From contig NZ_KB903283.1 of assembly GCF_000379685.1 (NCBI RefSeq), positions 62,001 through 126,000 of the forward strand: a stretch of 64,000 nt of DNA, in the 5' to 3' direction. The notes beneath the pieces were generated by a model, which was given only the letters and a program-made list of their open reading frames with translations, searched no databases and was not told the DNA's origin. The DNA comes from Catelliglobosispora koreensis DSM 44566 (GTDB lineage: Bacteria > Actinomycetota > Actinomycetes > Mycobacteriales > Micromonosporaceae). Shown here in pieces: positions 1-64,000 of this stretch. Position 1 is the first letter of the stretch. The number at the start of each line of letters is the position of its first letter. Both the position numbers and the translations under genes were made by a program.

Positions 1-1
1 G

Positions 2-1183
2 ATGCTCGACATGGGCTTCGCCGAAGACATCGAAGCCATTCTGAAAGAGACTCCGGCGCAACGTCAAACCGTTCTGTTTTCCGCCACCATGCCCGCCCGT
101 GTTGACGGCATCGCCAAGCGCCACTTGAAAAAACCCGTCCGTATCGAAATGGGCCGGGTAAAACCCATTCAAGGCGAAGCACCGCTGGTACGCCAAAGCG
201 CTTACGTGGTCGCCCGCCCTTACAAGCCCGCCGCACTTGGCCGCATCCTCGACTTGGAAGCCCCCGCGGCCGCCATCGTCTTCTGCCGCACACGCGAGCA
301 GGTCGACCAGCTGACCGAAACGCTCAACGCCCGCGGCTACCGGGCCGAGCCCCTGCACGGCGGCATGAGCCAAGACCAGCGCGACCGCGTCATGACCAAG
401 CTCCGCAACGCTACCGCCGACCTCCTCATCGCGACCGACGTCGCCGCGCGTGGGCTCGACGTCGAGCACCTGACGCACGTGATCAATTACGACGTGCCGT
501 CGGCCGCCGAGTCCTATGTGCACAGAATCGGCCGCGTTGGCCGCGCGGGCCGCGAAGGCTCGGCCATCACGCTCGCCGAGCCTCGCGAACACCGCATGCT
601 CAAAGCGATTCAGCGCGAAACCGGCCAGCGCATCAATGTCGAGAAGATGCCCACAGTCGCTGACCTGCGCGCCAAGCGCCTGGAACTGACGCGTGCCGCG
701 ATCCAGGAACACCTCATCGAAGACGACCTCGACACGTTCCGTTCCGTGGTCGAAACGCTCACCGACGAGTTCGACTTGATGGAGGTCGCCCTGGCCGCCG
801 TGAAGCTGGCGCACCAGTCGATGAGCGGCGGCGACTTTGACGAGGAAGAGATTCCTGAGTCCAAAGAGGACCCGGAGCGCGCCGAACGGGGCCGCGGCAA
901 GCCCAGCCGTGGCCCCGCGCAGGGGATGACGAAACTGTTCGTTGGTTTGGGCCGCCGCAACGGCATCCGCCCGCAGGACATCGTCGGCGCTATCACCGGC
1001 GAGTCACACCTGAAGGGACGCGAAATCGGCAGCATCGAGATCGCCGACCGCTTCTCCCTCGTCGAAGTGCCTGAAGAGGCGGCAGCCGAAGTCATCGCGG
1101 CGATGCGCCAAACCGCGATCAAAGGCAAGCGCGCCACCATCCGGCGTGAACGCGACGCCGCTGGTAAACGCCCCCGCCGCTAA
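2..1183 (+). CDS. DEAD-box ATP-dependent RNA helicase, 3' part (5' end outside window)
   Basis: This is the C-terminal part of an ATP-dependent RNA helicase that unwinds structured RNA, for example in ribosome assembly or cold adaptation. The window opens at the MLDMGF stretch that normally follows the DEAD box, so motifs Q, I and II lie upstream and the true start is not visible. Seen here are motif III (SATMP, from residue 27), the helicase C domain with LHGGMSQDQRD, LIATDVAARGLDV and HRIGRVGRAGREG, and a C-terminal region (about 310-380) that looks like the DbpA-type RNA-binding domain (TKLFVGLGRRNGI and SLVEVPEE). The tail is basic (KGKRATIRRERD). A DbpA-type domain points to the DbpA/DeaD branch rather than RhlE. 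The gene ends just before a DUF1801 gene on the same strand. Confidence 0.93.
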   Translation: MLDMGFAEDIEAILKETPAQRQTVLFSATMPARVDGIAKRHLKKPVRIEMGRVKPIQGEAPLVRQSAYVVARPYKPAALGRILDLEAPAAAIVFCRTREQVDQLTETLNARGYRAEPLHGGMSQDQRDRVMTKLRNATADLLIATDVAARGLDVEHLTHVINYDVPSAAESYVHRIGRVGRAGREGSAITLAEPREHRMLKAIQRETGQRINVEKMPTVADLRAKRLELTRAAIQEHLIEDDLDTFRSVVETLTDEFDLMEVALAAVKLAHQSMSGGDFDEEEIPESKEDPERAERGRGKPSRGPAQGMTKLFVGLGRRNGIRPQDIVGAITGESHLKGREIGSIEIADRFSLVEVPEEAAAEVIAAMRQTAIKGKRATIRRERDAAGKRPRR

Positions 1184-1205
1184 GTTCATCCGCTACGGTG
1201 GCGGA

Positions 1206-1547
1206 ATGGGCGCCGTGGATGACTACCTAGCTGGCCTCGATCCCGCCTACCGCAGCGCGGCGCGACACATCTACGCCGTCGCGGTAAAGCTCGCCCCGGA
1301 CACCGAGCAGGGCACGAGCTACGGCATGGCGGCCTTGCGGTACAAGGGAAAGCCTTTGCTCGCCTTGAAGGCGGCCAAGGCGCATCTAAGCGTCTTCCCG
1401 TTCAGCCCAGCCGCCGTTGATGCGGCACGCGAGCATCTCGACGGCTTCGACATCTCCAAGGGGACGGTCCGGTTCACCCCGGACAGTCCCCCATCCGATG
1501 CCGCCATCAAAGCGATGGTCAGGCACCGGATGGCCGAGATCGATTAG
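1206..1547 (+). CDS. DUF1801 / YdhG-like small protein
   Basis: A protein of 113 residues with the pattern of the DUF1801 (YdhG/YjhX-like, sometimes called iron chaperone-like) family: DDYLAGLDPAYRSAARHIYAVAVKLAPDTEQGTSYGMAALRYKGKPLLAL, followed by SVFPFSPAAVDAA and a KGTVRFTPDSPPSD segment. The open frame extends upstream to 1146, inside the helicase gene, but the family normally begins close to the YLAGLDP motif, so I chose the ATG at 1206. The biochemical role of the family is not settled. The next gene is convergent and ends 9 bases away. Confidence 0.8.
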   Translation: MGAVDDYLAGLDPAYRSAARHIYAVAVKLAPDTEQGTSYGMAALRYKGKPLLALKAAKAHLSVFPFSPAAVDAAREHLDGFDISKGTVRFTPDSPPSDAAIKAMVRHRMAEID

Positions 1548-1556
1548 CGCAGCAGA

Positions 1557-1937
1557 TCACTGCGGGGCGTAAAGGTCGATGAGGTTCCCATCAGGATCGC
1601 TGACCGTGGCGTAACGCTGACCCCACGGAGCGTCGTATGGCTCCTTGACAGACTGCGCACCGGCCGCGGTCAGACTCGCGTAGTGCTTGTCCACCTCGGC
1701 CGGGCCGCGACATTCGAAAGCGAACGCCACCCGGGCCGAGCCCGTGGGCGTCTCCCAGCCGGGGATCAGAGCCTTGACCATGTCGTGTTCATCGAGCATG
1801 AGCCGCATGCCACCGGACAGTTCGGCGTCGCGGTGTGGCCCCTCACCAGTGAATTTGAGCCCGAGCAGCTCGTAGAAGGAGATGGCCCGTTCCAGATCGG
1901 CGACAAAGAGCGCGATCGCGTTTAGTTGCAAACCCAT
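1557..1937 (-). CDS. VOC family protein (glyoxalase/bleomycin resistance-like)
   Basis: A small metalloenzyme-fold protein of 126 residues with two beta-alpha-beta-beta-beta units. MGLQLNAIALFVADLERAISFYELLGL opens the first unit and the C-terminal YATVSDPDGNLIDLYAP is the classic end of a VOC domain. The second module carries the conserved Glu/Asp-Pro-Asp-Gly pattern. The start is placed at the ATG at 1937, where homology begins; the longer frame to 2018 adds a low-complexity stretch. The substrate cannot be told; the family covers glyoxalase I, dioxygenases and antibiotic-binding proteins. The upstream side faces the divergent GIY-YIG nuclease gene. Confidence 0.85.
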   Translation of the reverse strand: MGLQLNAIALFVADLERAISFYELLGLKFTGEGPHRDAELSGGMRLMLDEHDMVKALIPGWETPTGSARVAFAFECRGPAEVDKHYASLTAAGAQSVKEPYDAPWGQRYATVSDPDGNLIDLYAPQ

Positions 1938-2005
1938 ACTCAAACCCTTACCCCACGGGTACGACGAATCACCTCCGCTTGACCCCGCTTTAGCATGGCA
2001 AGGTG

Positions 2006-2902
2006 ATGGTTGCCGCACGTGCGCACTTGCCGGCTGGGCCGGGCGTTTACCGGTTCCGCGACGCCAATGGCCGGCCGCTCTACATTGGGCGGGCGGTGAA
2101 TCTGCGCCGCCGGGTGGCGTCCTACTGGGGCGATCTGCGTGACCGGCCCCGCCTGCGGCGCATGGTGACCCGTATCGACCGGATCGACGTCTTGCTGTGC
2201 GCCTCGGAACATGAAGCGGCGTGGTTAGAACGCAACGCCCTGGAGCACTCGCGCCCGACGTGGAACCGGATGCTGGGCGGGGTGGAGTCTTCTGTTGTCA
2301 TCACGCTTGACACCTCTGCGCGCCGGCCGGGCATCAAGGTCTCGTTCACTCCTGGCCCGGACACCACGTTTGGCCCTTATCTGAGCGGGACGCGCACGAG
2401 ACTGGCCGTTTCCGCGTTACATCGCCTTTTTCCGCTGTCTTACACGAGTGACCGGCTCAGCGACGCCGAGCGTGAGATGGCGGAAAAACTGTTGGTACGC
2501 CAGGAAGACCGCCCCTCGTTTGTCTCCGCGCTGTGCACCATTTTGGACCGCGAACCACAAGCGGTCGCCACCGCCCGGCAACGTCTTGTCGGGCTGCGGG
2601 ACGCCGCGTCTGCGGAACTCAACTTCGAACGGGCCGGTCAGCTGCACGAGGAGATCATCGCCTTCGACTGGATCACCTCACCGCAGCGAGTCACAGCGCT
2701 CGAGCCCTATGACGCGATCTTTCACGGCTGGGCAGCCGGCACACTCGTGCGTTTCGAGGTCGCCGCGGGACGGCTCGTCGGCTGGCGCACGCAGGCGTGC
2801 AGTCAAGAGCGAGCCAGCGCGAAGGTGGCTGCCACTCCCCCGCAATGGCAAGAGTTCGCTGAGCTGAATGCCCAGCTAGCCGCCAAACTCAGCTCCCTGT
2901 GA
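2006..2902 (+). CDS. GIY-YIG nuclease, UvrC-like
   Basis: A protein of 298 residues that carries only the N-terminal part of UvrC. It has a GIY-YIG catalytic module (GPGVYRFRDANGRPLYIGRA, then RRRVASYW, with an invariant-type Glu in EHEAAWLERNALEHSRPTWNRML) and, near residue 200, a UvrB/UvrC interaction-type helix (LNFERAGQLHEEI). The RNase H-like C-terminal nuclease and HhH domains of full-length UvrC are absent. It is therefore likely a stand-alone 3'-side incision nuclease comparable to Cho, acting on UvrB-bound damaged DNA; that role is inference. GTG at 2003 and ATG at 2006 are both possible starts. The last 14 bases overlap the convergent nitrilase gene. Confidence 0.82.
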   Translation: MVAARAHLPAGPGVYRFRDANGRPLYIGRAVNLRRRVASYWGDLRDRPRLRRMVTRIDRIDVLLCASEHEAAWLERNALEHSRPTWNRMLGGVESSVVITLDTSARRPGIKVSFTPGPDTTFGPYLSGTRTRLAVSALHRLFPLSYTSDRLSDAEREMAEKLLVRQEDRPSFVSALCTILDREPQAVATARQRLVGLRDAASAELNFERAGQLHEEIIAFDWITSPQRVTALEPYDAIFHGWAAGTLVRFEVAAGRLVGWRTQACSQERASAKVAATPPQWQEFAELNAQLAAKLSSL

Positions 2903-3635
2903 CAGCCGGGACAGGGATGTCGGCGATCGCCATTCCCCTGCGCAGCAACGGAACCCGCGCCACGACTTCGGCCTCAGGGTTGATGACGCTCGTGGGGCCG
3001 TAGCCAATGCGGTGCTCATCGCGTTCACCGGTGACGTCGGCTGAGATCAGCCACATGCCCGTTTCCCGCACGCGTTGCGCCCGGATCTGGTGATGCAGGT
3101 CTTTCCAGTGTTCCGCGTTATCACGGCGCATCATGTTCTGCGCCGCCACGAGCAGCACCTGCGCGCCCTGTGCGGCAACCGCCGCCGCGGCTGAGGCGAA
3201 TTGGGTGTCGTAACAGATGTTGATACCAAAGCGAATGCCGTGCACCTCGAAGACGGGAAAGGAACGCCCACTGTCGAACGCGGACTCTCCGGTGACAAGG
3301 TGAGTCTTGCGATAGCTGCCGAGCAGCGAGCCCTGCGACACTACGACAGCGGTGTTGTAGTACCGGCTGTTGTCTTCTTCTATCAAGCCGAAAACCAGCA
3401 CTGGCTTGATAACGGACAGCCGCGTGAGCACGGCAGCGAACGCGGTGGACCGCAGGTTCAGCGCATGCCGGCTGAGGTGCCCGAGGTCAGTGAGATAGCC
3501 CTGCAGGAAACACTCCGCGAACAAAAGCAGGTCAACACTTTCAGCCTCCGCCTGGCGAGCGAAATCTTCGATGCACGCGAGTGCCGCTTCGGCATCGCCG
3601 AGGAACTCTGGTGTCTGGCACGCACCGACTCGCAC
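2889..3635 (-). CDS. carbon-nitrogen hydrolase (nitrilase superfamily)
   Basis: A cytoplasmic amidase/nitrilase-fold enzyme of 248 residues. All three catalytic residues are visible: Glu41 in LLFAECFLQGY, Lys110 in GSYRKTHL and Cys141 in GINICYDTQF. The later Glu region (RETGMWLISAD) is also typical. Members hydrolyse amides, N-carbamoyl compounds or nitriles; the specific substrate cannot be assigned. The start is GTG at 3635. The gene is monocistronic between two convergent or unrelated genes. Confidence 0.9.
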   Translation of the reverse strand: MRVGACQTPEFLGDAEAALACIEDFARQAEAESVDLLLFAECFLQGYLTDLGHLSRHALNLRSTAFAAVLTRLSVIKPVLVFGLIEEDNSRYYNTAVVVSQGSLLGSYRKTHLVTGESAFDSGRSFPVFEVHGIRFGINICYDTQFASAAAAVAAQGAQVLLVAAQNMMRRDNAEHWKDLHHQIRAQRVRETGMWLISADVTGERDEHRIGYGPTSVINPEAEVVARVPLLRRGMAIADIPVPAVTGS

Positions 3636-3690
3636 CCGCTGAGCCTAGTGCGGCGGCCACCGCTGGCGAAAGCGGTGGCCGCCATCGCCT

Positions 3691-4842
3691 TTAGCAGAAA
3701 CCGTTGAGGGCGCTATTCACGCCGGTCCACATGAACGCGTCACTGACCCACGTGCCATCGCTGAGCCGGTTCCACAAACTCGTGGTGCCCCAGCGGCCGG
3801 TGTGCGTCGTGCCGTTAGCCGAGCACGAAACGGTAACCGTCACACCATCGGCGACGCTGCCGACAACGCCGTAACCCGTGCCAGGGCCACTGCGCTTGTT
3901 GACCGTGCCGCCGCCGTTGGCGTCAATGATGCCCTGGGTGAAGCCCAAAGCACCGTAGTTGTAAAGACTTCCGCCAACGTTGACGCGGGCGCTGCCATGC
4001 AAAGCCGATCCCTGGTACGCCGCACCGCCGTTCTGCAGCACCCACTTGCCCAGGTTGTGGTTGGCGATGCCCACGTAGGCACTGTTCTGCCGCAACGCGA
4101 AGTGCACATGCGCCCCACTCGCTGACCCGCCACACGAGACGTCGGTGCCGATGTTGCCCAGGAACGTTCCCTCGCCAACGGACAGCCCATTGGCGGCGAT
4201 GTTGTTGAACAGGTGGTAGTAGTCCGTGGAGTAACCGCGATCGTGGATGACGCGAATCCAGCCACGGCCGTTGCCGCACATGGTGTAGGCGAGCCCGGCG
4301 CGGGCGGCCAGCACCCTGCCGTCCCCGCCGGACAGGTCGATCGAGCTCCACGGCGTGTTCGAGCCAGCCCAGCCGTGCGGTCCGCCTCCCATCCACCACG
4401 ATTGGCCGACCGCGAACGGCAGCCGCATCCCGGTGCGATAGTCACCGTTGGCCTGCGACGGCGCCGGGCGGCCCGACTCGGCAAGAAGACCCTGCTCCGG
4501 CGCGGACAGCACGGGGCTGCCGCTGGCCATCGCCGCGAAGGCTGTGTCTCCCTCGAAGGCTACTTTCCAGGTACCAGCTGATTTTTGGGCTAGGAAAAGC
4601 CAGCCGGTGGGGACGGCGCCCTCGCTGGCTGGCGCGGTGATCACCGCGGTGCCGAAGGCCCATCGTCCTGTTTGGCGCCGCACATTGACCTGAGCTTGAT
4701 CTCGTTGCGCCGCCGCGATGCCGGCCGCACGCTCGTGCAGCATCGCGGCGACCGCATCGTTGACATCAGACGGCGCGGCGCTGGCCGGGGTGCTGGCGAA
4801 GGTCAGGGCCAGGGCAGCCAACGCTGGCAAAACGATTCTCAT
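3691..4842 (-). CDS. secreted M23 (LasA-like) metallopeptidase with C-terminal SH3-like domain
   Basis: A secreted cell-wall or protein-cleaving metallopeptidase of 383 residues. The signal peptide is MRIVLPALAALALTFASTPASAA. The zinc-binding set of the LasA/M23 type is visible: a His in GGGPHGW, an Asp in WSSIDLSGG, a His in STDYYHLF and the HVH motif in SGAHVHFALR. The C-terminal 90 residues (VNKRSGPGTGYGVVGSVADG, LWNRLSDGTWVSDAFM) form an SH3b-like module that may bind peptidoglycan. The ATG at 4842 is preferred over 4899 because it begins the signal peptide. It is divergent from an HTH-DUF2690 gene; the 126-base spacer must hold both promoters. Confidence 0.9.
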   Translation of the reverse strand: MRIVLPALAALALTFASTPASAAPSDVNDAVAAMLHERAAGIAAAQRDQAQVNVRRQTGRWAFGTAVITAPASEGAVPTGWLFLAQKSAGTWKVAFEGDTAFAAMASGSPVLSAPEQGLLAESGRPAPSQANGDYRTGMRLPFAVGQSWWMGGGPHGWAGSNTPWSSIDLSGGDGRVLAARAGLAYTMCGNGRGWIRVIHDRGYSTDYYHLFNNIAANGLSVGEGTFLGNIGTDVSCGGSASGAHVHFALRQNSAYVGIANHNLGKWVLQNGGAAYQGSALHGSARVNVGGSLYNYGALGFTQGIIDANGGGTVNKRSGPGTGYGVVGSVADGVTVTVSCSANGTTHTGRWGTTSLWNRLSDGTWVSDAFMWTGVNSALNGFC

Positions 4843-4968
4843 CTGCGTTCCTTCCGTCGTCTTAGGACAGCGGTTCGTAACGAGAATGCGCCCGGCCACG
4901 GCCGTCTAGCCAGATCATCAATGTCCGTGGACAATTTATATGTATCACTGCCAGGGGAGGTGGCATGG

Positions 4969-5664
4969 ATGGGGAGGAAGGAAAAGCCGCTAGATCCGGC
5001 GGCCGGTCTCGCGGGCCGGTTCGCCGCCGAATTGCGGGCGTTGCGGGCGCGGGCCGGTAACCCGAGTTACCGCGACATGGCCGCACGTGTGCATTTCTCA
5101 CGGTCAGCACTAGCACAAGCGGCTAGCGGACAGGCGTTGCCGACGCTGGCTGTCCTTTCCGGATACGTCAAGGCGTGCGGTGGTGACGTGCCGCGATGGG
5201 AGACCCGGTGGCACGAGATCCAGCAGGGCTTACAGCTGCGTGAGGCGCCAACGCCAGACTCCGCTTTCCCTTACGAGCCGCCAGCCGACGGCATCGATCC
5301 TGACGCGGCGGGCTGCGGTCCCGATGCGATCACCGTGCACGCCAGGCGTGTCGCGACGGACAGCAGGCTGATCCTCGGGCAGGTCCAATTGCGATACTCC
5401 CCCGCCACGGGAGCGGCCTGGTGCCGCTTCGAAGGCTTCTCGTCGCTGGATCACCTTGCCACCAGGCAGCCCGTAGACATCGACGTGCAGGTATGCCGCG
5501 AAACCGATGGCACGCAGCTGTCCTACCGCTCACGCTACGTTTTCGACTACCACTGGAGCGATCTGCTACGGACAGCCACCGGACCACTATTCGCCCGTGC
5601 GCACATCTACATCGACGACGCGTTAGCCGCGACCGGCGAAAGCAACCGGCTGCCCCTGCCCTAG
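4969..5664 (+). CDS. helix-turn-helix protein with DUF2690 domain, no membrane segment
   Basis: A protein of 231 residues in two parts. Residues about 10-75 form an XRE-like helix-turn-helix of the kind found at the N-terminus of actinobacterial STAND regulators (FAAELRALRARAGNPSYRDMAARVHFSRSALAQAASGQALP). Residues about 100-225 match DUF2690 (DPDAAGCGPDAITVHARR and LILGQVQLRYSPATGAAWCRF). Most HTH-DUF2690 proteins I know have a membrane helix between the two parts; no hydrophobic segment is visible here. The start ATG at 4969 has an AGGGGAGG Shine-Dalgarno 8 bases upstream. It may regulate the divergent M23 peptidase gene (inference). Confidence 0.8.
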   Translation: MGRKEKPLDPAAGLAGRFAAELRALRARAGNPSYRDMAARVHFSRSALAQAASGQALPTLAVLSGYVKACGGDVPRWETRWHEIQQGLQLREAPTPDSAFPYEPPADGIDPDAAGCGPDAITVHARRVATDSRLILGQVQLRYSPATGAAWCRFEGFSSLDHLATRQPVDIDVQVCRETDGTQLSYRSRYVFDYHWSDLLRTATGPLFARAHIYIDDALAATGESNRLPLP

Positions 5665-5683
5665 GTGCCGCCAAGCTGCACGC

Positions 5684-6500
5684 GTGACAAAAAGTGGATA
5701 TGCCCCGGTAAATGGCCTCAACATGTATTACGAGATCCATGGCACAGGTGGAACCCCGCTGCTGTTGCTCCATGGTGGACTGTTCAACATCGACCTGCAA
5801 TTCGCCGAGTTGCTCCCCGCGCTGGCCGCGACGCGGCAAGTGATCGCGACCGACTCCCAGGCCCACGGCCGCACCAATGACATCGACCGTCCCCTGGGCA
5901 CGGCCGCTCTCGCCTCCGACGTCGTTGGCCTGCTTCAGCATCTGGGCGTGGCGCAGGCTGACATCTTCGGGTTCAGTGTCGGCGGCGCTGTCGCGCTGTA
6001 CCTAGCCATCAAGAACCCTGACCTGGTCGGCAAACTGATCGCTTCGTCGGTGTCGTTTCACCCCGATGGCGACCGCAACGAAAACAGTGACGCCGTCGGG
6101 GAGATGTCCGTCGACATGATCGCGGGAACCCCGATGGAGCAGGACTACCTCGCCAAGTCGCCACATCCGGAAAAGTTGCAGGAGCTGCTCAACAAACTCG
6201 GCTCGTACGACAAAGGCGCGGCCGGATTCTCCGATGCCGACATCGCCGGATACCCAGCGCCGACACTCATCACGGGTCGGTGACTGCGACGCGGTCAAAC
6301 TCGATCACGCCGTTAAGTTTCTGCGCCTGCGCGGCGGAGACGTCAACGGCGATTTCACCGGCGTCCCCGCCTCGCAGCTGGCGGTCTTCCCCGGAACGAC
6401 GCACTTCTTCGGCCTGGCCCGCACGGAGCTCGTGCTCGACGTGGTGCTCAAGTTCCTCGACGCCGGCACATCCGGAAGCTGGGCCACGGCTAGCGCTTGA
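5684..6500 (+). pseudogene. alpha/beta hydrolase interrupted by a one-base insertion
   Basis: A GTG at 5684 opens an alpha/beta hydrolase: oxyanion region LLLLHGGLFNID, nucleophile elbow GFSVGGAVAL with Ser, and acid-side segment YPAPTLITG. The frame then hits TGA at 6281-6283. The following frame continues the same family without a gap (DCDAVKLDHAVKFLRLRGGDVNGDF, then VFPGTTHFFGLAR with the expected catalytic His, and LDVVLKFLDA) up to 6500. Leaving out the single T at 6281 joins the two parts exactly. The enzyme is therefore either a recent pseudogene or the T is a sequencing error. A truncated protein of 199 residues would lack the catalytic His. The 3' end overlaps the convergent membrane-protein gene by 11 bases. 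Confidence 0.85.
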
Positions 6501-7317
6501 TCAAACGGGTGACTCCCATGGCAAACAAGGTGATCGCGGCTAGGGGCACAAGCGCCTCGGCCGCTATCACCCAGCCCCACCACGGTCCCTGTGACTCCCA
6601 GTTGCCACGGGTCAAACTGAGCAACGATCCTAAAAGGACAGTGCCGACGATGGCTTGTGTGACAGCGATCGTCGCCCCGGCGTAGAGGCGCCGGCACGGG
6701 TCGACGTGGCCCGTGCGCCGCTGCCGGAACAAGGTGACCGCGAGCAGCGACGCGGCGATGACGACCGCGCCGACGACAAGAGCCGGAAACCCTTGCACCA
6801 CATCGTCTTTGGCCCACACCCAGAGCGCTTCCACGTGCCGTCCCATGACGAGTGAGATCACCATCGCGGTGCACAAGATGAAGGCACCACGCAGCAGGCG
6901 GCGCAGCAACCCGAACTGGTAGGCGGCGTTCTCGTGCTCGGCGTCCTCAGCCTTGTCCGTCAAGGCGGCCAGATACGCGTGAATCAGCAACGTCACCCCA
7001 CCGACAGCGGCGATCACGCCGGTGGCCAGCATGCCGCTCGACACCGCTGCCGCCGTCCAGATCCGGCGGCACGCGCCGGGCGCTTCGCCGGACACGAGAG
7101 CGAACACATAGGCGTTGAGCCCCAGGCTGATGAAGCCAGAGAAGAATAAGGTCAGACCCGGAACCAGCATCGGATGAAAGTGCCGCCGGCGTTCCACCAG
7201 CAGGACGATCAGGCCGGTGAGCATGAAGCCGGCGATCAGGCCGGCCAATGAGGACAGACTCTCGGCCGCTTGCACGACATTCCACGCGACGGGCGGGCAG
7301 GGGTTCATGAGCGTCAT
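6490..7317 (-). CDS. multi-spanning membrane protein of unknown function
   Basis: A 275-residue integral membrane protein with about seven hydrophobic segments, for example LAGLIAGFMLTGLIVLLV, LTLFFSGFISLGLNAYVFAL, GMLATGVIAAVGGVTLLIHAYL and the C-terminal VIAAEALVPLAAITLFAMGV. A hydrophilic loop near residue 125 (DKAEDAEHENAAYQFG) is probably cytoplasmic. I do not recognise the family. Two close in-frame ATGs (7317, 7308) are possible starts. The gene stands alone between a broken hydrolase and a divergent DUF4185 gene. Confidence 0.75.
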   Translation of the reverse strand: MTLMNPCPPVAWNVVQAAESLSSLAGLIAGFMLTGLIVLLVERRRHFHPMLVPGLTLFFSGFISLGLNAYVFALVSGEAPGACRRIWTAAAVSSGMLATGVIAAVGGVTLLIHAYLAALTDKAEDAEHENAAYQFGLLRRLLRGAFILCTAMVISLVMGRHVEALWVWAKDDVVQGFPALVVGAVVIAASLLAVTLFRQRRTGHVDPCRRLYAGATIAVTQAIVGTVLLGSLLSLTRGNWESQGPWWGWVIAAEALVPLAAITLFAMGVTRLIKR

Positions 7318-7400
7318 TGTTTCAAACGCGGTAAAGAGTCGTGTATGGACGTGAGAAATCGATTGCTCTATGCTGCGTCCAACGAGCCGTAGGAGGCAGC

Positions 7401-8501
7401 ATGGACCGCAGAAAACTGATCGGGACCGTCGCCGGCGCCGGGCTGGCAGCCCTGGTTCTGCCTGATGTCATCGCACCACAGGCCGCTCAGGCGGCGACTT
7501 TCCGCAAACGGCTCACCGGGGCCGATTTGGACACCGCGTGGCGGTGGCAGGTAGGCGGCACCGATCTCGGCATCCCCTATGTGCTGGAGAACGGTTCCAT
7601 CGGCTACCTGTTTGGCGACACGTTCAGCACCCCGTGGCCGGAAACGGGACAGGACTGGCGATCACCAGTGATGCTGCGGTCCAACGTTCACCCGGGCGCG
7701 GCCGGTGGCGTCGTGTTCGACAGCGCTGCCCGGGTCGCCGGCAACGGGCGCGCTCCGGAACTGATGCACAACGGCCACAACGGCCCAGACCACGAGGGCC
7801 GCTTCGAGGTGTCCGTCATTCCCAATGACGGCATCAGTTTTCCTGAAACTGGGCGGCAGCTCATTTCGTACATGAGCATCGAGCATTGGAACGCTGGACC
7901 GCGCAATTCACTGTGGAAGTCACGTTATGCGGGGCTGGCCTATTCCGATAACGGCAACGACTTCATTCGTACCAACTTGGAATGGTGGAACAACAGCGGA
8001 AACTCCGATCCCTTCCAAATGTGGACGATGCAGCGGGACGGCGATTTCGTTTACGTGTTCTCCGTTCCGTCGGGCAGGCAAGACGGCGGCATGATGCTGC
8101 GCCGCGTGCGCTGGGATCGCATGTTCTGGCCTGGCGAATATGAAGGCTGGGGCTGGAATGGCAGCAACTGGGGCTGGGGCCGTCCGCCCACCCCGATTCT
8201 GCACGGGCGTTTCGGTGAACCTTCCGTGCGCCGGCTCAGCGATGGCACCTGGGTGATGGCCTACCTGAACGCCGCCACCGGAAACATCGTGACACGCAAG
8301 GCAACCGGGCCTGACCGGGTCTGGACAGCCGAGAAGGTCCAGGTCACCTGGGCGCAAGAGTCCAGTTTGTACGGTGGGTTCATCCACCCCTGGTCCACCA
8401 CGGAACCCAACGGCCTGCACCTCATGGTGTCGACGTGGAAACGCCATCCCAACGGCGCTTCCTACGCTTATCACATGAGCCAATACGCCGGCACCGTCTA
8501 G
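7401..8501 (+). CDS. secreted DUF4185 domain protein (Tat substrate)
   Basis: A 366-residue exported protein. The N-terminus MDRRKLIGTVAGAGLAALVLPD ending in QAAQAA looks like a twin-arginine signal. The mature part matches DUF4185 (DLGIPYVLENGSIGYLFGDTFS, VMLRSNVHPG, GKSRYAGLAYSDNG-type blades), a five-bladed propeller-like fold found near glycan-active enzymes. The ATG at 7401 has an AGGAGG Shine-Dalgarno at 7391-7396, so it is preferred over the upstream ATG at 7341. The substrate is unknown. The stop codon overlaps the convergent winged-helix gene by 4 bases. Confidence 0.88.
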   Translation: MDRRKLIGTVAGAGLAALVLPDVIAPQAAQAATFRKRLTGADLDTAWRWQVGGTDLGIPYVLENGSIGYLFGDTFSTPWPETGQDWRSPVMLRSNVHPGAAGGVVFDSAARVAGNGRAPELMHNGHNGPDHEGRFEVSVIPNDGISFPETGRQLISYMSIEHWNAGPRNSLWKSRYAGLAYSDNGNDFIRTNLEWWNNSGNSDPFQMWTMQRDGDFVYVFSVPSGRQDGGMMLRRVRWDRMFWPGEYEGWGWNGSNWGWGRPPTPILHGRFGEPSVRRLSDGTWVMAYLNAATGNIVTRKATGPDRVWTAEKVQVTWAQESSLYGGFIHPWSTTEPNGLHLMVSTWKRHPNGASYAYHMSQYAGTV

Positions 8502-9592
8502 AAACGGGCTTTAAGGCCAAGGCAAAGAGCAAGAGATTCAATCTCCGTGTGTACGCCGTGAGCCATGGCCTTAGTGAACGCGACATCTTCATGGATGGCG
8601 TTGACGCGTAACACCTTGGCGGCGTGACCGGTGGCGGCGTCGACTTTGCCGACGAGCCGGTCGCCATGCAGCACAGGCAAAGCGAAGTAGCCCCAGCGAC
8701 GTTTCGCGGCTGGTTTGTACATCTCCAGCTGATAGTCGAATTCGAATAGCTCGGTCATGCGTTTGCGGTCGAACACGAGTCTGTCCAAGGGGGACAGAAT
8801 CGCGGTGCGGCCGCTAAACGTCTGGCCGAGCTGCTCAGGATCGACACGCCAGGTGCCGCGGACACCTTCAACGGCCGCTAGTTCCCCAGTCTCGCCGACG
8901 TCCCCGGGCTCGCCCGGCATGCTCGTGGTCTTGGCCCGGGCGATGCCCAAAGCTCGCAGCCGCCGCTCATTTCGCAGCCGCTCGGCTTGATCGGCAGGGA
9001 TCACCGTGTCGTCTGGGTAGATTCGCTCGGCGAGATCCCAAACACGCTCGCGCCCTTGCCGTCCCGCGACGGCGACCTCGCCCCGCGACTCCATGAACTC
9101 CAGCAGCCGCCCAACGTTGCGGTCATTGGTCCACCCGCTCGACTTCCACGCGACCGTTGTCGTGTCAGGGATCTGCCTTGCCGCCAGCGGGGCGTCGCGG
9201 CGCAGCCGGTCCAGAATGTCGAGCCGGCAGCCATTGTTGGCCTCAACCCAGGCCCTGACGTCTTCTTGCCAGTCCGTCAGCGGAGCGCGCCCCGGCCAGT
9301 CAGCCATGTCAGCACGGTAAAGCGCGATGTCTTCAGCCGGGCGCAGGAAACCCTTTAGCTCCACCAGAGCCTGGTTTCCCACGGCTTCTTCCAGATCGGC
9401 AGGCTTGTAATCCGAGCCCAGTCGGCTCCATAAAACGATGTCCGCACTTGGCCCGACCGCCGGCGTGAGGTCCACCTGCAGCAGCGTGAGCCTGCGCACG
9501 ACCTCCACCAGGTCCGCCGGACGCGGCTCAGCTAGCAACTGCGCGCGGATCGCGATACGCCGGGCTTCTTGTCTCGTGAGCTGGACCGTCAC
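8498..9592 (-). CDS. YcaQ/AlkX-type winged-helix protein (HTH_42 family)
   Basis: A 364-residue protein of the HTH_42 (DUF1006) family, whose studied members (AlkZ, YcaQ/AlkX) are DNA glycosylases acting on bulky or cross-linked bases. The N-terminal RQEARRIAIRAQLL, the LTLLQVDLTPAVGPSADIVLWSRLG segment and the C-terminal IHEDVAFTKAMAHGVHTEIESLALCLGL are typical. At the position of the AlkZ catalytic Gln-x-Gln it has Gln39-Val-Asp41, the Gln-x-Asp form I associate with the YcaQ/AlkX branch. A role in adduct or interstrand crosslink repair is inference. The start ATG is at 9592. Confidence 0.85.
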   Translation of the reverse strand: MTVQLTRQEARRIAIRAQLLAEPRPADLVEVVRRLTLLQVDLTPAVGPSADIVLWSRLGSDYKPADLEEAVGNQALVELKGFLRPAEDIALYRADMADWPGRAPLTDWQEDVRAWVEANNGCRLDILDRLRRDAPLAARQIPDTTTVAWKSSGWTNDRNVGRLLEFMESRGEVAVAGRQGRERVWDLAERIYPDDTVIPADQAERLRNERRLRALGIARAKTTSMPGEPGDVGETGELAAVEGVRGTWRVDPEQLGQTFSGRTAILSPLDRLVFDRKRMTELFEFDYQLEMYKPAAKRRWGYFALPVLHGDRLVGKVDAATGHAAKVLRVNAIHEDVAFTKAMAHGVHTEIESLALCLGLKARF

Positions 9593-9670
9593 CCGGACAG
9601 ACTAGCCGCGCGTGATCGGCAGGGCGTGCTTCGAACGGATTTTTCGCCACGGCATGCGAAGCTTCATGAC

Positions 9671-9928
9671 ATGACCGAAGAGGACCTCGACCGGTTGCGG
9701 CAGCTGGCCGCCAACGGCGACACCGATGCCATCGGGCAGCTTGTCGAGCTAGCAGGTGAACGTGGCGACATGGAGGAGTTGCGCCGGCTTGCCGATACCG
9801 GAAGCCAGGACGCCCTCGACCAGCTCGTTGAGCTCGCCTATGAGCGCGAGGATTTTGACGAGCTGCGCCGGCTCGCCGACACAGGCAGCCGCGACGCGGC
9901 TGATATCTTGACCGAACTCAGCGAATAG
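9671..9928 (+). CDS. small helical-repeat protein
   Basis: An 85-residue acidic protein built from about two and a half copies of a roughly 33-residue unit: LDRLRQLAANGDTDAIGQLVELAGERGDMEE, then LRRLADTGSQDALDQLVELAYEREDFDE, then LRRLADTGSRDAADILTELSE. The units look like helix pairs of a Sel1/HEAT-like solenoid, suggesting a binding or scaffold role; no enzyme motif is present. The ATG at 9671 starts exactly at the first repeat. It is followed by a hairpin at 9940-9963. Confidence 0.65.
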   Translation: MTEEDLDRLRQLAANGDTDAIGQLVELAGERGDMEELRRLADTGSQDALDQLVELAYEREDFDELRRLADTGSRDAADILTELSE

Positions 9929-9939
9929 CCTTCGCAGCA

Positions 9940-9963
9940 CCGCTGTCGGGCACGTGACAGCGG
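9940..9963 (+). terminator. hairpin downstream of small repeat protein gene
   Basis: An 8-base perfect stem, CCGCTGTC / GACAGCGG, with an 8-base loop lies 12 bases after the stop codon. There is no T-tract. It may stop or protect the upstream transcript. Confidence 0.45.
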
Positions 9964-10003
9964 AAAGTCATTGGTGTCGCTGGGCCCCAGCCCTCCTATC
10001 AAT

Positions 10004-10996
10004 ATGAGAAAACACTTCGCCGCCGTAGCCCTGGCGGCCCTCGCGCTGGCTGTGACCGCGTCACCCTCGTTCGCAGCGGCCGCCGTCACCGGCTCCAACA
10101 CCATCGACTCCGGCCCGGCCCTCATTCACGGCCGGCAGATCACCGACCCCAGCCAGGCCCAAGCACTGCTCGCCGCCTACTGGACCCCCGAGCGGATGCG
10201 GGCAGCCACTCCGGCTGACGAACCGTCCGAAGGAGACCCCGCGCTGGAGCGCCTCGACCGGCCCGGCAACGTTGGTGAACCCGTTGACGGAGCACGCCCA
10301 GCCACTCCTATCACGACACTCACCGGCTCCTCTATGAGCCCACGCGCCCTCAACCTCACCAAGGCCACCGGCCGGGTCTTCTTCACCAACTCCAGCGGTG
10401 TCGACAAATCCTGCTCGGGCAGCACTATCAACAACCCGGCCGGCAACATGGTGGCCACCGCGGGACACTGCGTCCACGGCGGCAAAGGCATGGGCTGGCA
10501 CGACAACTGGGTCTATATGCCCGGCTACCACAACGGTTCCTACAGCGACGGCATGTGGAGTGCTTACTGGTACACGTCTCCCGACGGCTGGACCAAGAAA
10601 AGCTATAGCTGGTGGGACTTCGGGTTCGTCAACGTGCACAAGCTCGGCGGAAAGAAGCTCGTGCACGTGGCCGGTGGCAACGGTATCAGCTTCAACTACT
10701 CCAAGTGGAGTTCCACGGTTCTGATGGGCTACCCGGCCGACCCGCCTTACGACGGCACCGATCAGTACCACTGCGTCGGCAGCATGTATCCCCGCGGATT
10801 CCAGCAAGTCGGCTTCAACTGCTTCCTCACCGGAGGCGCGAGTGGCGGGCCGTTCTTCCGCAACTACGACAACACTTTGCGGCTCGGCTTCACCAGTTCC
10901 GTGATCGCGCATGGGCCAGATGACAAGAACTACGGGCCCTACTTCGACAACGACGTGGCCGCGTTCTACAACGCCGCCAAGAACAAGCAGCCCTAA
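10004..10996 (+). CDS. secreted trypsin-like serine peptidase
   Basis: A 330-residue exported chymotrypsin-fold peptidase. The signal peptide is MRKHFAAVALAALALAVTASPSFAAA. The catalytic triad is visible: His in MVATAGHCVHG, Asp in WWDFGFVNVH and Ser in FLTGGASGGPFF. A propeptide of about 100 residues precedes the catalytic part. The architecture resembles actinobacterial V8/glutamyl-endopeptidase-like enzymes. The ATG at 10004 starts the signal peptide; the longer frame from 9971 adds no homology. Confidence 0.88.
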   Translation: MRKHFAAVALAALALAVTASPSFAAAAVTGSNTIDSGPALIHGRQITDPSQAQALLAAYWTPERMRAATPADEPSEGDPALERLDRPGNVGEPVDGARPATPITTLTGSSMSPRALNLTKATGRVFFTNSSGVDKSCSGSTINNPAGNMVATAGHCVHGGKGMGWHDNWVYMPGYHNGSYSDGMWSAYWYTSPDGWTKKSYSWWDFGFVNVHKLGGKKLVHVAGGNGISFNYSKWSSTVLMGYPADPPYDGTDQYHCVGSMYPRGFQQVGFNCFLTGGASGGPFFRNYDNTLRLGFTSSVIAHGPDDKNYGPYFDNDVAAFYNAAKNKQP

Positions 10997-11012
10997 TCCA
11001 GCAGGTGAAGTG

Positions 11013-11044
11013 CCCGGCCGGTTTGGCGTGAGCCTTCGGCCGGG
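11013..11044 (+). terminator. two-tier hairpin after serine peptidase gene
   Basis: Arms CCCGGCCG (11013-11020) and CGGCCGGG (11037-11044) pair perfectly. The loop contains a second small stem (GGC-GTGA-GCC). It lies 16 bases after the peptidase stop, with no T-run, as is usual for actinobacterial terminators. Confidence 0.55.
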
Positions 11045-11104
11045 TATCTGCGATGTGACAGCGTGCGCACGGGCGCGCGAAGCGAACGTGACTTGGGGGC
11101 AGTC

Positions 11105-11752
11105 ATGAGACGCATGAGGCTGTTGTTAGCGATGCTTGGAGTCGCGGTGATCGCGGGGTTCGCGACGGCACCCGCACAGGCATATGTGCCAACCGCCGCC
11201 GCGGTTTCGGCGGACAAGGCGTCGGATCTGAAAGCGGCGATGCGCGAGCAGTGGTCGTATCACGCCTGGTACACCCGCGAATACTATGTCGCGGCGATCT
11301 TAGGAACGGCGAACGCCGACGCGGCGGCGCAACGCTTGCTGAAAAATCAGGAAGACATCGGCAACGCCGTCGGGCAGTACTACGGGCCAGAGGCCGGAGC
11401 GAAAGTCACCGCGCTGCTGCAGGATCACATAAAGATCGCCACCGAGGTGGTCGCGGCGGCCAAGGCGGGCGACCAGGCCGCACTCACTGAGGCCGATGGC
11501 AGGTGGCGACAGAACTCCATGGATCTGGCCCGCTTGTTCGCCGACGCGAATCCGGACTTCTTCCCTTACGGCGAGACGCTGGACCTGCTCAACCAGCACC
11601 TGGATCTGCTGAGCACCGCTGTCACCAGCTTCATCGGCGGTGACTACGCCCAGAGCGTGGCCGACAACGATGTCTACTACCAGGAAATCCTGATGATGTC
11701 TGACTACTTCAGCGACGGCATCATTGGCCAGTTCCCGGAGAAGTTCCAGTAG
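11105..11752 (+). CDS. secreted helical-bundle protein of unknown function
   Basis: A 215-residue protein with a signal peptide (MRRMRLLLAMLGVAVIAGFATAPAQA) and an all-helical mature part with two similar halves: MREQWSYHAWYTREYYVAAILG / AAQRLLKNQEDIGNAVGQYYG and LLQDHIKIATEVVAAAKAG / LLNQHLDLLSTAV / NDVYYQEILMMSDYFSDGIIGQFPEKF. I know similar proteins from Firmicutes and actinobacteria, sometimes misnamed acetylglutamate kinase; their function is unknown. The spaced His, Trp and Glu residues would allow metal binding, but this is speculation. ATG 11105 precedes the signal peptide and has a GGGGGC stretch upstream. Confidence 0.75.
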   Translation: MRRMRLLLAMLGVAVIAGFATAPAQAYVPTAAAVSADKASDLKAAMREQWSYHAWYTREYYVAAILGTANADAAAQRLLKNQEDIGNAVGQYYGPEAGAKVTALLQDHIKIATEVVAAAKAGDQAALTEADGRWRQNSMDLARLFADANPDFFPYGETLDLLNQHLDLLSTAVTSFIGGDYAQSVADNDVYYQEILMMSDYFSDGIIGQFPEKFQ

Positions 11753-11787
11753 GCGCTTTGTCAGACCCTTGGGGCAAGATCCCGGGT

Positions 11788-12231
11788 ATGGAATTTCAGC
11801 TCGTCATCGACTGTGCCGACCCTGATCGGCTGGTCCCTTTCTGGGCGGCCGCGCTGGGCTACCGCCCGCAAGATCCGCCCGAGGGGCACGCCACCTGGCG
11901 GGATTACTACGTCAGCGTGGGCGTGCCCGAGGAGGAGTTCGGCGACGGTGACGGCGCCGACCGGCTCGTGGACCCGGCTGGTGCCGGGCCAGCTATCTGG
12001 TTTCAGGTCGTGCCGGAGAAGAAGACCATCAAAAACCGGCTTCACCTCGACCTGAAAGTCGGCGGTGGCCGCTCGGTCTCCCTAGGCGAGCGCCGCGTGC
12101 GGGTTGATAGCAAGGTCGCGCAGCTCGTTCAGCTCGGTGCCAGCGTTTTGTCCAGGCACGACGATGCCACGTCTGATCACTACGCGGCGACACTGGCCGA
12201 CCCGGAGGGCAACGAGTTCTGCGTGGCCTAA
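11788..12231 (+). CDS. VOC family protein (glyoxalase-like)
   Basis: A 147-residue VOC-fold protein: MEFQLVIDCADPDRLVPFWAAALGYRP at the N-terminus, IWFQVVPEKKTIKNRLHLDLKV in the middle and YAATLADPEGNEFCVA at the C-terminus. This pattern is the actinobacterial Glyoxalase_6 subgroup. The substrate is unknown. The ATG at 11788 is chosen where homology begins; a TTG at 11758 would add ten residues. Its TAA stop shares two bases with the TAG stop of the convergent VWA gene. Confidence 0.8.
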   Translation: MEFQLVIDCADPDRLVPFWAAALGYRPQDPPEGHATWRDYYVSVGVPEEEFGDGDGADRLVDPAGAGPAIWFQVVPEKKTIKNRLHLDLKVGGGRSVSLGERRVRVDSKVAQLVQLGASVLSRHDDATSDHYAATLADPEGNEFCVA

Positions 12232-13964
12232 CCGATCCGGCCAGCGAACGCGAGCACGACCTGCTGAATGGCGGTGGCGTCGTCACGGGCGACGAACGTG
12301 CGGCCACCGGTGATTTTCGTAATGGCGTCAAGGGTGTCGGCGTCAGCGGCCTCGCCGACCGCGATGCCGATCACCGTTAGCGGCCGGTCTGGCCGCACTG
12401 CGGCCTTGAGCCGTTCCGTGAGCTGTTCCAACGAGATTCCGGCCTTGTCCTCGTTCTTGCCATCAGTGATGACCACCAGCACGTTCTGCGCCTTGGCTTG
12501 CCATGACCCAGACATCGACAGATAGGCGGCAAGGATCGTGTCGTAAAGACCGGTGTCACCGTCAGCTTGCAGGCCCGCGATCGCGCCCGCCATCGCCTGC
12601 CGGCGGGTGTACGGACCGAGCATCTCCCCCGCCTTGCCCACCGGAACCAGCTCCCGGTAGTCGGCCGTGGGTGTCAGCTCAGTAGCGAACTGCCAAAGCC
12701 CGATAGTGGACTGGTTGTTGAGCAACGAGATCCCCTGAATCGCCGCGCGCTGCAACATTTCCAGCCTGCGCTGCGCCGTCCCCGGAACGATGGCGTTCAT
12801 AGAACCGGAAGTGTCCAAAGCGACGAGCACGTTGTTGGGCCGTTGCAGAACCGCCCACATGCCAAGCATCTGCCCCATCGACTCCGGCGTCGGCTTGCGC
12901 ACGATGCTGGACTTTTCGGATTTGAAGCCCCGTTGCGCGGTCACGACCGGATTAGCCGGGAGCACATGGTTGACGTCGCGGAAACCGGCTTCGCCGTAAA
13001 CACGCACACCGTGCTCACCGCGCAGATAGTCCAAGAACGCCGCCGCCATTTTGGAACGTGTTCCCTCGACCCAGGGAGCACGGAGGACCACGTAGGGATA
13101 GTCGGCGTAGGCGACACCATCGCTGGGATACACCGGCACCATTGTCGATTGTGGATGCGCGGCAAGGAACGTGGCCAGTTGCTGCTCGCTCACAGGCACC
13201 GCACCGGGCTGGTCCAGCAGATTCTGCGCGAGCAAACTTCCCGCGTCGGGCGCGACCGAGGTGACGAGTTGCGAAAACGTCACGCCACCAAGGATTTCCT
13301 CGTCACTCATGCGGTTGTCGTTGTTGAGATCGAGCGCGCTAAGCACCGCGGCCAGGCCATCGGTCGAGAAGGTCGGGTCGGGCAGCCCGACGCGCATCGG
13401 CCCCCACTCGGCGTGGCCGAACCTGGCCCACGTCTGGCCGCCGATGAAGCCTTGCAACAGGTCGTTCCAGCCGAGCGGTTTCGCCGGCCAGCCAAAAGCT
13501 TCCGCCATCGGCCGCTGCATCGCCATGATGACCGGAGAGGTGGCGATACTCGGCGCCGACGCGGGCAGGACGGCCTTAGCCTCAGCCGTCGCGGCCAGAA
13601 GCCACAGCGACGAGTCGGGCGCCCACACGTCCGGGCGCGGGCCATCGCGGCCAGCGTCCCAGCCGGACCCCAGCGCCGTAGCGACAGCGGCCGGTGCCAT
13701 CGGCCGGACCGCGATCCCGCCGAGACACTGACCATCCATTTCGGTGTTTGCCGCCGACCAGTCAGCCGCCATTCGGCCCATTACCCCTACCTGATCGGGG
13801 GAAACGACGATCGTCAAACTGATGGGTGTCTGCGCGCAGCTAGACCCGTAGCGTTGGTACGCGATCACGGCACCAGCAGCGATAAGCAATGCGGCGCAGG
13901 TCAAGCTGGCGATCCAGCGGAAGCCACGGTTGTTCTTGGCCCGGTGCCGGATGATCGTATTCAC
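12228..13964 (-). CDS. membrane-anchored solute-binding / von Willebrand factor A protein
   Basis: A 578-residue protein with one N-terminal membrane segment (FRWIASLTCAALLIAAGAVIAY). It continues with a substrate-binding fold of about 350 residues (ISLTIVVSPDQVGVMGRMAADW, PDVWAPDSSLWLL, YADYPYVVLRAPWVEG) and ends with a VWA domain whose MIDAS motif is intact (VALDTSGSMNAIV, then LQADGDTGLYDTILAAY and VLVVITDGKNED). The whole functional part should lie outside the cell. The start is GTG 13964 with a GGGAG Shine-Dalgarno. It is divergent from a membrane Ser/Thr kinase gene, 65 bases apart. The ligand is not predictable. Confidence 0.85.
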   Translation of the reverse strand: MNTIIRHRAKNNRGFRWIASLTCAALLIAAGAVIAYQRYGSSCAQTPISLTIVVSPDQVGVMGRMAADWSAANTEMDGQCLGGIAVRPMAPAAVATALGSGWDAGRDGPRPDVWAPDSSLWLLAATAEAKAVLPASAPSIATSPVIMAMQRPMAEAFGWPAKPLGWNDLLQGFIGGQTWARFGHAEWGPMRVGLPDPTFSTDGLAAVLSALDLNNDNRMSDEEILGGVTFSQLVTSVAPDAGSLLAQNLLDQPGAVPVSEQQLATFLAAHPQSTMVPVYPSDGVAYADYPYVVLRAPWVEGTRSKMAAAFLDYLRGEHGVRVYGEAGFRDVNHVLPANPVVTAQRGFKSEKSSIVRKPTPESMGQMLGMWAVLQRPNNVLVALDTSGSMNAIVPGTAQRRLEMLQRAAIQGISLLNNQSTIGLWQFATELTPTADYRELVPVGKAGEMLGPYTRRQAMAGAIAGLQADGDTGLYDTILAAYLSMSGSWQAKAQNVLVVITDGKNEDKAGISLEQLTERLKAAVRPDRPLTVIGIAVGEAADADTLDAITKITGGRTFVARDDATAIQQVVLAFAGRIG

Positions 13965-14029
13965 GTCAATGTCTCCCGGTTGGGTCGGCGAGGCACGTAT
14001 GGTGTACCGCAATTAGAACGTGTTCCACA

Positions 14030-15367
14030 ATGGCTAAGTGGATGGGGACGGGAATGCTGGGCGGCCGGTATCGCCTCACGCACCTGCTAGGAACCGGTGA
14101 CACCGGTGACGTCTGGCAGGCGCACGATGATGCCACCGGGCATCTCGTGGCCATCAAACTCATCCACTCCCACCTGGTCACCAGCACGCGCCTGGCCGAC
14201 CGGCTGCAACGGTCGCGCGCCGTCCTAACTGGACTGTGGCATCGCAACATCGCCCGGATGCAAGACGTCATCATCGATGACGGCCAGCTGGCCGTCGTGA
14301 CTGACTATGTCGAAGGCTCGAGCCTGGATCAGTCGTCAGCGCACCCGCTCGAAATCGCCAAGGCTGTCGCCGCTGGCCTGAGCGCGGCCCACCGCCTGGG
14401 CATCGCGCACGGGGACCTGAAACCGGCCAACATCATCGTCGCGCACAGCAACCCGGCCGCTACACGTATCACCGACTTCTGCCTCGACGCGTTAATCCGG
14501 GCCGGGCGAAGCCGTACCTCCGAGTCGCCCTATGCCGCGCCCGAAGTCATCGATGGCGCGGTGGCCTCCCCCGCCGGCGACATCTACGCCTTTGGCGTCC
14601 TGCTTCACGACCTGCTCGGGTCCACACCAGACGCTCAGCTGCACGCGATCATCACGGCCTGCCTCCACGAGGACCCAGCCAGCCGCCCGTCGGCCGAAGA
14701 CTTGTGCACCGCACTCGAATCCTGCACCGCCCCGACCGGAAAACCGGCGAACACCGCCCGCCATGCGGTACGCGAGCTGCCCGCCAGCCAGCCGAGAACC
14801 GCCCGCTGGCTCGCCGTCGCGACCGCCGGAATCCTCGTCGCCGCCGCGTTCGTCACCTTCGGCCTCCTCAGCAACAACGGCACCGCGATTCCACCCACCG
14901 CTGCGCCGAGCGCCACCACGGCCGCCCCGGCCACCGAGCCAGCCATGCCCGCGGCCGCCCAAACCGACACCCCCGAGGCCGGCGAAGCTTTTGTGCGTTA
15001 TTGGTTCGCCTTGCTCAACTATGCGACCGCCAGCGGTGACACCAAAAAGCTCGCCACCGTGACCCGTGCCGAGTGCACGCAATGCGCCACGGCGACGGCT
15101 GCCATCCGCGCCAGCCATAGCGGTGGCGGGACCGTCCAAGGTGGACACTTCACGGTCCGTCAGGTGACGAACTCTTCCCTGTGGACACCGCAACGGCCGA
15201 TCTTCGACACGACCGTCGACCGCAGCATCAAAACCACCACCGACGCCTCCGGAGCGACCACCGGCACCGTGCCCGGCCTAACCTTCACCAACTGCGTCGT
15301 CGTCCTGGAACGCACGGGCGACGGCTGGCGCCTCTACGAGGTCACCACCCCCGGCTGCCTGGCCTAG
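14030..15367 (+). CDS. transmembrane Ser/Thr protein kinase with DUF6318 ectodomain
   Basis: A 445-residue PknB-type kinase fused to an extracellular domain. The kinase (about 10-225) has a glycine loop (LLGTGDTGDVWQ), an ATP-binding Lys in VAIKLI, a catalytic loop AHGDLKPANIIV and APE-type PYAAPEV. The loop is HGD rather than HRD, and the Mg-binding motif reads DFC instead of DFG, so activity may be altered. A membrane helix (WLAVATAGILVAAAFVTFGLL, near 265-285) and an Ala/Pro/Thr-rich linker lead to a DUF6318 domain (EAFVRYWFALLNYATASGDTKKLATVTRAECTQC) with Cys pairs. It probably senses an external signal; the divergent VWA/binding protein is a candidate partner. The 3' end overlaps the GH15 gene by 4 bases. 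Confidence 0.88.
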   Translation: MAKWMGTGMLGGRYRLTHLLGTGDTGDVWQAHDDATGHLVAIKLIHSHLVTSTRLADRLQRSRAVLTGLWHRNIARMQDVIIDDGQLAVVTDYVEGSSLDQSSAHPLEIAKAVAAGLSAAHRLGIAHGDLKPANIIVAHSNPAATRITDFCLDALIRAGRSRTSESPYAAPEVIDGAVASPAGDIYAFGVLLHDLLGSTPDAQLHAIITACLHEDPASRPSAEDLCTALESCTAPTGKPANTARHAVRELPASQPRTARWLAVATAGILVAAAFVTFGLLSNNGTAIPPTAAPSATTAAPATEPAMPAAAQTDTPEAGEAFVRYWFALLNYATASGDTKKLATVTRAECTQCATATAAIRASHSGGGTVQGGHFTVRQVTNSSLWTPQRPIFDTTVDRSIKTTTDASGATTGTVPGLTFTNCVVVLERTGDGWRLYEVTTPGCLA

Positions 15368-17127
15368 TCTGACTCCAGGCGCAGGGCGGTGTTGATCAAA
15401 CCGACGAGACTGTACGCCTGAGGCGTGTTGCCGAGGTGGGCAAACGTCGTGGTGTCGACTTCTTCGGACAGCAGCCCGACGTCGTTGCGGATGCGCAGCA
15501 GCTTGTCGAACAGGTCCCGTGCCTCCTGTACACGGCCGATTCCGTGTAGCGCGTCGGCTAGCCAGAAGCTGCACGCCAGGAACGCCCCCTCGGTGCCCGG
15601 CAGACCGTCGACATGTTCCTTCTGCGGCTCGTAGCGCAGCACGAAGCCGTCGTGGCACAGCTCCCGCTGGATCGCTTCAACCGTGCCGACGACACGTGGG
15701 TCGTTCCATGGCAAGAAGCCCACGCGCGGGATCAGCAGCAGGGCGGCGTCCAATCCGGACGATCCGTAGAACTGTGTGAACGTGTTGCGCTGACTGTCAA
15801 AGCCGAACCGGCACACCTCAGCGTGAATCCGGTCGCGGATCGCCGCCCACCTTTCCACGGGGCCGTCAAGCCCGTGTTCGCGGACAGTTCGCACCGCACG
15901 GTCGAAACCCGCCCACGCCATCATCTTCGAATGCACGAAGTGCTGACGCTGACCGCGTACCTCCCAAAGGCTGTTATCCGGAAGATGCCACGCCCCCTCA
16001 AGGTAATCCAGGAGCGCCTTCTGCACGTCCCACGCGGGCTGTGAGTCATTAATCCCGGCGCTGCGGCCTAGGTGCAGGGTGTCGAGCACCTCGCCCCACA
16101 CGTCGAGCTGAAGCTGTCCGCTAGCCGCGTTGCCAACCCGCACCGGCTGCGCTCCGCCATAACCATTCAGCCATTCCAATTCGTACTCAGGGAGTCTGCG
16201 CGATCCATGCAACCCATACATGATCTGCAACTCGGCCGGATCGCCGGCGACAGCACGCAGCAGCCAATCCCGCCACGCCTTGGCCTCGTCCAGGAAACCC
16301 GTGCTGATGAGTGCCTGCAGGGTGAATGTCGAGTCCCGCAGCCAGCAGTACCGGTAGTCCCAGTTGCGGCTGCCGCCCGGCTGTTCGGGCAGCGACGTCG
16401 TCGCGGCCGCGACGATGCCTCCGGTCGGTGAGTACGTGAGCGCCTTCAGCAGGATCAGCGAGCGTTTGACTTCCTCGGACCACTTGCCCGTGTACGTCGA
16501 CTGTTTGATCCAGTCGGTCCAGAACTCCTGCGTGTCGGCGATAGCTTGTTCCGCGTCGACGGGCACGGGCACCGGCAGATGTGACTGTTGGTAGGTGAGC
16601 ACAAACGGAACGCGCTCCCCGGCACTGACCGTGAAGTCGGCATGCGTGGCGAAGCCGGCCCCGTGCAGGTGCACGCCACTGCGCAGCCACACCGCGTCCG
16701 GCCCGGCGACCGCACCAAGGTCGGAGCCGGAGTGCCGCACCCACGGGACGATGTGCCCATAGTCGAACCGGATCTTCAGGTGCATCCGCATCGTCACCGT
16801 GCCACTTATGCCCTGCACCACGCGCACTAAGTCAGCCGCTTCCCCTCGCGGCGGCATGCAGTCGATGACCTTGACGCGCCCTTCAGCCGTCTCCCACTCG
16901 GTCTCCAGGATGAGCGTGTCCGCACGGTACTTGCGGGTCACGGTGGCATTTGGGTCAGCCGGTGCCAGACGCCAGCGCCCAGCGCTCTCGTCATGCAGCA
17001 GCGCCGCGAAACAGGCCGGCGAGTCAAACCGCGGCAGGCACAGCCAGTCGATCGAGCCATCCCTGCTGACGAGCGCCGCGCTCTGCAGGTCGCCGATCAG
17101 GGCATAGTCTTCGATGGGTGCGGGCAT
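15364..17127 (-). CDS. glycoside hydrolase family 15 protein (glucoamylase/trehalase-like)
   Basis: A 587-residue cytoplasmic enzyme of the GH15 family. The N-terminal beta-sandwich starts with PIEDYALIGDLQSAALVSRDGSIDWLCLPRFDSPACFAALL. The (alpha/alpha)6 barrel has GGSRNWDYRYCWLRDSTFTLQALIS, the family signature with a conserved acidic pair, and EGAFLACSFWLADAL near the C-terminus with a catalytic-type Glu. There is no signal peptide, so a trehalase or intracellular glucan role is likely. The start ATG 17127 follows a GAGGGT sequence; TATAAC lies just upstream (17133-17138 on the plus strand as gttata). Confidence 0.9.
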   Translation of the reverse strand: MPAPIEDYALIGDLQSAALVSRDGSIDWLCLPRFDSPACFAALLHDESAGRWRLAPADPNATVTRKYRADTLILETEWETAEGRVKVIDCMPPRGEAADLVRVVQGISGTVTMRMHLKIRFDYGHIVPWVRHSGSDLGAVAGPDAVWLRSGVHLHGAGFATHADFTVSAGERVPFVLTYQQSHLPVPVPVDAEQAIADTQEFWTDWIKQSTYTGKWSEEVKRSLILLKALTYSPTGGIVAAATTSLPEQPGGSRNWDYRYCWLRDSTFTLQALISTGFLDEAKAWRDWLLRAVAGDPAELQIMYGLHGSRRLPEYELEWLNGYGGAQPVRVGNAASGQLQLDVWGEVLDTLHLGRSAGINDSQPAWDVQKALLDYLEGAWHLPDNSLWEVRGQRQHFVHSKMMAWAGFDRAVRTVREHGLDGPVERWAAIRDRIHAEVCRFGFDSQRNTFTQFYGSSGLDAALLLIPRVGFLPWNDPRVVGTVEAIQRELCHDGFVLRYEPQKEHVDGLPGTEGAFLACSFWLADALHGIGRVQEARDLFDKLLRIRNDVGLLSEEVDTTTFAHLGNTPQAYSLVGLINTALRLESD

Positions 17128-17156
17128 ACCCTCGTTATACCTCTAAAGAGGACCGT

Positions 17157-18368
17157 TCAACCGTGGAAGAGGGCCTCCGTGGGGGTGAGACGTGCGGCAC
17201 GGATGGCGGGATAGAGGCCGGCGGCGACACCGACGCCAAGGGCGGCAACGATAGCGCCCGCGATGGCCCAGCCGGGGATGGCGACCGGCCACTGTTTACT
17301 TCCCGCGTACCAGACGATGATCGCCGAGCTGACGAGCGCACCGGCGATGCCGCCAGCGGCGGACAGTAAGAGGGACTCGGCGAGGAATTGAAGGCGGATC
17401 TGCCCACGGGTCGCGCCCAGCGAGCGTCGCAGCCCGATTTCGGACCGTCGTTCTAGGACGTTCATGACCATCGTGTTGGCCACGCCAATGCCGCCGACGA
17501 GCAGCGCCACCGCACCCAGTCCCGTCAGGAGGGCGTCCAGCGCGCGGTTGGTCGCTCGCTGCGCGGTCAGCGCGTCGGACGGGCGCGACACCTTCACCTC
17601 GTTGGGCTGCAACGGGTTCACGGTCGCGGCGAGCACGCCACGCACGGCTTCGACCGCGTCAGGCCGGGATCGGGTGTAGATGGTCGTAGGATGCCCGTCA
17701 AAGCCAAGATAACGTTGCGCGGCAGGCCAGCCGACGAGCACCGAGAGATCCAGCTCCGGAGCCAGCGGGACAGGCGAGAGCGTTCCAGCAACGCTAAACC
17801 ACTGTCCACCAAGCCAAACTCTCATTCCGGGGGTACGCACCGCGAGGATCGTGCTCGCCTTGCTCCCCAAGACGACCGCCGGATGTTCCGCTGTGGCCGC
17901 ATTGAGCCACGTCCCCGTGGCCACACCAGCGCCAGCCGTCTCCAGCAGGTCGAGCCGGGCGGCGTTGACCGCGATGCCACCCGTCTGCCCGGCTGGGATC
18001 AAGTCATTGCGATACACCCCGGCGGGCACCCGCCCGATCGCGGTAACGGTTTGCACGGGCCCGATCCGGCGCACCATCGCCACCGACTCGGTCGGCAGGC
18101 GGGCGTCAGCGCCATAGATGGTGTTGCCGGGCGCGACCGTGAGCAGGTTCGTGCCGAGCTGGCTCAGCGTCCGGTCAAGACCTGCGCGGCTGGACGCCGA
18201 GATGCCCACAACGGAAAGCATGGCGGCGATGCCGATCGCGATCCCCAGCGCGGAAAGCACGACGCGCAGCGGCCGCGAACGCAGACCCGCCAAACCGACG
18301 CGGCTAACATCGGCGGGGCTGAGCCGGGCTGCCTTAAGGTCATCGGGTGTCAGCAATGATCTTCCCAT
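17157..18368 (-). CDS. ABC transporter permease, MacB/FtsX type
   Basis: A 403-residue permease with the MacB topology: one membrane helix ([23 protein letters not shown]), a large outside domain (about 60-265) and three C-terminal helices ([37 protein letters not shown] is the FtsX signature). It is the last gene of a four-gene minus-strand operon (lipoprotein, fusion protein, ATPase, permease) and overlaps the ATPase gene by 29 bases. It likely moves lipids, peptides or macrolide-like compounds outward by a mechanical mechanism; the cargo is unknown. Confidence 0.9.
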
Positions 18369-19005
18369 CTCGCATGCGTATTTGCCGGGGAGCTTGCCCT
18401 GCCAAGATGATGTCGTGCGTCACGACCACGAGCGCTGTCCCGGCCGCATTCAGCGCCTGAAGCAGGGTCATGACAATGGCGCCCGACGCGGAGTCAAGGT
18501 TGCCGGTCGGCTCGTCGGCCAGCAGCAACGCGGGTTCACGGGCGGCGGCACGGGCGATCGCCACGCGCTGCTGCTCTCCCCCGGACAGCTCATGGGGCCG
18601 GTGCTTGACCCGGTGTCCCAGGCCGACGCGCTCAAGCGCTTCGGCCGCCCGCTTGCGGCGTTGCCTGATCGGCACACCGGTGTAGAGCAGACCATCTGCG
18701 ACATTGTCCAATGCGGACACTCCCTGAGCCAAGTAAAACCGCTGAAATACAAAGCCAATCTTCTTGCTACGCAACGCCGACGCCTGTTTGTCTGAGAGCC
18801 CAGACAGATCGTGACCCTCGATCTCAAGCCGTCCCATGGACGGTCTGTCGAGCAGTCCCATGACGTGCAGCATGGTGGACTTGCCGGAGCCTGAAGGCCC
18901 GGCGATGCTGAGCGCCTCTCCGGGGCCGATCGCCAATGAAACACCGTCCAATGCCGACACTCCGCCCGGATACGTTTTGCTGACGCCGGTGAGTTTGACA
19001 ATCAT
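18340..19005 (-). CDS. ABC transporter ATP-binding protein, LolD/MacB type
   Basis: A 221-residue ATPase with Walker [11 protein letters not shown]-loop FVFQRF, signature [14 protein letters not shown], Walker [14 protein letters not shown] and switch His in VVVTHD. The LSGGEQQR and DEPTGNLD forms mark the LolD/MacB group. It is coupled to the membrane fusion protein gene by an ATGA overlap (19002-19005) and to the permease gene by a 29-base overlap. Confidence 0.93.
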
Positions 19006-20054
19006 CCAGCCACTCCGACGATCTGTCCCTCGGCCAGGCCCTCACCGCGTATCTCAATGAAACCGTTGGCGGCCATGCCAGTCTCCACCGCGAGGATCCG
19101 CGTCGTGGAGCCCTCGACCAGTTCGAGGCCGTAGCCACCTTCGGCCAAGGCGAGCAATGCGGCCACCGGCACGGCAAGGACACCTTCGCGTTTCTGGGCT
19201 ACGTAGCGAACCTCAACCGGTGCCTTCTCCAGGCTGCCGAGTGCACTTTGGTCCACAATGGACACCTTGACTGGGATCGTCGCCTCCGAGGATCCGTTGT
19301 CGCCATCGCCCGCGGCTTCTGTTCCCACATCGGTGATTTCGCCCGCGATGCTTTTGTCTGCAGGCAACACGACCGTGACCGCCGTTCCCTTCACCGCCCA
19401 GGCGGCCTGTGCCGCGGGCACGTCCACGCTCACGAGACGGACCGTCGCGGTGTAGGACAGGATCTCACCCGCGGCCACGGTGCCGATGCGAACCGTATGC
19501 TGGGCGATGCGCACTGGCCCGTCGGTGTAGACGACACGGCCGAGGTCGACGACGCCGGTGGGGTCCAGCCGGTTTGCCTTTTGCCAGCGTTTGACGGCGG
19601 CTTCCGTGGCGCTGCTGAAGGTCTCATCCGTGTTCACGCCTGCGTAGTTGAGTACCCGCAGATTGTCTTTGAATTGTTTGACATCGGGCCCCTTGACACC
19701 AATGGCCAGCGGGCGGTACATCGGCAGTGGGCCGTGCATCAGCACGATGGGTTGTTCATTGGCCCGAAACAACGTCTCGCCGCGTTCAACGATTGTTCCG
19801 ACCGCTGGCAGCCATGTCAGTACGCCCTGCGCCTGTGTTGTCAGCGGAACCGGCACGCCATAGCCGAGCTTGCCGGCGATCGTGACTGACTGCACCATCG
19901 TCTGTCTCGTCACTTTGGCGGTTGTCTTAGGCAGCAAGGGTTGCGGCGGTGTTTCCGTGTTTTGCTCACGCAACACGTAGTAAGCAGGGATGCCCGTGCC
20001 GACGGCGATCGCCGCAATCAAGCCGAGCCCGGTGCGGCGGCTGATGCGGGTCAT
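19002..20054 (-). CDS. HlyD-like membrane fusion protein with peptidoglycan-binding domain
   Basis: A 350-residue exported adaptor for the MacB-like transporter. It has an N-terminal membrane anchor ([21 protein letters not shown]), a split biotinyl-lipoyl region, and in the middle a PG_binding_1 repeat ([44 protein letters not shown]). The C-terminal beta-barrel ends with [24 protein letters not shown] and GQIVGVAG. The insertion of a peptidoglycan-binding module is usual for actinobacterial versions. The ATG at 20054 overlaps the upstream lipoprotein stop (ATGA), so the genes are translationally coupled. Confidence 0.88.
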
Positions 20055-20587
20055 GACCCAATCCCGACCCCGGGGGTCGCCGCGCCTCCTGGCTGCACCG
20101 CCAGATTGCGGCACGCGTCGGCGGCGGGGCCGAGCTTGGGGTCGCTCTTTAGCTTGGCGCCCAGGGCTTCGGTGAGTTTCGTTTCACCGGTCGCCGGGTC
20201 AGGATCCGGATAGTCGGGCACACCGTTGTCGCGCATGCACTTGGCATATAACCGTGCCCGCTCAATGTCCTCGGGCGACAGACGCGACGGCTCGCCGCCA
20301 TCGGGCAGATAGATCCGGCATTTCTCCATGGCCGCGCTGGCGTTGCCCGACCCTGACGGCAAAATGATCCGGCCGCCGCGGGAGGCACCGGCTGACTCGT
20401 CGAGCACGATGCCGTTGGCCCGCATGCAGGCCACAAATTGCCGGGCGCGCTCATCGGGGTCTGTCGCGGGGGCGGCCATCTCCCGGTTGGACGAACCGCT
20501 CGCGGTGGCGACCGACGGCCCGTCGCTTAACGCGGAGCATCCAGCGAGCAGGACCACCGCGACGATGAGGGACGAAAGTTTTCGCAT
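20051..20587 (-). CDS. lipoprotein of the MacB-like operon
   Basis: A 178-residue lipoprotein with signal and lipobox in MRKLSSLIVAVVLLAGCS. The mature part has two similar Cys-containing motifs, FVACMRANGIVLDE and YAKCMRDNGVPDYPDPDP, plus MEKCRIYLPDGG. I have seen such twin ACMRxNG proteins in front of actinobacterial MacB-type cassettes; the function is unknown. It is the first gene of the operon. A pair of CGTCAA repeats lies 40 bases upstream of the ATG at 20587. Confidence 0.82.
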   Translation of the reverse strand: MRKLSSLIVAVVLLAGCSALSDGPSVATASGSSNREMAAPATDPDERARQFVACMRANGIVLDESAGASRGGRIILPSGSGNASAAMEKCRIYLPDGGEPSRLSPEDIERARLYAKCMRDNGVPDYPDPDPATGETKLTEALGAKLKSDPKLGPAADACRNLAVQPGGAATPGVGIGS

Positions 20588-20626
20588 ACGCACATGAGAG
20601 CAGCTAGGAGATAAGGCCAGCATCAG

Positions 20627-20643
20627 CGTCAATCAAACGTCAA
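20627..20643. promoter_or_regulatory. CGTCAA direct repeat, candidate OmpR-type response regulator site
   Basis: CGTCAA occurs at 20627-20632 and 20638-20643, an 11-base period typical of sites for OmpR-family regulators. The same bases read TTGACG on the minus strand toward the lipoprotein-transporter operon. They also overlap the palindrome AAACGT-CA-ACGTTT (20635-20648). The region separates the transporter operon from the divergent secreted-protein gene. Confidence 0.5.
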
Positions 20644-20748
20644 CGTTTCTATCAACCTCGATGCCTGAGATTAGTCCCAACAGCCAAACGGACTCTGTCT
20701 TAACCGGAGAGGCCAACTTCCGTTCGGCGCCATTCACAGGAGGATCTC

Positions 20749-21360
20749 TTGCACACACGTACCACGCTGCGATCGGCAGCCGCCGCGCTAGGCCTGGCAC
20801 TGGTCACGCTCGGGCTCACCGCCGCGCCAGCGCAAGCCAAGCCTGGGCCGACCGGGCACTGCGTCGTCGCCCTCAGCGATGGCAAGGCCATGTCGTGTTT
20901 CGGCACCTTCACTGAAGCGATCGCCTTCGCCACCAACGGCCGTGTCGCGGACGCTCCGGCGACAACGGAGAACTTGGGCGCGTCGTTTGACGCCAAGATT
21001 GAGGCGTCAAACCGTGCCGCCGCGGCCGGTCCCACCCCGCAAGCCGTGACCCTGTCCATCGAACACGAGGGCGCGCCGCCGCCCGGGGCCTGGTCGCTGA
21101 CGTTCACCGGCGCCACGCAGTGCACCGCCAGCTTCGGCGATGTGGACTACTCCTACTCGCTGCCGTCGGCGTACTGGGACCAGATCTCGTCCTACCGCAC
21201 GTACTTCTGCTACGTCGACCACCACTTCTGGTCGACCTTCGGCACCCCGAACACCGGCTTCTACTTCTGCTCACCGGCCGGCGCGTGGTGCACGATTCCG
21301 GCGATGCAGCCAGGAAACATCGCGGGTAACAACAACACCCGTTCCCTGCGCTGGACCTGA
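20749..21360 (+). CDS. secreted protein, possible beta/gamma-crystallin-like C-terminus
   Basis: A 203-residue exported protein with signal peptide (RSAAAALGLALVTLGLTAAPAQA). Its first mature part (GHCVVALSDGKAMSCFGTFTEAIAFATNGRVADAP) is a motif I know from uncharacterised actinobacterial secreted proteins. The C-terminal half has SLPSAYWDQISSYRTYFCYVDHHF, similar to the SS-containing segment of crystallin-like domains; this is a weak match. The start is TTG 20749 with a strong AGGAGG at 20738-20743. It sits between the transporter operon and its likely regulators and ends in a strong terminator. Confidence 0.72.
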   Translation: MHTRTTLRSAAAALGLALVTLGLTAAPAQAKPGPTGHCVVALSDGKAMSCFGTFTEAIAFATNGRVADAPATTENLGASFDAKIEASNRAAAAGPTPQAVTLSIEHEGAPPPGAWSLTFTGATQCTASFGDVDYSYSLPSAYWDQISSYRTYFCYVDHHFWSTFGTPNTGFYFCSPAGAWCTIPAMQPGNIAGNNNTRSLRWT

Positions 21361-21373
21361 TCGGTGTTGCTAG

Positions 21374-21410
21374 AAAAGTGTGGCGGCCCCAGGAGGGCCG
21401 CCACACTTTT
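21374..21410. terminator. bidirectional terminator, 16-base perfect stem
   Basis: AAAAGTGTGGCGGCCC (21374-21389) pairs perfectly with GGGCCGCCACACTTTT (21395-21410) around a 5-base loop. A-tract and T-tract flank the G/C core, so the structure can work for the plus-strand secreted protein gene and for the minus-strand SARP gene that ends at 21413. Confidence 0.9.
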
Positions 21411-21412
21411 GC

Positions 21413-22186
21413 TTACCCTGTCCGCAGGAGCAGCGAGGAGTCGTTGCGCAGCAAGGCTTCATAGAGCTTGCGCAGACCAGGCCCGGGATCGAGCCCGAGT
21501 TGAGCGGCGAGTTCTTCTTTTGTCCGGTGAAAGACGCCAATGGCATCTGCGTGCCGGCTGGTGCGGTAGAGGCTAACCATCAGCTGCCCGGCGATCACCT
21601 CGTCGAGCGGATGTTCCAGCGTCGCCGCGGAAAGCTCCGGAATGACCTGACCGTGGCGGCCCAACCGGAGTTGCGTGGCGAAGTAGTTCGTTAGCGCGGC
21701 GACCTGTTCGTGCTTTAGGCCAGCCCGGACACTGTCCACCCACGACCCCCGCAGCCCTGCCAGTGGTTCCCCACGCCAGAGCCGCAAAGCCTTGACATAC
21801 AAGCCAACGGCACGGTCGTCCTGTCCGGTTTGGACGGCGAGGTCAGCGGCGCGCAACAGCGACCGTGACCGATGAATGTCAATGGAATCGGGATCGGCTA
21901 TAAGGCAATAGCTGTCCGTCGTCCGGAGGAGCGCTGCGGCGCCGGCGGTTTCGCTTTTGAGTAAGCGCCGCAGGCGGGCAACGTAGGTGTACAAACTCTT
22001 GCGGAACTTCTCGGGCGGGGAATCGCCCCAAAGCCTTTCCACGAGGACATCTGACGGCACCGGCCGCCCTGGCAGCAGCGCCAAGGCGGCCAGCAAACTG
22101 CGTTGTTTCGGTGTGCCTAAAGGCACGGCCCGGACCCCAGATCTCATCCCCACCGGTCCAAGCAGAATTATCTCAAAGGTTGTCAT
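21413..22186 (-). CDS. short SARP family transcriptional regulator
   Basis: A 257-residue Streptomyces antibiotic regulatory protein. The N-terminal OmpR-like winged helix reads FEIILLGPVGMRSGVRAVPLGTPKQRSLLAALALLPGRPVPSDVLVERLWGD...SLYTYVARLRRLL. The bacterial transcriptional activator domain (RAADLAVQTGQDDRAVGLYVKALRLWRGEPLAGL...) fills the rest. No NB-ARC or TPR part is present. SARPs bind direct heptamer repeats and activate secondary-metabolite or export genes. The gene overlaps the sensor kinase stop by one base (TGATG), so it is co-translated with a two-component system, an uncommon arrangement. Confidence 0.9.
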   Translation of the reverse strand: MTTFEIILLGPVGMRSGVRAVPLGTPKQRSLLAALALLPGRPVPSDVLVERLWGDSPPEKFRKSLYTYVARLRRLLKSETAGAAALLRTTDSYCLIADPDSIDIHRSRSLLRAADLAVQTGQDDRAVGLYVKALRLWRGEPLAGLRGSWVDSVRAGLKHEQVAALTNYFATQLRLGRHGQVIPELSAATLEHPLDEVIAGQLMVSLYRTSRHADAIGVFHRTKEELAAQLGLDPGPGLRKLYEALLRNDSSLLLRTG

Positions 22187-23379
22187 CAGCTTTCGTCCTG
22201 TCGTGAGGCAGCCGGAAAGCAGATCGTTACCACGAGACCACCTCCCCTGCGCGCAATTGCTGAACCGTCCCCGCCGTGCGCACGCGCGATGGAGCGCACA
22301 ATCGACAGGCCGAGCCCTGATCCGTCACCGGATCCGGACCGTTCCCCGAGCCGGAGAAACGGTTCAAATACTTGAGCGGCCTCGGCCGGGCTGACCACTG
22401 GCCCGGTGTTTTCGACCCGCAGGCGGGCCTCACCGGAGAAGGGTGCGCAGTGGACCCAGACCGAGCCGTTCTCTTCGTTGTATTGCATGGCGTTGTGCAG
22501 CAGGTTCTGCACAAGTTGCTCCAGCAGCACCGCGTTGCCCTGCAATGGCGACGGTGCCAGCTGGCTAATGACGTGCACGTTTGCCGCCGGGGTGATGCCC
22601 TCGATGACGTGTGCGGTGAGCTGAGCGAGGTCGAGCGGTGCCCGGTCAACCAATCCCTGATCGGAGCGAGCCAGGTGCAGCAGGCCGTTGATTATCCGTT
22701 CCTGGCGCAGATTCACCTCTAGAAGCGGCTCCCGGACGGCGGGGTCCGTGACGCTGACTTCAATGAGCGTACGGCTGATCGTCAAAGGTGTCTTCAGCTC
22801 ATGAGACGCGTTGGCGACAAAGCGCCGCTGCCGGTCGAACGCACTGTCCAATCGCGACAGCATGTCATTGAAACTGTCCGCCAGCTCGTGCATTTCGTCG
22901 CGTGGCCCCGGCAATGCGGCCCGTTCATGAAGCGATCCGTCGCCAACCCGGCGGACCGTCGCGGTCATCTGCTTGATCGGGCCGACGGTCCGCCCAGCGA
23001 CAAGCCAGCCGAGCCAGGCACCCACCACGACTAGCACAGCCAGAGCCAAGCTGCCCTGACCGATAAGGTCCCGCAAAGCCGACCGGCGAAAGTCAGCATG
23101 GAGCTCTTCGGCTAGGCGGAAACTCGCATCGTCTTCCGTGGGCGGGGTGGAGGGCCGGATCGCGGTGCCCACCGCCTGACCTTGAGTGCCCGGATCGGTT
23201 GCGGGCGAAGGCTGCGTTGACTGGTGCGCCACCACGATCGACGTGTTGACCGGGCGGTTCGTCAGCACCCGCTCGAACAGCAACAGCGTGATCCCGAGCA
23301 ACGCCGATCCAGCCAGCAGAACCGTCAGGCCGTAGATCGCGGCCAGCCGGGTCCGGATCGTCCACCTGCCATCAGCCAC
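22186..23379 (-). CDS. sensor histidine kinase
   Basis: A 397-residue membrane kinase. Two membrane helices (LAAIYGLTVLLAGSALLGITLLLF and GSLALAVLVVVGAWLGWLVAG) flank an outside loop of about 110 residues. Then come HAMP, the HisKA H-box ANASHELKTPL with the phospho-His, the N-box QNLLHNAMQYN and the G-box SGDGSGLGLSIVRSIARAHGG. It overlaps the response regulator gene by 8 bases and the SARP gene by 1 base. The signal is unknown; the MacB-like transporter next door suggests envelope stress or an exported compound. Confidence 0.93.
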   Translation of the reverse strand: MADGRWTIRTRLAAIYGLTVLLAGSALLGITLLLFERVLTNRPVNTSIVVAHQSTQPSPATDPGTQGQAVGTAIRPSTPPTEDDASFRLAEELHADFRRSALRDLIGQGSLALAVLVVVGAWLGWLVAGRTVGPIKQMTATVRRVGDGSLHERAALPGPRDEMHELADSFNDMLSRLDSAFDRQRRFVANASHELKTPLTISRTLIEVSVTDPAVREPLLEVNLRQERIINGLLHLARSDQGLVDRAPLDLAQLTAHVIEGITPAANVHVISQLAPSPLQGNAVLLEQLVQNLLHNAMQYNEENGSVWVHCAPFSGEARLRVENTGPVVSPAEAAQVFEPFLRLGERSGSGDGSGLGLSIVRSIARAHGGDGSAIARRGGGLVVTICFPAASRQDES

Positions 23380-24031
23380 GGATCTGGTATCCGACGCCGG
23401 GAACGGTCTCCACGATCTGCGGGTCGCCGAGTTTGCGGCGAAGTGTCATCACCGTGACGCGTACGACATTGGTGAATGGGTCTGTATTTTCGTCCCAGGC
23501 CCGCTCGAGTAACTCTTCGACGCTGACCACAGCCCCATCGGTACGCAATAGTTCTTCAAGCACGGCGAATTCCTTGCGCGTCAAGATGATCTCGCGTCCG
23601 TCGCGGCGAACCTCGCGCCTGCCAATGTCCATGCTGATGCCACCGCGCTCCAAAATGGGCGGTTGCGCTGGCCGGGCCCGCCGGCCTAAAGCACGCACCC
23701 GGGCGACCAGCTCGGCGAAGGCGAAGGGCTTGGCAAGATAGTCGTCGGCGCCTAAGGAGAGCCCACTCACACGATCACTGAGCTCGCCCGCGGCGGTCAG
23801 CATCAACACGCGCGTCTCGTGCCGCGAGCTGACCACACTGCGGCACACCTCGTCACCGTGCACTTTGGGCAGATCACGATCGAGGATGAGCACGTCGTAG
23901 GCGTTGACGCCGAGCCGCTCCAGCGCGGCTGACCCGTCATAGACCACATCCACGGCTAGCGAGGCGTTGCGTAATCCGGTCGCGATCGTGTCGGCCAAGA
24001 GCTTTTCGTCTTCTGCGACAAGCACTCGCAT
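23372..24031 (-). CDS. OmpR-family response regulator
   Basis: A 219-residue regulator with a receiver domain (acidic pocket in VAEDEK, phospho-acceptor Asp51 in VLILDRDLP, Lys in YLAKPF) and a winged-helix output domain (LTRKEFAVLEELLRTDGAVVSVEELLERAWDENTDPFTNVVRVTVMTLRRKLGDP). It is the first gene of an operon with the kinase and SARP. Candidate binding sites are the 11-base-period repeats at 24081-24096 and 20627-20643. Confidence 0.94.
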   Translation of the reverse strand: MRVLVAEDEKLLADTIATGLRNASLAVDVVYDGSAALERLGVNAYDVLILDRDLPKVHGDEVCRSVVSSRHETRVLMLTAAGELSDRVSGLSLGADDYLAKPFAFAELVARVRALGRRARPAQPPILERGGISMDIGRREVRRDGREIILTRKEFAVLEELLRTDGAVVSVEELLERAWDENTDPFTNVVRVTVMTLRRKLGDPQIVETVPGVGYQIRG

Positions 24032-24080
24032 ATGGGCCCCTCCCGTGTCGGCTCAGACATATTCATCGTTGCCGTTTAGC

Positions 24081-24096
24081 CATAAGGCGCTCATAA
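24081..24096. promoter_or_regulatory. CATAA direct repeat upstream of the response regulator
   Basis: CATAA at 24081-24085 and again at 24092-24096 gives an 11-base period, 50 bases upstream of the response regulator start. The spacing is right for tandem OmpR-type binding and would allow autoregulation. The sequence differs from the CGTCAA pair at 20627, so only one of the two may be genuine. Confidence 0.35.
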
Positions 24097-24147
24097 AGTT
24101 CTTGTAGGTTTTCTGTCCAGTTCCGGACTTGGTGGCACGCTGTAGGG

Positions 24148-24834
24148 GTGAGGACGTACGGGCAATATTGCCCTATCGCACGGGCCTCGGAGATCCTGGC
24201 CGAGCGCTGGTCCCTCATTGTTCTGCGCAACATCGTCATCCTGGGCTGCCGCACCTTCAACGAGATCGCCGACGGCGCCCCTGGGCTTTCCCGCGGGCTG
24301 CTGTCCAAGCGCCTGCGGGAGCTGGAACGCGGCGGCGTGATCGAGATCCATCCCAAGCCGGGCGGCTCGGGCTCGACGTACGAGCCGACGCAAGCAGGCC
24401 GTGAACTTTCCGCCGTCCTGGTGGCGCTGCAGCACTGGGGCTCGAAGTGGGCAGAGCTGACACCAGAGCACGCTCACCCAGGCGTGGTGCTGTGGATGTG
24501 GGCGACTTTCTACCTCGACCGCGACCAGTTCCCGAGCGGCCGGGTGCTGATCCGGTTCGACTACCCGACCTTGTCTGGACCGGGCAGCCTTAGCTGGCTG
24601 CTCATCGAGCGGGGTGACGCGGAGATCTGCGACAAGCACCCGGGCGGCGAGGAGCATCTCGTGGTCGTAGTGCACGACCCGATCGCGTTCGCCCGCTGGC
24701 ACCTTGGGGAGATCCAATGGCGCGAGGCGCTGCGCTCCGGGGCGATCGAGGTCAACGGCTCCCGCGCGCTGGCCCGTGCCCTGCCGACCTGGCACCGCCA
24801 TCACGACCGTGGATCGCAGCCGTTGCACGCTTGA
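24148..24834 (+). CDS. HxlR family transcriptional regulator with C-terminal SCP2-like part
   Basis: A 228-residue regulator. The winged helix (YCPIARASEILAERWSLIVLRNIVILGCRTFNEIADGAPGLSRGLLSKRLRELERGGVIE) starts with the Cys seen in many HxlR proteins. The C-terminal 120 residues (FPSGRVLIRFDYP and DAEICDKHPGGEEHLVVVVHDPIAFARWHLGEIQW) resemble a sterol-carrier-like ligand domain common in actinobacterial homologues. The start is GTG 24148. The FAD oxidase gene follows 52 bases downstream on the same strand, a likely target or partner. Confidence 0.87.
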   Translation: MRTYGQYCPIARASEILAERWSLIVLRNIVILGCRTFNEIADGAPGLSRGLLSKRLRELERGGVIEIHPKPGGSGSTYEPTQAGRELSAVLVALQHWGSKWAELTPEHAHPGVVLWMWATFYLDRDQFPSGRVLIRFDYPTLSGPGSLSWLLIERGDAEICDKHPGGEEHLVVVVHDPIAFARWHLGEIQWREALRSGAIEVNGSRALARALPTWHRHHDRGSQPLHA

Positions 24835-24886
24835 GGTTCAGACTTTGAACTTTCCTGCCGTCAGCTTCGGGCGCACGCTCGGTGGT

Positions 24887-26278
24887 ATGACGAATATCGG
24901 CACACCGTTAGCCCCTCACTTCGCCGGGCGGTTGATCCAGCCGGACGATGCCGGCTACGACGCGGCCCGCCAGATCTGGAACGGGCACATCCAGCGTTAC
25001 CCAGCCCTTATCGCTCGCTGTAGCGGCGTGGCCGACGTGATCGCGGCGGTCCGCTTCTGCCGGGAGCACGACCTGCCGGCCTCGGTGCGGGGCGGGGCGC
25101 ATGCCGTGGCCGGGCATGCGGTCCGCGATGGCGGTGTCGTCATTGACCTTTCGCCGATGACCGGCACCCGCGTTGATCCGCTCGCGCGCACGATCCAGCT
25201 CGAAGGCGGTTGCACCAACGCCCATCTAGACCGCGAAAGCCAGGCATTCGGTCTGGCCGCCACCGGAGGCATCGTCAGTCACACCGGCATCGGCGGGCTG
25301 ACCCTAGGCGGCGGGCTCGGTCACCTCATGCGCAAGTTCGGCTTGGCCATCGACGCGCTGCGCTCCTGCGACGTCGTCACCGCCGACGGCGAGTTCGCCG
25401 TGGCCAGCGCACACGACAATCCCGAGTTGTTTTGGGGCCTGCGCGGTGGCGGCGGCAACTTCGGCATCGTCACCAGCTTCACGTTCGATTTACAACCCCT
25501 TGGCCCGACGGTACTAGCCGGAATGCTCGCGTGGCCGATGAACGATGCCGTACGCGTGCTGCGTTGCCTGCGCGAGTTCATCGTCACCGCACCCGACGAG
25601 GTCGGGGTGATGGCCAACTTGCGCCTGGCGCCACCGCTGCCGGTCGTGCCCGAAAGTCTTTGGGGCAAACCGATTGTGGCGCTCGTGGCCACGTACGCGG
25701 GGTCGGCGCGCGAAGGGCATAAGGCGCTCGCGCCGCTGCGGGAACTGCCCGCCCCCGCCTTGGACACGGTGCAGCCGAAACCTTATGTGGCACACCAGAA
25801 AATGTTCGATCCGTTGTACCCGCACGGCCGGCACTACTACTGGAAGTCGCATAAGCTCGGCCCGTTGAGCGACGAGATCATTGACGTCGTCGTTGACCAC
25901 GCGGCACGAGTGACATCGCCGCTATCAGCTGTGCCCATCTTTTCCCTCGGCGGTGCCATGGCACGGGTCCCGGAGGACGCGACAGCCTTCCCTTACCGCG
26001 ACGCCTCACACGACATCAACATCGTGGCGTCCTGGCTCCCTTCGGAAGCCGGCGACGCGGACCGTCACATCGAATGGGTGCGCGAATTCTTCCGTGCCCT
26101 GGAGCCTTACAGCCGTGGCGTTTATGTCAACTTCACCAGCGATGATGCCAGCGATCGCGTCCAAACCGCATACAGCGAATCGCAGTGGGCACGGCTCACC
26201 GCACTCAAGTCCACTTACGACCCGTCAAACTTCTTCCGCATGAACGCGAACATCCCACCTTCGCCTGTTACCCGCTGA
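24887..26278 (+). CDS. FAD-dependent oxidoreductase, berberine-bridge type
   Basis: A 463-residue flavoprotein of the PCMH/VAO type. The FAD-binding half has SVRGGAHAVAGHAVRDGGVVIDLSPM, where the His in GGAHAVAG is the usual covalent FAD link, and TGGIVSHTGIGGLTLGGGLGHLMRKFGL. LRGGGGNFGIVTSFTFDL follows. The C-terminus YVNFTSDDASDRVQTAYSESQWARLTALKSTYDPSNFFRMNANIPP is the BBE segment. The second covalent Cys site of bicovalent enzymes is not seen. Substrates of such enzymes include sugars, tetracycline and alkaloids; none can be chosen here. It overlaps the convergent HxlR gene by 11 bases. Confidence 0.9.
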   Translation: MTNIGTPLAPHFAGRLIQPDDAGYDAARQIWNGHIQRYPALIARCSGVADVIAAVRFCREHDLPASVRGGAHAVAGHAVRDGGVVIDLSPMTGTRVDPLARTIQLEGGCTNAHLDRESQAFGLAATGGIVSHTGIGGLTLGGGLGHLMRKFGLAIDALRSCDVVTADGEFAVASAHDNPELFWGLRGGGGNFGIVTSFTFDLQPLGPTVLAGMLAWPMNDAVRVLRCLREFIVTAPDEVGVMANLRLAPPLPVVPESLWGKPIVALVATYAGSAREGHKALAPLRELPAPALDTVQPKPYVAHQKMFDPLYPHGRHYYWKSHKLGPLSDEIIDVVVDHAARVTSPLSAVPIFSLGGAMARVPEDATAFPYRDASHDINIVASWLPSEAGDADRHIEWVREFFRALEPYSRGVYVNFTSDDASDRVQTAYSESQWARLTALKSTYDPSNFFRMNANIPPSPVTR

Positions 26279-26690
26279 TGGGCTGCACGTCGCGGGTGGC
26301 GCGCTCGTCGAAGGCGATCCGGGCCAGGCGCACTTCCTCGCTGTGCTGCTCGGCCCAGTCGCAGATCGCCTCGATCAGGTCGACTGTGCTCAGGCCCAGT
26401 TTGGTGAGGCTGTATTCCACGCGCGGTGGCATCGTGGGGTAAACCAGCCGGTTCACCATGCCGTCACGTTCGAGGTCGCGCAGTGTCTGCGTGAGCATCT
26501 TCTGGGTGATGCCGTCGAGCTTGCGGCGTAGCTCGCCGAAGCGCATCCGCTCCTGCGGGCCGAGCGCCTTGATCACGAGAACTGTCCACTTGCCACCGAG
26601 CCGGGTCATCGCCTCGCGGGCGAAGCAGCCGTCGAGGAACACGTTGGGTTCGTGCGGGGTGCTCGCGCAATGCTCAAGGGTGGTATCCAT
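26268..26690 (-). CDS. HxlR family transcriptional regulator
   Basis: A 140-residue winged-helix regulator: CFAREAMTRLGGKWTVLVIKALGPQERMRFGELRRKLDGITQKMLTQTLRDLERDGMVNRLVYPTMPPRVEYSLTKLG is the family core. Members of this family often sense quinones or electrophiles through a Cys; there are Cys residues at the N-terminus (LEHCAST and DGCFARE). It is divergent from a quinone oxidoreductase gene, the standard arrangement for a QorR-like repressor. The ATG at 26690 is preferred; 26708 is also open. Confidence 0.88.
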   Translation of the reverse strand: MDTTLEHCASTPHEPNVFLDGCFAREAMTRLGGKWTVLVIKALGPQERMRFGELRRKLDGITQKMLTQTLRDLERDGMVNRLVYPTMPPRVEYSLTKLGLSTVDLIEAICDWAEQHSEEVRLARIAFDERATRDVQPISG

Positions 26691-26692
26691 GA

Positions 26693-26706
26693 GGTACCTA
26701 GATACC
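26693..26706. promoter_or_regulatory. near-palindrome GGTACCTAGATACC, candidate HxlR operator
   Basis: A 14-base near-palindrome (12 of 14 positions symmetric) lies just upstream of the HxlR start. GGTATC (26682-26687) and a second GGTACC (26730-26735) flank it. The whole cluster fills the spacer between the HxlR and quinone oxidoreductase genes, as expected for an autoregulated divergent promoter. Confidence 0.55.
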
Positions 26707-26756
26707 AAATTAGTGCCATCTTCACAACAGGTACCGTCATTGGCCAGGCTTAGGCT

Positions 26757-27692
26757 ATGACAACAACGATGCGTCAGATCAGCCAGCAGGCCTATGGCGG
26801 CCCCGACGTTCTGCAGCTCACCGAGGTTCCGCTGCCCGAGCCGGGGCTAACCGAGATCCGCGTGAAGGTGTCTGCCGCAGGGGTGAATCCGGCCGACTGG
26901 AAGACACGGCGCGGCGACTGGGATGTCTTTGCTCCGCCGTTCGCTCTGGGCTGGGATGTCAGCGGCATCGTCGACGCTGTCGCCCCTGGCGTCACCCGCT
27001 TCCGCCCCGGCGACGAGGTCTATGGCATGCCACGCTTCCCGCAATTGCCTGGTGGCTATGGCGAATACGTCACCGCGCCGGCCCGCCACTTCGCCCGTAA
27101 ACCGGCCAACCTGAGTCACGAAGAAGCCGCCGCGCTGCCCCTGGTGTCGCTCACCGCGTGGCAAGCGCTCGCCGATACCGCAAACCTTCAACCCCATCAG
27201 AGGGTACTCATTCACGCCGCCGCCGGCGGGGTGGGCCATGTGGCCGTGCAGATCGCCAAGGCACGCGGCGCCTACGTCATCGGAACGGCCCGTCAAGCCA
27301 AGCACGCGTGGCTGCGCGACCTCGGTGCCGGCGAACTCATCGATTACACCACCACCGATTTCGCCGAAGCGGTGTCCGATGTGGACGTTGTGCTTGACAC
27401 TATCGGCGGCGACTACGCCCAGCGTTCCTTGCGCACCCTGCGCCCAGGCGGCGTGTTCGTCACAATCGTCGACCACTTTGGCCTGGAAGCACTGCGGGCT
27501 CCGGGGATTCGCGTCGAGGGCCTTCTCGTCGAGCCAGATGGCACGGGCCTTGAGGCGGTCACCGATCTGGCCGAGAAAGGTCTGCTGAAGCCTTATCTGG
27601 CAAAGGTTTTCCCGCTGGAGCAGGCCGCGGAGGCCCACCGGCTCGGCGAGACTGACCGCACCCAGGGCAAGATCGTCCTGAAGGTCACCTAG
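26757..27692 (+). CDS. NADP-dependent quinone oxidoreductase (MDR family)
   Basis: A 311-residue zinc-independent medium-chain dehydrogenase. The catalytic N-terminal part has VSAAGVNPADWKTRRGDW and LGWDVSGIVDAVAPGVTRFRPGDEVYGM. The Rossmann part has VLIHAAAGGVGHVAVQIAKARGAYVIGTA, the NADPH-binding AxxGGVG motif. There are no structural zinc cysteines, so this is the QOR branch that reduces quinones or enals. It is divergent from an HxlR repressor gene and ends overlapping the FAD oxidase gene by 4 bases. Confidence 0.92.
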   Translation: MTTTMRQISQQAYGGPDVLQLTEVPLPEPGLTEIRVKVSAAGVNPADWKTRRGDWDVFAPPFALGWDVSGIVDAVAPGVTRFRPGDEVYGMPRFPQLPGGYGEYVTAPARHFARKPANLSHEEAAALPLVSLTAWQALADTANLQPHQRVLIHAAAGGVGHVAVQIAKARGAYVIGTARQAKHAWLRDLGAGELIDYTTTDFAEAVSDVDVVLDTIGGDYAQRSLRTLRPGGVFVTIVDHFGLEALRAPGIRVEGLLVEPDGTGLEAVTDLAEKGLLKPYLAKVFPLEQAAEAHRLGETDRTQGKIVLKVT

Positions 27693-29041
27693 GCCGGGGG
27701 GATGTTTTGGTTGAGGTGAAACACATTCGCCGGATCGTAGGCGGTCTTGAGGGCGGTCAGCCGGGCGAGCTTCACAGCCGAGTAAGCGCGCTGCACGCCA
27801 CGGTTCCCATCGGCTAGTTCCTCGGCCGTCAGCGAGTTGACGTAAATGCCGCTCGCGTAAGGCTCAAGCGAAGCACCCGCGGCGCGGGCGGCGCCCATCC
27901 AGGCGTCATCATCGGCCGGGTTGGTCCAGCGGCAGCCCGCGCCGAACTCGAACATGGTGTTGCGGTGGCTGAACGCCGCATCGGCCTCGGGCACCTCGGC
28001 GATGGCGCCGCCGTGGGCTTGCAGGCTGACGCTTGGCAGGTAAGGGTTTCCTGTCAGGTCAGCGCCACCGCGCAGCAGGAACGCCTCGATCGCCTCGGTC
28101 GGGAATCGCTTCAGGTAGTGCGCTTTGGAGTAGCGGCGGTAGGCGTGGCCACCGGTGGAGTCGTCGCGCTGCTGAAGGTCTAGATAGGACGGTGTAGTGA
28201 CCCGCGACGCGACCGGTCGCCCGAGTGCCCGCATCGGGCGCAGCAGCCGGCGTGCCTCGGCCGGATCGCCGACCCACACGAAACCCAGTGTCGCGATCGG
28301 ACCGCTGGGGCCGCCGCTGACGCTGGCGGTGAACGTCGCCTGCCGGGGCGCCACGGCGTTCAGGTCACGCCAGCCTTCGACGACCGGCACGGCGTCCTCA
28401 GCGCGGAAGTCGAATTCGGCGACCAGTGTGCGGGTTCCGGTGTGGTGCAACGCGAATTCGAACTCGGTGACGATGCCGAAGTTGCCGCCGCCACCACGCA
28501 GACCCCAGAACAGGTCAGGATTCTCGGTGCGGCTAGCGGTAACGACGCTGCCTTCAGCGGTCACCATCGTGAAGGAGACGACGTTGTCGCACGCTAGCCC
28601 GTGCTGGCGGGCCAGCCAGCCCATGCCGCCGCCGAGGGTGAGCCCGCCAACGCCGGTGTGCGCGACGTTGCCTGCCGTGGTCGCCAGACCATATGGCTGA
28701 GACGCCCGGTCCACTGCGCCGAGCAGTGCGCCTCCTTGCACCCAGGCACGACGCTGGACCGGGTCGATCCGCACGCCGCCCATGAGTGACAGATCGATCA
28801 TGAGCCCACCGTCCGGTACGGCGAAGCCAGCGACATTGTGGCCGCCGCAGCGCACGCCGATCTCGAGGTCTGATTCGCGGGCCAGCCGCACGGCAGCGAC
28901 CACGTCAGCGACGCTTGCAACGCGCACAATCATGCGCGGGCGCCGGTCGACCATCGCGTTCCAAACCGAGCGGGCGGTGTCATATCCGGCGTCGCCGGGG
29001 CTAAGGAGCTGTCCGTCGAAGCGGGTCACTGTCTTCGTCAT
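27689..29041 (-). CDS. FAD-dependent oxidoreductase, berberine-bridge type (second copy)
   Basis: A 450-residue paralogue of the enzyme at 24887. It shares GVRCGGHNVAGFAVPDGGLMIDLSLM with the FAD-linking His, TAGNVAHTGVGGLTLGGGMGWLARQHGL, LRGGGGNFGIVTEFEFAL, and the C-terminal YVNSLTAEELADGNRGVQRAYSAVKLARLTALKTAYDPANVFHLNQNIPP. The ATG 29041 begins the homology; the frame to 29152 overlaps the divergent MocR gene. The MocR regulator 46 bases away is its probable controller. Confidence 0.9.
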   Translation of the reverse strand: MTKTVTRFDGQLLSPGDAGYDTARSVWNAMVDRRPRMIVRVASVADVVAAVRLARESDLEIGVRCGGHNVAGFAVPDGGLMIDLSLMGGVRIDPVQRRAWVQGGALLGAVDRASQPYGLATTAGNVAHTGVGGLTLGGGMGWLARQHGLACDNVVSFTMVTAEGSVVTASRTENPDLFWGLRGGGGNFGIVTEFEFALHHTGTRTLVAEFDFRAEDAVPVVEGWRDLNAVAPRQATFTASVSGGPSGPIATLGFVWVGDPAEARRLLRPMRALGRPVASRVTTPSYLDLQQRDDSTGGHAYRRYSKAHYLKRFPTEAIEAFLLRGGADLTGNPYLPSVSLQAHGGAIAEVPEADAAFSHRNTMFEFGAGCRWTNPADDDAWMGAARAAGASLEPYASGIYVNSLTAEELADGNRGVQRAYSAVKLARLTALKTAYDPANVFHLNQNIPPA

Positions 29042-29057
29042 GACCTCAGCCTGACAG

Positions 29058-29086
29058 GAATCGGTACATGCGATAAGGTCCGATTC
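29058..29086. promoter_or_regulatory. inverted repeat GAATCGG-N15-CCGATTC between FAD oxidase and MocR genes
   Basis: GAATCGG (29058-29064) and CCGATTC (29080-29086) are perfect inverted arms inside the 46-base divergent spacer, and the right arm ends one base before the MocR GTG. A regulator bound here would cover both promoters. MocR proteins often use repeats of this size, so autoregulation is likely. Confidence 0.5.
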
Positions 29087-29087
29087 T

Positions 29088-30512
29088 GTGGGCCAATTCA
29101 GGACCAATTCGGGTTCGGCCGAGGACTTGCTCATCGAGCTAGACCGCGACACTCGTGTGCCGCTACACCGTCAAATCCAGGCATCCATCCGCGCGAGCAT
29201 CCGGGCCGGGCGGTTGCGTACGGGCGCGTCTCTGCCGCCGACACGCACCCTCGCCGCCGGTCTCGGGGTTTCGCGCGGGGTGGTCGTTGAGGCCTATCAG
29301 CAGCTGGTGGCCGAGGGCTATTTGGCGAGCCGGTCCGGCGGTTACACCCATGTCGCCGCCTCGATGCCGTCGGCTCCCAGTCCTCCGCCATCGGTGGCAC
29401 CGCCGGCCGTGCGCAGGGTCGACTTTGGATTCGGGCGCACTGACGTGTCGCAGTTTCCCCGGGCGGCCTGGCTGCGCTCGGTTCGCACCGTGCTCACCAC
29501 CACGCCCAATGACCGGCTCGCCTATCTCGACGGCCGTGGCGTGCCAGAACTGCATCAGGCTCTATGCGATTACCTCAACCGGGTACGCGGTACGTCCGCC
29601 GATCCTGCCAATGTGGTGATCTGCAACGGATACGGACAGGGCATTTCCTTGCTGATCCAGGTTTTGGTCCAGCACGGTGCCAGGCGGATCGCCCTGGAAG
29701 ACCCATCGTCCAATGACGACGCTCTCCTGGTGGCTGCCGCCGCGGGTCTTGAGGTGACCGGAATCCCAGTGGGCCCAGACGGCATAGACGTCGCCGCCCT
29801 CGACCGCGCTGACGCCGACGCGGTCGTGCTCACGCCGTCACACCAATGGCCCACCGGTGCCGTGTTGTCCGCGGCCGCGAGGGCCGAGGTCATCGGCTGG
29901 GCCAAACGCCGCGGCGCGATCGTGGTCGAGGACGACTATGACGCGGAGTACCGCTACGACCGCTCGCCCGTGGGCGCCATGCAAGGTCTAGCACCCGATC
30001 ACGTCGTCTACTGCGGCACGGCAAGCAAGACGCTCGCCCCCGGATTGCGGCTCGGCTGGATGATTGTGCCGCCTCACCTTGTCACTGACGTCGCGGCAGC
30101 GAAGGTGCTTGCCGACCGCGGCTCGCCGGTCATCGACCAGCTGACGTTCGCTGATTTCCTTGCCCGCGGCGAATTTGACCGCCATCTGCGCCGGATGCGT
30201 CCCGTGTATCGCCGCCGCCGCGACGCCTTGCTGGCCGCGCTGCGCACACATCTGCCCTATCTTGAGCCGTACGGCATCGCCGCCGGACAGCACGTGGTCA
30301 CGTGGCTCCCCGACGATCTCGACGAAGCGGCCGTCGTCGCAGCGGCCGCTAAACACAGGCTCGGCATTCACGGCGTCAGCCCGTACCGCATTAGCAGCAC
30401 CGGTCGCGGTGGCCTGATCTTCGGCTACGCCATCCTCAGCGAGGCCGTCATCGCCGAGGGTGTAAAGCTTCTAGCCACAGCCATCCGCGAGGTGCGGAGT
30501 CAGCGGGACTAA
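29088..30512 (+). CDS. MocR-type GntR/aminotransferase regulator
   Basis: A 474-residue PdxR/MocR-like regulator. The GntR winged helix (DTRVPLHRQIQASIRASIRAGRLRTGASLPPTRTLAAGLGVSRGVVVEAYQQLVAEGYLASRSGG) is fused to a type I PLP aminotransferase domain. EDDYDAEYRYDR supplies the cofactor-binding Asp, and the PLP Lys sits in YCGTASKTLAPGLRLGW. These proteins respond to PLP or amino compounds. The start is GTG 29088. The nearest target is the divergent FAD oxidase. The end overlaps the LacI gene by 4 bases. Confidence 0.92.
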   Translation: MGQFRTNSGSAEDLLIELDRDTRVPLHRQIQASIRASIRAGRLRTGASLPPTRTLAAGLGVSRGVVVEAYQQLVAEGYLASRSGGYTHVAASMPSAPSPPPSVAPPAVRRVDFGFGRTDVSQFPRAAWLRSVRTVLTTTPNDRLAYLDGRGVPELHQALCDYLNRVRGTSADPANVVICNGYGQGISLLIQVLVQHGARRIALEDPSSNDDALLVAAAAGLEVTGIPVGPDGIDVAALDRADADAVVLTPSHQWPTGAVLSAAARAEVIGWAKRRGAIVVEDDYDAEYRYDRSPVGAMQGLAPDHVVYCGTASKTLAPGLRLGWMIVPPHLVTDVAAAKVLADRGSPVIDQLTFADFLARGEFDRHLRRMRPVYRRRRDALLAALRTHLPYLEPYGIAAGQHVVTWLPDDLDEAAVVAAAAKHRLGIHGVSPYRISSTGRGGLIFGYAILSEAVIAEGVKLLATAIREVRSQRD

Positions 30513-31531
30513 GCCGCAACCCTTGGGGTCGCTGTGCTTTCGCGCACGACGAGGCGGGTAGGGACGAGCGTGGTGCCGTGCTCTGGCTCGCCACGGTCGA
30601 TTTGGCGCAGGACGCCTTGCACGCACCGGCGGCCGACTTCGGCGAAGTCCTGGTGGACTGTCGTCAGTGGAGGGATGAAGGAACTCGCGTCAGGGATGTC
30701 GTCGAAGCCGACGACGCTGACGTCGCCGGGCACCGAGCGCCCGCGGTCGTGCAGGGCGCGCAGGACACCGAGCGCCATCTGGTCGTTGGCGGCGAAAATG
30801 GCTGTGCAGCTGGGATCCTCAGCCATCATCAGGCCGGCCTGATAGCCGGACTCGGCCGACCAGTCCCCGTGCAGTGGCGTCGGAACAGCACGGCCAGCGG
30901 CCTCAAGTGCTTGCCGCCACGCCTGTTCGCGTCTGCTGCTGGCGAACGATTCGCGTGGACCCGTGATGTGCCAAACGGTTTCGTGACCCAACTCGAGCAG
31001 GTGAGTGACCGCTTGCCCGGCCCCGTCGGCCTGGTCGGTGTCCACAACGGAGTATCGGTCGCCCGCGTCGGAGTCAACGACCACAACCTGAACGTGCGGC
31101 GGCAACGTCACGGTGGCCGCGTCGAGCAGGTGCACTTCCATAATCACGATGACACCGTCGACGGCGAGCTCACCGAGGCGGGTGAACGCACCGAGCACAC
31201 TGTCTTGCGTTGGCACCGCGACCGGGATGAGCGTGATGGCATAGCCTTCGGCCGCCGCGTGATTGGCGATCGCTTCCAGGGTGCGGCTGTTGCCGGTGCT
31301 GGAGAGCGTGAAAAGGATGACGCCGATGGTGCGGAACTCGCCGCGTTTGAGCGCACGGGCCGCGCTGTTGGGCCGGTAGCCGAGCTCGCGCATGGCTTTG
31401 AGCACTTGCTCACGGGTGGTTCCGATGACGCTGGGGTGGCCGTTGGACACCCGCGAAACGGTCTGGGAGGAAACGCCCGCGAGCCGGGCAACGTCGGCCA
31501 TCGATATGCGGCGTTGCTTTGACTGGCTCAT
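30509..31531 (-). CDS. LacI family repressor of the beta-galactoside locus
   Basis: A 340-residue repressor. The helix-turn-helix ISMADVARLAGVSSQTVSRVSNGHPSVI and hinge YRPNSAARALKRG are classic, followed by the sugar-binding core (DGVIVIMEVHLL, VVVVDSDAGD, TAIFAANDQMALGVLRAL and SVVGFDDIPDASSFIPPLTTVHQDFAEVG). The ATG at 31531 has an AAGGAG Shine-Dalgarno 9 bases upstream. Two matching palindromes lie in the 239-base region between it and the transporter genes. The inducer is probably a galactose-containing sugar (inference from the GH35 gene). Confidence 0.92.
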   Translation of the reverse strand: MSQSKQRRISMADVARLAGVSSQTVSRVSNGHPSVIGTTREQVLKAMRELGYRPNSAARALKRGEFRTIGVILFTLSSTGNSRTLEAIANHAAAEGYAITLIPVAVPTQDSVLGAFTRLGELAVDGVIVIMEVHLLDAATVTLPPHVQVVVVDSDAGDRYSVVDTDQADGAGQAVTHLLELGHETVWHITGPRESFASSRREQAWRQALEAAGRAVPTPLHGDWSAESGYQAGLMMAEDPSCTAIFAANDQMALGVLRALHDRGRSVPGDVSVVGFDDIPDASSFIPPLTTVHQDFAEVGRRCVQGVLRQIDRGEPEHGTTLVPTRLVVRESTATPRVAA

Positions 31532-31626
31532 CCGGCGCCGCTCCTTCACGCTCGGTCAACGGAGGTAACAATTCCGAAACCGGCGCTTGACGGGCCTCCG
31601 GCAGCGGTGACACTATCACCCAGCCG

Positions 31627-31642
31627 ATGTTTACGTAAACAT
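31627..31642. promoter_or_regulatory. LacI-type operator 1, perfect palindrome
   Basis: ATGTTTACGTAAACAT is a perfect 16-base palindrome with the central CG step typical of LacI-family operators. It lies 95 bases upstream of the LacI start and about 130 upstream of the transporter start. The GTTTACGTAAAC core is repeated at 31713. Confidence 0.85.
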
Positions 31643-31712
31643 TCGCTCATTGTGACGAATCCGTCCCGGCAAACCCCGCATAGCACAGCAAAGAACATCC
31701 AGCGGGACGGGC

Positions 31713-31728
31713 ATGTTTACGTAAACAC
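31713..31728. promoter_or_regulatory. LacI-type operator 2
   Basis: ATGTTTACGTAAACAC repeats the 14-base palindromic core TGTTTACGTAAACA. It lies 43 bases before the permease GTG start, where bound repressor would block transcription. Its centre is 86 bases from operator 1, about eight helical turns, which would favour looping. Confidence 0.85.
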
Positions 31729-31770
31729 GGGGACCATGAAATGTTACTCAACGTGTCCGAAGGAGGAAGC

Positions 31771-32682
31771 GTGGCGCTACTCGAGCCGCCGGCGATCAAG
31801 CGCACCGGCAAGCGACGGCAGCGGCGCAGCTGGACCGGCTGGGCGTTCGCTGGCCCATTCATGGCCGTCTTCGCTTTCGTCTTCCTCGCTCCGATCGCCT
31901 ACGCGATCTACCTGAGCTTCTTTCGCACCAGGCTCATCGGCGGCACCAGCTTCGTCGGGCTCGAAAACTACAAGAACGTCTTTACCGACGCTCAGTTTTG
32001 GTCCGCAGCCGGGCGAGTGACGCTCTTCCTGCTCGTGCAGGTGCCCATCATGCTTTTCCTGGCCCTGCTCGTGGCGCTAGCCATCGACAGCGGCCGCCTC
32101 TACGGCAAGGCCTTCTTCCGGGTCACCGTGTTCATGCCCTACGCCGTGCCCGCTGTCGTCGCCACGCTGATGTGGGGCTTCATGTACGGCAACAGGTTCG
32201 GCCTGGTCGCCAACATCAACGAGGCGCTCGGCACCACCCTGCCCGACCCGCTGTCTCCCGGCCTGATCCTGGCGTCGATCGGAAACATCGTGACGTGGGA
32301 GTTCGTCGGCTACAACATGCTGATCTTCTACAGTGCGCTACAGGTCGTGCCGAAAACGCTATACGAGGCAGCCGAAATCGATGGCGCCAGTCAGCTGCGC
32401 ATCATCCGTTCCATCAAGCTGCCCGCCATTCGCGGTGCGCTGCTGGTGGCCACCATCTTCTCCATCATCGGCAGCTTCCAGCTCTTCAACGAGCCAAGCA
32501 TCCTCAAGAGCCTGGCTCCCAACGCCATCACGACCTACTTCACGCCCAACCTTTACGCCTATTCGCTGTCGTTCTCGGGCCAGCAATACAACTACTCGGC
32601 CACGGTCGCGATCGTGATGGCGCTCCTCACGATGATCGTGGCCTATGCCGTGCAGCTGCGCAGCTCCCGGAAGGAGCGTTAG
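31771..32682 (+). CDS. carbohydrate ABC transporter permease (MalF type)
   Basis: A 303-residue CUT1-family permease with six membrane segments, starting with TGWAFAGPFMAVFAFVFLAPIAYAIYLSFF. The EAA loop reads LYEAAEIDGASQLRIIRSIKLPAIRGALL. The start is GTG 31771, with AGGAGG at 31761-31766; the frame from 31741 lacks a ribosome site. It is the first gene of a four-gene operon with a second permease, binding protein and GH35 enzyme. No ATPase gene is in the operon, so a shared MsiK-like ATPase is expected. Confidence 0.92.
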   Translation: MALLEPPAIKRTGKRRQRRSWTGWAFAGPFMAVFAFVFLAPIAYAIYLSFFRTRLIGGTSFVGLENYKNVFTDAQFWSAAGRVTLFLLVQVPIMLFLALLVALAIDSGRLYGKAFFRVTVFMPYAVPAVVATLMWGFMYGNRFGLVANINEALGTTLPDPLSPGLILASIGNIVTWEFVGYNMLIFYSALQVVPKTLYEAAEIDGASQLRIIRSIKLPAIRGALLVATIFSIIGSFQLFNEPSILKSLAPNAITTYFTPNLYAYSLSFSGQQYNYSATVAIVMALLTMIVAYAVQLRSSRKER

Positions 32683-32684
32683 AC

Positions 32685-33536
32685 ATGCGATCTGGCACTA
32701 AGCGCAGCCCACTGCTCACCCTCCTCACCTCCATCATGCTGCTGTACAGCCTCGTGCCCCTCGCCTGGCTGTTCATCAACGCGACGAAGACTCAAGACGG
32801 CCTGTTCGGCTCGTTCGGACTGTGGTTCGCGGGCGACTTCGCCTTATGGGACAACGTGCGGGAGACGCTAACCTATGACGACGGTGTTTTCCTCCGGTGG
32901 CTGCTCAACACTTTGCTTTATGTCGTGCTCGGCGCCGGCGGCGCCACGGTGCTGGCCACGTTAGGCGGATATGCGTTAGCGAAGTTCGACTTCCCCGGCA
33001 AGCGCGCCGTCTTCGCCACCGTCATCGGTGCCGTGGCCGTTCCTGGCACCGCTTTGGCAGTACCCACCTTTTTGATGTTTTCGAATCTCGGGCTGACGAA
33101 CACCCCTTGGGCCATCATCATCCCGTCGCTCATCTCGCCGTTCGGGCTCTATCTCATGTGGACCTTCGCGGCGGAGGCGATCCCAGGCGAACTCATCGAA
33201 GCCGCCCGTGTCGATGGCGCCGGAGAGTTGCGGACGTTCGTGCGCGTCTGCGTGCCATTGCTCGCACCCGGCATCGTGACCGTCGCTCTGTTCACGATGG
33301 TCGCCACGTGGAACAACTACTTCCTGCCCCTGATCATGCTGAAAGACCCGGACTGGTACCCCCTCACGCTGGGCCTCAACTCATGGAATGACCAGGCTGC
33401 CACCGCGGGCGGGCAGGCCATCTTCAACCTCGTCATCACCGGTTCACTGCTCACCATCCTTCCCCTACTACTGGCATTCCTTCTCCTGCAGCGCTATTGG
33501 CAGTCCGGGCTGGCTGCCGGTGGCGTCAAAGATTAG
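32685..33536 (+). CDS. carbohydrate ABC transporter permease (MalG type)
   Basis: A 283-residue permease partner. It starts at ATG 32685 with AAGGAG 8 bases upstream, just after the previous stop. Six membrane segments begin with LLTLLTSIMLLYSLVPLAWLFINAT. The EAA loop reads GELIEAARVDGAGELRTFVRVCVPLLAPGI. An open frame reaches back to 31998, but that part is a shadow of the first permease gene. Confidence 0.92.
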   Translation: MRSGTKRSPLLTLLTSIMLLYSLVPLAWLFINATKTQDGLFGSFGLWFAGDFALWDNVRETLTYDDGVFLRWLLNTLLYVVLGAGGATVLATLGGYALAKFDFPGKRAVFATVIGAVAVPGTALAVPTFLMFSNLGLTNTPWAIIIPSLISPFGLYLMWTFAAEAIPGELIEAARVDGAGELRTFVRVCVPLLAPGIVTVALFTMVATWNNYFLPLIMLKDPDWYPLTLGLNSWNDQAATAGGQAIFNLVITGSLLTILPLLLAFLLLQRYWQSGLAAGGVKD

Positions 33537-33555
33537 AAACCCTCGAGAGGACATC

Positions 33556-34896
33556 ATGGCTATCACCCGTCGCACCTTCTTGCGCTCGGCAGCGGCCGTT
33601 TCCGTTGCCACAGCGGCCTCTGGCGCCCTCGCGGCCTGCGGCACCGACGATAACCCCAGCGCTCCAACCGTTTCCGCCAACGACGTGCAGGCGGCGCTGG
33701 AGAAGGGCGGCACGATCCTGGTCTGGGCTTGGGAAACCACCCTCAAGGACGTCGTCACCTCGTTCCAGGCCAAGTATCCCAAGGTGAAAGTCGAGCTGGT
33801 CAACGCCGGCACCGGCGACAAGCAATACACCGCCTTGCAGAACGCCATCAAGGCCGGCAACGGTGTGCCGGACCTGGCCCAGATCGAGTATTACGCCCTG
33901 CCGCAATTCGCCCTTGGCAAGTCGCTCACGGATCTGAGCGGCTTTGGCGCCGGATCGCTGGACGGCACGTTCACGCCGGGGCCGTGGGCATCGGTCAAAG
34001 CCGGCGGCGGAATCTTCGGCTTGCCAATGGACTCGGGCCCGATGGCGTTGTTCTACAACAAGAAGGTCTTCGACACGCACGGCATCGCCGTTCCGGCAAC
34101 TTGGGACGAATACGTCGCCGCCGCCAAGAAGCTGCACGCGGCCGACCCGAAGGCTTACATCACCAACGACACTGGCGACGCGGGCTTCACCACCAGCATG
34201 ATTTGGCAGGCCGCGGGGAAACCGTTCTCGGTTGACGGCACCAACGTCAAAATCAACCTGGCCGACACCGGCTCGGCGAAGTTCGCTGGGCTGTGGCAAC
34301 AGCTGTTGACCGACAAGCTTCTGGCACCGGTCGGCTCGTGGAGCGACGGCTGGTACAAGGGGCTGGCCGACGGCAGCATCGCGACCCTCGTGATTGGAGC
34401 GTGGATGCCGGCCAACCTCGAATCAGGAGTGGCCGCGGCCAAGGGTGACTGGCGTGTCGCCCCGATGCCGCAGTGGACCGCTGGCGGCAACGCCACAGCG
34501 GAAAACGGCGGAAGCTCACTGGCGATCCCGAAGGCGGGCAAGAACAACGCCTTGGCCTACGCGTTCCTCAAGTACGCCACCGCCGAAGAAGGCGTGAAGA
34601 TCCGCGTCGACAAGGGTGCCTTCCCGGCCACGAACGCTGAACTGAAGTCGGATGCGTTCGCCAACAAGGAATTCCCTTACTTCGGCGGCCAGAAAGTCAA
34701 CCAGGTGCTGGGCCAGTCAGCCGCCGGTGTCGTTTCCGGATGGTCCTACCTGCCGTTCCAGGTTTACGCCAACAGCATCTTCAACGACACCGTTGGCAAG
34801 GCTTACGTTTCCAGCACGACGCTGTCCGACGGACTTAAGGCGTGGCAGGACGCGTGCGCCAAATACGGCAAGGAACAAGGCTTCACCGTCAGCTAA
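33556..34896 (+). CDS. extracellular sugar-binding lipoprotein of ABC importer
   Basis: A 446-residue solute-binding protein. The N-terminus MAITRRTFLRSAAAVSVATA has a twin-arginine RRTFLR motif and the signal ends in a lipobox, ALAAC. The mature part has IEYYALPQFALGKSLTDLSGF, a GIFGLPMDSGPMALFYNKKVFD hinge and ENGGSSLAIPKAGKNNALAYAFLKYAT, as in cluster 1 sugar-binding proteins. It probably captures a galactoside for the two upstream permeases. The mRNA after its stop folds into a GC-rich hairpin before the GH35 gene. Confidence 0.92.
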   Translation: MAITRRTFLRSAAAVSVATAASGALAACGTDDNPSAPTVSANDVQAALEKGGTILVWAWETTLKDVVTSFQAKYPKVKVELVNAGTGDKQYTALQNAIKAGNGVPDLAQIEYYALPQFALGKSLTDLSGFGAGSLDGTFTPGPWASVKAGGGIFGLPMDSGPMALFYNKKVFDTHGIAVPATWDEYVAAAKKLHAADPKAYITNDTGDAGFTTSMIWQAAGKPFSVDGTNVKINLADTGSAKFAGLWQQLLTDKLLAPVGSWSDGWYKGLADGSIATLVIGAWMPANLESGVAAAKGDWRVAPMPQWTAGGNATAENGGSSLAIPKAGKNNALAYAFLKYATAEEGVKIRVDKGAFPATNAELKSDAFANKEFPYFGGQKVNQVLGQSAAGVVSGWSYLPFQVYANSIFNDTVGKAYVSSTTLSDGLKAWQDACAKYGKEQGFTVS

Positions 34897-34915
34897 CCCT
34901 CGGTTGCTCCAGCTC

Positions 34916-34939
34916 GCCCGCGGCGGCACCGCCGCGGGC
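34916..34939 (+). terminator. GC-only intercistronic hairpin between binding protein and GH35 genes
   Basis: GCCCGCGGCGG (34916-34926) pairs with CCGCCGCGGGC (34929-34939), a stem of up to eleven base pairs with a tiny loop and no T-run. It sits 20 bases after the binding-protein stop and 35 bases before the GH35 start. It probably attenuates readthrough or protects the upstream mRNA rather than ending transcription fully. Confidence 0.6.
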
Positions 34940-34973
34940 GGCTTCAGCCTCCGCTAGAAAGGCCACAGAACTC

Positions 34974-36725
34974 TTGCGCACCTTCGACATCGGTGAGACC
35001 GACTTCCTGCTCGACGGCAAGCCCTTTCGTGTGCTAGCCGGGGCGCTTCACTACTTCCGGGTCCACCCTGACCTGTGGCGCGACCGCATTCGCAAGGCGC
35101 GCCAGATGGGCCTCAACACCATCGAGACCTACGTGGCCTGGAACGCGCACTCACCAAAGCAGGGTGTCTTCCACACCGAGGCAGGCCTTGATCTGGGCCG
35201 CTTTCTGGACATCGCCGCCGAAGAAGGAATGTTCGCGTTCGTGCGGCCGGGGCCTTACATCTGTGCCGAGTGGGACAACGGCGGTCTGCCCGCTTGGCTC
35301 TTCGACGGTGGCGCGACGGAAATCCGTCGCAACAACGAGAGGTACCTCGACGCTGTCACCGGCTACTACGAGGCACTGGCACCTATCTTGGTCCCGCGTC
35401 AGATCAGCGAAGGCGGCCCCATCATCTTGGTGCAGGTCGAAAACGAGTACGGTGCTTACGGATCCGACAAGGAATACCTCACCGCACTGACCGGCCTGAC
35501 CCGCAAAATCGGCATCACCGTCCCCCTGACGACGGTCGATCAGCCCACCGGCGACATGCTCGGCGCTGGCAGCCTGCCTACATTGCACAAGACGGCGTCC
35601 TTTGGCTCACGCCCGCTGGAGCGGCTCGCCACCTTGCGGGAACACCAGCCCACCGGGCCCCTCATGTGCGCCGAGTTCTGGAATGGATGGTTCGACCACT
35701 GGGGCGGCCACCACCACACCACTTCGGCCCAGGACGCGGCGGCCAACCTCGATCTGCTGCTGTCAGCCGGAGCCTCGGTGAACATCTACATGTTCCACGG
35801 CGGCACCAACTTCGGCTTCACCAACGGTGCCAACGATAAGGGCACCTACTCCCCCACGATCACCAGCTACGACTACGACGCCCCACTCGACGAATCCGGT
35901 CAGCCCACGGCCAAATATTGGGCACTGCGCGAAACCATCGGCCGGTACGCCGAACTCCCGCCCCTGGACCCACCCTCGCCGCCGACCTCCGTAAGCGTTC
36001 AAGACGTGCGCTTCGAACGCAGCCTGCCACTGTGGGACGTGCTCGACCTGCTCGGCGAACCAGTTACACACGATCACCTGCCCAGCACCGACGAACTCGG
36101 CCACTACAGCGGCTTCGCCGTCTACTCCGCGCAGACGCCAAAGGCTGGTGTGCTCTCGTTCGCCGAAATCCGTGACCGGGCACAGGTTTTCGCCGGCCGG
36201 CGCGGCATCGGCGTGCTGAGCCGTGACCACGGCGAGAAAATGATCGCGGTGCCCGGAGCGGTAGACATCCTCGTCGAAGACCTCGGCCGGGTGAACTACG
36301 GCCCACGCATCGGCGAACCCAAGGGCCTCATAGGACCGTCCACGTTGGACGGCGACCCACTGGAAAACTGGACGGTGCGCCCCCTCGACCTGGACCGCAT
36401 CGCTGCCCTGACCGGCAAGTTACGCCACAGCGACCTCATCACCGCAGACACCGTGGCCGGCCCCCTGTTCGCCTACGCCACCTTCGATGCCACGGATACG
36501 GACCAGGACCTGTTCCTCGATACCACCGGCTGGACGAAAGGCGTCGCCTGGGTCAACGGCTTCTGCCTCGGGCGTTACTGGGCCCGCGGACCGCAGCGCA
36601 CCCTCTACGTGCCAGCGCCCGTGCTGCGCCCGGACGGCAACGAGATCGTCGTGTTCGAACTCCATGCCGCCCAGGCGACAGTCCGTCTGCTAGACCGCCC
36701 TAACCTCGGGCACACCGAGTCCTGA
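34974..36725 (+). CDS. beta-galactosidase, glycoside hydrolase family 35
   Basis: A 583-residue GH35 enzyme without a signal peptide, so it acts on imported galactosides. The N-terminal signature is GETDFLLDGKPFRVLAGALHYFRVHPDLW. The acid/base is Glu158 in VQVENEYGAYG and the nucleophile is Glu234 in LMCAEFWNGWFDHWGG. GGTNFGFTNGAN follows. The C-terminal jelly-roll part ends with GVAWVNGFCLGRYWARGPQRTLYVPAPVLRPDGNEIVVFEL. No ATG is near; TTG 34974 fits homology, with a modest AAAGG upstream. It is the last gene of the LacI-controlled operon. Confidence 0.93.
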   Translation: MRTFDIGETDFLLDGKPFRVLAGALHYFRVHPDLWRDRIRKARQMGLNTIETYVAWNAHSPKQGVFHTEAGLDLGRFLDIAAEEGMFAFVRPGPYICAEWDNGGLPAWLFDGGATEIRRNNERYLDAVTGYYEALAPILVPRQISEGGPIILVQVENEYGAYGSDKEYLTALTGLTRKIGITVPLTTVDQPTGDMLGAGSLPTLHKTASFGSRPLERLATLREHQPTGPLMCAEFWNGWFDHWGGHHHTTSAQDAAANLDLLLSAGASVNIYMFHGGTNFGFTNGANDKGTYSPTITSYDYDAPLDESGQPTAKYWALRETIGRYAELPPLDPPSPPTSVSVQDVRFERSLPLWDVLDLLGEPVTHDHLPSTDELGHYSGFAVYSAQTPKAGVLSFAEIRDRAQVFAGRRGIGVLSRDHGEKMIAVPGAVDILVEDLGRVNYGPRIGEPKGLIGPSTLDGDPLENWTVRPLDLDRIAALTGKLRHSDLITADTVAGPLFAYATFDATDTDQDLFLDTTGWTKGVAWVNGFCLGRYWARGPQRTLYVPAPVLRPDGNEIVVFELHAAQATVRLLDRPNLGHTES

Positions 36726-36732
36726 CGAGACC

Positions 36733-37098
36733 TCAGGTCATCGACATATAGAGCGCGTTGAGGATCTTCCAGCCGTCCGGTGTTTTCGCGAGGTGCAGAT
36801 ACTCGCGATAGACCGTGCTGTGCACGGTGACCGTCGCGATGTGACGGTAGAGATCGTTGACGGTGACTTCGAAGGTGAAGCCGTCTGGTTTCCTTGCTAC
36901 GCCCTGCCCCTCGCCCGTCCAGCCGATCATGTCGGTCGCGTTCATCGACTCCATGAACGCGGCGCCGAGCTTGTCGAACCCGACTCCTGTCTTCGCCAGC
37001 GCCGGATGCAAGGCGCGTTCCATCCGCTCGGCGTCGCCATCGAACCAGCCCTCAAAGTAATCAGTCACCGTCGCGACCACGGCGTCCCGGTCATCCAT
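36733..37098 (-). CDS. NTF2-like (putative lumazine-binding) protein
   Basis: A 121-residue NTF2-fold protein: MDDRDAVVATVTDYFEGWFDGDAERMERALHPALAKTGV at the N-terminus and HIATVTVHSTVYREYLHLAKTPDGWKILNALYM at the C-terminus. The pattern matches the Lumazine_bd_2 subgroup; no function can be assigned. The ATG at 37098 begins the homology. It ends 7 bases from the GH35 stop in convergent orientation. Confidence 0.8.
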   Translation of the reverse strand: MDDRDAVVATVTDYFEGWFDGDAERMERALHPALAKTGVGFDKLGAAFMESMNATDMIGWTGEGQGVARKPDGFTFEVTVNDLYRHIATVTVHSTVYREYLHLAKTPDGWKILNALYMSMT

Positions 37099-37139
37099 TG
37101 ACGCATCATCCGCCGCCAGTGCGGCCGCCGGCAAGGTGA

Positions 37140-39854
37140 CTATGACGGGTCGGCGTGGGCTAGGAGTTCGGTGGCACGCGCTTGGCCGAGCTGCTGGCCG
37201 GTTTCGGTATGCAGGGCTAGTGCTTCCCTGCCCGTGCTGGCCGCTTCGGCCGTGTTGCCGTCGGCGAGTTGTGCCCAGGCGAGGGTGGTGAGGCTCCTGG
37301 CCTCCAGCAGCCGCAGCTGTGCCGTGCGGGACACCTGCAACGCTTGCGCCGCATGCTGTTTGGCTTGTGCTGTGGCGCCTTTACTGCGGCAGATGTCGGC
37401 CAGGGCGATCAGCGCATTGATCTCGCTGCGTTTGTAGCCCTCGTTCCTGGCGATGCGCAATCCTTGCAGCACTTGCTCTTCGGCCCCCTCGGCACCGGTG
37501 AGGTGCATGGCCGCGCCCTGGGTGCCGCACACGTCGCTTTCGACGCGCAGGTCACCGAGATCCCGCACGATAGGCATGGCAGTGGCACAGAGCTCCAGCG
37601 CTCGCTTGGGCTTGCCGGATTCCACATACATCGCGGCGAGGTCTTCGAGCATGCTGGCCACGCCTGGCCGGTCTCCCACCCGCGCGTAGATGTCGTGTGC
37701 CGTTTGCACGCATTCGATGGCTTCATTCAGGTGACCCTGGAACCGCAGCACACTTCCCAGCCGCGCGACCGCGTCAGCGTATTGGTAGTCATTGCCGGTC
37801 TGCTGGTGCCAGGCGATCGCTTGCTGGAGATGCTGTTTGGCGTCTTCGAGTTTGCCCAAGTCGCGCTGCAGCGAGCCAAGCCGGGCAAGGCCGGTGGCCT
37901 GCCTGGCCTTGTCGCCGAGCTCGCCATAGGCGGTGACTGCTTTGGTAAGCCACTCATCTGCCAGAATCAGATCGCCGATTTCGAAGGCGGTTAAGCCAAG
38001 GTTGCTCATCACAGCAGCGGCCCGCCGCCGGTCTCCGGTGCGCAGGCTCTGCTGCAGGGCTAATCGGAAATGGCTGATGGCCCCGGCGAAGTCATTGTCC
38101 GCCCATGCCGCATCGCCCAGGCAGGCCCACATCGCGGCCTCCGCGGCCGGGTCTTCGGCTTGCTGCGCCGCTTCCAGTCCCGTTGTCGCGGCCGTGAACC
38201 ATTCCGCTTTGGGGACGCGAAGGGTGAAGTAGCCGCGCAGGGCATCGGCGAGCAGCCATGTGTAGTGGCGCAACCCTTGCGTGGCGCCAGCGGTGCGGAC
38301 CGCTTCGACCAGGTTGGCTAGTTCCACGTCGAGCCATTGACGGGCGCTCGCGGTGTCAGCGAAAGTTAGCGCCGGCACGCCGGGGTGGGAGTGTGCTGGC
38401 AGCCGGATGAGGTTGGGGCGGATCATTTCTACGGCGTTGACGGCCGTGTCGAGATACCACTGGAGCAGGTTTTCCCGGATCTTGGAGGAATCTGGTTCGT
38501 GTTCGGCGGCAAGCGATTGCGCGAACACCATCAGCAGGTCGTGCAGCGCGAACCGATTCGGCCCGGCCACCTCGATGAGATGGCTGGCGGCAAGCACTTG
38601 CAACTCGGCGAGTGCTTGCTCGCGGCCGGACCCGAGCAGCGCCGCCGCGGTGTCGACGGAGAAGTTGGTTCCGGGCAACAAGCCTAGGAGCCGGAACAGC
38701 CTCTGGCTCGCCGGTGACAGCCGGTCGTAGGAGGTCGCGAAGACAGCCCGGACCGCTGTCTCACTGTCGTCCTCAACGGACAGTGCGCCTAGTCTGTCGC
38801 CGTCTTCGAGCTCATCGGCGTACCCATTGATGGTCCTGTGTGGATGATCGACGAGATTGGCGGCCGCGACGCGCAGAGCGAGCGGCAGGTAGCCACACAA
38901 CCGGGCCAGCCTGCTCGCGCCGCGCTCGTCCTGCATGACCCGTTCGGGCCCGAGACCAAGCGAGAGCAGTTGCATCGCCTCGGCATCGTCGAGCCCGCCG
39001 AGCACGAGCCTGCTGGCGCCCTCCCGGGCGACAAGGCCACTTAACATTTGCCGGCTCGTGACCACGGCCAGGCACGACTGTCCGCCCGGCAGCAGTGGCC
39101 GCACTTGCGCGGCGTCGGCCGCGTTGTCGAGCACGATCAGCATGCGCTGGTGGGACAGGATCGACCGGTAAAGCGCTCCTTGCGCCTGCACGTCGGTGGG
39201 GATGTGCTGGCTGGACACGTTGAGGCCACGCAACAGGGTGGTCAGCGCTTGCTCGACCGTCACCTGTGGCCGGCTGGAGAACCCGTCCAGGTTCAGATAA
39301 AGCTGGCCGTCGGGGAACACCCCGGCCTTCTGCTGCGCCCACCGCACCGCCATCGCGGTCTTACCCATCCCGCCGGGGCCACAGATCACGGCCACGCCAG
39401 CGCTGCCGGGCGGGTTTTCCAGCCACGCTTCCAGCATGGTGTCGAGCTGTTTGAGCTCGCCTTCGCGGCCAACGAACCACATTCCGGGCGCGGGAAGCTG
39501 CCGCGGCACTTGCACTGGTGCTGACGGAGCGGAGGCAGCGGCGGCCGGGCCTGGGTGGTCTTGCAGTCTGCGCCACGCGACCGTCCACTTCGTCACCTCC
39601 TCCGGCGGGCAGCCACAGGCCGAAACCAGTCGCCTGAGCATGTCTAGGGGAGGCAAGCCCGTTCGCTTGCCGGTCAGGCAGTCGTGCAGCGTTGTTCGTC
39701 CAACACCGGTGCGTTTGGCGAGCACCGCCAAAGACGGATTACCGGCCCACACACGCAAAGTGCGCAGCAGCTGCATGAATTCGGCGGCGGACGCCGCCAC
39801 TGTCGGGTCGGGCCGCTTGGAATACCGGTCAGTTTGACTGAGGTCCTGCGGCAT
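37140..39854 (-). CDS. STAND regulator: HTH, NB-ARC ATPase and TPR repeats
   Basis: A 904-residue AfsR-like signal-transduction ATPase without the SARP activator part. An N-terminal helix-turn-helix (residues about 25-95, FMQLLRTLRVWAGNPSLAVLAKRTGVGRTTLHDCLTGKRTGLP) is followed by an NB-ARC domain from about 125: FVGREGELKQLD, P-loop VAVICGPGGMGKTAMAVRWA, Walker B RMLIVLDNAADAAQV and sensor CLAVVTSRQ. The last 400 residues are TPR repeats (DLGKLEDAKQHLQQAIAWHQQTGN and others). ATG 39854 has a GGGAGGA site; TTG 39857 is also open. It probably switches on ligand binding and acts on DNA; its target is unknown. Confidence 0.9.
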   Translation of the reverse strand: MPQDLSQTDRYSKRPDPTVAASAAEFMQLLRTLRVWAGNPSLAVLAKRTGVGRTTLHDCLTGKRTGLPPLDMLRRLVSACGCPPEEVTKWTVAWRRLQDHPGPAAAASAPSAPVQVPRQLPAPGMWFVGREGELKQLDTMLEAWLENPPGSAGVAVICGPGGMGKTAMAVRWAQQKAGVFPDGQLYLNLDGFSSRPQVTVEQALTTLLRGLNVSSQHIPTDVQAQGALYRSILSHQRMLIVLDNAADAAQVRPLLPGGQSCLAVVTSRQMLSGLVAREGASRLVLGGLDDAEAMQLLSLGLGPERVMQDERGASRLARLCGYLPLALRVAAANLVDHPHRTINGYADELEDGDRLGALSVEDDSETAVRAVFATSYDRLSPASQRLFRLLGLLPGTNFSVDTAAALLGSGREQALAELQVLAASHLIEVAGPNRFALHDLLMVFAQSLAAEHEPDSSKIRENLLQWYLDTAVNAVEMIRPNLIRLPAHSHPGVPALTFADTASARQWLDVELANLVEAVRTAGATQGLRHYTWLLADALRGYFTLRVPKAEWFTAATTGLEAAQQAEDPAAEAAMWACLGDAAWADNDFAGAISHFRLALQQSLRTGDRRRAAAVMSNLGLTAFEIGDLILADEWLTKAVTAYGELGDKARQATGLARLGSLQRDLGKLEDAKQHLQQAIAWHQQTGNDYQYADAVARLGSVLRFQGHLNEAIECVQTAHDIYARVGDRPGVASMLEDLAAMYVESGKPKRALELCATAMPIVRDLGDLRVESDVCGTQGAAMHLTGAEGAEEQVLQGLRIARNEGYKRSEINALIALADICRSKGATAQAKQHAAQALQVSRTAQLRLLEARSLTTLAWAQLADGNTAEAASTGREALALHTETGQQLGQARATELLAHADPS

Positions 39855-40051
39855 CAATCGTCCTCCCGCGCACGCTGTGTGACATCAATATAGTCAAGCC
39901 GCACGAGGACCATTGCCGCGTAAGCCGCTGAAAGGTCCTTATTGGACACGATTGCCGTTCGGGATCGTCCGGATTCGTTCAGCCGCGTTGCCGGCCAGCT
40001 GAGCACAACCGAAGATGAGCACACTGGTCAACATCGTTTCGGGGGGCAGAT

Positions 40052-40294
40052 GTGAGATTCAGCAGTCGAACGTGGGTAGCTGCTGCTTCGGCGACGGCGA
40101 CGGCGGTGACGCTGGGAGTGGCGCTTCATCTCGCCAACGCCGCCACCGCCGCGGGTCCTGTCCCGGGCCCGGCCCCGTCGCTGACGTTGGTGCCGTCATC
40201 CATGCCTAGCTGCATGGATCGCGGCTCGGATCACAACCCCGGCGACCCGGCCGGCGACGACGTCCCCAGGTGCTCGCCCCGGGCCACTCCGTAA
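40052..40294 (+). CDS. small secreted Pro-rich peptide
   Basis: An 80-residue candidate protein with a clear signal peptide (RTWVAAASATATAVTLGVALHLANAATA) and a short mature part rich in Pro with two Cys (PSCMDRGSDHNPGDPAGDDVPRCSPRATP). The start is GTG 40052 after a GGGGGGC stretch. I do not recognise a family. The stop codon lies inside the first arm of a pair of competing hairpins. Confidence 0.5.
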   Translation: MRFSSRTWVAAASATATAVTLGVALHLANAATAAGPVPGPAPSLTLVPSSMPSCMDRGSDHNPGDPAGDDVPRCSPRATP

Positions 40295-40341
40295 CGAGGA
40301 CTTCGTTACGCGTCCGCTATTAACGGGGGCCGGCGCGTAAC
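40290..40341. terminator. overlapping, mutually exclusive hairpins
   Basis: CGTAACGA (40290-40297) pairs with TCGTTACG (40303-40310). The overlapping bases GTTACGCG (40305-40312) can instead pair with CGCGTAAC (40334-40341). Only one stem can form at a time. The segment lies between two convergent genes and probably serves as a shared terminator. Confidence 0.5.
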
Positions 40342-40343
40342 TG

Positions 40344-41198
40344 TCAGTCCTTTGGCTTGCGGGCACCGATGAGCAGGCCCAGCACACCGCCGACGGCAAG
40401 GACGATCACGGCGTACTTGAGCTTGTCCGCGTTGGTGAGCAACGCGTCCGCGGCCGCGCCGTCGGGCGTGGTCGACGACAGGACTTTGCCGCCCAGGTGG
40501 CCGAGTCCTTCGGTGGCCAGCAAGTAGATGCCAGACAGCGCACCGGTGATGCCGAACCAGAACACGGGCGGGTTTTCCGGGCGCAGCCACCGGACGGAGT
40601 GCATCGCGGCTAGCAAGCCAGCGACGATGGGCTGCAACAGAAGGAACCGCGACTCGGCCGTCGCCTGCGCCGCCTCTGTCGCGTTAGGACCGCCGCCCAG
40701 GAGCAGCAGCAAATTCGTCTTGAGCACAGACAGGATCAGCCCGGCGAAAAGCACCCAGGTCATCGCCCACAAGCTTGAGTCGATCATCGGCCCGGGCAGC
40801 ATCGCGAACACGCCACCGAGCACGCACGCCGCCGCGACCGTAATGCTGAGCATGGTGACCGAGGCGCCTGGGCCATAGGCGAACCGGACCCCGATCGCGG
40901 TCACGACGCCGAACGCGGCACCGGCCGCCAGGCCAATGAACAGGCGCCCCAGCGCACTCGCGGCCCGGGAACTGGCGGCAGCGGCGATCGACGCCGCGGT
41001 GACGAGCGAGGTGCTGATCACGTCAGGCATCGCTTCGATCGCTGACTCCAGCGGGCCCGGCGCTCCTTTCACCCCATTGATCGAAGCGTATGCGGTGAAG
41101 ACCGTAATACCGAGCCAAAGCAGTCCAAGGTAGACCTCAGTCTTGGTGCCTGTGCTTTCTTTCGGCGTTTCCACTTCCGTCAGGGTGTCGTCGGCCAC
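40344..41198 (-). CDS. multi-spanning membrane protein next to TIR-like receptor
   Basis: A protein of about 284 residues with eight or so hydrophobic segments (VYLGLLWLGITVFTAYAS, LFIGLAAGAAFGVVTAIGV, LSITVAAACVLGGVFAML, SSLWAMTWVLFAGLILSVLK, KYAVIVLAVGGVLGLLIGA). The N-terminus is hydrophilic and Thr/Glu-rich (DTLTEVETPKESTGTKTE). I do not recognise the family. The start is uncertain: GTG 41198 gives the shortest sensible protein, while the frame stays open to 41498 through non-conserved sequence that would overlap the upstream gene. It follows the large TIR-like gene on the same strand. Confidence 0.65.
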   Translation of the reverse strand: MADDTLTEVETPKESTGTKTEVYLGLLWLGITVFTAYASINGVKGAPGPLESAIEAMPDVISTSLVTAASIAAAASSRAASALGRLFIGLAAGAAFGVVTAIGVRFAYGPGASVTMLSITVAAACVLGGVFAMLPGPMIDSSLWAMTWVLFAGLILSVLKTNLLLLLGGGPNATEAAQATAESRFLLLQPIVAGLLAAMHSVRWLRPENPPVFWFGITGALSGIYLLATEGLGHLGGKVLSSTTPDGAAADALLTNADKLKYAVIVLAVGGVLGLLIGARKPKD

Positions 41199-41367
41199 GT
41201 CATGTCCAAAAAGGTCGAGGGGATCAGAGGCTGGCGATATTACGCTGCGTTGTTCGTGTACCGGTGCTTGACTCCCACCGGGAAGAATTCGGGGTCGCCA
41301 AAGGGACGCACTATTGAGTACGGTCTGCCCCGACATAGTCCCGAACTTGGACAAGCCACGGTTTCCG

Positions 41368-44088
41368 TTAGCTCGGGTCACTACTTGGCAGCGCTTTGGA
41401 TTCTGGTTGTTCGGGCCAGGCGTTGCTGACGTAGTGCGCCGCTTCCGCCAGTGCAGTCGCGTAGGACCAGTCGTCCTTAGTCGTTGCGCCCCAGGCATGC
41501 CAGCCTTCGGTGGGATGGTGGACTAGTACCTGAACTCCTTCAGGTATCCAGTCTTGTGCCAGGGCCGTGAAAAGGGGGCGGTGCCGGCTCGCCTCGATGC
41601 GGAACCTGTGCCACGCAGCCATAAGGCGGGGTTTTGTCGGTTGCCAGGTGCGGCGCCTAAGCAACGAATGCTTGGGAAGGTCTGGCGGGACGACAATCAT
41701 GACCCGCTGGTGGCCGATCTTTCTCTCGTCCGCGACAATCTCGAGCTCTGTGCGCAGCCCGTCGCCAATCTTCTCTGGTGTGCCGAGAAAGACGACGGCC
41801 CTTGCCCGTTGGGCGAGAGCCGTGACGTGCTCCACCCAGTCGCTGTCTGCGTAGCTTGTCACAGACGGTCCAATGGGTGCCAGCGTCCGGCCTGGGGCGA
41901 CCGCGACCACTGGTCCCAGGACAGATAGCTGGCGAGCGAGCAGTTGGACAAACGGCTGGGGCGGATCGAGGGAAAGCGGGTAAAACACCGACGCGAGTAG
42001 GCCAGCGCGGGCAACCCGGGATGGCGGCGTGTAAATGTTGTCGTCATCAAAATCACGTAACAGCAGCACCGGTGGCCGATCGTCGATCTCCAATCGTTCT
42101 TCCAGCCGGATGGCGCCGGTGCGCCGGCCCCACCGCACCCCTAGGATCGCAACTGTGGGACCTATTGGCAGTAGGGCGATCGCAGGAATCCCCGCCATCT
42201 GTACCCAAGCGAATAGGTCTACGAGCCACATAAGCGGCAGCGAGGCGGCAGCTGGAAGCCGCTCACCCAGCCATTGCTCGATCTGCGTAGCCCGGAACGA
42301 GGCGGGGCCTCCGCCGGTGTACACCCACACCGATGACATCCACACAGCGCAAAGCACGAATCCCAGAATTACAGCGACACATGACATGGCAATACCTCGC
42401 GCCCGACGCGGCGTCAGCGATACCCTGTCCATCCGCGCCCGGACCTTCCAGGTAACGGGCGGCCTAACACGCCGATGGCTTCCGAACCCGCCCACGAGCA
42501 ACACGCCACCGACTGCAGCAAGGACCGCCGACCAACCTAAGGAAATCGCGACCAGCTTGGCGAAACCAAGCGTCCCAGCGACTGCCATCCCCAGCCCGGC
42601 TACTGCAACAGCTGCACTGGCCTGCCCATAGCGATTCATGAGTTTCGCCCCGTACGTATCGGTACTTATGTCGTGCCAGTGGGGGTGCCCGGACTCCACC
42701 AAATACCAGGCACTCAGGCGCCGCCGTATATAGGCGTCCACCACAACATTGGCAGTAAGGGCGACAAGGATGGAAAGACCGCAGATCAACCAGAACCATT
42801 CGGCCGGACGCGGTGTGACGACCCGGCCACCCAGCCGCCGGCCGATATCGACCACTGCACTACGGCTCAGTGCCGCGCAGTCCACTGCGGACAGTTCACC
42901 GCACTGGGCACCAACGACGATCAGCAATTTCTGCTGTCCCCAGACCCGCACATGCCCATCACCAGCAATGCCCAGCGGCAGGGCAAAGTCGGTACCCGGC
43001 ATGATCACGCCACCCGTCGGCACTCCATTGGCGGGACCGGCAGGAGCGACCGCGATCCGGCGCATGATTTCATCCACGTCATTGTCGTCCTGGCAGGTCC
43101 ACCATTGCACGAAGAGCAGGCTGACCTGAGGTGACGACCAGCCTAGCGAGCTGCTCATGCAGCCCGCCCAGTCAGCACGATCCGTGTCTGCCCAAATGAA
43201 AGGTACAGGGCGGGCAATCCATTCTTGCTGCGGCACAAGGGAACCAGGACGCCACAGGTGCAGCACCTCGTACGCCGCCCGCTTCGTTTCGTCCCCTTCG
43301 GACTTTGCGCAACAGGGCGCGCTGAACCTCACCGGGTCACCGTCGAAACCGACAAGTGGGGCCGGAGCCGGAGTGGGTTCACCGTTCAATGCATTAGCGA
43401 TATGCCGGACCACTATCGTGGACAAGCCGTAGCAAGCGGTCAGCCCCGTTCGATCGATGGGACATTCGGTCACCACCGCCATCGCCCACCCGTCCTGTAT
43501 CCAGTAACGGGTGTGGCGCTTCTCGCTGTCCTGCACCACGATGTCTGCAGCGCCGGACAGCGCGGCTGGAATTTGGCGCCAGCGTGCTGGCATCGTCTGG
43601 CGGAGCCGGTTCAGTATGTCGGAAAGAGTCGCGAGCTGGGCGGGAGAACACCTGTAGGCCTTCAGCCCGAACACCACACCGTCAGTTCGCCGCCACGACC
43701 GCCAGGCGCCAGCACACAGACTCGCAATCGTGTCTTTGCCGTTGCCAGCCGCCGCCCAACTACTCCCGAGCGGTTGCGCCGGTGTCCATGACTGCAGCGC
43801 AGCCGGGAACTCCTCGCCGGTAGCAGCAGCCGCGTCATCGTTAAACGGCGCCAGGATCAAAACCCCAGCCAGACACACGGCCACTACGGCCAGCCATCTC
43901 GGCCAATCAAGTGTACGAAAGCGCAGGCGCCGCCGAAACGCAGATCGGCCTGCCCGATCATCGACGCCTTGGTTCACTCGGCGATTCTTGCAAGGACTCA
44001 AGCATGTCCCGCATAGACGTTCGTACCAATCTATTCCCCTCGATAGGCCCGATTCAGGAACCGCCCTGTCAGTACACGATGCGATCAA
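41368..44088 (-). CDS. large membrane protein with ectodomain and C-terminal TIR-like domain
   Basis: A 906-residue protein. It has a basic N-terminus, one membrane helix (WLAVVAVCLAGVLILAPF, near 65), an outside region to about residue 430 rich in Cys and Trp, about six membrane helices (WFWLICGLSILVALTANVVV onward), and a cytoplasmic C-terminal domain from about 671. That domain reads PVLLLRDFDDD, then FVQLLARQLSVLGPVVAVA, SDWVEHVTALAQRARAVVFLGT and GLRTELEIVADE, then VMIVVPPD. The order of strands and helices, and the Glu at about 781, match a TIR fold, where that Glu is catalytic in NADase TIRs. The assignment is by eye. The true start may be a later GTG. Confidence 0.6.
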   Translation of the reverse strand: MIASCTDRAVPESGLSRGIDWYERLCGTCLSPCKNRRVNQGVDDRAGRSAFRRRLRFRTLDWPRWLAVVAVCLAGVLILAPFNDDAAAATGEEFPAALQSWTPAQPLGSSWAAAGNGKDTIASLCAGAWRSWRRTDGVVFGLKAYRCSPAQLATLSDILNRLRQTMPARWRQIPAALSGAADIVVQDSEKRHTRYWIQDGWAMAVVTECPIDRTGLTACYGLSTIVVRHIANALNGEPTPAPAPLVGFDGDPVRFSAPCCAKSEGDETKRAAYEVLHLWRPGSLVPQQEWIARPVPFIWADTDRADWAGCMSSSLGWSSPQVSLLFVQWWTCQDDNDVDEIMRRIAVAPAGPANGVPTGGVIMPGTDFALPLGIAGDGHVRVWGQQKLLIVVGAQCGELSAVDCAALSRSAVVDIGRRLGGRVVTPRPAEWFWLICGLSILVALTANVVVDAYIRRRLSAWYLVESGHPHWHDISTDTYGAKLMNRYGQASAAVAVAGLGMAVAGTLGFAKLVAISLGWSAVLAAVGGVLLVGGFGSHRRVRPPVTWKVRARMDRVSLTPRRARGIAMSCVAVILGFVLCAVWMSSVWVYTGGGPASFRATQIEQWLGERLPAAASLPLMWLVDLFAWVQMAGIPAIALLPIGPTVAILGVRWGRRTGAIRLEERLEIDDRPPVLLLRDFDDDNIYTPPSRVARAGLLASVFYPLSLDPPQPFVQLLARQLSVLGPVVAVAPGRTLAPIGPSVTSYADSDWVEHVTALAQRARAVVFLGTPEKIGDGLRTELEIVADERKIGHQRVMIVVPPDLPKHSLLRRRTWQPTKPRLMAAWHRFRIEASRHRPLFTALAQDWIPEGVQVLVHHPTEGWHAWGATTKDDWSYATALAEAAHYVSNAWPEQPESKALPSSDPS

Positions 44089-44162
44089 GATGCAGCAACT
44101 CCCGCAAATTTTGGTAAAGCGGTGGCGCCGTTGATCCTGTTGGCTCTCTTCAGGTCCGTACT

Positions 44163-45278
44163 GTGACCGCCGGTCTCGCGGCAGGAGCGCCGGCCCTGGG
44201 CATGTGCACTCCAGCCCCGCCCAGCACCCGCGAATGCGCGCTGTTCGTGACCACGGCCGCCGGCCTGTCCGTGCTCGCCGAAAGCGACAACGTGATCACC
44301 GGGCCGGTCGCGGTCACAGCGTCCACTCCGGACTTCAGCCACTGCGTGACGGCCGAAGCGGCCGGCGCCGGCACCAAGGTAAGCGTCCGCGACCTGGCGA
44401 CTGGCCAGGTGCACGCGGAAAGTGTCCTAACAGGTCAGCTTGAGCCCCGGATCGTTTCCCCTGACGCAAACTGGTCGCCCTGGTGACCCCTGGCGGCGCG
44501 GGTATCCATGGGCTGCACGATCCACGCGGCCGTGAACGGACCGTTATCGTGATCTGCGGCCCCGGCGGCGAGCGCACGCGGATGGATCTGCCGGGCAACA
44601 TTGAGCCCGAGGCGTTTAGCCCTGACGGCGCCAGCCTGTTCGTGCTGAACTACTTTCCGCCCTCGGCACCGAACCGGTACCACGCCGAGATGATCGATCT
44701 GCACACACACGACATGGAACCGGTGCCGGGCACCGAGCAGACAACGGCAAGCCGTGTCGTGCGCCTCGCCGATGAACACCAAGGCATCCTGTTCTCCATC
44801 TGCACCGACACCGCCGCGTTTGTTGACTGCCTCAACCTGTGTGAAGGCTGGACCCGGCGCATCGCGTTGCCGCCGCCGTTCGGACAGGGCCGCCCAGGTG
44901 CGCACGGTGCCGCATTGTCGCCATCTGGCAACCGGTTGAGTGTCTTTCACTCGCTGTCTGGCACGGTCGCCGACATCGACCCCAGGAGCCTGGCCATCAA
45001 AAGCACCTGGCAGCTGGGGCCGGCTGGGCAAGCCGGTGTGCTCATCACGCCGCAGCGCAGCACCATCGCCGGAGTTGACGGAAAATTCTCCTCTCCAGCC
45101 CCTATCGCGAGATCGGCACGCCTGGGCAAATCCGTGGCCTCGCCCTGGGCACCGACGGCGACGTGTGGGCTGGCCACCCGAAGGTGTCGTCAACTACGAC
45201 CTGGCCACGGGGGCAGAACTACGTCGTATCACCATTCCCGGCCTATTCGTGCTCAAGCACTGCGCAGGGTCCCACTAA
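44163..45278 (+). pseudogene. beta-propeller (YVTN-like) protein broken by three single-base deletions
   Basis: Four reading-frame pieces form one protein. Piece 1 from GTG 44163 ends with KVSVRDLATGQVHAESVLTGQLEPRIVSPD. Piece 2 resumes with KLVALVTPGGAGIHGLHDPRGRERTVIV and runs through MDLPGNIEPEAFSPDGASLFVLNY to GAALSPSGNRLSVFHSLSGTVADIDP. Piece 3 follows near 45085 and reads ILLSSPYREIGTPGQIRGLALG. Piece 4, from 45180, is EGVVNYDLATGAELRRITIPGLFVLKHCAGSH and a stop. Each junction (about 44466, 45085 and 45180) is one missing base, and the three losses together restore the original frame. The SPDG and DLATG repeats identify propeller blades. Confidence 0.85.
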
Positions 45279-45354
45279 ACGACCATTGGCACGTATGCTG
45301 AGCCACAGTCCGAAGTCCTTCCCTTTTGGACATTCACCTGGAGTAGGGAGGAAC

Positions 45355-46674
45355 ATGACACAGCGTGTTAATCGGCGGACCCTCTTGGGCGCCGGCCTCA
45401 CCGTTCTAGCCGCCCCGGCCTTAGCCGCGTGCAGTGGCGTGTCCACCTCAGGAACCGGTGGCGAAGGCTCCGTGGACTTCCTGTCCACCCAGTTCCTGCC
45501 GGTCGAGGAGCGCCAGCGCTTCGAAAAGATTCTCGCCGACCACGTGAAGGCCGCCAAAGTCGGCTTCAACCCGGTCGATGCCTCTGTCTTCGCCACCACG
45601 GTGCAGTCACAAGTCGACGCGAACCAAGTAAAGATCAGCCTTCTTGGCGGTCTGCACGGCGATCTGGCTCCACACAAGGACCGCCTCATTGATCTCGACG
45701 ACCTGGCCAAGGGCCTAACTGATCGTCAGTTCCCAGCTGACCTGCTTGAGCTAGGCAAGTTTGGCGGGAGCACGCAGAAATACATCCCGTGGATGCAGGC
45801 GACCTATGTGCTGGCCATCAATAAGGCCGCCCTGCAATGGCTTCCCTCGGGCGCGGACCCGCAAAACCTTACCTACGAACAGCTTCTGGCCTGGGCTAAG
45901 GCTGGGCGCACCGGCAATGGTGGCAAACCTATCTTCGGCTTCCCCGCCGGGCCTAAGGGTCTGTATCACCGGTTCTTCCAAGGGTTCCTGCTGCCCAGCT
46001 TCACCGGCGGGCAGATCACCACCTTCCGCAGCCCGGAAGCCACCACAGCATGGCAATACATGAAGGATCTGTGGGCACAGACCGCTCCCGCGTCGACCAA
46101 CTACGACTTCATGCAGGAGCCGCTGGAACGCGGCGAGGTGATGATTGGTTTCGATCACGTCGCGCGGCTGGTTAACGCACCCAAGCCCAAACCCGACGAC
46201 TGGCTGATGGTGCCAGCGCCCAAGGGACCCAAGGGCCTCGGCTATATGATCGTCATCGGTGGCCTCGCCATTCCCAAGGGTGCGCCCGAGCCCGACAAGG
46301 CTAAGGAAGTCATCAAATCACTGACACAGGCTAACGTTCAGGTGGAAGTGCTGCGCGCCAACGCCTTCTTCCCGGTCGCGAAAGCCGACCTGCCTGGTGA
46401 CCTGTCCAAGCCGATCGCGCTGGAAGCGGCCGCGGTCAAGGCGCAGCAAGGCGCTCAGGGCACCATCGTCTCACTTCCGCCCGTTGGCCTCGGCGCCAAA
46501 GATGGTGAGGTCGCGCAGATTTTCAAGAACTGCTTCAAGGAAATCTGCCTGGACGGCAAACCGGTGCAGCAAGTGCTTGACGCGCAAGCGGTCAAGCTGA
46601 ACGCGATCCTCGATGAGGTCAAGGTTTCGTGCTGGAAGCCGGACCCATTGAGTACACCCTGCAGGGTTTTGTAG
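45355..46674 (+). CDS. extracellular solute-binding lipoprotein of ABC importer
   Basis: A 439-residue binding protein. The N-terminus MTQRVNRRTLLGAGLTVLAAPALAACSG has a twin-arginine motif and a lipobox (ALAAC). The mature part has QVKISLLGGLHGDLAPHKDRLIDLDDL, YIPWMQATYVLAINKAALQWLPSG and GKPIFGFPAGPKGLYHRFFQGFLLPSFTGG, as in cluster 1 sugar-type binding proteins. ATG 45355 has an AGGGAGGA site 5-10 bases upstream. It starts a four-gene operon (binding protein, two permeases, ATPase) with tight spacing. The ligand is unknown. Confidence 0.9.
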   Translation: MTQRVNRRTLLGAGLTVLAAPALAACSGVSTSGTGGEGSVDFLSTQFLPVEERQRFEKILADHVKAAKVGFNPVDASVFATTVQSQVDANQVKISLLGGLHGDLAPHKDRLIDLDDLAKGLTDRQFPADLLELGKFGGSTQKYIPWMQATYVLAINKAALQWLPSGADPQNLTYEQLLAWAKAGRTGNGGKPIFGFPAGPKGLYHRFFQGFLLPSFTGGQITTFRSPEATTAWQYMKDLWAQTAPASTNYDFMQEPLERGEVMIGFDHVARLVNAPKPKPDDWLMVPAPKGPKGLGYMIVIGGLAIPKGAPEPDKAKEVIKSLTQANVQVEVLRANAFFPVAKADLPGDLSKPIALEAAAVKAQQGAQGTIVSLPPVGLGAKDGEVAQIFKNCFKEICLDGKPVQQVLDAQAVKLNAILDEVKVSCWKPDPLSTPCRVL

Positions 46675-46676
46675 CA

Positions 46677-47516
46677 ATGAAAACGGCCCGCCGGCCTTTG
46701 CTGCTGATTGCGCCGTCACTGGTTTTCCTGACCGCGTTGTTCGCGTGGCCGCTGATCTTCGGGATAGGACAAGCCTTCACGGGCACCGGCGGGCCGACCG
46801 CTGCCCACTTCCAGCGCATGCTGGACGATCCGTATTTCTGGCCGGCCGCGCGCAACACCGCTTTGCTCATCGTGGTGCTGATCCCGCTGCAATTCGCCTT
46901 CGCGCTCACGATGGCGCTGCTGCTGCGGGAACGGCCACGGTTCTCCGGCTTCTACTTCTACCTGTGGGTGGTGCCGCTAGCGATCAGCGATCTGGCCGCG
47001 GGTTTGGTGTGGCTGGCCGTTTTCACCGACCGCGGCTACCTCAATTCCGTGCTTTCCAGCCTGGGATTCGACGGGTACTCCTTCCTCTCGCACGAAAACC
47101 CGGCGTCGATGTTCATCGCCGTCGTGATCGCCGAGCTGTGGCGTGCCACCTCACTGGTTTTGGTGATCATCGTCGCGGGATTGCAAGGCATCCCTAAGGA
47201 TTACGACGAGGCGGCCGAAGTTTTCGGCGCCAGCTACTGGCAACGGCTGCGTCATGTGATCCTGCCTCAGCTGCGGCCCAGCCTGCAAGTCGCGCTGATC
47301 CTGCGGACGATCCTGGCGCTGGAGACGTTCGCGGTGGCGCAAGCGCTGACGGGCCGCAATATGCCGCTGCTCGTTGGCGAGACGTATCAGTGGTACGACT
47401 TCTTGCAGAACCCCAGCGTCGCCGCCGCGATCGCGCTGATGATCCTCACGGTGTCACTGCTCGCCGCCGCTGGTTACCTGCGCCTGATGCGTGACCAAAC
47501 CGGGAGCCCGCGATGA
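46677..47516 (+). CDS. ABC transporter permease (MalF type)
   Basis: A 279-residue permease with six membrane segments, starting with LLLIAPSLVFLTALFAWPLIFGIGQAF. The EAA loop reads YDEAAEVFGASYWQRLRHVILPQLRPSL. ATG 46677 comes 2 bases after the binding-protein stop. The next gene overlaps by ATGA. Confidence 0.92.
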   Translation: MKTARRPLLLIAPSLVFLTALFAWPLIFGIGQAFTGTGGPTAAHFQRMLDDPYFWPAARNTALLIVVLIPLQFAFALTMALLLRERPRFSGFYFYLWVVPLAISDLAAGLVWLAVFTDRGYLNSVLSSLGFDGYSFLSHENPASMFIAVVIAELWRATSLVLVIIVAGLQGIPKDYDEAAEVFGASYWQRLRHVILPQLRPSLQVALILRTILALETFAVAQALTGRNMPLLVGETYQWYDFLQNPSVAAAIALMILTVSLLAAAGYLRLMRDQTGSPR

Positions 47517-48310
47517 GAAGGTTTGCGCTGCAAGTGTTTTGTGTCGCCATCTCACTTTTCATGGCGGCACCGATCTATCTCATTACACTGGCGGCTTTCT
47601 CCAGCCGAGAGTCGCTCAACGAGTTTCCGTTGCCTCTGGTGCCCACCGATCCTTCCACGGAAACACTTTCGGGCTTCTTGAGCTCGACCGGTGTCATCGC
47701 CGGCGGCGTCAACTCGCTCATGGTGGGGCTCAACACTGTCGTGCTGGCGCTGTTGATCGGGCTGCCAGCCGGCTACGCCGTGGCACGCTACGCGTTTCGC
47801 GGAAGGCAGCCCTACCAACTGTTTCTCCTGCTGACCCGGGCGCTGCCGATCGTCGTGCTGTCGGTTCCGCTGGCCCGCATCTTCCTGACCACCGGGCTCT
47901 ACGACACCACCTATGCGGTGACGCTGCTGCACACCGCGCTCGCGCTGCCCACGACGGTGCTCATCACCGCCGCCGTCTTCGTCGCGGTCTCACCGGAGCA
48001 GGAGGAAGCGGCGCAGATCTTTGGCGCCTCTCCCGTGCAGGCGTTCGTCAGAATCGTGATGCCCCAGGCACTTCCGGGCATCGCCGCCGCGGCCGTGTTC
48101 ACGTTTGTCATGTCGTGGAACGAGGTACTCGGCGCCGCGATCCTGACCCTCAATCAGCGCACGCTTCCAGCCCAGGTGCTCTCGACGCTTTCCTTCTCGC
48201 CGCTGGCTTACCGTTTCGCCGGTGGCTTCGCCTTAGTGGTGCCAGCGTTGCTGTTCATCGCCATCATGCGAAAATACCTGCTGAACATGTGGGGGACGAC
48301 GCTCAAATGA
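47513..48310 (+). CDS. ABC transporter permease (MalG type)
   Basis: A 265-residue permease. Six membrane segments start with LQVFCVAISLFMAAPIYLITLAAF, and the EAA loop reads EQEEAAQIFGASPVQAFVRIVMPQALPGI. Start and stop both overlap their neighbours by ATGA (47513-47516 and 48307-48310), so the four-gene operon is translationally coupled. Confidence 0.92.
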   Translation: MRRFALQVFCVAISLFMAAPIYLITLAAFSSRESLNEFPLPLVPTDPSTETLSGFLSSTGVIAGGVNSLMVGLNTVVLALLIGLPAGYAVARYAFRGRQPYQLFLLLTRALPIVVLSVPLARIFLTTGLYDTTYAVTLLHTALALPTTVLITAAVFVAVSPEQEEAAQIFGASPVQAFVRIVMPQALPGIAAAAVFTFVMSWNEVLGAAILTLNQRTLPAQVLSTLSFSPLAYRFAGGFALVVPALLFIAIMRKYLLNMWGTTLK

Positions 48311-49383
48311 GCCGCATAGTGCTGCGTAACCTCGTGAAGTCCTACCCCGGCGGGGATAGGCGCGCGACCGATGAGATTTCCCTTGAGGTCGCCGACGGCG
48401 AATTCGTTGTCCTCGTCGGCCCGAGTGGCTGCGGCAAGACCACGCTGCTGCGGATGGTCGCCGGACTGGAAACTCCCGACAGTGGCAGTGTCCACATCGG
48501 AGACACTGATGTGACATCGCTGTCGGCGCGGGATCGCCGTGTTTCCATGGTCTTTCAGTCTTATGCCATCTTCCCGCACATGAAAGTCCGCCAGAACATC
48601 GGTTTCGGGCTGATGATGCGCAAGGTGCCCCGGCCCGAGATCGACCGCAGGGTGGCCGACGCGGCGGCGATGCTTGATCTGTCCGACTACCTGGACCGGT
48701 TCCCGTCGCAGCTATCCGGCGGGCAGCGCCAGCGGGTCGCGGTCGCCCGCGCGATCGTGGTCGACGCGGGCGTGCTGCTGATGGACGAGCCGCTGTCCAA
48801 CCTGGATGCCTTGCTGCGGCTGCAATTTAGGGCCGAGCTGAAACGCATCGTGCACCAAATCGGCACCACCACACTTTACGTCACCCATGACCAGGCCGAA
48901 GCGATGTCCCTCGGCGACCGGGTCGCGGTGATGCGAGACGGCCGCGTCGCCCAGATCGGCGGCCCGCTGGAGGTTTATGACAGCCCTGCCGACCGGTTCG
49001 TCGGCAGCTTCCTCGGCGCTCCCCCGATGAACTTCTTCCCCGCATTGGTTTCCGACGGGCCAGCGCTATCGGTTGGCGCGCTGTCGATTCCGGCGCCGTC
49101 GTCGCTCGCGAGGTTCGCCGGGAGGACCGTGCTGGTGGGTGTGCGAGCCGAAAAGCTAGCCGTGTCAACGGACGCCGCTGACGGTTTCCTTCCAGCGACC
49201 GTCGAAGTGGTCGAGCCCACCGGCGCGTCCGTGCTGTTGACTGTCCGCTTAGGGGACCATGAGCTCAAAGTGCAGGCGCCACCGACATTTGACACCAGAC
49301 CCGAGGCGTCAGTGTGGCTGCGCGCTGACCCGAGCACGATGCGTTTCTATGACCCCGAGACGTCCCTAGCCCTGACCGTCTGA
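48307..49383 (+). CDS. ABC transporter ATP-binding protein (MalK/UgpC type)
   Basis: A 358-residue ATPase: Walker A GPSGCGKTT, Q-loop MVFQSYAIFPH, signature LSGGQRQRVAVARAI, Walker B GVLLMDEPLSNLD and switch His in TLYVTHDQAEAM. The C-terminal 110 residues form a TOBE/OB regulatory part (VLVGVRAEKLAVS, VEPTGASVLLTVRLGD). The MalK-type layout implies uptake. Unlike the galactoside operon at 31.8 kb, this importer has its own ATPase. The open frame reaches back to 47491, but the ATG 48307 begins the homology. Confidence 0.95.
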   Translation: MSRIVLRNLVKSYPGGDRRATDEISLEVADGEFVVLVGPSGCGKTTLLRMVAGLETPDSGSVHIGDTDVTSLSARDRRVSMVFQSYAIFPHMKVRQNIGFGLMMRKVPRPEIDRRVADAAAMLDLSDYLDRFPSQLSGGQRQRVAVARAIVVDAGVLLMDEPLSNLDALLRLQFRAELKRIVHQIGTTTLYVTHDQAEAMSLGDRVAVMRDGRVAQIGGPLEVYDSPADRFVGSFLGAPPMNFFPALVSDGPALSVGALSIPAPSSLARFAGRTVLVGVRAEKLAVSTDAADGFLPATVEVVEPTGASVLLTVRLGDHELKVQAPPTFDTRPEASVWLRADPSTMRFYDPETSLALTV

Positions 49384-49385
49384 CC

Positions 49386-49829
49386 TTACGCGTAGGTGAG
49401 GTCGAGCGTGTCGGTGTGCTCGGGCCAGCTCAACGTCAGCCGCCAGCAGCTCGATTGCGGGAGATCGATGATCGAAGGTCCCGGACCGCCAGGGACGCGC
49501 CGCTGCACTGACACCTCGGTGCCATCGAGCCTCGCCTCGATCGCGAGATCCCCGGGCGGCGACGGCTCCTTGGACACCCACAGGATCTTGTTGCTTGATC
49601 TGTCTGGCCGGGTCACCGCCAGCGGATGGCCGAACACGGCGGCCACGATGTCACCGCGACGGCCCATGACATGGGGCATGCGGGCGTCACCGGAGAACCC
49701 GGCGCGGGCCCACTGTGGCAACGGCCCGGTTTCGACCGGGGAGCCGCAGGCAGGGGTGGGTGGTGGGGGCTGGCTGCCAGGCGTGCAGCCAGCGAGCAGC
49801 ACCAACAGTGTCACGGTCGCTATACGCAT
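49386..49829 (-). CDS. small lipoprotein of unknown function
   Basis: A 147-residue lipoprotein with signal and lipobox MRIATVTLLVLLAGCTPG, then a Pro-rich linker and a compact domain (DIVAAVFGHPLAVTRPDRSSNKILWVSKEP and SSCWRLTLSWPEHTDTLDLTYA). Two mature Cys could form a disulfide. The family is common in actinobacteria but uncharacterised. ATG 49829 directly follows an in-frame GTG. Confidence 0.78.
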   Translation of the reverse strand: MRIATVTLLVLLAGCTPGSQPPPPTPACGSPVETGPLPQWARAGFSGDARMPHVMGRRGDIVAAVFGHPLAVTRPDRSSNKILWVSKEPSPPGDLAIEARLDGTEVSVQRRVPGGPGPSIIDLPQSSCWRLTLSWPEHTDTLDLTYA

Positions 49830-49865
49830 CACCTAGGTCAGAGCCGTGAGGCGGGCAGCTGGTTC

Positions 49866-49896
49866 CATGAGGCCCAGCCACTGGCTGGGCCTCATG
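49866..49896. terminator. 14-base hairpin after M64 peptidase gene
   Basis: CATGAGGCCCAGCC (49866-49879) pairs perfectly with GGCTGGGCCTCATG (49883-49896) around a 3-base loop, 4 bases past the minus-strand M64 stop. There is no clear T-tract. It separates the M64 gene from the lipoprotein gene. Confidence 0.75.
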
Positions 49897-49899
49897 TGT

Positions 49900-51174
49900 T
49901 CACGGGACGGTGTAGCCAAACGTGTACGCACCTGAACCGGAAACCGCCTGCAGCTGATAGATGTAGTAGCCGCTGGTCCCGGCGTAGGTCAGGGTCTCAT
50001 CTGGACCGGTTGACGTCGCGCTGGCGACCGTCGCCCAGCTGGAGCCGTTCCACTTCTGCAAGTGGAGGTTGAAGTTGGCTCCCGTAGGCCCATCGAGGCA
50101 AGCACGATGCGTGCCTGACGCGGTGGAGTAGTAATACGTCCCGTCAGGCTGGTAGGCCGTGGCACCGCTCGCGAGACTGTCCGTGCGCGTGGACTGGTAG
50201 CCGGTACACGTCGTGGTGCCACCGCTGATTTTCGAGCGGATAGCCCGGTCCATGACATCGAGTCCCACCAAGTTGAACGGCTTGTTGATGTTGCGCATCA
50301 GCGAGTCGCTAGAGGGCCGGTAGATGCCGTAGTTGTACTGGTGACCGCCCTGGAAGCAGCCGATGACACCACCGTCGGGAGTGGAGCGTCCCAGATACGA
50401 AGCCCACTTCGAGCAACTCGATGACTTGGTGACGTTGGGCTCGCTCGGCTCCCCACCGGTGTAGGTGGTGCCAGCCGTCCAGTATTCGTCTGCCAGACCG
50501 CCCACGGAGTGGCCCAGTTCGTGGATGGCCACGCGCCCGGCCTGAGCGTTGCCTCCGGCCACGGTCGCGAGGCTCGGGTAGCCGGCACCGCCGTACTTGG
50601 TGGTGTTGCCGACGGCGACGATGGCGTCGACTCCTGGTGCCTGACTGGCGAACTGCTGCGCCTTGGTTTCGTTAAGGCACAGCAGCCGTTCGATGCCGCT
50701 GCACCAGAAATACATGTCCAGTGCGGTGTCGCGATAAACCCCTTGGTACGGGTCATTGTCCACACCGGACTGATTGGAGACGACCTCGACGAGCCAAACG
50801 TTGACCGAGTTGCGGTACGTGCTCCACGGCGCCGTCGCGGCTATCTCGTTCCACTTGCTTTGGGCATGCTGGCGCAGCGTGCCCATTTCCGAAGACGTGT
50901 AACCGTCTCCGACGATGACCAGATCGAACCGTGCGTTCGACGGGCCGGTGTTCTGAATCGTGACCACGGCAGCCGCCGCGAGGGTGCTCTGGCTCAGGCT
51001 GGAAGTCGTGGCACGTTCTTTGGGCAGCAGCATCGGCGTGATGGTGCCGTCAGGTGAGAAGACTTCCCTCCACTGCCGGTCCTCCTGCATCGCGGCCTCA
51101 GCGGGAACCGAAGCCACCACGAGAGTCACGGCCGCCATAACCGCGGTGGCCAAATACATACGTCGTCGGCGCAT
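49900..51174 (-). CDS. secreted M64 family metallopeptidase
   Basis: A 424-residue exported metallopeptidase of the IgA peptidase M64 family. The signal peptide is MRRRRMYLATAVMAAVTLVVASVPAEAA. The start of the catalytic domain is NARFDLVIVGDGYTSSEMGTLRQHAQ, and the zinc site is AIHELGHSVGGLADEYW. The last 100 residues form a beta-sandwich, pre-peptidase C-like domain (GTHRACLDGPTGANFNLHLQKWNGSSWATVASATSTGPDETLTYAGTSGYYIYQLQAVSGSGAYTFGY), used for substrate or wall binding. ATG 51174 follows AAGGAGG by 5 bases. Confidence 0.92.
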   Translation of the reverse strand: MRRRRMYLATAVMAAVTLVVASVPAEAAMQEDRQWREVFSPDGTITPMLLPKERATTSSLSQSTLAAAAVVTIQNTGPSNARFDLVIVGDGYTSSEMGTLRQHAQSKWNEIAATAPWSTYRNSVNVWLVEVVSNQSGVDNDPYQGVYRDTALDMYFWCSGIERLLCLNETKAQQFASQAPGVDAIVAVGNTTKYGGAGYPSLATVAGGNAQAGRVAIHELGHSVGGLADEYWTAGTTYTGGEPSEPNVTKSSSCSKWASYLGRSTPDGGVIGCFQGGHQYNYGIYRPSSDSLMRNINKPFNLVGLDVMDRAIRSKISGGTTTCTGYQSTRTDSLASGATAYQPDGTYYYSTASGTHRACLDGPTGANFNLHLQKWNGSSWATVASATSTGPDETLTYAGTSGYYIYQLQAVSGSGAYTFGYTVP

Positions 51175-51294
51175 CTGCGCCTCCTTCTTGCGACGGGGAC
51201 GGATGCGATACACGGTGCGGCTTTCGATTGACCGGCGCTAATCCCTTCCGGGCATCACTGGCGAGTGATTGCCATCCGCGCGCGGGCATAGGGA

Positions 51295-51325
51295 TGCTGC
51301 CGGTGCCTCGTGGGCACCGGCAGCA
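51295..51325. terminator. 13-base hairpin after proline dehydrogenase gene
   Basis: TGCTGCCGGTGCC (51295-51307) pairs with GGCACCGGCAGCA (51313-51325) around a 5-base loop, 16 bases past the proline dehydrogenase stop on the minus strand. It closes the iminopeptidase-dehydrogenase operon before the M64 gene. Confidence 0.75.
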
Positions 51326-51340
51326 CTAGAGAAGCGCCCG

Positions 51341-52270
51341 TCAGCTTTTGGCGGTCAGGGCGCGCAGGAAGAAGGCAAGATTGGCGGGCCGTTCAGCTAG
51401 CCGGCGCAAGAAGTAGGCGGTCGAATCGGTCCCGTAAGGCAGATACACCCGCACCGGATGCCCCGCGTGCACCAGCCTGCGCTGCTCGTGCGGCCTGACG
51501 CCATAAAGCATCTGGTACTCGTGATCGCCCGCGCCGCGATGGTGCTGCCGCGCCGAGGCTTGGGCATAACTGATCAGCGCCGGGTTGTGCGTCGCGATCA
51601 TCGGATAGCACGACGGCTGACTCATGAGGATGTCGATGCCGTGACGGAAAGCCTGTTCCACGTCCCGGCGGCGTTGATAGGCGACCTCGGCGGGCTCGGC
51701 GTACGCGCCTTTGCAAAGCCTGATGCGGCAACCATCTTTAGCCAAATGCAAGACATCCGTTGCGGTACGCCGTAACCCTGCCTGCAGCGCGACACCCACA
51801 CTGCGGTGTCCACTGAACCGCAACCGGCCGAGGATGTCCAAAGTGGAATCCGTCGTGGTGTGATCTTCCATGTCCAGCGTCACTGTGGCTCCCGCCGCCG
51901 CGGCTGCCTCGCAGATGGCATAGGCGTTAGCGAACGCCAGCTCATCGCCGTTGGCTAGCGTCTGCCCCAGCGCGGAGAGCTTAAGCGACACATCAGCGGC
52001 GGTGAGCCTGGTCGTGGCCAGTAAGTCGAGCAGCCGCAGATACTCGTCCCGAATCGCCATCGCCTGGCTCACCTCGGTGGTGTACTCCCCCAAGTGATCT
52101 ATGGTGACCCGCAGCTCTTGCGCGGCAAGCGTTTCCGCGCTGTTGAGCACAGACAGAGTGTCGTGCCCAGCGACGAACCGGGCGACCACGGCACGGCCAG
52201 CCGGCGTCGACTGCAGCCACCCGGACAACCGTGGCCGGTCAGCGGTGGCGAGCAAAGCTTTACGCAGCAT
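51341..52270 (-). CDS. proline dehydrogenase
   Basis: A 309-residue monofunctional FAD enzyme that oxidises L-proline to pyrroline-5-carboxylate. The TIM-barrel motifs are visible: ATVTLDMEDHTTTDSTLDILGRL, then CRIRLCKGAYAEPAEVAYQ, YPMIATHNPALI, and HEYQMLYGVRPHEQRRLV with GHPVRVYLPYGTDSTAYFLRRLAERPAN at the C-terminus, which holds the paired Arg residues of the substrate site. The gene overlaps the upstream iminopeptidase stop by one base (TGATG). No P5C dehydrogenase gene is in the window. Confidence 0.93.
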   Translation of the reverse strand: MLRKALLATADRPRLSGWLQSTPAGRAVVARFVAGHDTLSVLNSAETLAAQELRVTIDHLGEYTTEVSQAMAIRDEYLRLLDLLATTRLTAADVSLKLSALGQTLANGDELAFANAYAICEAAAAAGATVTLDMEDHTTTDSTLDILGRLRFSGHRSVGVALQAGLRRTATDVLHLAKDGCRIRLCKGAYAEPAEVAYQRRRDVEQAFRHGIDILMSQPSCYPMIATHNPALISYAQASARQHHRGAGDHEYQMLYGVRPHEQRRLVHAGHPVRVYLPYGTDSTAYFLRRLAERPANLAFFLRALTAKS

Positions 52271-53535
52271 CAGATCTCCCCTGCGATCATCGCCTGCAGG
52301 CGCCCGAACACGTGCGCCTGGGATTTGAGGGCATCGTGGGCGTACTCGTTGGTGACCCAGGTCCGCAGATTCCTAACCAGGGCAGCCGTTTGCATCGCGT
52401 GGCCGTAGTCGACGTAAAGGTCTTCGGCGTAAACCGCTGCCGCCACGGGAACGGTGTTCGCGGCCAGAGCGTCCACGTTGTACAGATCCGGCCATGTGCC
52501 GTCGGCGGCCAGGAGGTCAGCGCAGTCGCGCAGTGGTGCCAGGGCCGGGTCTTGCCCAAACATCCACGGGTAGAACATTTCTGTGGTGAAGAAGGCTTCC
52601 GGGCTCTGCGGATCAAACTGGCCGAACTCGTCGCGGACGCGGTGTGCCGCCCAGCCGGGCGCGTGCCCTTGGGCATAGATCGTCTCGTGCATCAGCGCGT
52701 AAAGTGGCCGTTCCGCCAGGGAGACCATGGCGTTGACCCGGTGCAGGAACACGTCGGAAAGCACACGCCCGGTGAACGCTAGCTCCATCACGTGATGCAG
52801 GGCGTCGAAGGTGCTCGTGGCGCCGAAGGTCGTGCCCAGCGTCTGAAACCGTTGCGGGGTAAGCCTTTCTCCTGTGGGCAAGCGGGTGTCGCTGACCGCT
52901 AAGTGTTCCAGGATCTGGCTCGCCAGTTTGCGGTCGGCCGGATAGCGGGCGAAGAAGCGTTCGTTGGCCGCGATCGCGCGGGGATAGGCGACGCGGTAAA
53001 CCTCCTCGGCTGTCGCGGTTAGACTCGGCAGCCCGCCGGCCATCATCACCGCGTTCACGCCGTGTGGTGCCAGCGACAAATAGGTCAGCGCGCAGAACCC
53101 GCCATAGCTTTGGCCGAGCAAGGTCCAGGGTGTGCCGCCAAACAGGTTCTCGCGCAACAGTTCCGCATCGCGCACGATCGCGTCAGCGCGGAAGTGGCGC
53201 AAGTATGCCGCCTGCTCAGCGGCGGAAAGGCCAGCCAGGCTCTGCCGGGTCGCCGGGGTGCTGCGCCCGGTGCCACGCTGATCGAGCAGGATCACCCGGT
53301 AGTCACGCAACGCCGCGTCGAGCCAGGCACCCGAAGACGACGGTGGGTCAGCCGGGCAGCCCGGCCCGCCTTGTAAATACAGCAAAGCCGGCACATTCTT
53401 GCCGGCGTTGGCGGGGCTGATCACCTCCCGGGCGAACACTTCGATGCGTTGCCCGCCGGGCCTGGCGTGGTCGAGCGGCACGTCAAACACGTGCTCGGCG
53501 CACACTTGGCCGGGACGGCTGTACGTCAGAGGCAT
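52270..53535 (-). CDS. pip: proline iminopeptidase (S33 alpha/beta hydrolase)
   Basis: A 421-residue cytoplasmic S33 peptidase of the larger PIP type. The oxyanion segment is LLYLQGGPGCPADPP, followed by YRVILLDQRGTGRSTPAT, the nucleophile elbow LLGQSYGGFCALTYLS, and later AAAVYAEDLYVDYGHAMQTA with a probable Asp/His pair. It removes N-terminal proline from peptides. Coupling to the proline dehydrogenase gene suggests that freed proline is used at once as carbon and nitrogen source. Confidence 0.9.
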   Translation of the reverse strand: MPLTYSRPGQVCAEHVFDVPLDHARPGGQRIEVFAREVISPANAGKNVPALLYLQGGPGCPADPPSSSGAWLDAALRDYRVILLDQRGTGRSTPATRQSLAGLSAAEQAAYLRHFRADAIVRDAELLRENLFGGTPWTLLGQSYGGFCALTYLSLAPHGVNAVMMAGGLPSLTATAEEVYRVAYPRAIAANERFFARYPADRKLASQILEHLAVSDTRLPTGERLTPQRFQTLGTTFGATSTFDALHHVMELAFTGRVLSDVFLHRVNAMVSLAERPLYALMHETIYAQGHAPGWAAHRVRDEFGQFDPQSPEAFFTTEMFYPWMFGQDPALAPLRDCADLLAADGTWPDLYNVDALAANTVPVAAAVYAEDLYVDYGHAMQTAALVRNLRTWVTNEYAHDALKSQAHVFGRLQAMIAGEI

Positions 53536-53583
53536 GTCAAGACTCTGGCCGCTCCCAAGGAAAGCTGTCGCATCCCACCTAAC

Positions 53584-53599
53584 ACAACTGCGGAGTTAT
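53584..53599. promoter_or_regulatory. dyad ACAACT-GCGG-AGTTAT, candidate LysR site
   Basis: A perfect AACT-N4-AGTT core (53586-53597) lies 50 bases upstream of the iminopeptidase start and overlaps the stop codon of the adjacent LysR gene. It contains a T-N-A type dyad as used by LysR regulators. GTTATGCC (53595-53602) also recurs upstream of both LysR genes. Confidence 0.45.
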
Positions 53600-54540
53600 G
53601 CCGCTCTGAGCAGCTGCCAGTTCTGGTAGTCGGGGCGGCGGTCGGCCGTGGCCCAGTAAGCCTCGCGGGCTAGCCTCACGACACGGTCGAACATGTGCGC
53701 GAGCGGGCCCTCACGGCGGCAGACGAGAAGGTGCCGCATGTGCACCGGATCGCCGGCCAGCGGCTTGACCACTACATCGCCGGCACCGTTGAACACGGCC
53801 TGGCACGCCGTGATCGCCCGTCCCGTGGCCACCATTTCCCGCATCGGCAACGCGTCCGTCACCGTGTAAGGCACCTTCGGCGTGAACCCGGCCTGTTCAC
53901 ATGCGGTGTAGAAGCAGTCGGGCCAGCCCGCTCCGTCAGGTGGCGTCAAGGCCCACCGCTCGTCGGCCAGCTCGGAAAGCTCAACCTGCTCCTTGTCAGC
54001 CAGCGGATGCTCGCGTGACATCGCCACGAAGACTGGCTCGACCACGATCACCTCGGCCAGCACCGACACCGGATGCCGTAACGCGAATCCCGGGTAGTCG
54101 GCGATAGCGGCCGCGTCTAGGCGGTCAGCCAACAGCAGGTCCCATAGGACACGGGGCGAATATTCCGTGTGCAGGCGCACTTCGGCTTCTGGCAGGAGAT
54201 CACTGAGCCGGTCGGCAAGGCCGACGGACACGGCACCGGCGATGCCCCCGAGCCGGATGACCGGGCGTTCCTGCGGCAGGAATTGGCCGGCGTTGCGGCG
54301 CAGCTCTTCCATCGCCAGCAGCATCCCGCGTGCGCGGGTTAGCAGGTATTGGCCCAGGGGCGTGGGCGTCACGCCGTTGCGGTCCCGGATGAAGATCTGT
54401 CCCCCGAGTTCGCGCTCCACCCGCTGCAGCTGCGCGGTCAACGCGGGCTGGGACACGCCTAGGACGGTAGCCGCCTTGGTCACGCTCCCGGCGTCGGCGA
54501 TCACGCACAGCGAGTGCAAATGCCGCAACTCCAGTTCCAT
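53596..54540 (-). CDS. LysR family transcriptional regulator (first of two)
   Basis: A 314-residue regulator. The winged helix MELELRHLHSLCVIADAGSVTKAATVLGVSQPALTAQLQRVERELGGQIFIRDRNGVTPTPLG is followed by an effector domain (PVIRLGGIAGAVSVGLADRLSDLLPEAEVRLHTEYSP). It is upstream of the iminopeptidase-proline dehydrogenase operon and likely controls it. The ATG 54540 starts the helix-turn-helix homology. It is 10 bases downstream of the second LysR gene. Confidence 0.9.
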   Translation of the reverse strand: MELELRHLHSLCVIADAGSVTKAATVLGVSQPALTAQLQRVERELGGQIFIRDRNGVTPTPLGQYLLTRARGMLLAMEELRRNAGQFLPQERPVIRLGGIAGAVSVGLADRLSDLLPEAEVRLHTEYSPRVLWDLLLADRLDAAAIADYPGFALRHPVSVLAEVIVVEPVFVAMSREHPLADKEQVELSELADERWALTPPDGAGWPDCFYTACEQAGFTPKVPYTVTDALPMREMVATGRAITACQAVFNGAGDVVVKPLAGDPVHMRHLLVCRREGPLAHMFDRVVRLAREAYWATADRRPDYQNWQLLRAA

Positions 54541-54550
54541 CACCGCGACG

Positions 54551-55504
54551 TTATGCCACCCCGGCCTTCTGCGGAAGCTTTGTTTGCAAGGCCAGTCTGT
54601 CGGCCTTAGACATAGCACCGAGCACATCGTGGTAGGCCGCGGTCATCGCGTCACAGACGCGCTCGGCGTTCCTGGCCTCTGGCCGCCACACGAGCCGAAT
54701 CTGGGCCCGGACCGGGTCGCCCGCCAGTGGGCGGAAAGCCACGCGGGGGTCGCCGCGCTGGGCGATGCCCTGGAACAAGCCAACAGTGCCGGCCGCGACC
54801 AGATCGCGGGCCAGCGCCGAGCCTTCAGCGAAGTGCGTGAAACGCGGAGCGAACCCCGCCGCCGCGCACGCGCGGAGCAAGACGGTGTTGAGGCCATCGT
54901 CATCTGGGTCGGGGCAGAAAATCCAGTCCTCTTCAGCGAGGTCTTTGAGATAAACGATGTCCTGCACCGCTAACTGGTGGCTAGACGGGATGGCGATGCA
55001 TAGGGGTTCGTCTGCGATCAGCTGACGCTGCAAGGTCTGCGGGATCGGCGCGGCAAACTGTTCGTGCGCCGCGAGAAGCCCAAAATCAAGGCCGTCGAGG
55101 ACCTTTTGGCAAATGCCGGTAACCGAATTCTCTCCGGTCACCTCTACGCGAGTGTCGAGTTCCTTGCCCAGCCGGGCGCTGAAGGCCGTTAGCAGCGGAC
55201 CGGAGTAGCCGACGATGCGCACCACATCAGCGTCGCGCTGCTGCCTGATGACGCATTCGTTCAGGTTTTCCATTTCTGTCAGCACCACCTGCGCCTGACA
55301 GAGCACAACGCGCCCCAGCTCGGTGGGCTTCACTCCCTGGCTGGAGCGCGTAAACAGGTCACCACCGATTCGCTGCTCGATGCGGTGCAGGAGGGCGGTG
55401 AGCGCAGGCTGAGAGAGGCCGAGCTGAGTTGCCGCCCGGCTCAAGCTCCCCACACCTGCGATCGTGCAGATCACGCGCAAATGGCGCAGATCCAGCTCGC
55501 GCAT
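54551..55504 (-). CDS. LysR family transcriptional regulator (second of two)
   Basis: A 317-residue regulator: MRELDLRHLRVICTIAGVGSLSRAATQLGLSQPALTALLHRIEQRIGGDLFTRSSQGVKPTELG, then an effector domain (VRIVGYSGPLLTAFSARLGKELDTRVEV). It is clearly a paralogue of the neighbouring gene (matching helix-turn-helix and C-terminal LAGDPVR-type motif in both). Both share the box GGCATAAC 8-9 bases before the start codon. Tandem LysR paralogues may cross-regulate. Confidence 0.9.
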   Translation of the reverse strand: MRELDLRHLRVICTIAGVGSLSRAATQLGLSQPALTALLHRIEQRIGGDLFTRSSQGVKPTELGRVVLCQAQVVLTEMENLNECVIRQQRDADVVRIVGYSGPLLTAFSARLGKELDTRVEVTGENSVTGICQKVLDGLDFGLLAAHEQFAAPIPQTLQRQLIADEPLCIAIPSSHQLAVQDIVYLKDLAEEDWIFCPDPDDDGLNTVLLRACAAAGFAPRFTHFAEGSALARDLVAAGTVGLFQGIAQRGDPRVAFRPLAGDPVRAQIRLVWRPEARNAERVCDAMTAAYHDVLGAMSKADRLALQTKLPQKAGVA

Positions 55505-55601
55505 ACGCGAATGTTATGCCGGGCTCAAGACCCCCTGACCAGCGCGCAGGCCAGAAATGTCCGTTCCGGGGATGGGCCGGCGTCCATACGTAGGCAAATG
55601 C

Positions 55602-56561
55602 CTACTCCTGAGCCCGGCCAGACGTCACCCGGGCGAGCATCAGCGCGATCAGGATGATGGCACCGTTGAGGGCACCAATCCACTGCGCTGGCACTCCGCC
55701 GAGCGTAAGCACGTTTTGCACCAGATACAGCAGCAGAATTCCCGTGAACGCGCCAAAGATCGTCCCCTTGCCACCGTTGAGGCTGACGCCACCGATGACG
55801 GCGGCGGCGAAGACCGTGAAGATCGCACCCTGGCCTTGCGCGGCGGCAACCGAGGCGAGCCGCCCGGTCAGCAGCAGACCACCAAGCGCGGCAAGCAAAC
55901 CGGCGAGGATGAGCACTGTCCACAAGACACGGTCGGTCCGGATGCCGGCCGCACGAGCCGCGTCGGCGTTGCCGCCAATCGCATACAGCGAACGGCCAAA
56001 CCGGGTGTAGCCCGCGATGACGATGAACGCCGTGAACAGGATGAGCGACAGCCAGATCGAAGCGGGCAGCCCGATCCACACGGCATTGCCCAGGTAAAGC
56101 ATCGACTCAGGCAAGTTGAAGAAGGTCTTGCCATCGCTAATGCCAGTGAGCAGGCCACGCAGCACGATCAGCATGCCCAGCGTGACGATGAAACCGTTGA
56201 GCTGAAAGCGCACGATCAGCAGGCCGTTGATCAGTCCAATGACGACACCGGCCGCGAGCGTGACCGGGATGGCCAGCCCAGGCGGCAAGATGCCGAGACC
56301 GTGCGTGATGCCCGGGGCGAGCACCAGCCACGCAGCCACACCGGGAGCCAGGCCAAACGTCGACTCCAGCGACAGGTCCATCCGGCCGGCGATGAGCACG
56401 AGTGCCTGCGCCAGCACGAGTAACGAGATCTCTGACTGCTGCTGCAGTACATTGATGAGGTTTTCGCTGTTGAGAAACACCGGATTGACCAGATAGCCGA
56501 CCACGGCGATGGCGATGATCGCCGGGATCAGCGCGAGATCGCGCAGCCGGGCCAGTTTCAT
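55602..56561 (-). CDS. ABC transporter permease, RbsC type
   Basis: A 319-residue permease with eight to ten membrane helices: LALIPAIIAIAVVGYLVNPVFLN, SLLVLAQALVLIAGRMDLSLES, the family signature ARAAGIRTDRVLWTVLILAGLLAALGGLLLTGRL, and AAVIGGVSLNGGKGTIFGAFTGILLLYLVQNVL. It overlaps the ATPase gene by 4 bases and is the last gene of the fucosidase-transporter operon. GTAGGCA-AA-TGCCTAC (55590-55605) lies across the stop codon. Confidence 0.92.
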   Translation of the reverse strand: MKLARLRDLALIPAIIAIAVVGYLVNPVFLNSENLINVLQQQSEISLLVLAQALVLIAGRMDLSLESTFGLAPGVAAWLVLAPGITHGLGILPPGLAIPVTLAAGVVIGLINGLLIVRFQLNGFIVTLGMLIVLRGLLTGISDGKTFFNLPESMLYLGNAVWIGLPASIWLSLILFTAFIVIAGYTRFGRSLYAIGGNADAARAAGIRTDRVLWTVLILAGLLAALGGLLLTGRLASVAAAQGQGAIFTVFAAAVIGGVSLNGGKGTIFGAFTGILLLYLVQNVLTLGGVPAQWIGALNGAIILIALMLARVTSGRAQE

Positions 56562-58042
56562 GCCGTCACTCCTTCCATCGCGGCGATGAGGGTGTGGTCG
56601 TGCCAGCCGCGCGGCATTTCGTCCACGATGGTGCCCTTGTAAAGGACGATGACCCGGTCGGCCGGGCGCAGATCGTCGAGGTCGTCCGACACGATCAGCA
56701 CCCCCGCTCCTCTTGCGGCGGCTTGGGTTGCCGCGGCCAGCAGAGTTTCTTTCGCGCGCACATCGACGCCGGCCGTCGGCTGAAGCAGCACCAGCACGGA
56801 CGGATCGTTGGCCATGGCGCGAGCCATGACGACCTTTTGCTGGTTGCCGCCGGACAGATCGGCGACGGGTTGCTCTGGCCCGGATGCCTTGATATCAAAG
56901 GCTTCTATCGCTTCAGTACCGAGCTGATCGCGACGCTTGGCGCTGAGGAAGCCCGCCCGGCCCAACTTCTCCGGAACCGTCATTGTCGCGTTCTCAGCGA
57001 CAGATAGCCCGGCCACGAGACCTTCGCGATGCCGGTCCTGCGGCACGAAACCGATTCCCGCGCTCAGCGCGTCAGGAACGCTACCGGGGCGCAGCTTTCT
57101 TTGTCCAACGTAGACAGTTCCGCTGGCTGCCTTGCGCAATCCCACGATGGTTTCGGCCGCGGTCATCTTGCCGGAGCTGCCGGATCCAGCCAGCCCAACG
57201 ATTTCCCCAGCCGCGATCTCCAGCGACAGGCCATCCAATTCAACAACCTTCAACGCTGGTACTCCGCTGCGCTCCACGCGCGCACGGTTGCCCGGTGGTG
57301 CGAGCAGTGACGTCGCCTCGCCGGTCATCGCCGCGACGAGTTGCGCTTGCGACACGTCAGAAACCGGAGCCGTGAGCACATGCCGCGCATCGCGCAAAAC
57401 CGTGACCGTGTCACAGATCTGGTAAACCTCTGCGAGATGGTGGCTGATGAAAAGAAACGTGACGCCCTGGCTCTTGAGAGCGGCCATCTTGGCGAACAGT
57501 CCACTGATCGCGTCGGCGTCCAGCTGAGCGGTCGGCTCATCGAGGATGATGAACCGCGAGCCGTAGGACAGCGCACGGGCGATTTCCACGAGCTGGCGCT
57601 GCTCGACGGGAAGCGCGGAGGCGGGCTGGCTGACCTCGACCTGAACACCCCACGCCGCAAGCAGTTCCTGCGCCTGCTCGCGCATGGCCTTCCAGCCGAT
57701 CAGCCCGCGACGGCGAGGCTGCCGGTTGAGGAAGACGTTCTCCGCGACCGACAGCTCTCCGATAACGGTGCTCTTTTGGTACACGCACGCCACACGCGAC
57801 CGCCACCCGGCCCGGTCGGCGACCGGTGGCGCGGGCACACCGTCAAAACTCACGGTCCCGGCATCCGGGGCTTGCAGTCCGGTCAGCAGGGAGACCAAAG
57901 TGGACTTACCCGCGCCGTTGCGTCCGACCAGGGCGTGGATTTCGCCTGGCACTACTTGCATCGACACCTGATCCAGCGCGACGGTCACCCCGAAGCGCTT
58001 GGACACTGACTCGGCGGCCGCGGCAGGCATGCGTGCGCTCAC
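56558..58042 (-). CDS. ABC transporter ATP-binding protein, RbsA type
   Basis: A 494-residue double ATPase. The first domain has Walker A GRNGAGKST and Walker B FIILDEPTAQLD. The second has the degenerate GSGSSGKMTAAETIVG and signature LSGGNQQKVVMARAM, as usual for RbsA-type proteins. GTG 58042 overlaps the binding-protein stop (GTGA) and has a GGGGGAA stretch upstream; ATG 58030 is the alternative. It energises import of the monosaccharide bound by the upstream lipoprotein. Confidence 0.92.
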   Translation of the reverse strand: MSARMPAAAAESVSKRFGVTVALDQVSMQVVPGEIHALVGRNGAGKSTLVSLLTGLQAPDAGTVSFDGVPAPPVADRAGWRSRVACVYQKSTVIGELSVAENVFLNRQPRRRGLIGWKAMREQAQELLAAWGVQVEVSQPASALPVEQRQLVEIARALSYGSRFIILDEPTAQLDADAISGLFAKMAALKSQGVTFLFISHHLAEVYQICDTVTVLRDARHVLTAPVSDVSQAQLVAAMTGEATSLLAPPGNRARVERSGVPALKVVELDGLSLEIAAGEIVGLAGSGSSGKMTAAETIVGLRKAASGTVYVGQRKLRPGSVPDALSAGIGFVPQDRHREGLVAGLSVAENATMTVPEKLGRAGFLSAKRRDQLGTEAIEAFDIKASGPEQPVADLSGGNQQKVVMARAMANDPSVLVLLQPTAGVDVRAKETLLAAATQAAARGAGVLIVSDDLDDLRPADRVIVLYKGTIVDEMPRGWHDHTLIAAMEGVTA

Positions 58043-59082
58043 TTGATCTGGTTCCCCCACAGTGCCGGGTCGGCGGCCTTAACCGAACCAGGGAACGCGC
58101 CATCGGCGGTCACCAGCGGGGCCGGCAGCTGATCCTCCAGCACCCCTGGGCGGACCTGGATGATGGTGGACTGGTGGTCAGTCGCGCCGGGCTGGAACGT
58201 CTTGCCTTCGATCGCGGCCTTCAAGTAGAACAGCGCGTATTTCGCGTAAAGGTCCGCTGGCTGCGAGACGGTCGCGTCGATCTCCCCGGCCGCGATGGCC
58301 TTGAGTTCCTGCGGGATGCCGTCGTTGGAAACGATGAACACGTGCTTGGCGTCGGTTGGCGGCACCAGCATGCTCTTCTGCTTGAGCACCTGCAGCGTCG
58401 GCGCCAGGAACACCCCGCCCGCCTGCATGTAGATGCCTTTCAGGTCAGGGTGAGCGGCGATCGTGGTCTGCAGCTTGTTCGCCGCGACGTCGCCCTTCCA
58501 GTCCGTCGCCAAGCCGAACACTTCGATCTTCGGAAACTTGGCCTTCATGCACTCGTTGAAGGCCTCGGTGCGGTCGCGGCCGTTGATGGACGCCAGATCG
58601 CCCTGGAGCATGGCCACTTTCCCAGCGCCACCAAGCTTTTGACCCAGGAACTCACAGGCTTTCGTGCCGTAGGCACGGTTGTCGGCGCGCACCACCATGA
58701 ACACCTCACCTACGTCCGGACGGGTGTCCACGGTGACCACAGGAATGTTCTTGCTCTTAAGCTGACTCAGCGTCGGGGCGATGGCGGCGGTGTCCTGCGG
58801 TGCCATCACGACGCCCTTGACTCCCTGGCTTGTCAGCGCCTGCACGTTAGCGGTCAGTTTCGCCACGTCGTTTTCCGAGTTGGTCGTCTTCAGCTCCAGG
58901 CCCAGTCCTGTCGCCTCTTGCGGAACATATTTGATGTAGGAGTTCCAGAAGTCGGAGTCAGAACGCGGGAAGTCAACTCCGGCAAGCGGTTTGCCGCTGT
59001 CAGATGGGCTCGCGCTATTGCATCCGGAAAATGCTAAGGCCCCAGCGGTTAGCACCGCGGTAACGATGGACCTGGTCCTCAT
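58039..59082 (-). CDS. sugar-binding lipoprotein, RbsB/Peripla_BP_4 type
   Basis: A 347-residue binding protein with lipobox in AGALAFSGCNSA. The mature part has LAGVDFPRSDSDFWNSYIKYVPQEATGLG, GVKGVVMAPQDTAAIAPTLSQLKSKNIPVVTVDTRPD and HVFIVSNDGIPQELKAIAAGEIDATVSQPADLYA, as in ribose- and monosaccharide-type binding proteins. ATG 59082 has an AGGAG site. The adjacent secreted fucosidase points to L-fucose or a related sugar as ligand (inference). Confidence 0.92.
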   Translation of the reverse strand: MRTRSIVTAVLTAGALAFSGCNSASPSDSGKPLAGVDFPRSDSDFWNSYIKYVPQEATGLGLELKTTNSENDVAKLTANVQALTSQGVKGVVMAPQDTAAIAPTLSQLKSKNIPVVTVDTRPDVGEVFMVVRADNRAYGTKACEFLGQKLGGAGKVAMLQGDLASINGRDRTEAFNECMKAKFPKIEVFGLATDWKGDVAANKLQTTIAAHPDLKGIYMQAGGVFLAPTLQVLKQKSMLVPPTDAKHVFIVSNDGIPQELKAIAAGEIDATVSQPADLYAKYALFYLKAAIEGKTFQPGATDHQSTIIQVRPGVLEDQLPAPLVTADGAFPGSVKAADPALWGNQIK

Positions 59083-59103
59083 GAAGGGTCTCCTGATCTG
59101 TTT

Positions 59104-61869
<2,766 letters not shown>

Positions 61870-61890
61870 TCAAACCACCAGTCTCGTCGA

Positions 61891-61902
61891 ATCCTATAGG
61901 AT
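61891..61902. promoter_or_regulatory. palindrome ATCCTATAGGAT, candidate GntR operator
   Basis: A perfect 12-base palindrome lies 21 bases upstream of the GH95 start, in the 85-base spacer to the GntR gene. A close variant occurs at 62655 and its half-site TAGGAT recurs at 63407 and 63471, upstream of the second GntR gene. Confidence 0.7.
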
Positions 61903-61954
61903 ATTTTCGAGATGATGGCACGCGTGCTTCACACGCGTCAATGGATAACCAGTC

Positions 61955-62614
61955 TTACGAATCGAATACGGTGAGGTGACGTTCCCGCGCGCGGATCAGG
62001 TGCTCACGCATCGCTGACTCGGCGAAATCGGGCTGCCCTGCACTGATGGCCTGGGCGATACGCAGGTGCTCCTCGGCTGTGGAGCCGGCTTTGGCGTACG
62101 GGAAAAAGAGCCGGTGGATATGCAAATGGGCATGCAGGCGGGTGATGGAGTCCCGCAGCAGTGGATTGCCCGCCGCAGCCGCGATCTGATCGTGATAGCT
62201 GGCGTCGCTGTTCGTGAACTTCGCGTGTGAGCGCCAGTTAGCGTCGCCCGCCTCGGGCACGGCCTGCGCCGAACGCACGAGTGCCGTTCGCTCTGTCTTG
62301 TTAGCCCGCTCAGCGGCCCACCGGGCAGCCGCGCCCTCAAGCACCAGGCGCATGTCGAACATGTTCATGAACTCTTGCCTGGTGAGCAGCGGGCTAACGG
62401 TGTATCCGGCGAGCGGCCGCTTGCGCACCAGCCCATCGGATTCCAGCCGTGCCAATGCCTCCCGTAAGGGAGTTGGTGAGACTTCGAGCTCCCGGGCGAG
62501 CGCGTCGATATTGATGCGATCCCCCGGCGCGAGCGCGTGCTCCATTATCAAGGCGGTAACCGCCTCATACACGTCATCGCTCAGCGTCGAGCGACGCAAC
62601 CGCGGAACGTCCAC
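61955..62614 (-). CDS. GntR (FadR-type) regulator of the fucoside locus
   Basis: A 219-residue regulator. The winged helix reads LSDDVYEAVTALIMEHALAPGDRINIDALARELEVSPTPLREALARLESDGLVRKRPLAGYTV. The FCD effector domain follows (NMFDMRLVLEGAAARWAAERA, YHDQIAAAAGNPLLRDSITRLHAHLHIHRL and AEEHLRIAQAI), with His and Asp residues for a metal ligand site. It lies between the GH95 gene and another GntR gene on the same strand and is the likely repressor of the operon. Confidence 0.9.
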   Translation of the reverse strand: MDVPRLRRSTLSDDVYEAVTALIMEHALAPGDRINIDALARELEVSPTPLREALARLESDGLVRKRPLAGYTVSPLLTRQEFMNMFDMRLVLEGAAARWAAERANKTERTALVRSAQAVPEAGDANWRSHAKFTNSDASYHDQIAAAAGNPLLRDSITRLHAHLHIHRLFFPYAKAGSTAEEHLRIAQAISAGQPDFAESAMREHLIRARERHLTVFDS

Positions 62615-62654
62615 GCCGAGAACCTTCCGACTTGCGGGGCAACATTTGCTGGAT

Positions 62655-62666
62655 ATCCTATATGAT
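62655..62666. promoter_or_regulatory. ATCCTATATGAT, second copy of GntR-type box
   Basis: This differs from the perfect palindrome at 61891 by one base pair symmetry break. It lies 41 bases upstream of the GntR start at 62614 and suggests autoregulation. Confidence 0.55.
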
Positions 62667-63349
62667 CAGTTGTCGCTGGCTAAGGCCAGCCGGAGCCAAT
62701 CCTCCACTCCAGCGACATGCACCGCCGCCCAGGACCGGGCCGCCTCAACGTCACGCACGGTCAGCGCCTGATGAATGGCAAGGTGCTGTTCACGCGTCCG
62801 CTCAGCCGCTTCGGGCTGAGTCTTGCGCCGCCACAACCGCGCTCGCTTGGTCGGCATCGACAGACTGTCCACTAACGACGCGAGCACGCGGTTGCCTGAC
62901 CCTGCCGCGATCCGCCGGTGAAACTCAAGGTCCGCGGCGATCATCGCGTCGGGATCGGTGGCCGCTTCCATCACCTCAAGCGGGCCAGCCAGGGCCTTGA
63001 TGTCCTCGTCGCTCATATATTGCGCCGCCATCGCGGTCGCGGCCGGTTCGAGAATCCGCCGCACCTCCAGCAGGTGCAAGACGCTGTCGTTGCGATGAAA
63101 GTCCAGGACAAACGCGACGGTGTCCAGCAGCACTTCCGGCTGCAGGCTCGTGACATAGGTTCCGTCGCCCTGCCTTACGTCCAGCACGCGGATCAGCGAA
63201 AGTGCCCGGACCGCCTCACGCAGCGAGTTGCGGGACAGGCCCAGCCGCTCGGCGAGGTCGACCTCCTTAGGCAGCCTGTCCCCCGGCTTCAGCTCACCCG
63301 ACACGATCATTGCCTTGATGCGTTCAATCGCTTCGTCGGTGAGCGCCAT
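62666..63349 (-). CDS. GntR (FadR-type) regulator, second
   Basis: A 227-residue regulator: MALTDEAIERIKAMIVSGELKPGDRLPKEVDLAERLGLSRNSLREAVRALSLIRVLDVRQGDGTYV is the winged helix and DLEFHRRIAAGSGNRVLASLVDSL, with REQHLAIHQALTVRD, is the FCD domain. The ATG 63349 starts the homology; the frame to 63466 extends into the spacer. It may act with the neighbouring GntR or on another locus. TAGGAT half-sites lie upstream at 63407 and 63471. Confidence 0.9.
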   Translation of the reverse strand: MALTDEAIERIKAMIVSGELKPGDRLPKEVDLAERLGLSRNSLREAVRALSLIRVLDVRQGDGTYVTSLQPEVLLDTVAFVLDFHRNDSVLHLLEVRRILEPAATAMAAQYMSDEDIKALAGPLEVMEAATDPDAMIAADLEFHRRIAAGSGNRVLASLVDSLSMPTKRARLWRRKTQPEAAERTREQHLAIHQALTVRDVEAARSWAAVHVAGVEDWLRLALASDN

Positions 63350-63564
63350 GCGGGAACCATAGCCGTCACAAAGCGTTGCCTGACAGTCCACAAACGAGAA
63401 AATCGTAGGATCTATCCATGCCACCGCACCGCCTCCTCGGCAGTCAAACTTACTATCAGTTCTCATTACATAGGATGTTCACCGTCACGCAGTGTGCCTC
63501 CTCGCCTATGGGGAGATCGCGATTCCTGGCCTTTGGGTGCCTCTGACAAGCTACGTTCGGGAAC

Positions 63565-63957
63565 ATGAGCAACGCTGACCTCGCACGGGACTACTTTCGG
63601 GCGGTACAAGAAGGAAACATGGCCCGGCTCGGAGAACTCATCGACGAAAACGTGCTCTGGCACCAGCCTGGAGCCAACCGCTTCTCCGGCGAGCTGAAGG
63701 GACGCGACGCCGTCTTCGGCATGATCGGCCAAATGATGCAGCTCAGCAACGGCACGTTTGCCATCGATCAGGTCAACTCCGTGCTGAGCAACGGCGACAT
63801 GGTCGCCGCGACCATCCACTTCACCGGCCAGCGCGACGGCGCCTCGATGAGCCAGGATGGCGTCGACGTCATGCGGTTCAAAGACGGCACCATCGTCGAG
63901 ATGTGGCTCTTCTCCGGCGACCAGCCCGCCGAAGACGCCTTCTGGGGCCGCGCCTAG
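63565..63957 (+). CDS. SnoaL/NTF2-like protein
   Basis: A 130-residue NTF2-fold protein of the SnoaL/ketosteroid-isomerase-like superfamily: MSNADLARDYFRAVQEGNMARLGELIDENVLWHQPGANRFSGELKGRDAVFGMIGQMMQL and VMRFKDGTIVEMWLFSGDQPAEDAFWG at the C-terminus. Enzymatic and non-enzymatic members exist; none can be chosen. It is divergent from the second GntR gene, 216 bases apart. Confidence 0.85.
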   Translation: MSNADLARDYFRAVQEGNMARLGELIDENVLWHQPGANRFSGELKGRDAVFGMIGQMMQLSNGTFAIDQVNSVLSNGDMVAATIHFTGQRDGASMSQDGVDVMRFKDGTIVEMWLFSGDQPAEDAFWGRA

Positions 63958-64000
63958 CCAGCACAGATGGCAGGCCTGCCTGCCCCCGTTGGCGACAGGC

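What the first reader, a model, noticed from the sequence alone, without database searches (positions are those of the whole stretch)
40344..44088. Toll-like membrane module: ectodomain, membrane helices and a TIR-like cytoplasmic domain
The larger protein has an outside domain of about 350 residues, six or so membrane helices and a C-terminal domain whose strand-helix order and Glu (about residue 781, in GLRTELEIVADE) match TIR folds. A receptor of this layout with a polytopic membrane neighbour could be a sensing or phage-defence system. A hand count of 42601-42660 gives about 33 G/C in 60 bases, lower than nearby genes, so transfer is possible.
Basis: partly seen in the sequence, partly recalled or inferred. 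Interest (0 to 1): 0.7.

Follow-up and report, generated by a model that had tools for sequence, protein, structure and literature searches.

The report
Membrane receptor with TIR-like enzyme domain
This bacterial membrane protein carries a probable sensor outside the cell and, inside, a domain shaped like the NAD- or nucleotide-cutting enzymes used in immune signalling; it belongs to a widespread family without an entry in the protein-family libraries searched, but nothing yet shows that it fights viruses, and its neighbour gene does not look like its partner.

Summary
The 906-codon minus-strand frame (41368-44088) encodes an anchor helix, a Cys-rich ectodomain of about 350 residues, a membrane bundle and a cytoplasmic domain with Glu781. 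That domain has no usable Pfam, NCBIfam or PADLOC match. A codon-pattern scan found it in 64 more loci across many bacterial phyla; 62 of 62 assessable ones have membrane helices before it. Glu781 is invariant in 60 of 60 aligned rows. AlphaFold models of the window domain (pLDDT 75) and of a typical relative (pLDDT 85) best match the nucleoside-deoxyribosyltransferase/TIR superfamily: DNPH1 Z 9.0 and 11.2, TIR domains up to 8.3 and 9.8. Foldseek alone was not significant. So "TIR-like" is right at superfamily level; TIR proper against DNPH1/NDT type is open.

The ectodomain is probably a tandem duplication. The window domain forms a supported clade (99/90) with three actinobacterial proteins that also have an N-terminal extracytoplasmic part. 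GC3 is the lowest of 32 window frames. The "pair" is not supported: gene 2 relatives occur in 66 of 150 family genomes, TIR-like matches in 4 of 150, side by side only here. No defence context was seen. Activity and sensing are inferred.

The parts
41368..44088 (-). membrane-anchored TIR/NDT-like protein, open frame of 906 codons (TTG start as listed; true start may be a later GTG/TTG)
43840..43896 (-). N-terminal anchor helix, residues 65-83, preceded by an Arg-rich stretch
   Evidence: Kyte-Doolittle, 19 residues
42796..43839 (-). predicted extracytoplasmic domain, residues 84-431, 10 Cys
   Evidence: side of the membrane inferred from the positive-inside rule and the Cys content
43384..43728 (-). 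ectodomain unit A (about residues 121-235), C125-x6-W-x14-C147 then C209, C219
42829..43173 (-). ectodomain unit B (about residues 306-420), C310-x6-W-x14-C332 then C396, C404
42136..42795 (-). membrane bundle, residues 432-651, about five helices
   Evidence: number of crossings inferred
41404..42111 (-). cytoplasmic TIR/NDT-like domain, about residues 660-895, LRxFxDD ... GP ... W ... GLxxE
41746..41748 (-). Glu781 codon, invariant in 60 of 60 aligned rows; candidate catalytic residue
   Evidence: catalytic role inferred
40344..41336 (-). gene 2: polytopic membrane protein (ATG at 41336 taken as the upstream limit; homology in close relatives begins at about 41192-41240); widespread separate family, no sign of partnership

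Best explanation
The large gene encodes a membrane-anchored signalling protein whose cytoplasmic domain has the TIR / nucleoside-deoxyribosyltransferase (NDT) fold and the invariant Glu expected of an N-glycohydrolase. Shown here: the layout by hydropathy, the family, the superfamily-level fold model, the conservation of Glu781, and a probable duplicated Cys-bearing unit in the ectodomain. Inferred: the ectodomain (or the membrane bundle) senses an envelope or extracellular cue and clusters the cytoplasmic domains, which then cleave NAD+ or another nucleotide to make an ADP-ribose-type signal or to deplete the cofactor. It most likely works as a single gene, without gene 2.
For: AlphaFold model of the window domain (pLDDT 75.0, pTM 0.76): alternating strands and helices, Glu781 (model residue 134) in the helix 129-139 that follows the strand 117-121. 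VIA-align: DNPH1 Z 9.0 (3.0 A, 124 aligned), RPS4/RRS1 TIR 8.3, RPPT-TIR 8.3, TIR-STING 7.6, MyD88 TIR 7.0. A typical relative (L095; pLDDT 85.2, pTM 0.83): DNPH1 11.2 (2.9 A, 135 aligned), MilB 9.9, SPARTA TIR-APAZ 9.8, SfSTING 9.6, NDT 8.9, RRS1 TIR 8.2, TLR15 TIR 8.0; 41 of the 45 highest rows are NDT/DNPH1/MilB or TIR entries, many of them the same protein. Profile-profile: family against 28 TIR_2 sequences, score 21.4, 0 of 200 column-shuffled controls reach it (largest 17.1), against 14.1 for flavodoxin and 10.0 for a two-sequence NDT set. Conservation: G725, W751 and E781 60 of 60, columns outside the search pattern. Membrane helix before the domain in 62 of 62 assessable relatives, median distance 22 residues. 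Window, L002, L029 and L052, all with helix - extracytoplasmic stretch - helices - domain (L029 cut at its N-terminus, so its first helix is not seen), form one clade, support 99/90. C-x6-W-x14-C twice in the window, 185 residues apart, and once in L002.
Against: Foldseek gave no match at E <= 0.001 for either model; its best rows are unrelated (a HAD-like hydrolase, E 5e-3; a CoA racemase, E 1.5e-2). For the window model, TIR rows are interleaved with other folds (Rv0376c homologue Z 8.0, HMW1C glycosyltransferase 7.5). hhalign probability for TIR is only 6-12%, over about 50 columns, and does not reach the Glu. The window protein has Thr780 where 59 of 60 rows have Trp next to the Glu and a long branch (1.76): a divergent, possibly less active member. 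No activity, ligand or phenotype is known. The ectodomain motif was picked after seeing it. Alignment of ectodomain pieces is weak: shuffles reach the score in 7 of 500 (window halves), 32 and 10 of 500 (halves A and B against L002), 0 of 500 (A against L052), and there is no signal for B against L052 (257), A or B against L029 (238, 280), or L002 against L052 or L029 (361, 406).
Confidence: 0.5

Rival explanations
1. NDT/DNPH1-type nucleotide N-glycosidase on the membrane: the domain hydrolyses or transfers the base of (deoxy)nucleotides rather than NAD+, in envelope-linked nucleotide metabolism or stress control, not immunity.
For: DNPH1 and MilB (CMP N-glycosidase) rank above every TIR in the typical member, Z 11.2 and 9.9 against 9.8 for the best TIR row (MilB and TIR are tied); the Glu motif G-L-x-x-E resembles G-T-x-x-E of the NDT sequence L151. 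The 9 of 10 scanned neighbours with a Pfam match are metabolic, transport, regulatory or peptidase genes.
Against: Sequence profile prefers TIR to the NDT set, which held only two sequences. The Asp after the first strand resembles TIR box 1 (motif from recall). Membrane anchoring in 62 of 62 is unusual for NDTs (recall).
Confidence: 0.25
2. A pseudo-enzyme scaffold: the TIR/NDT-like domain only self-associates or binds a nucleotide, and signals by protein contact as animal TLR TIR domains do.
For: The window member has lost the family Trp next to the Glu; many animal TIRs signal without catalysis (recall).
Against: Glu781 is invariant in 60 of 60 rows, which a pure scaffold would not need.
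Confidence: 0.15
3. An abortive-infection phage-defence receptor, possibly acting with a STAND protein.
For: Sporadic distribution (4 of 150 genomes of the family), lowest GC3 in the window, plasmid copies in Streptomyces and Embleya, a HTH/NB-ARC/TPR gene two genes downstream and one close to two of three copies in G074.
Against: No PADLOC match for the protein or for 65 family domains; 10 scanned neighbours show no defence family; no phage record matched two family domains; no clear recurrent partner among the neighbour clusters viewed (short stretches only); relatives of the STAND gene are common (157 matches in G074, 38 in G000), so proximity is weak and was noticed after the fact.
Confidence: 0.1

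Closest known systems
TIR-domain NADases of bacteria (SPARTA TIR-APAZ, SfSTING/TIR-STING, Thoeris ThsB)
   Same: Predicted fold class; Glu in a comparable place; weak but above-control profile similarity
   Different: No Pfam TIR match (one of 60 members at E 0.05); LRxFxDD and GPVxAxGxPGE motifs; anchored behind membrane helices; no known partner. Thoeris was not compared directly
DNPH1 / MilB / nucleoside 2'-deoxyribosyltransferases (DRHyd class)
   Same: Best structural matches, Z up to 11.2; G-x-x-x-E motif around the Glu
   Different: Those chains are about 120-160 residues and soluble (recall); no Pfam match to their family
DUF4062 'Swarozyc' TIR-like NADases (PMC13174449; abstract, sections 5 and 8 and found passages seen)
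   Same: Precedent: a family of unknown function between TIR and NDT, with a conserved Glu, reported by its authors to be NADases in phage defence
   Different: No DUF4062 match here; a search of that paper's main text for 'membrane' gave 0
Animal Toll and Toll-like receptors (survey PMC7075850, found passages seen)
   Same: Ectodomain - membrane - cytoplasmic TIR-like domain
   Different: TLRs are single-span with leucine-rich repeats; here about six helices and a probable duplicated Cys unit with no LRR match

Membership tests
TIR/NDT/SLOG class of Rossmannoid domains | parallel strand-helix fold matching solved TIR or NDT structures | tested here: met
   VIA-align Z 9.0 (window) and 11.2 (typical member) with TIR/NDT rows at the top; Foldseek alone not significant
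TIR domain (Pfam TIR, TIR_2) | match to a curated TIR model | tested here: not met
   no TIR hit for the window protein at E <= 1 and for its C-terminal part at E <= 5; 1 of 60 family members hits TIR_2, E 0.05
TIR domain (Pfam TIR, TIR_2) | remote profile similarity to TIR above controls | tested here: inconclusive
   score 21.4, 0 of 200 shuffles reach it, but probability 8% and 50 columns only
TIR NADase | invariant Glu in the helix after the third core strand | tested here: met
   Glu781 60 of 60, in helix 129-139 after strand 117-121 of the model; superposition on a catalytic Glu not seen residue by residue
TIR NADase | NAD+ cleavage | not testable with these tools
   needs an assay
NDT / DNPH1 family | match to Nuc_deoxyrib_tr (PF05014) or related Pfam model | tested here: not met
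   no hit at E <= 5 for the window C-terminal part and at E <= 0.1 for 60 members
DUF4062 (Swarozyc) family | match to the Pfam DUF4062 model | tested here: not met
   not among the hits
Toll-like receptor | leucine-rich-repeat ectodomain | tested here: not met
   no LRR model at E <= 1
Toll-like receptor | single transmembrane span | tested here: not met
   about six helices by hydropathy
Known anti-phage system | match to a PADLOC model | tested here: not met
   no match for the protein or gene 2 at E <= 1, nor for 65 family domains at E <= 0.1
Two-gene module with gene 2 | conserved co-occurrence side by side | tested here: not met
   66 of 150 genomes have gene 2 matches, 4 of 150 the TIR-like profile, side by side only in the window; no match to the window protein at E <= 1e-10 in the 8 gene 2 loci compared

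The most novel reading that the evidence does not exclude
An uncurated, phylum-crossing family of membrane-anchored TIR/NDT-type enzymes, one actinobacterial clade of which (window, L002, L029, L052) carries extracytoplasmic sensor domains: true bacterial counterparts of Toll-like receptors that turn an outside cue into an NAD-derived signal in one polypeptide.
Probability: 0.3. Interest if true: 0.8.

Novelty: new variant of a known kind. Interest (0 to 1): 0.55.

Why it matters
Bacterial TIR domains as usually described are soluble and sense intracellular events (recall). A large family in which a TIR/NDT-type domain follows membrane helices (62 of 62 assessable loci), in one clade below an extracytoplasmic domain, would make outside-in NAD signalling in bacteria directly testable and would extend the parallel between bacterial and animal innate immunity to the receptor layout. 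The family has no model in the Pfam, NCBIfam or PADLOC copies searched here, so its members are likely to stay annotated as hypothetical (two annotated copies seen here are called 'transferase' and 'hypothetical protein').

Tried and rejected
Gene pair: not supported. Synteny around gene 2: the 8 loci compared show no close match to the window's other genes; at 28-38% identity, ABC-transporter permease frames hit three of them (L113, L114, L118), a HTH/NB-ARC/TPR relative one (L116), and further frames hit L115, L116, L118 and L119 (26-41%) and L120 (57% over 135 residues of the GntR/aminotransferase frame), which I take as common gene families.

Recurrent partner: 76 stretches, mostly 3-12 kb, were clustered by their frames; I viewed the 25 largest clusters of 64 with three or more loci, and those holding a window frame, many of them antisense frames or Lentzea clade synteny. 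A HTH/NB-ARC/TPR cluster spans 5 of 76 stretches (window, L008, L100, L098, L102; the last two are probably one place). Left as a lead, given the density of such genes.

Matches discarded as chance: L003, L005, L006. L016 (G026, E 9e-4) reads by eye like a divergent member but is not used; L190 and L191 (E about 2e-4) were not inspected.

Pattern scan: of 80 stretches (77 genome contigs + 3 viral contigs), 64 were kept; 16 were dropped: L027, L036, L045 and L070 look real but are cut short or frame-shifted, the other 12 look like chance. The motif check passed 62 of 64; L029 and L076 failed the expression but show the motifs by eye. A4 holds 59 of the 64 (L059, L061, L066, L082, L086 left out as short); A5 holds all 64. 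PV, LRxF and DD columns are conserved by construction. L095 is the plasmid copy of L010, and L098 is probably the same place as L102. Many source records are metagenome bins, so single phylum labels may be wrong.

The tree used 62 of 66 rows (four under 150 residues dropped); the four-member group was named before it, partly from visible similarity of the domain, so its clustering is not independent evidence that ectodomain and domain evolve together.

Sequence search of solved structures gave only de novo TIM barrels over short stretches, taken as noise. L129 and L152 were dropped from the control alignments because they came out in a wrong frame; L147, L154-L157, L175-L178 and L184-L187 were not used. 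Folds absent from the VIA lists are not taken as excluded.

Literature: the listings of searches showed no paper recognisably on this family; of the papers listed only PMC13174449 (abstract, two sections, passages) and PMC7075850, PMC9503650 and PMC7159879 (passages) were opened; the library lacks most subscription papers.
Full report
What is there. The larger one runs 906 codons on the minus strand and has one match, itself, in its genome. Hydropathy shows an anchor helix at residues 65-83, a stretch of about 350 residues with ten cysteines, a membrane bundle from 432 to 651, and a C-terminal part without clear helices except a peak at 713-731 inside the modelled domain. The Arg-rich segments before helix 1 and between helices in the bundle fit an ectodomain outside and a C-terminus inside (inference). 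Gene 2 is probably shorter than the listed frame: its close relatives align only from about residue 87-103, so the two genes need not overlap.

The family. The whole protein has no Pfam match of weight (best DUF350, E 0.03, in the membrane part), and none in NCBIfam or PADLOC. Besides itself, only one real relative appeared in 150 genomes of the family with the single sequence: L002, 646 aa, aligned over window residues 626-903 at 29% identity. Its domain led to plasmid copies in Streptomyces and Embleya. A codon pattern for PV[LI][YFL]LRxFxDD then hit 77 genome and 3 viral stretches, of which 64 carry the rest of the domain. By record titles they span Actinomycetota, Planctomycetes, Verrucomicrobia, Acidobacteria, Pseudomonadota and others, many as metagenome bins. 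Among 60 members the best Pfam E-value is 0.026, each of eight families hit by one member, one of them TIR_2 at 0.05; 65 members have no PADLOC match and one stray NCBIfam match. Apart from the search pattern itself, Gly725, Trp751 and Glu781 are invariant in 60 of 60 rows. All 62 relatives with at least 60 residues upstream have a predicted membrane helix before the domain, 61 of them within 60 residues, median 22. The family is sporadic: profile matches in 4 of 150 genomes of the family (own genome included, one at E 9e-4) and 4 of 396 of the phylum (own included, two weak and not inspected); only up to 22 and 7 first-look candidates per genome were scored, so these are lower bounds.

The fold. 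The window domain, modelled with 60 sequences, gives pLDDT 75 and pTM 0.76; VIA-align ranks DNPH1 (Z 9.0) and plant TIRs (8.3) first, then TIR-STING (7.6) and MyD88 (7.0) mixed with unrelated folds at 7.5-8.0. A typical member, modelled with 65 sequences, gives pLDDT 85 and pTM 0.83 and DNPH1 11.2, MilB 9.9, SPARTA TIR 9.8, SfSTING 9.6, NDT 8.9, RRS1 TIR 8.2 and TLR15 TIR 8.0; 41 of the top 45 rows are of this class, many of them DNPH1 entries. The tool states a background best Z of 7-8 for models without a clear match, so the second result stands above it. Foldseek by itself was not significant in either case. Profile comparison with 28 TIR_2 sequences from genomes of the order scored 21.4, above all 200 column-shuffled versions (maximum 17.1) and above flavodoxin and NDT controls, but over only 50 columns and at 8% probability. 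I therefore call the domain TIR/NDT-like: the class is well supported, the choice between TIR and NDT is not. A published survey groups TIR, DrHyd and SLOG domains as one class and ascribes NAD+ or nucleotide chemistry to its members (PMC9503650, passages).

The ectodomain and its clade. Window residues 125-147 and 310-332 share C-x6-W-x14-C, 185 residues apart, each followed by a second Cys pair at similar spacing (C209/C219, C396/C404); L002 has the motif once. In 20,000 shuffles of the ectodomain none had two copies, but the motif was chosen after seeing it. Local alignment of the two halves is reached by 7 of 500 shuffles; half A against the L052 stretch by 0 of 500; other pairs with the window are weak or without signal. 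A tandem duplication is the most likely reading; homology of the ectodomain across the clade is not shown. In a tree of 62 domains the window, L002, L029 and L052 form one clade (99/90), with the window closest to L002 (99/90) but on a long branch. L052 and L029 add, after a further helix, a C-terminal stretch that reads like a beta-propeller (by eye).

Surroundings. Ten neighbouring frames were scanned: sugar ABC transporter parts, a GH35 beta-galactosidase, a GntR/aminotransferase regulator, an M64 peptidase, an alpha/beta hydrolase, and one frame (44483-45301) without a match. A HTH-NB-ARC-TPR regulator lies two genes downstream. That type has 38 matches in this genome and 157 in G074, so its presence near three TIR-like genes (window, two of three in G074) is a lead at most. 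GC3 of the gene is the lowest of 32 frames, which fits recent acquisition.

The pair. Gene 2 matches are found in 66 of 150 family genomes, own included, six others at 63-75% identity; four of the 150 matched the TIR-like profile. Three of these four (own, G074, G026) have both genes, but side by side only in the window, and with gene 2 in 44% of genomes that overlap says little. The 8 loci around the best gene 2 relatives contain no match to the window protein at E <= 1e-10.

Mechanism. I commit to a membrane receptor-enzyme: outside cue, clustering, Glu-dependent cleavage of NAD+ or a related nucleotide inside. Shown: family, fold class, invariant Glu, hydropathy layout. Inferred: topology, sensing, clustering, substrate. 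A caution specific to this copy is Thr780, where 59 of 60 rows have Trp beside the Glu. A precedent for a TIR/NDT-like family of unknown function proving to be NADases is DUF4062 (PMC13174449, abstract and sections 5 and 8).

Verdict. A real, coherent protein and an uncurated family of membrane-anchored TIR/NDT-like domains; Toll-like in layout, not shown to be so in function; no support for a two-gene defence module.

Noticed in passing
genome of the window (G000), whole: 23 matches to TIR_2 (PF13676), the most of the 61 genomes searched; one genus of the same order (g290) has 12-17 per genome.
   Followed up: no
window 44163-45301 (+): Beta-propeller-like coding sequence (by eye) seems spread over at least two frames (44163-44486, 44483-45301 and the start of the 45163 frame): possible frameshift or decayed gene beside the receptor. 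No Pfam match for 44483-45301.
   Followed up: partly
window 40344-41336 (-): Gene 2 belongs to a polytopic family without a Pfam match, found in 66 of 150 family genomes and conserved at 63-75% in six others; function unknown.
   Followed up: partly
L052 and L029, C-terminal parts: TIR-like proteins of Propionibacterium and Tessaracoccus continue after a further helix into a propeller-like stretch (by eye), which would give a two-sided receptor.
   Followed up: no
L015, minus-strand frame of about 412 codons: Next to a TIR-like gene of G074 lies a second, divergent protein with FVLFLRGF ... GLHAELAMIE, apparently a distant relative without obvious membrane helices (by eye).
   Followed up: no
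L016 (G026): A 491-codon frame with LFLRRFGYGD ... NVVWEVEVM and hydrophobic stretches: probably a very divergent family member.
   Followed up: no
window 37140-39857 (-); L100 2829-5525; L102 3616-5640: HTH/NB-ARC/TPR (AfsR-like) genes close to TIR-like genes in the window and at two of three G074 loci; background density is high.
   Followed up: partly
L019, L020: Two IMG/VR contigs carry the domain and group with alphaproteobacterial copies; whether they are viral or mis-sorted bacterial DNA was not checked.
   Followed up: no
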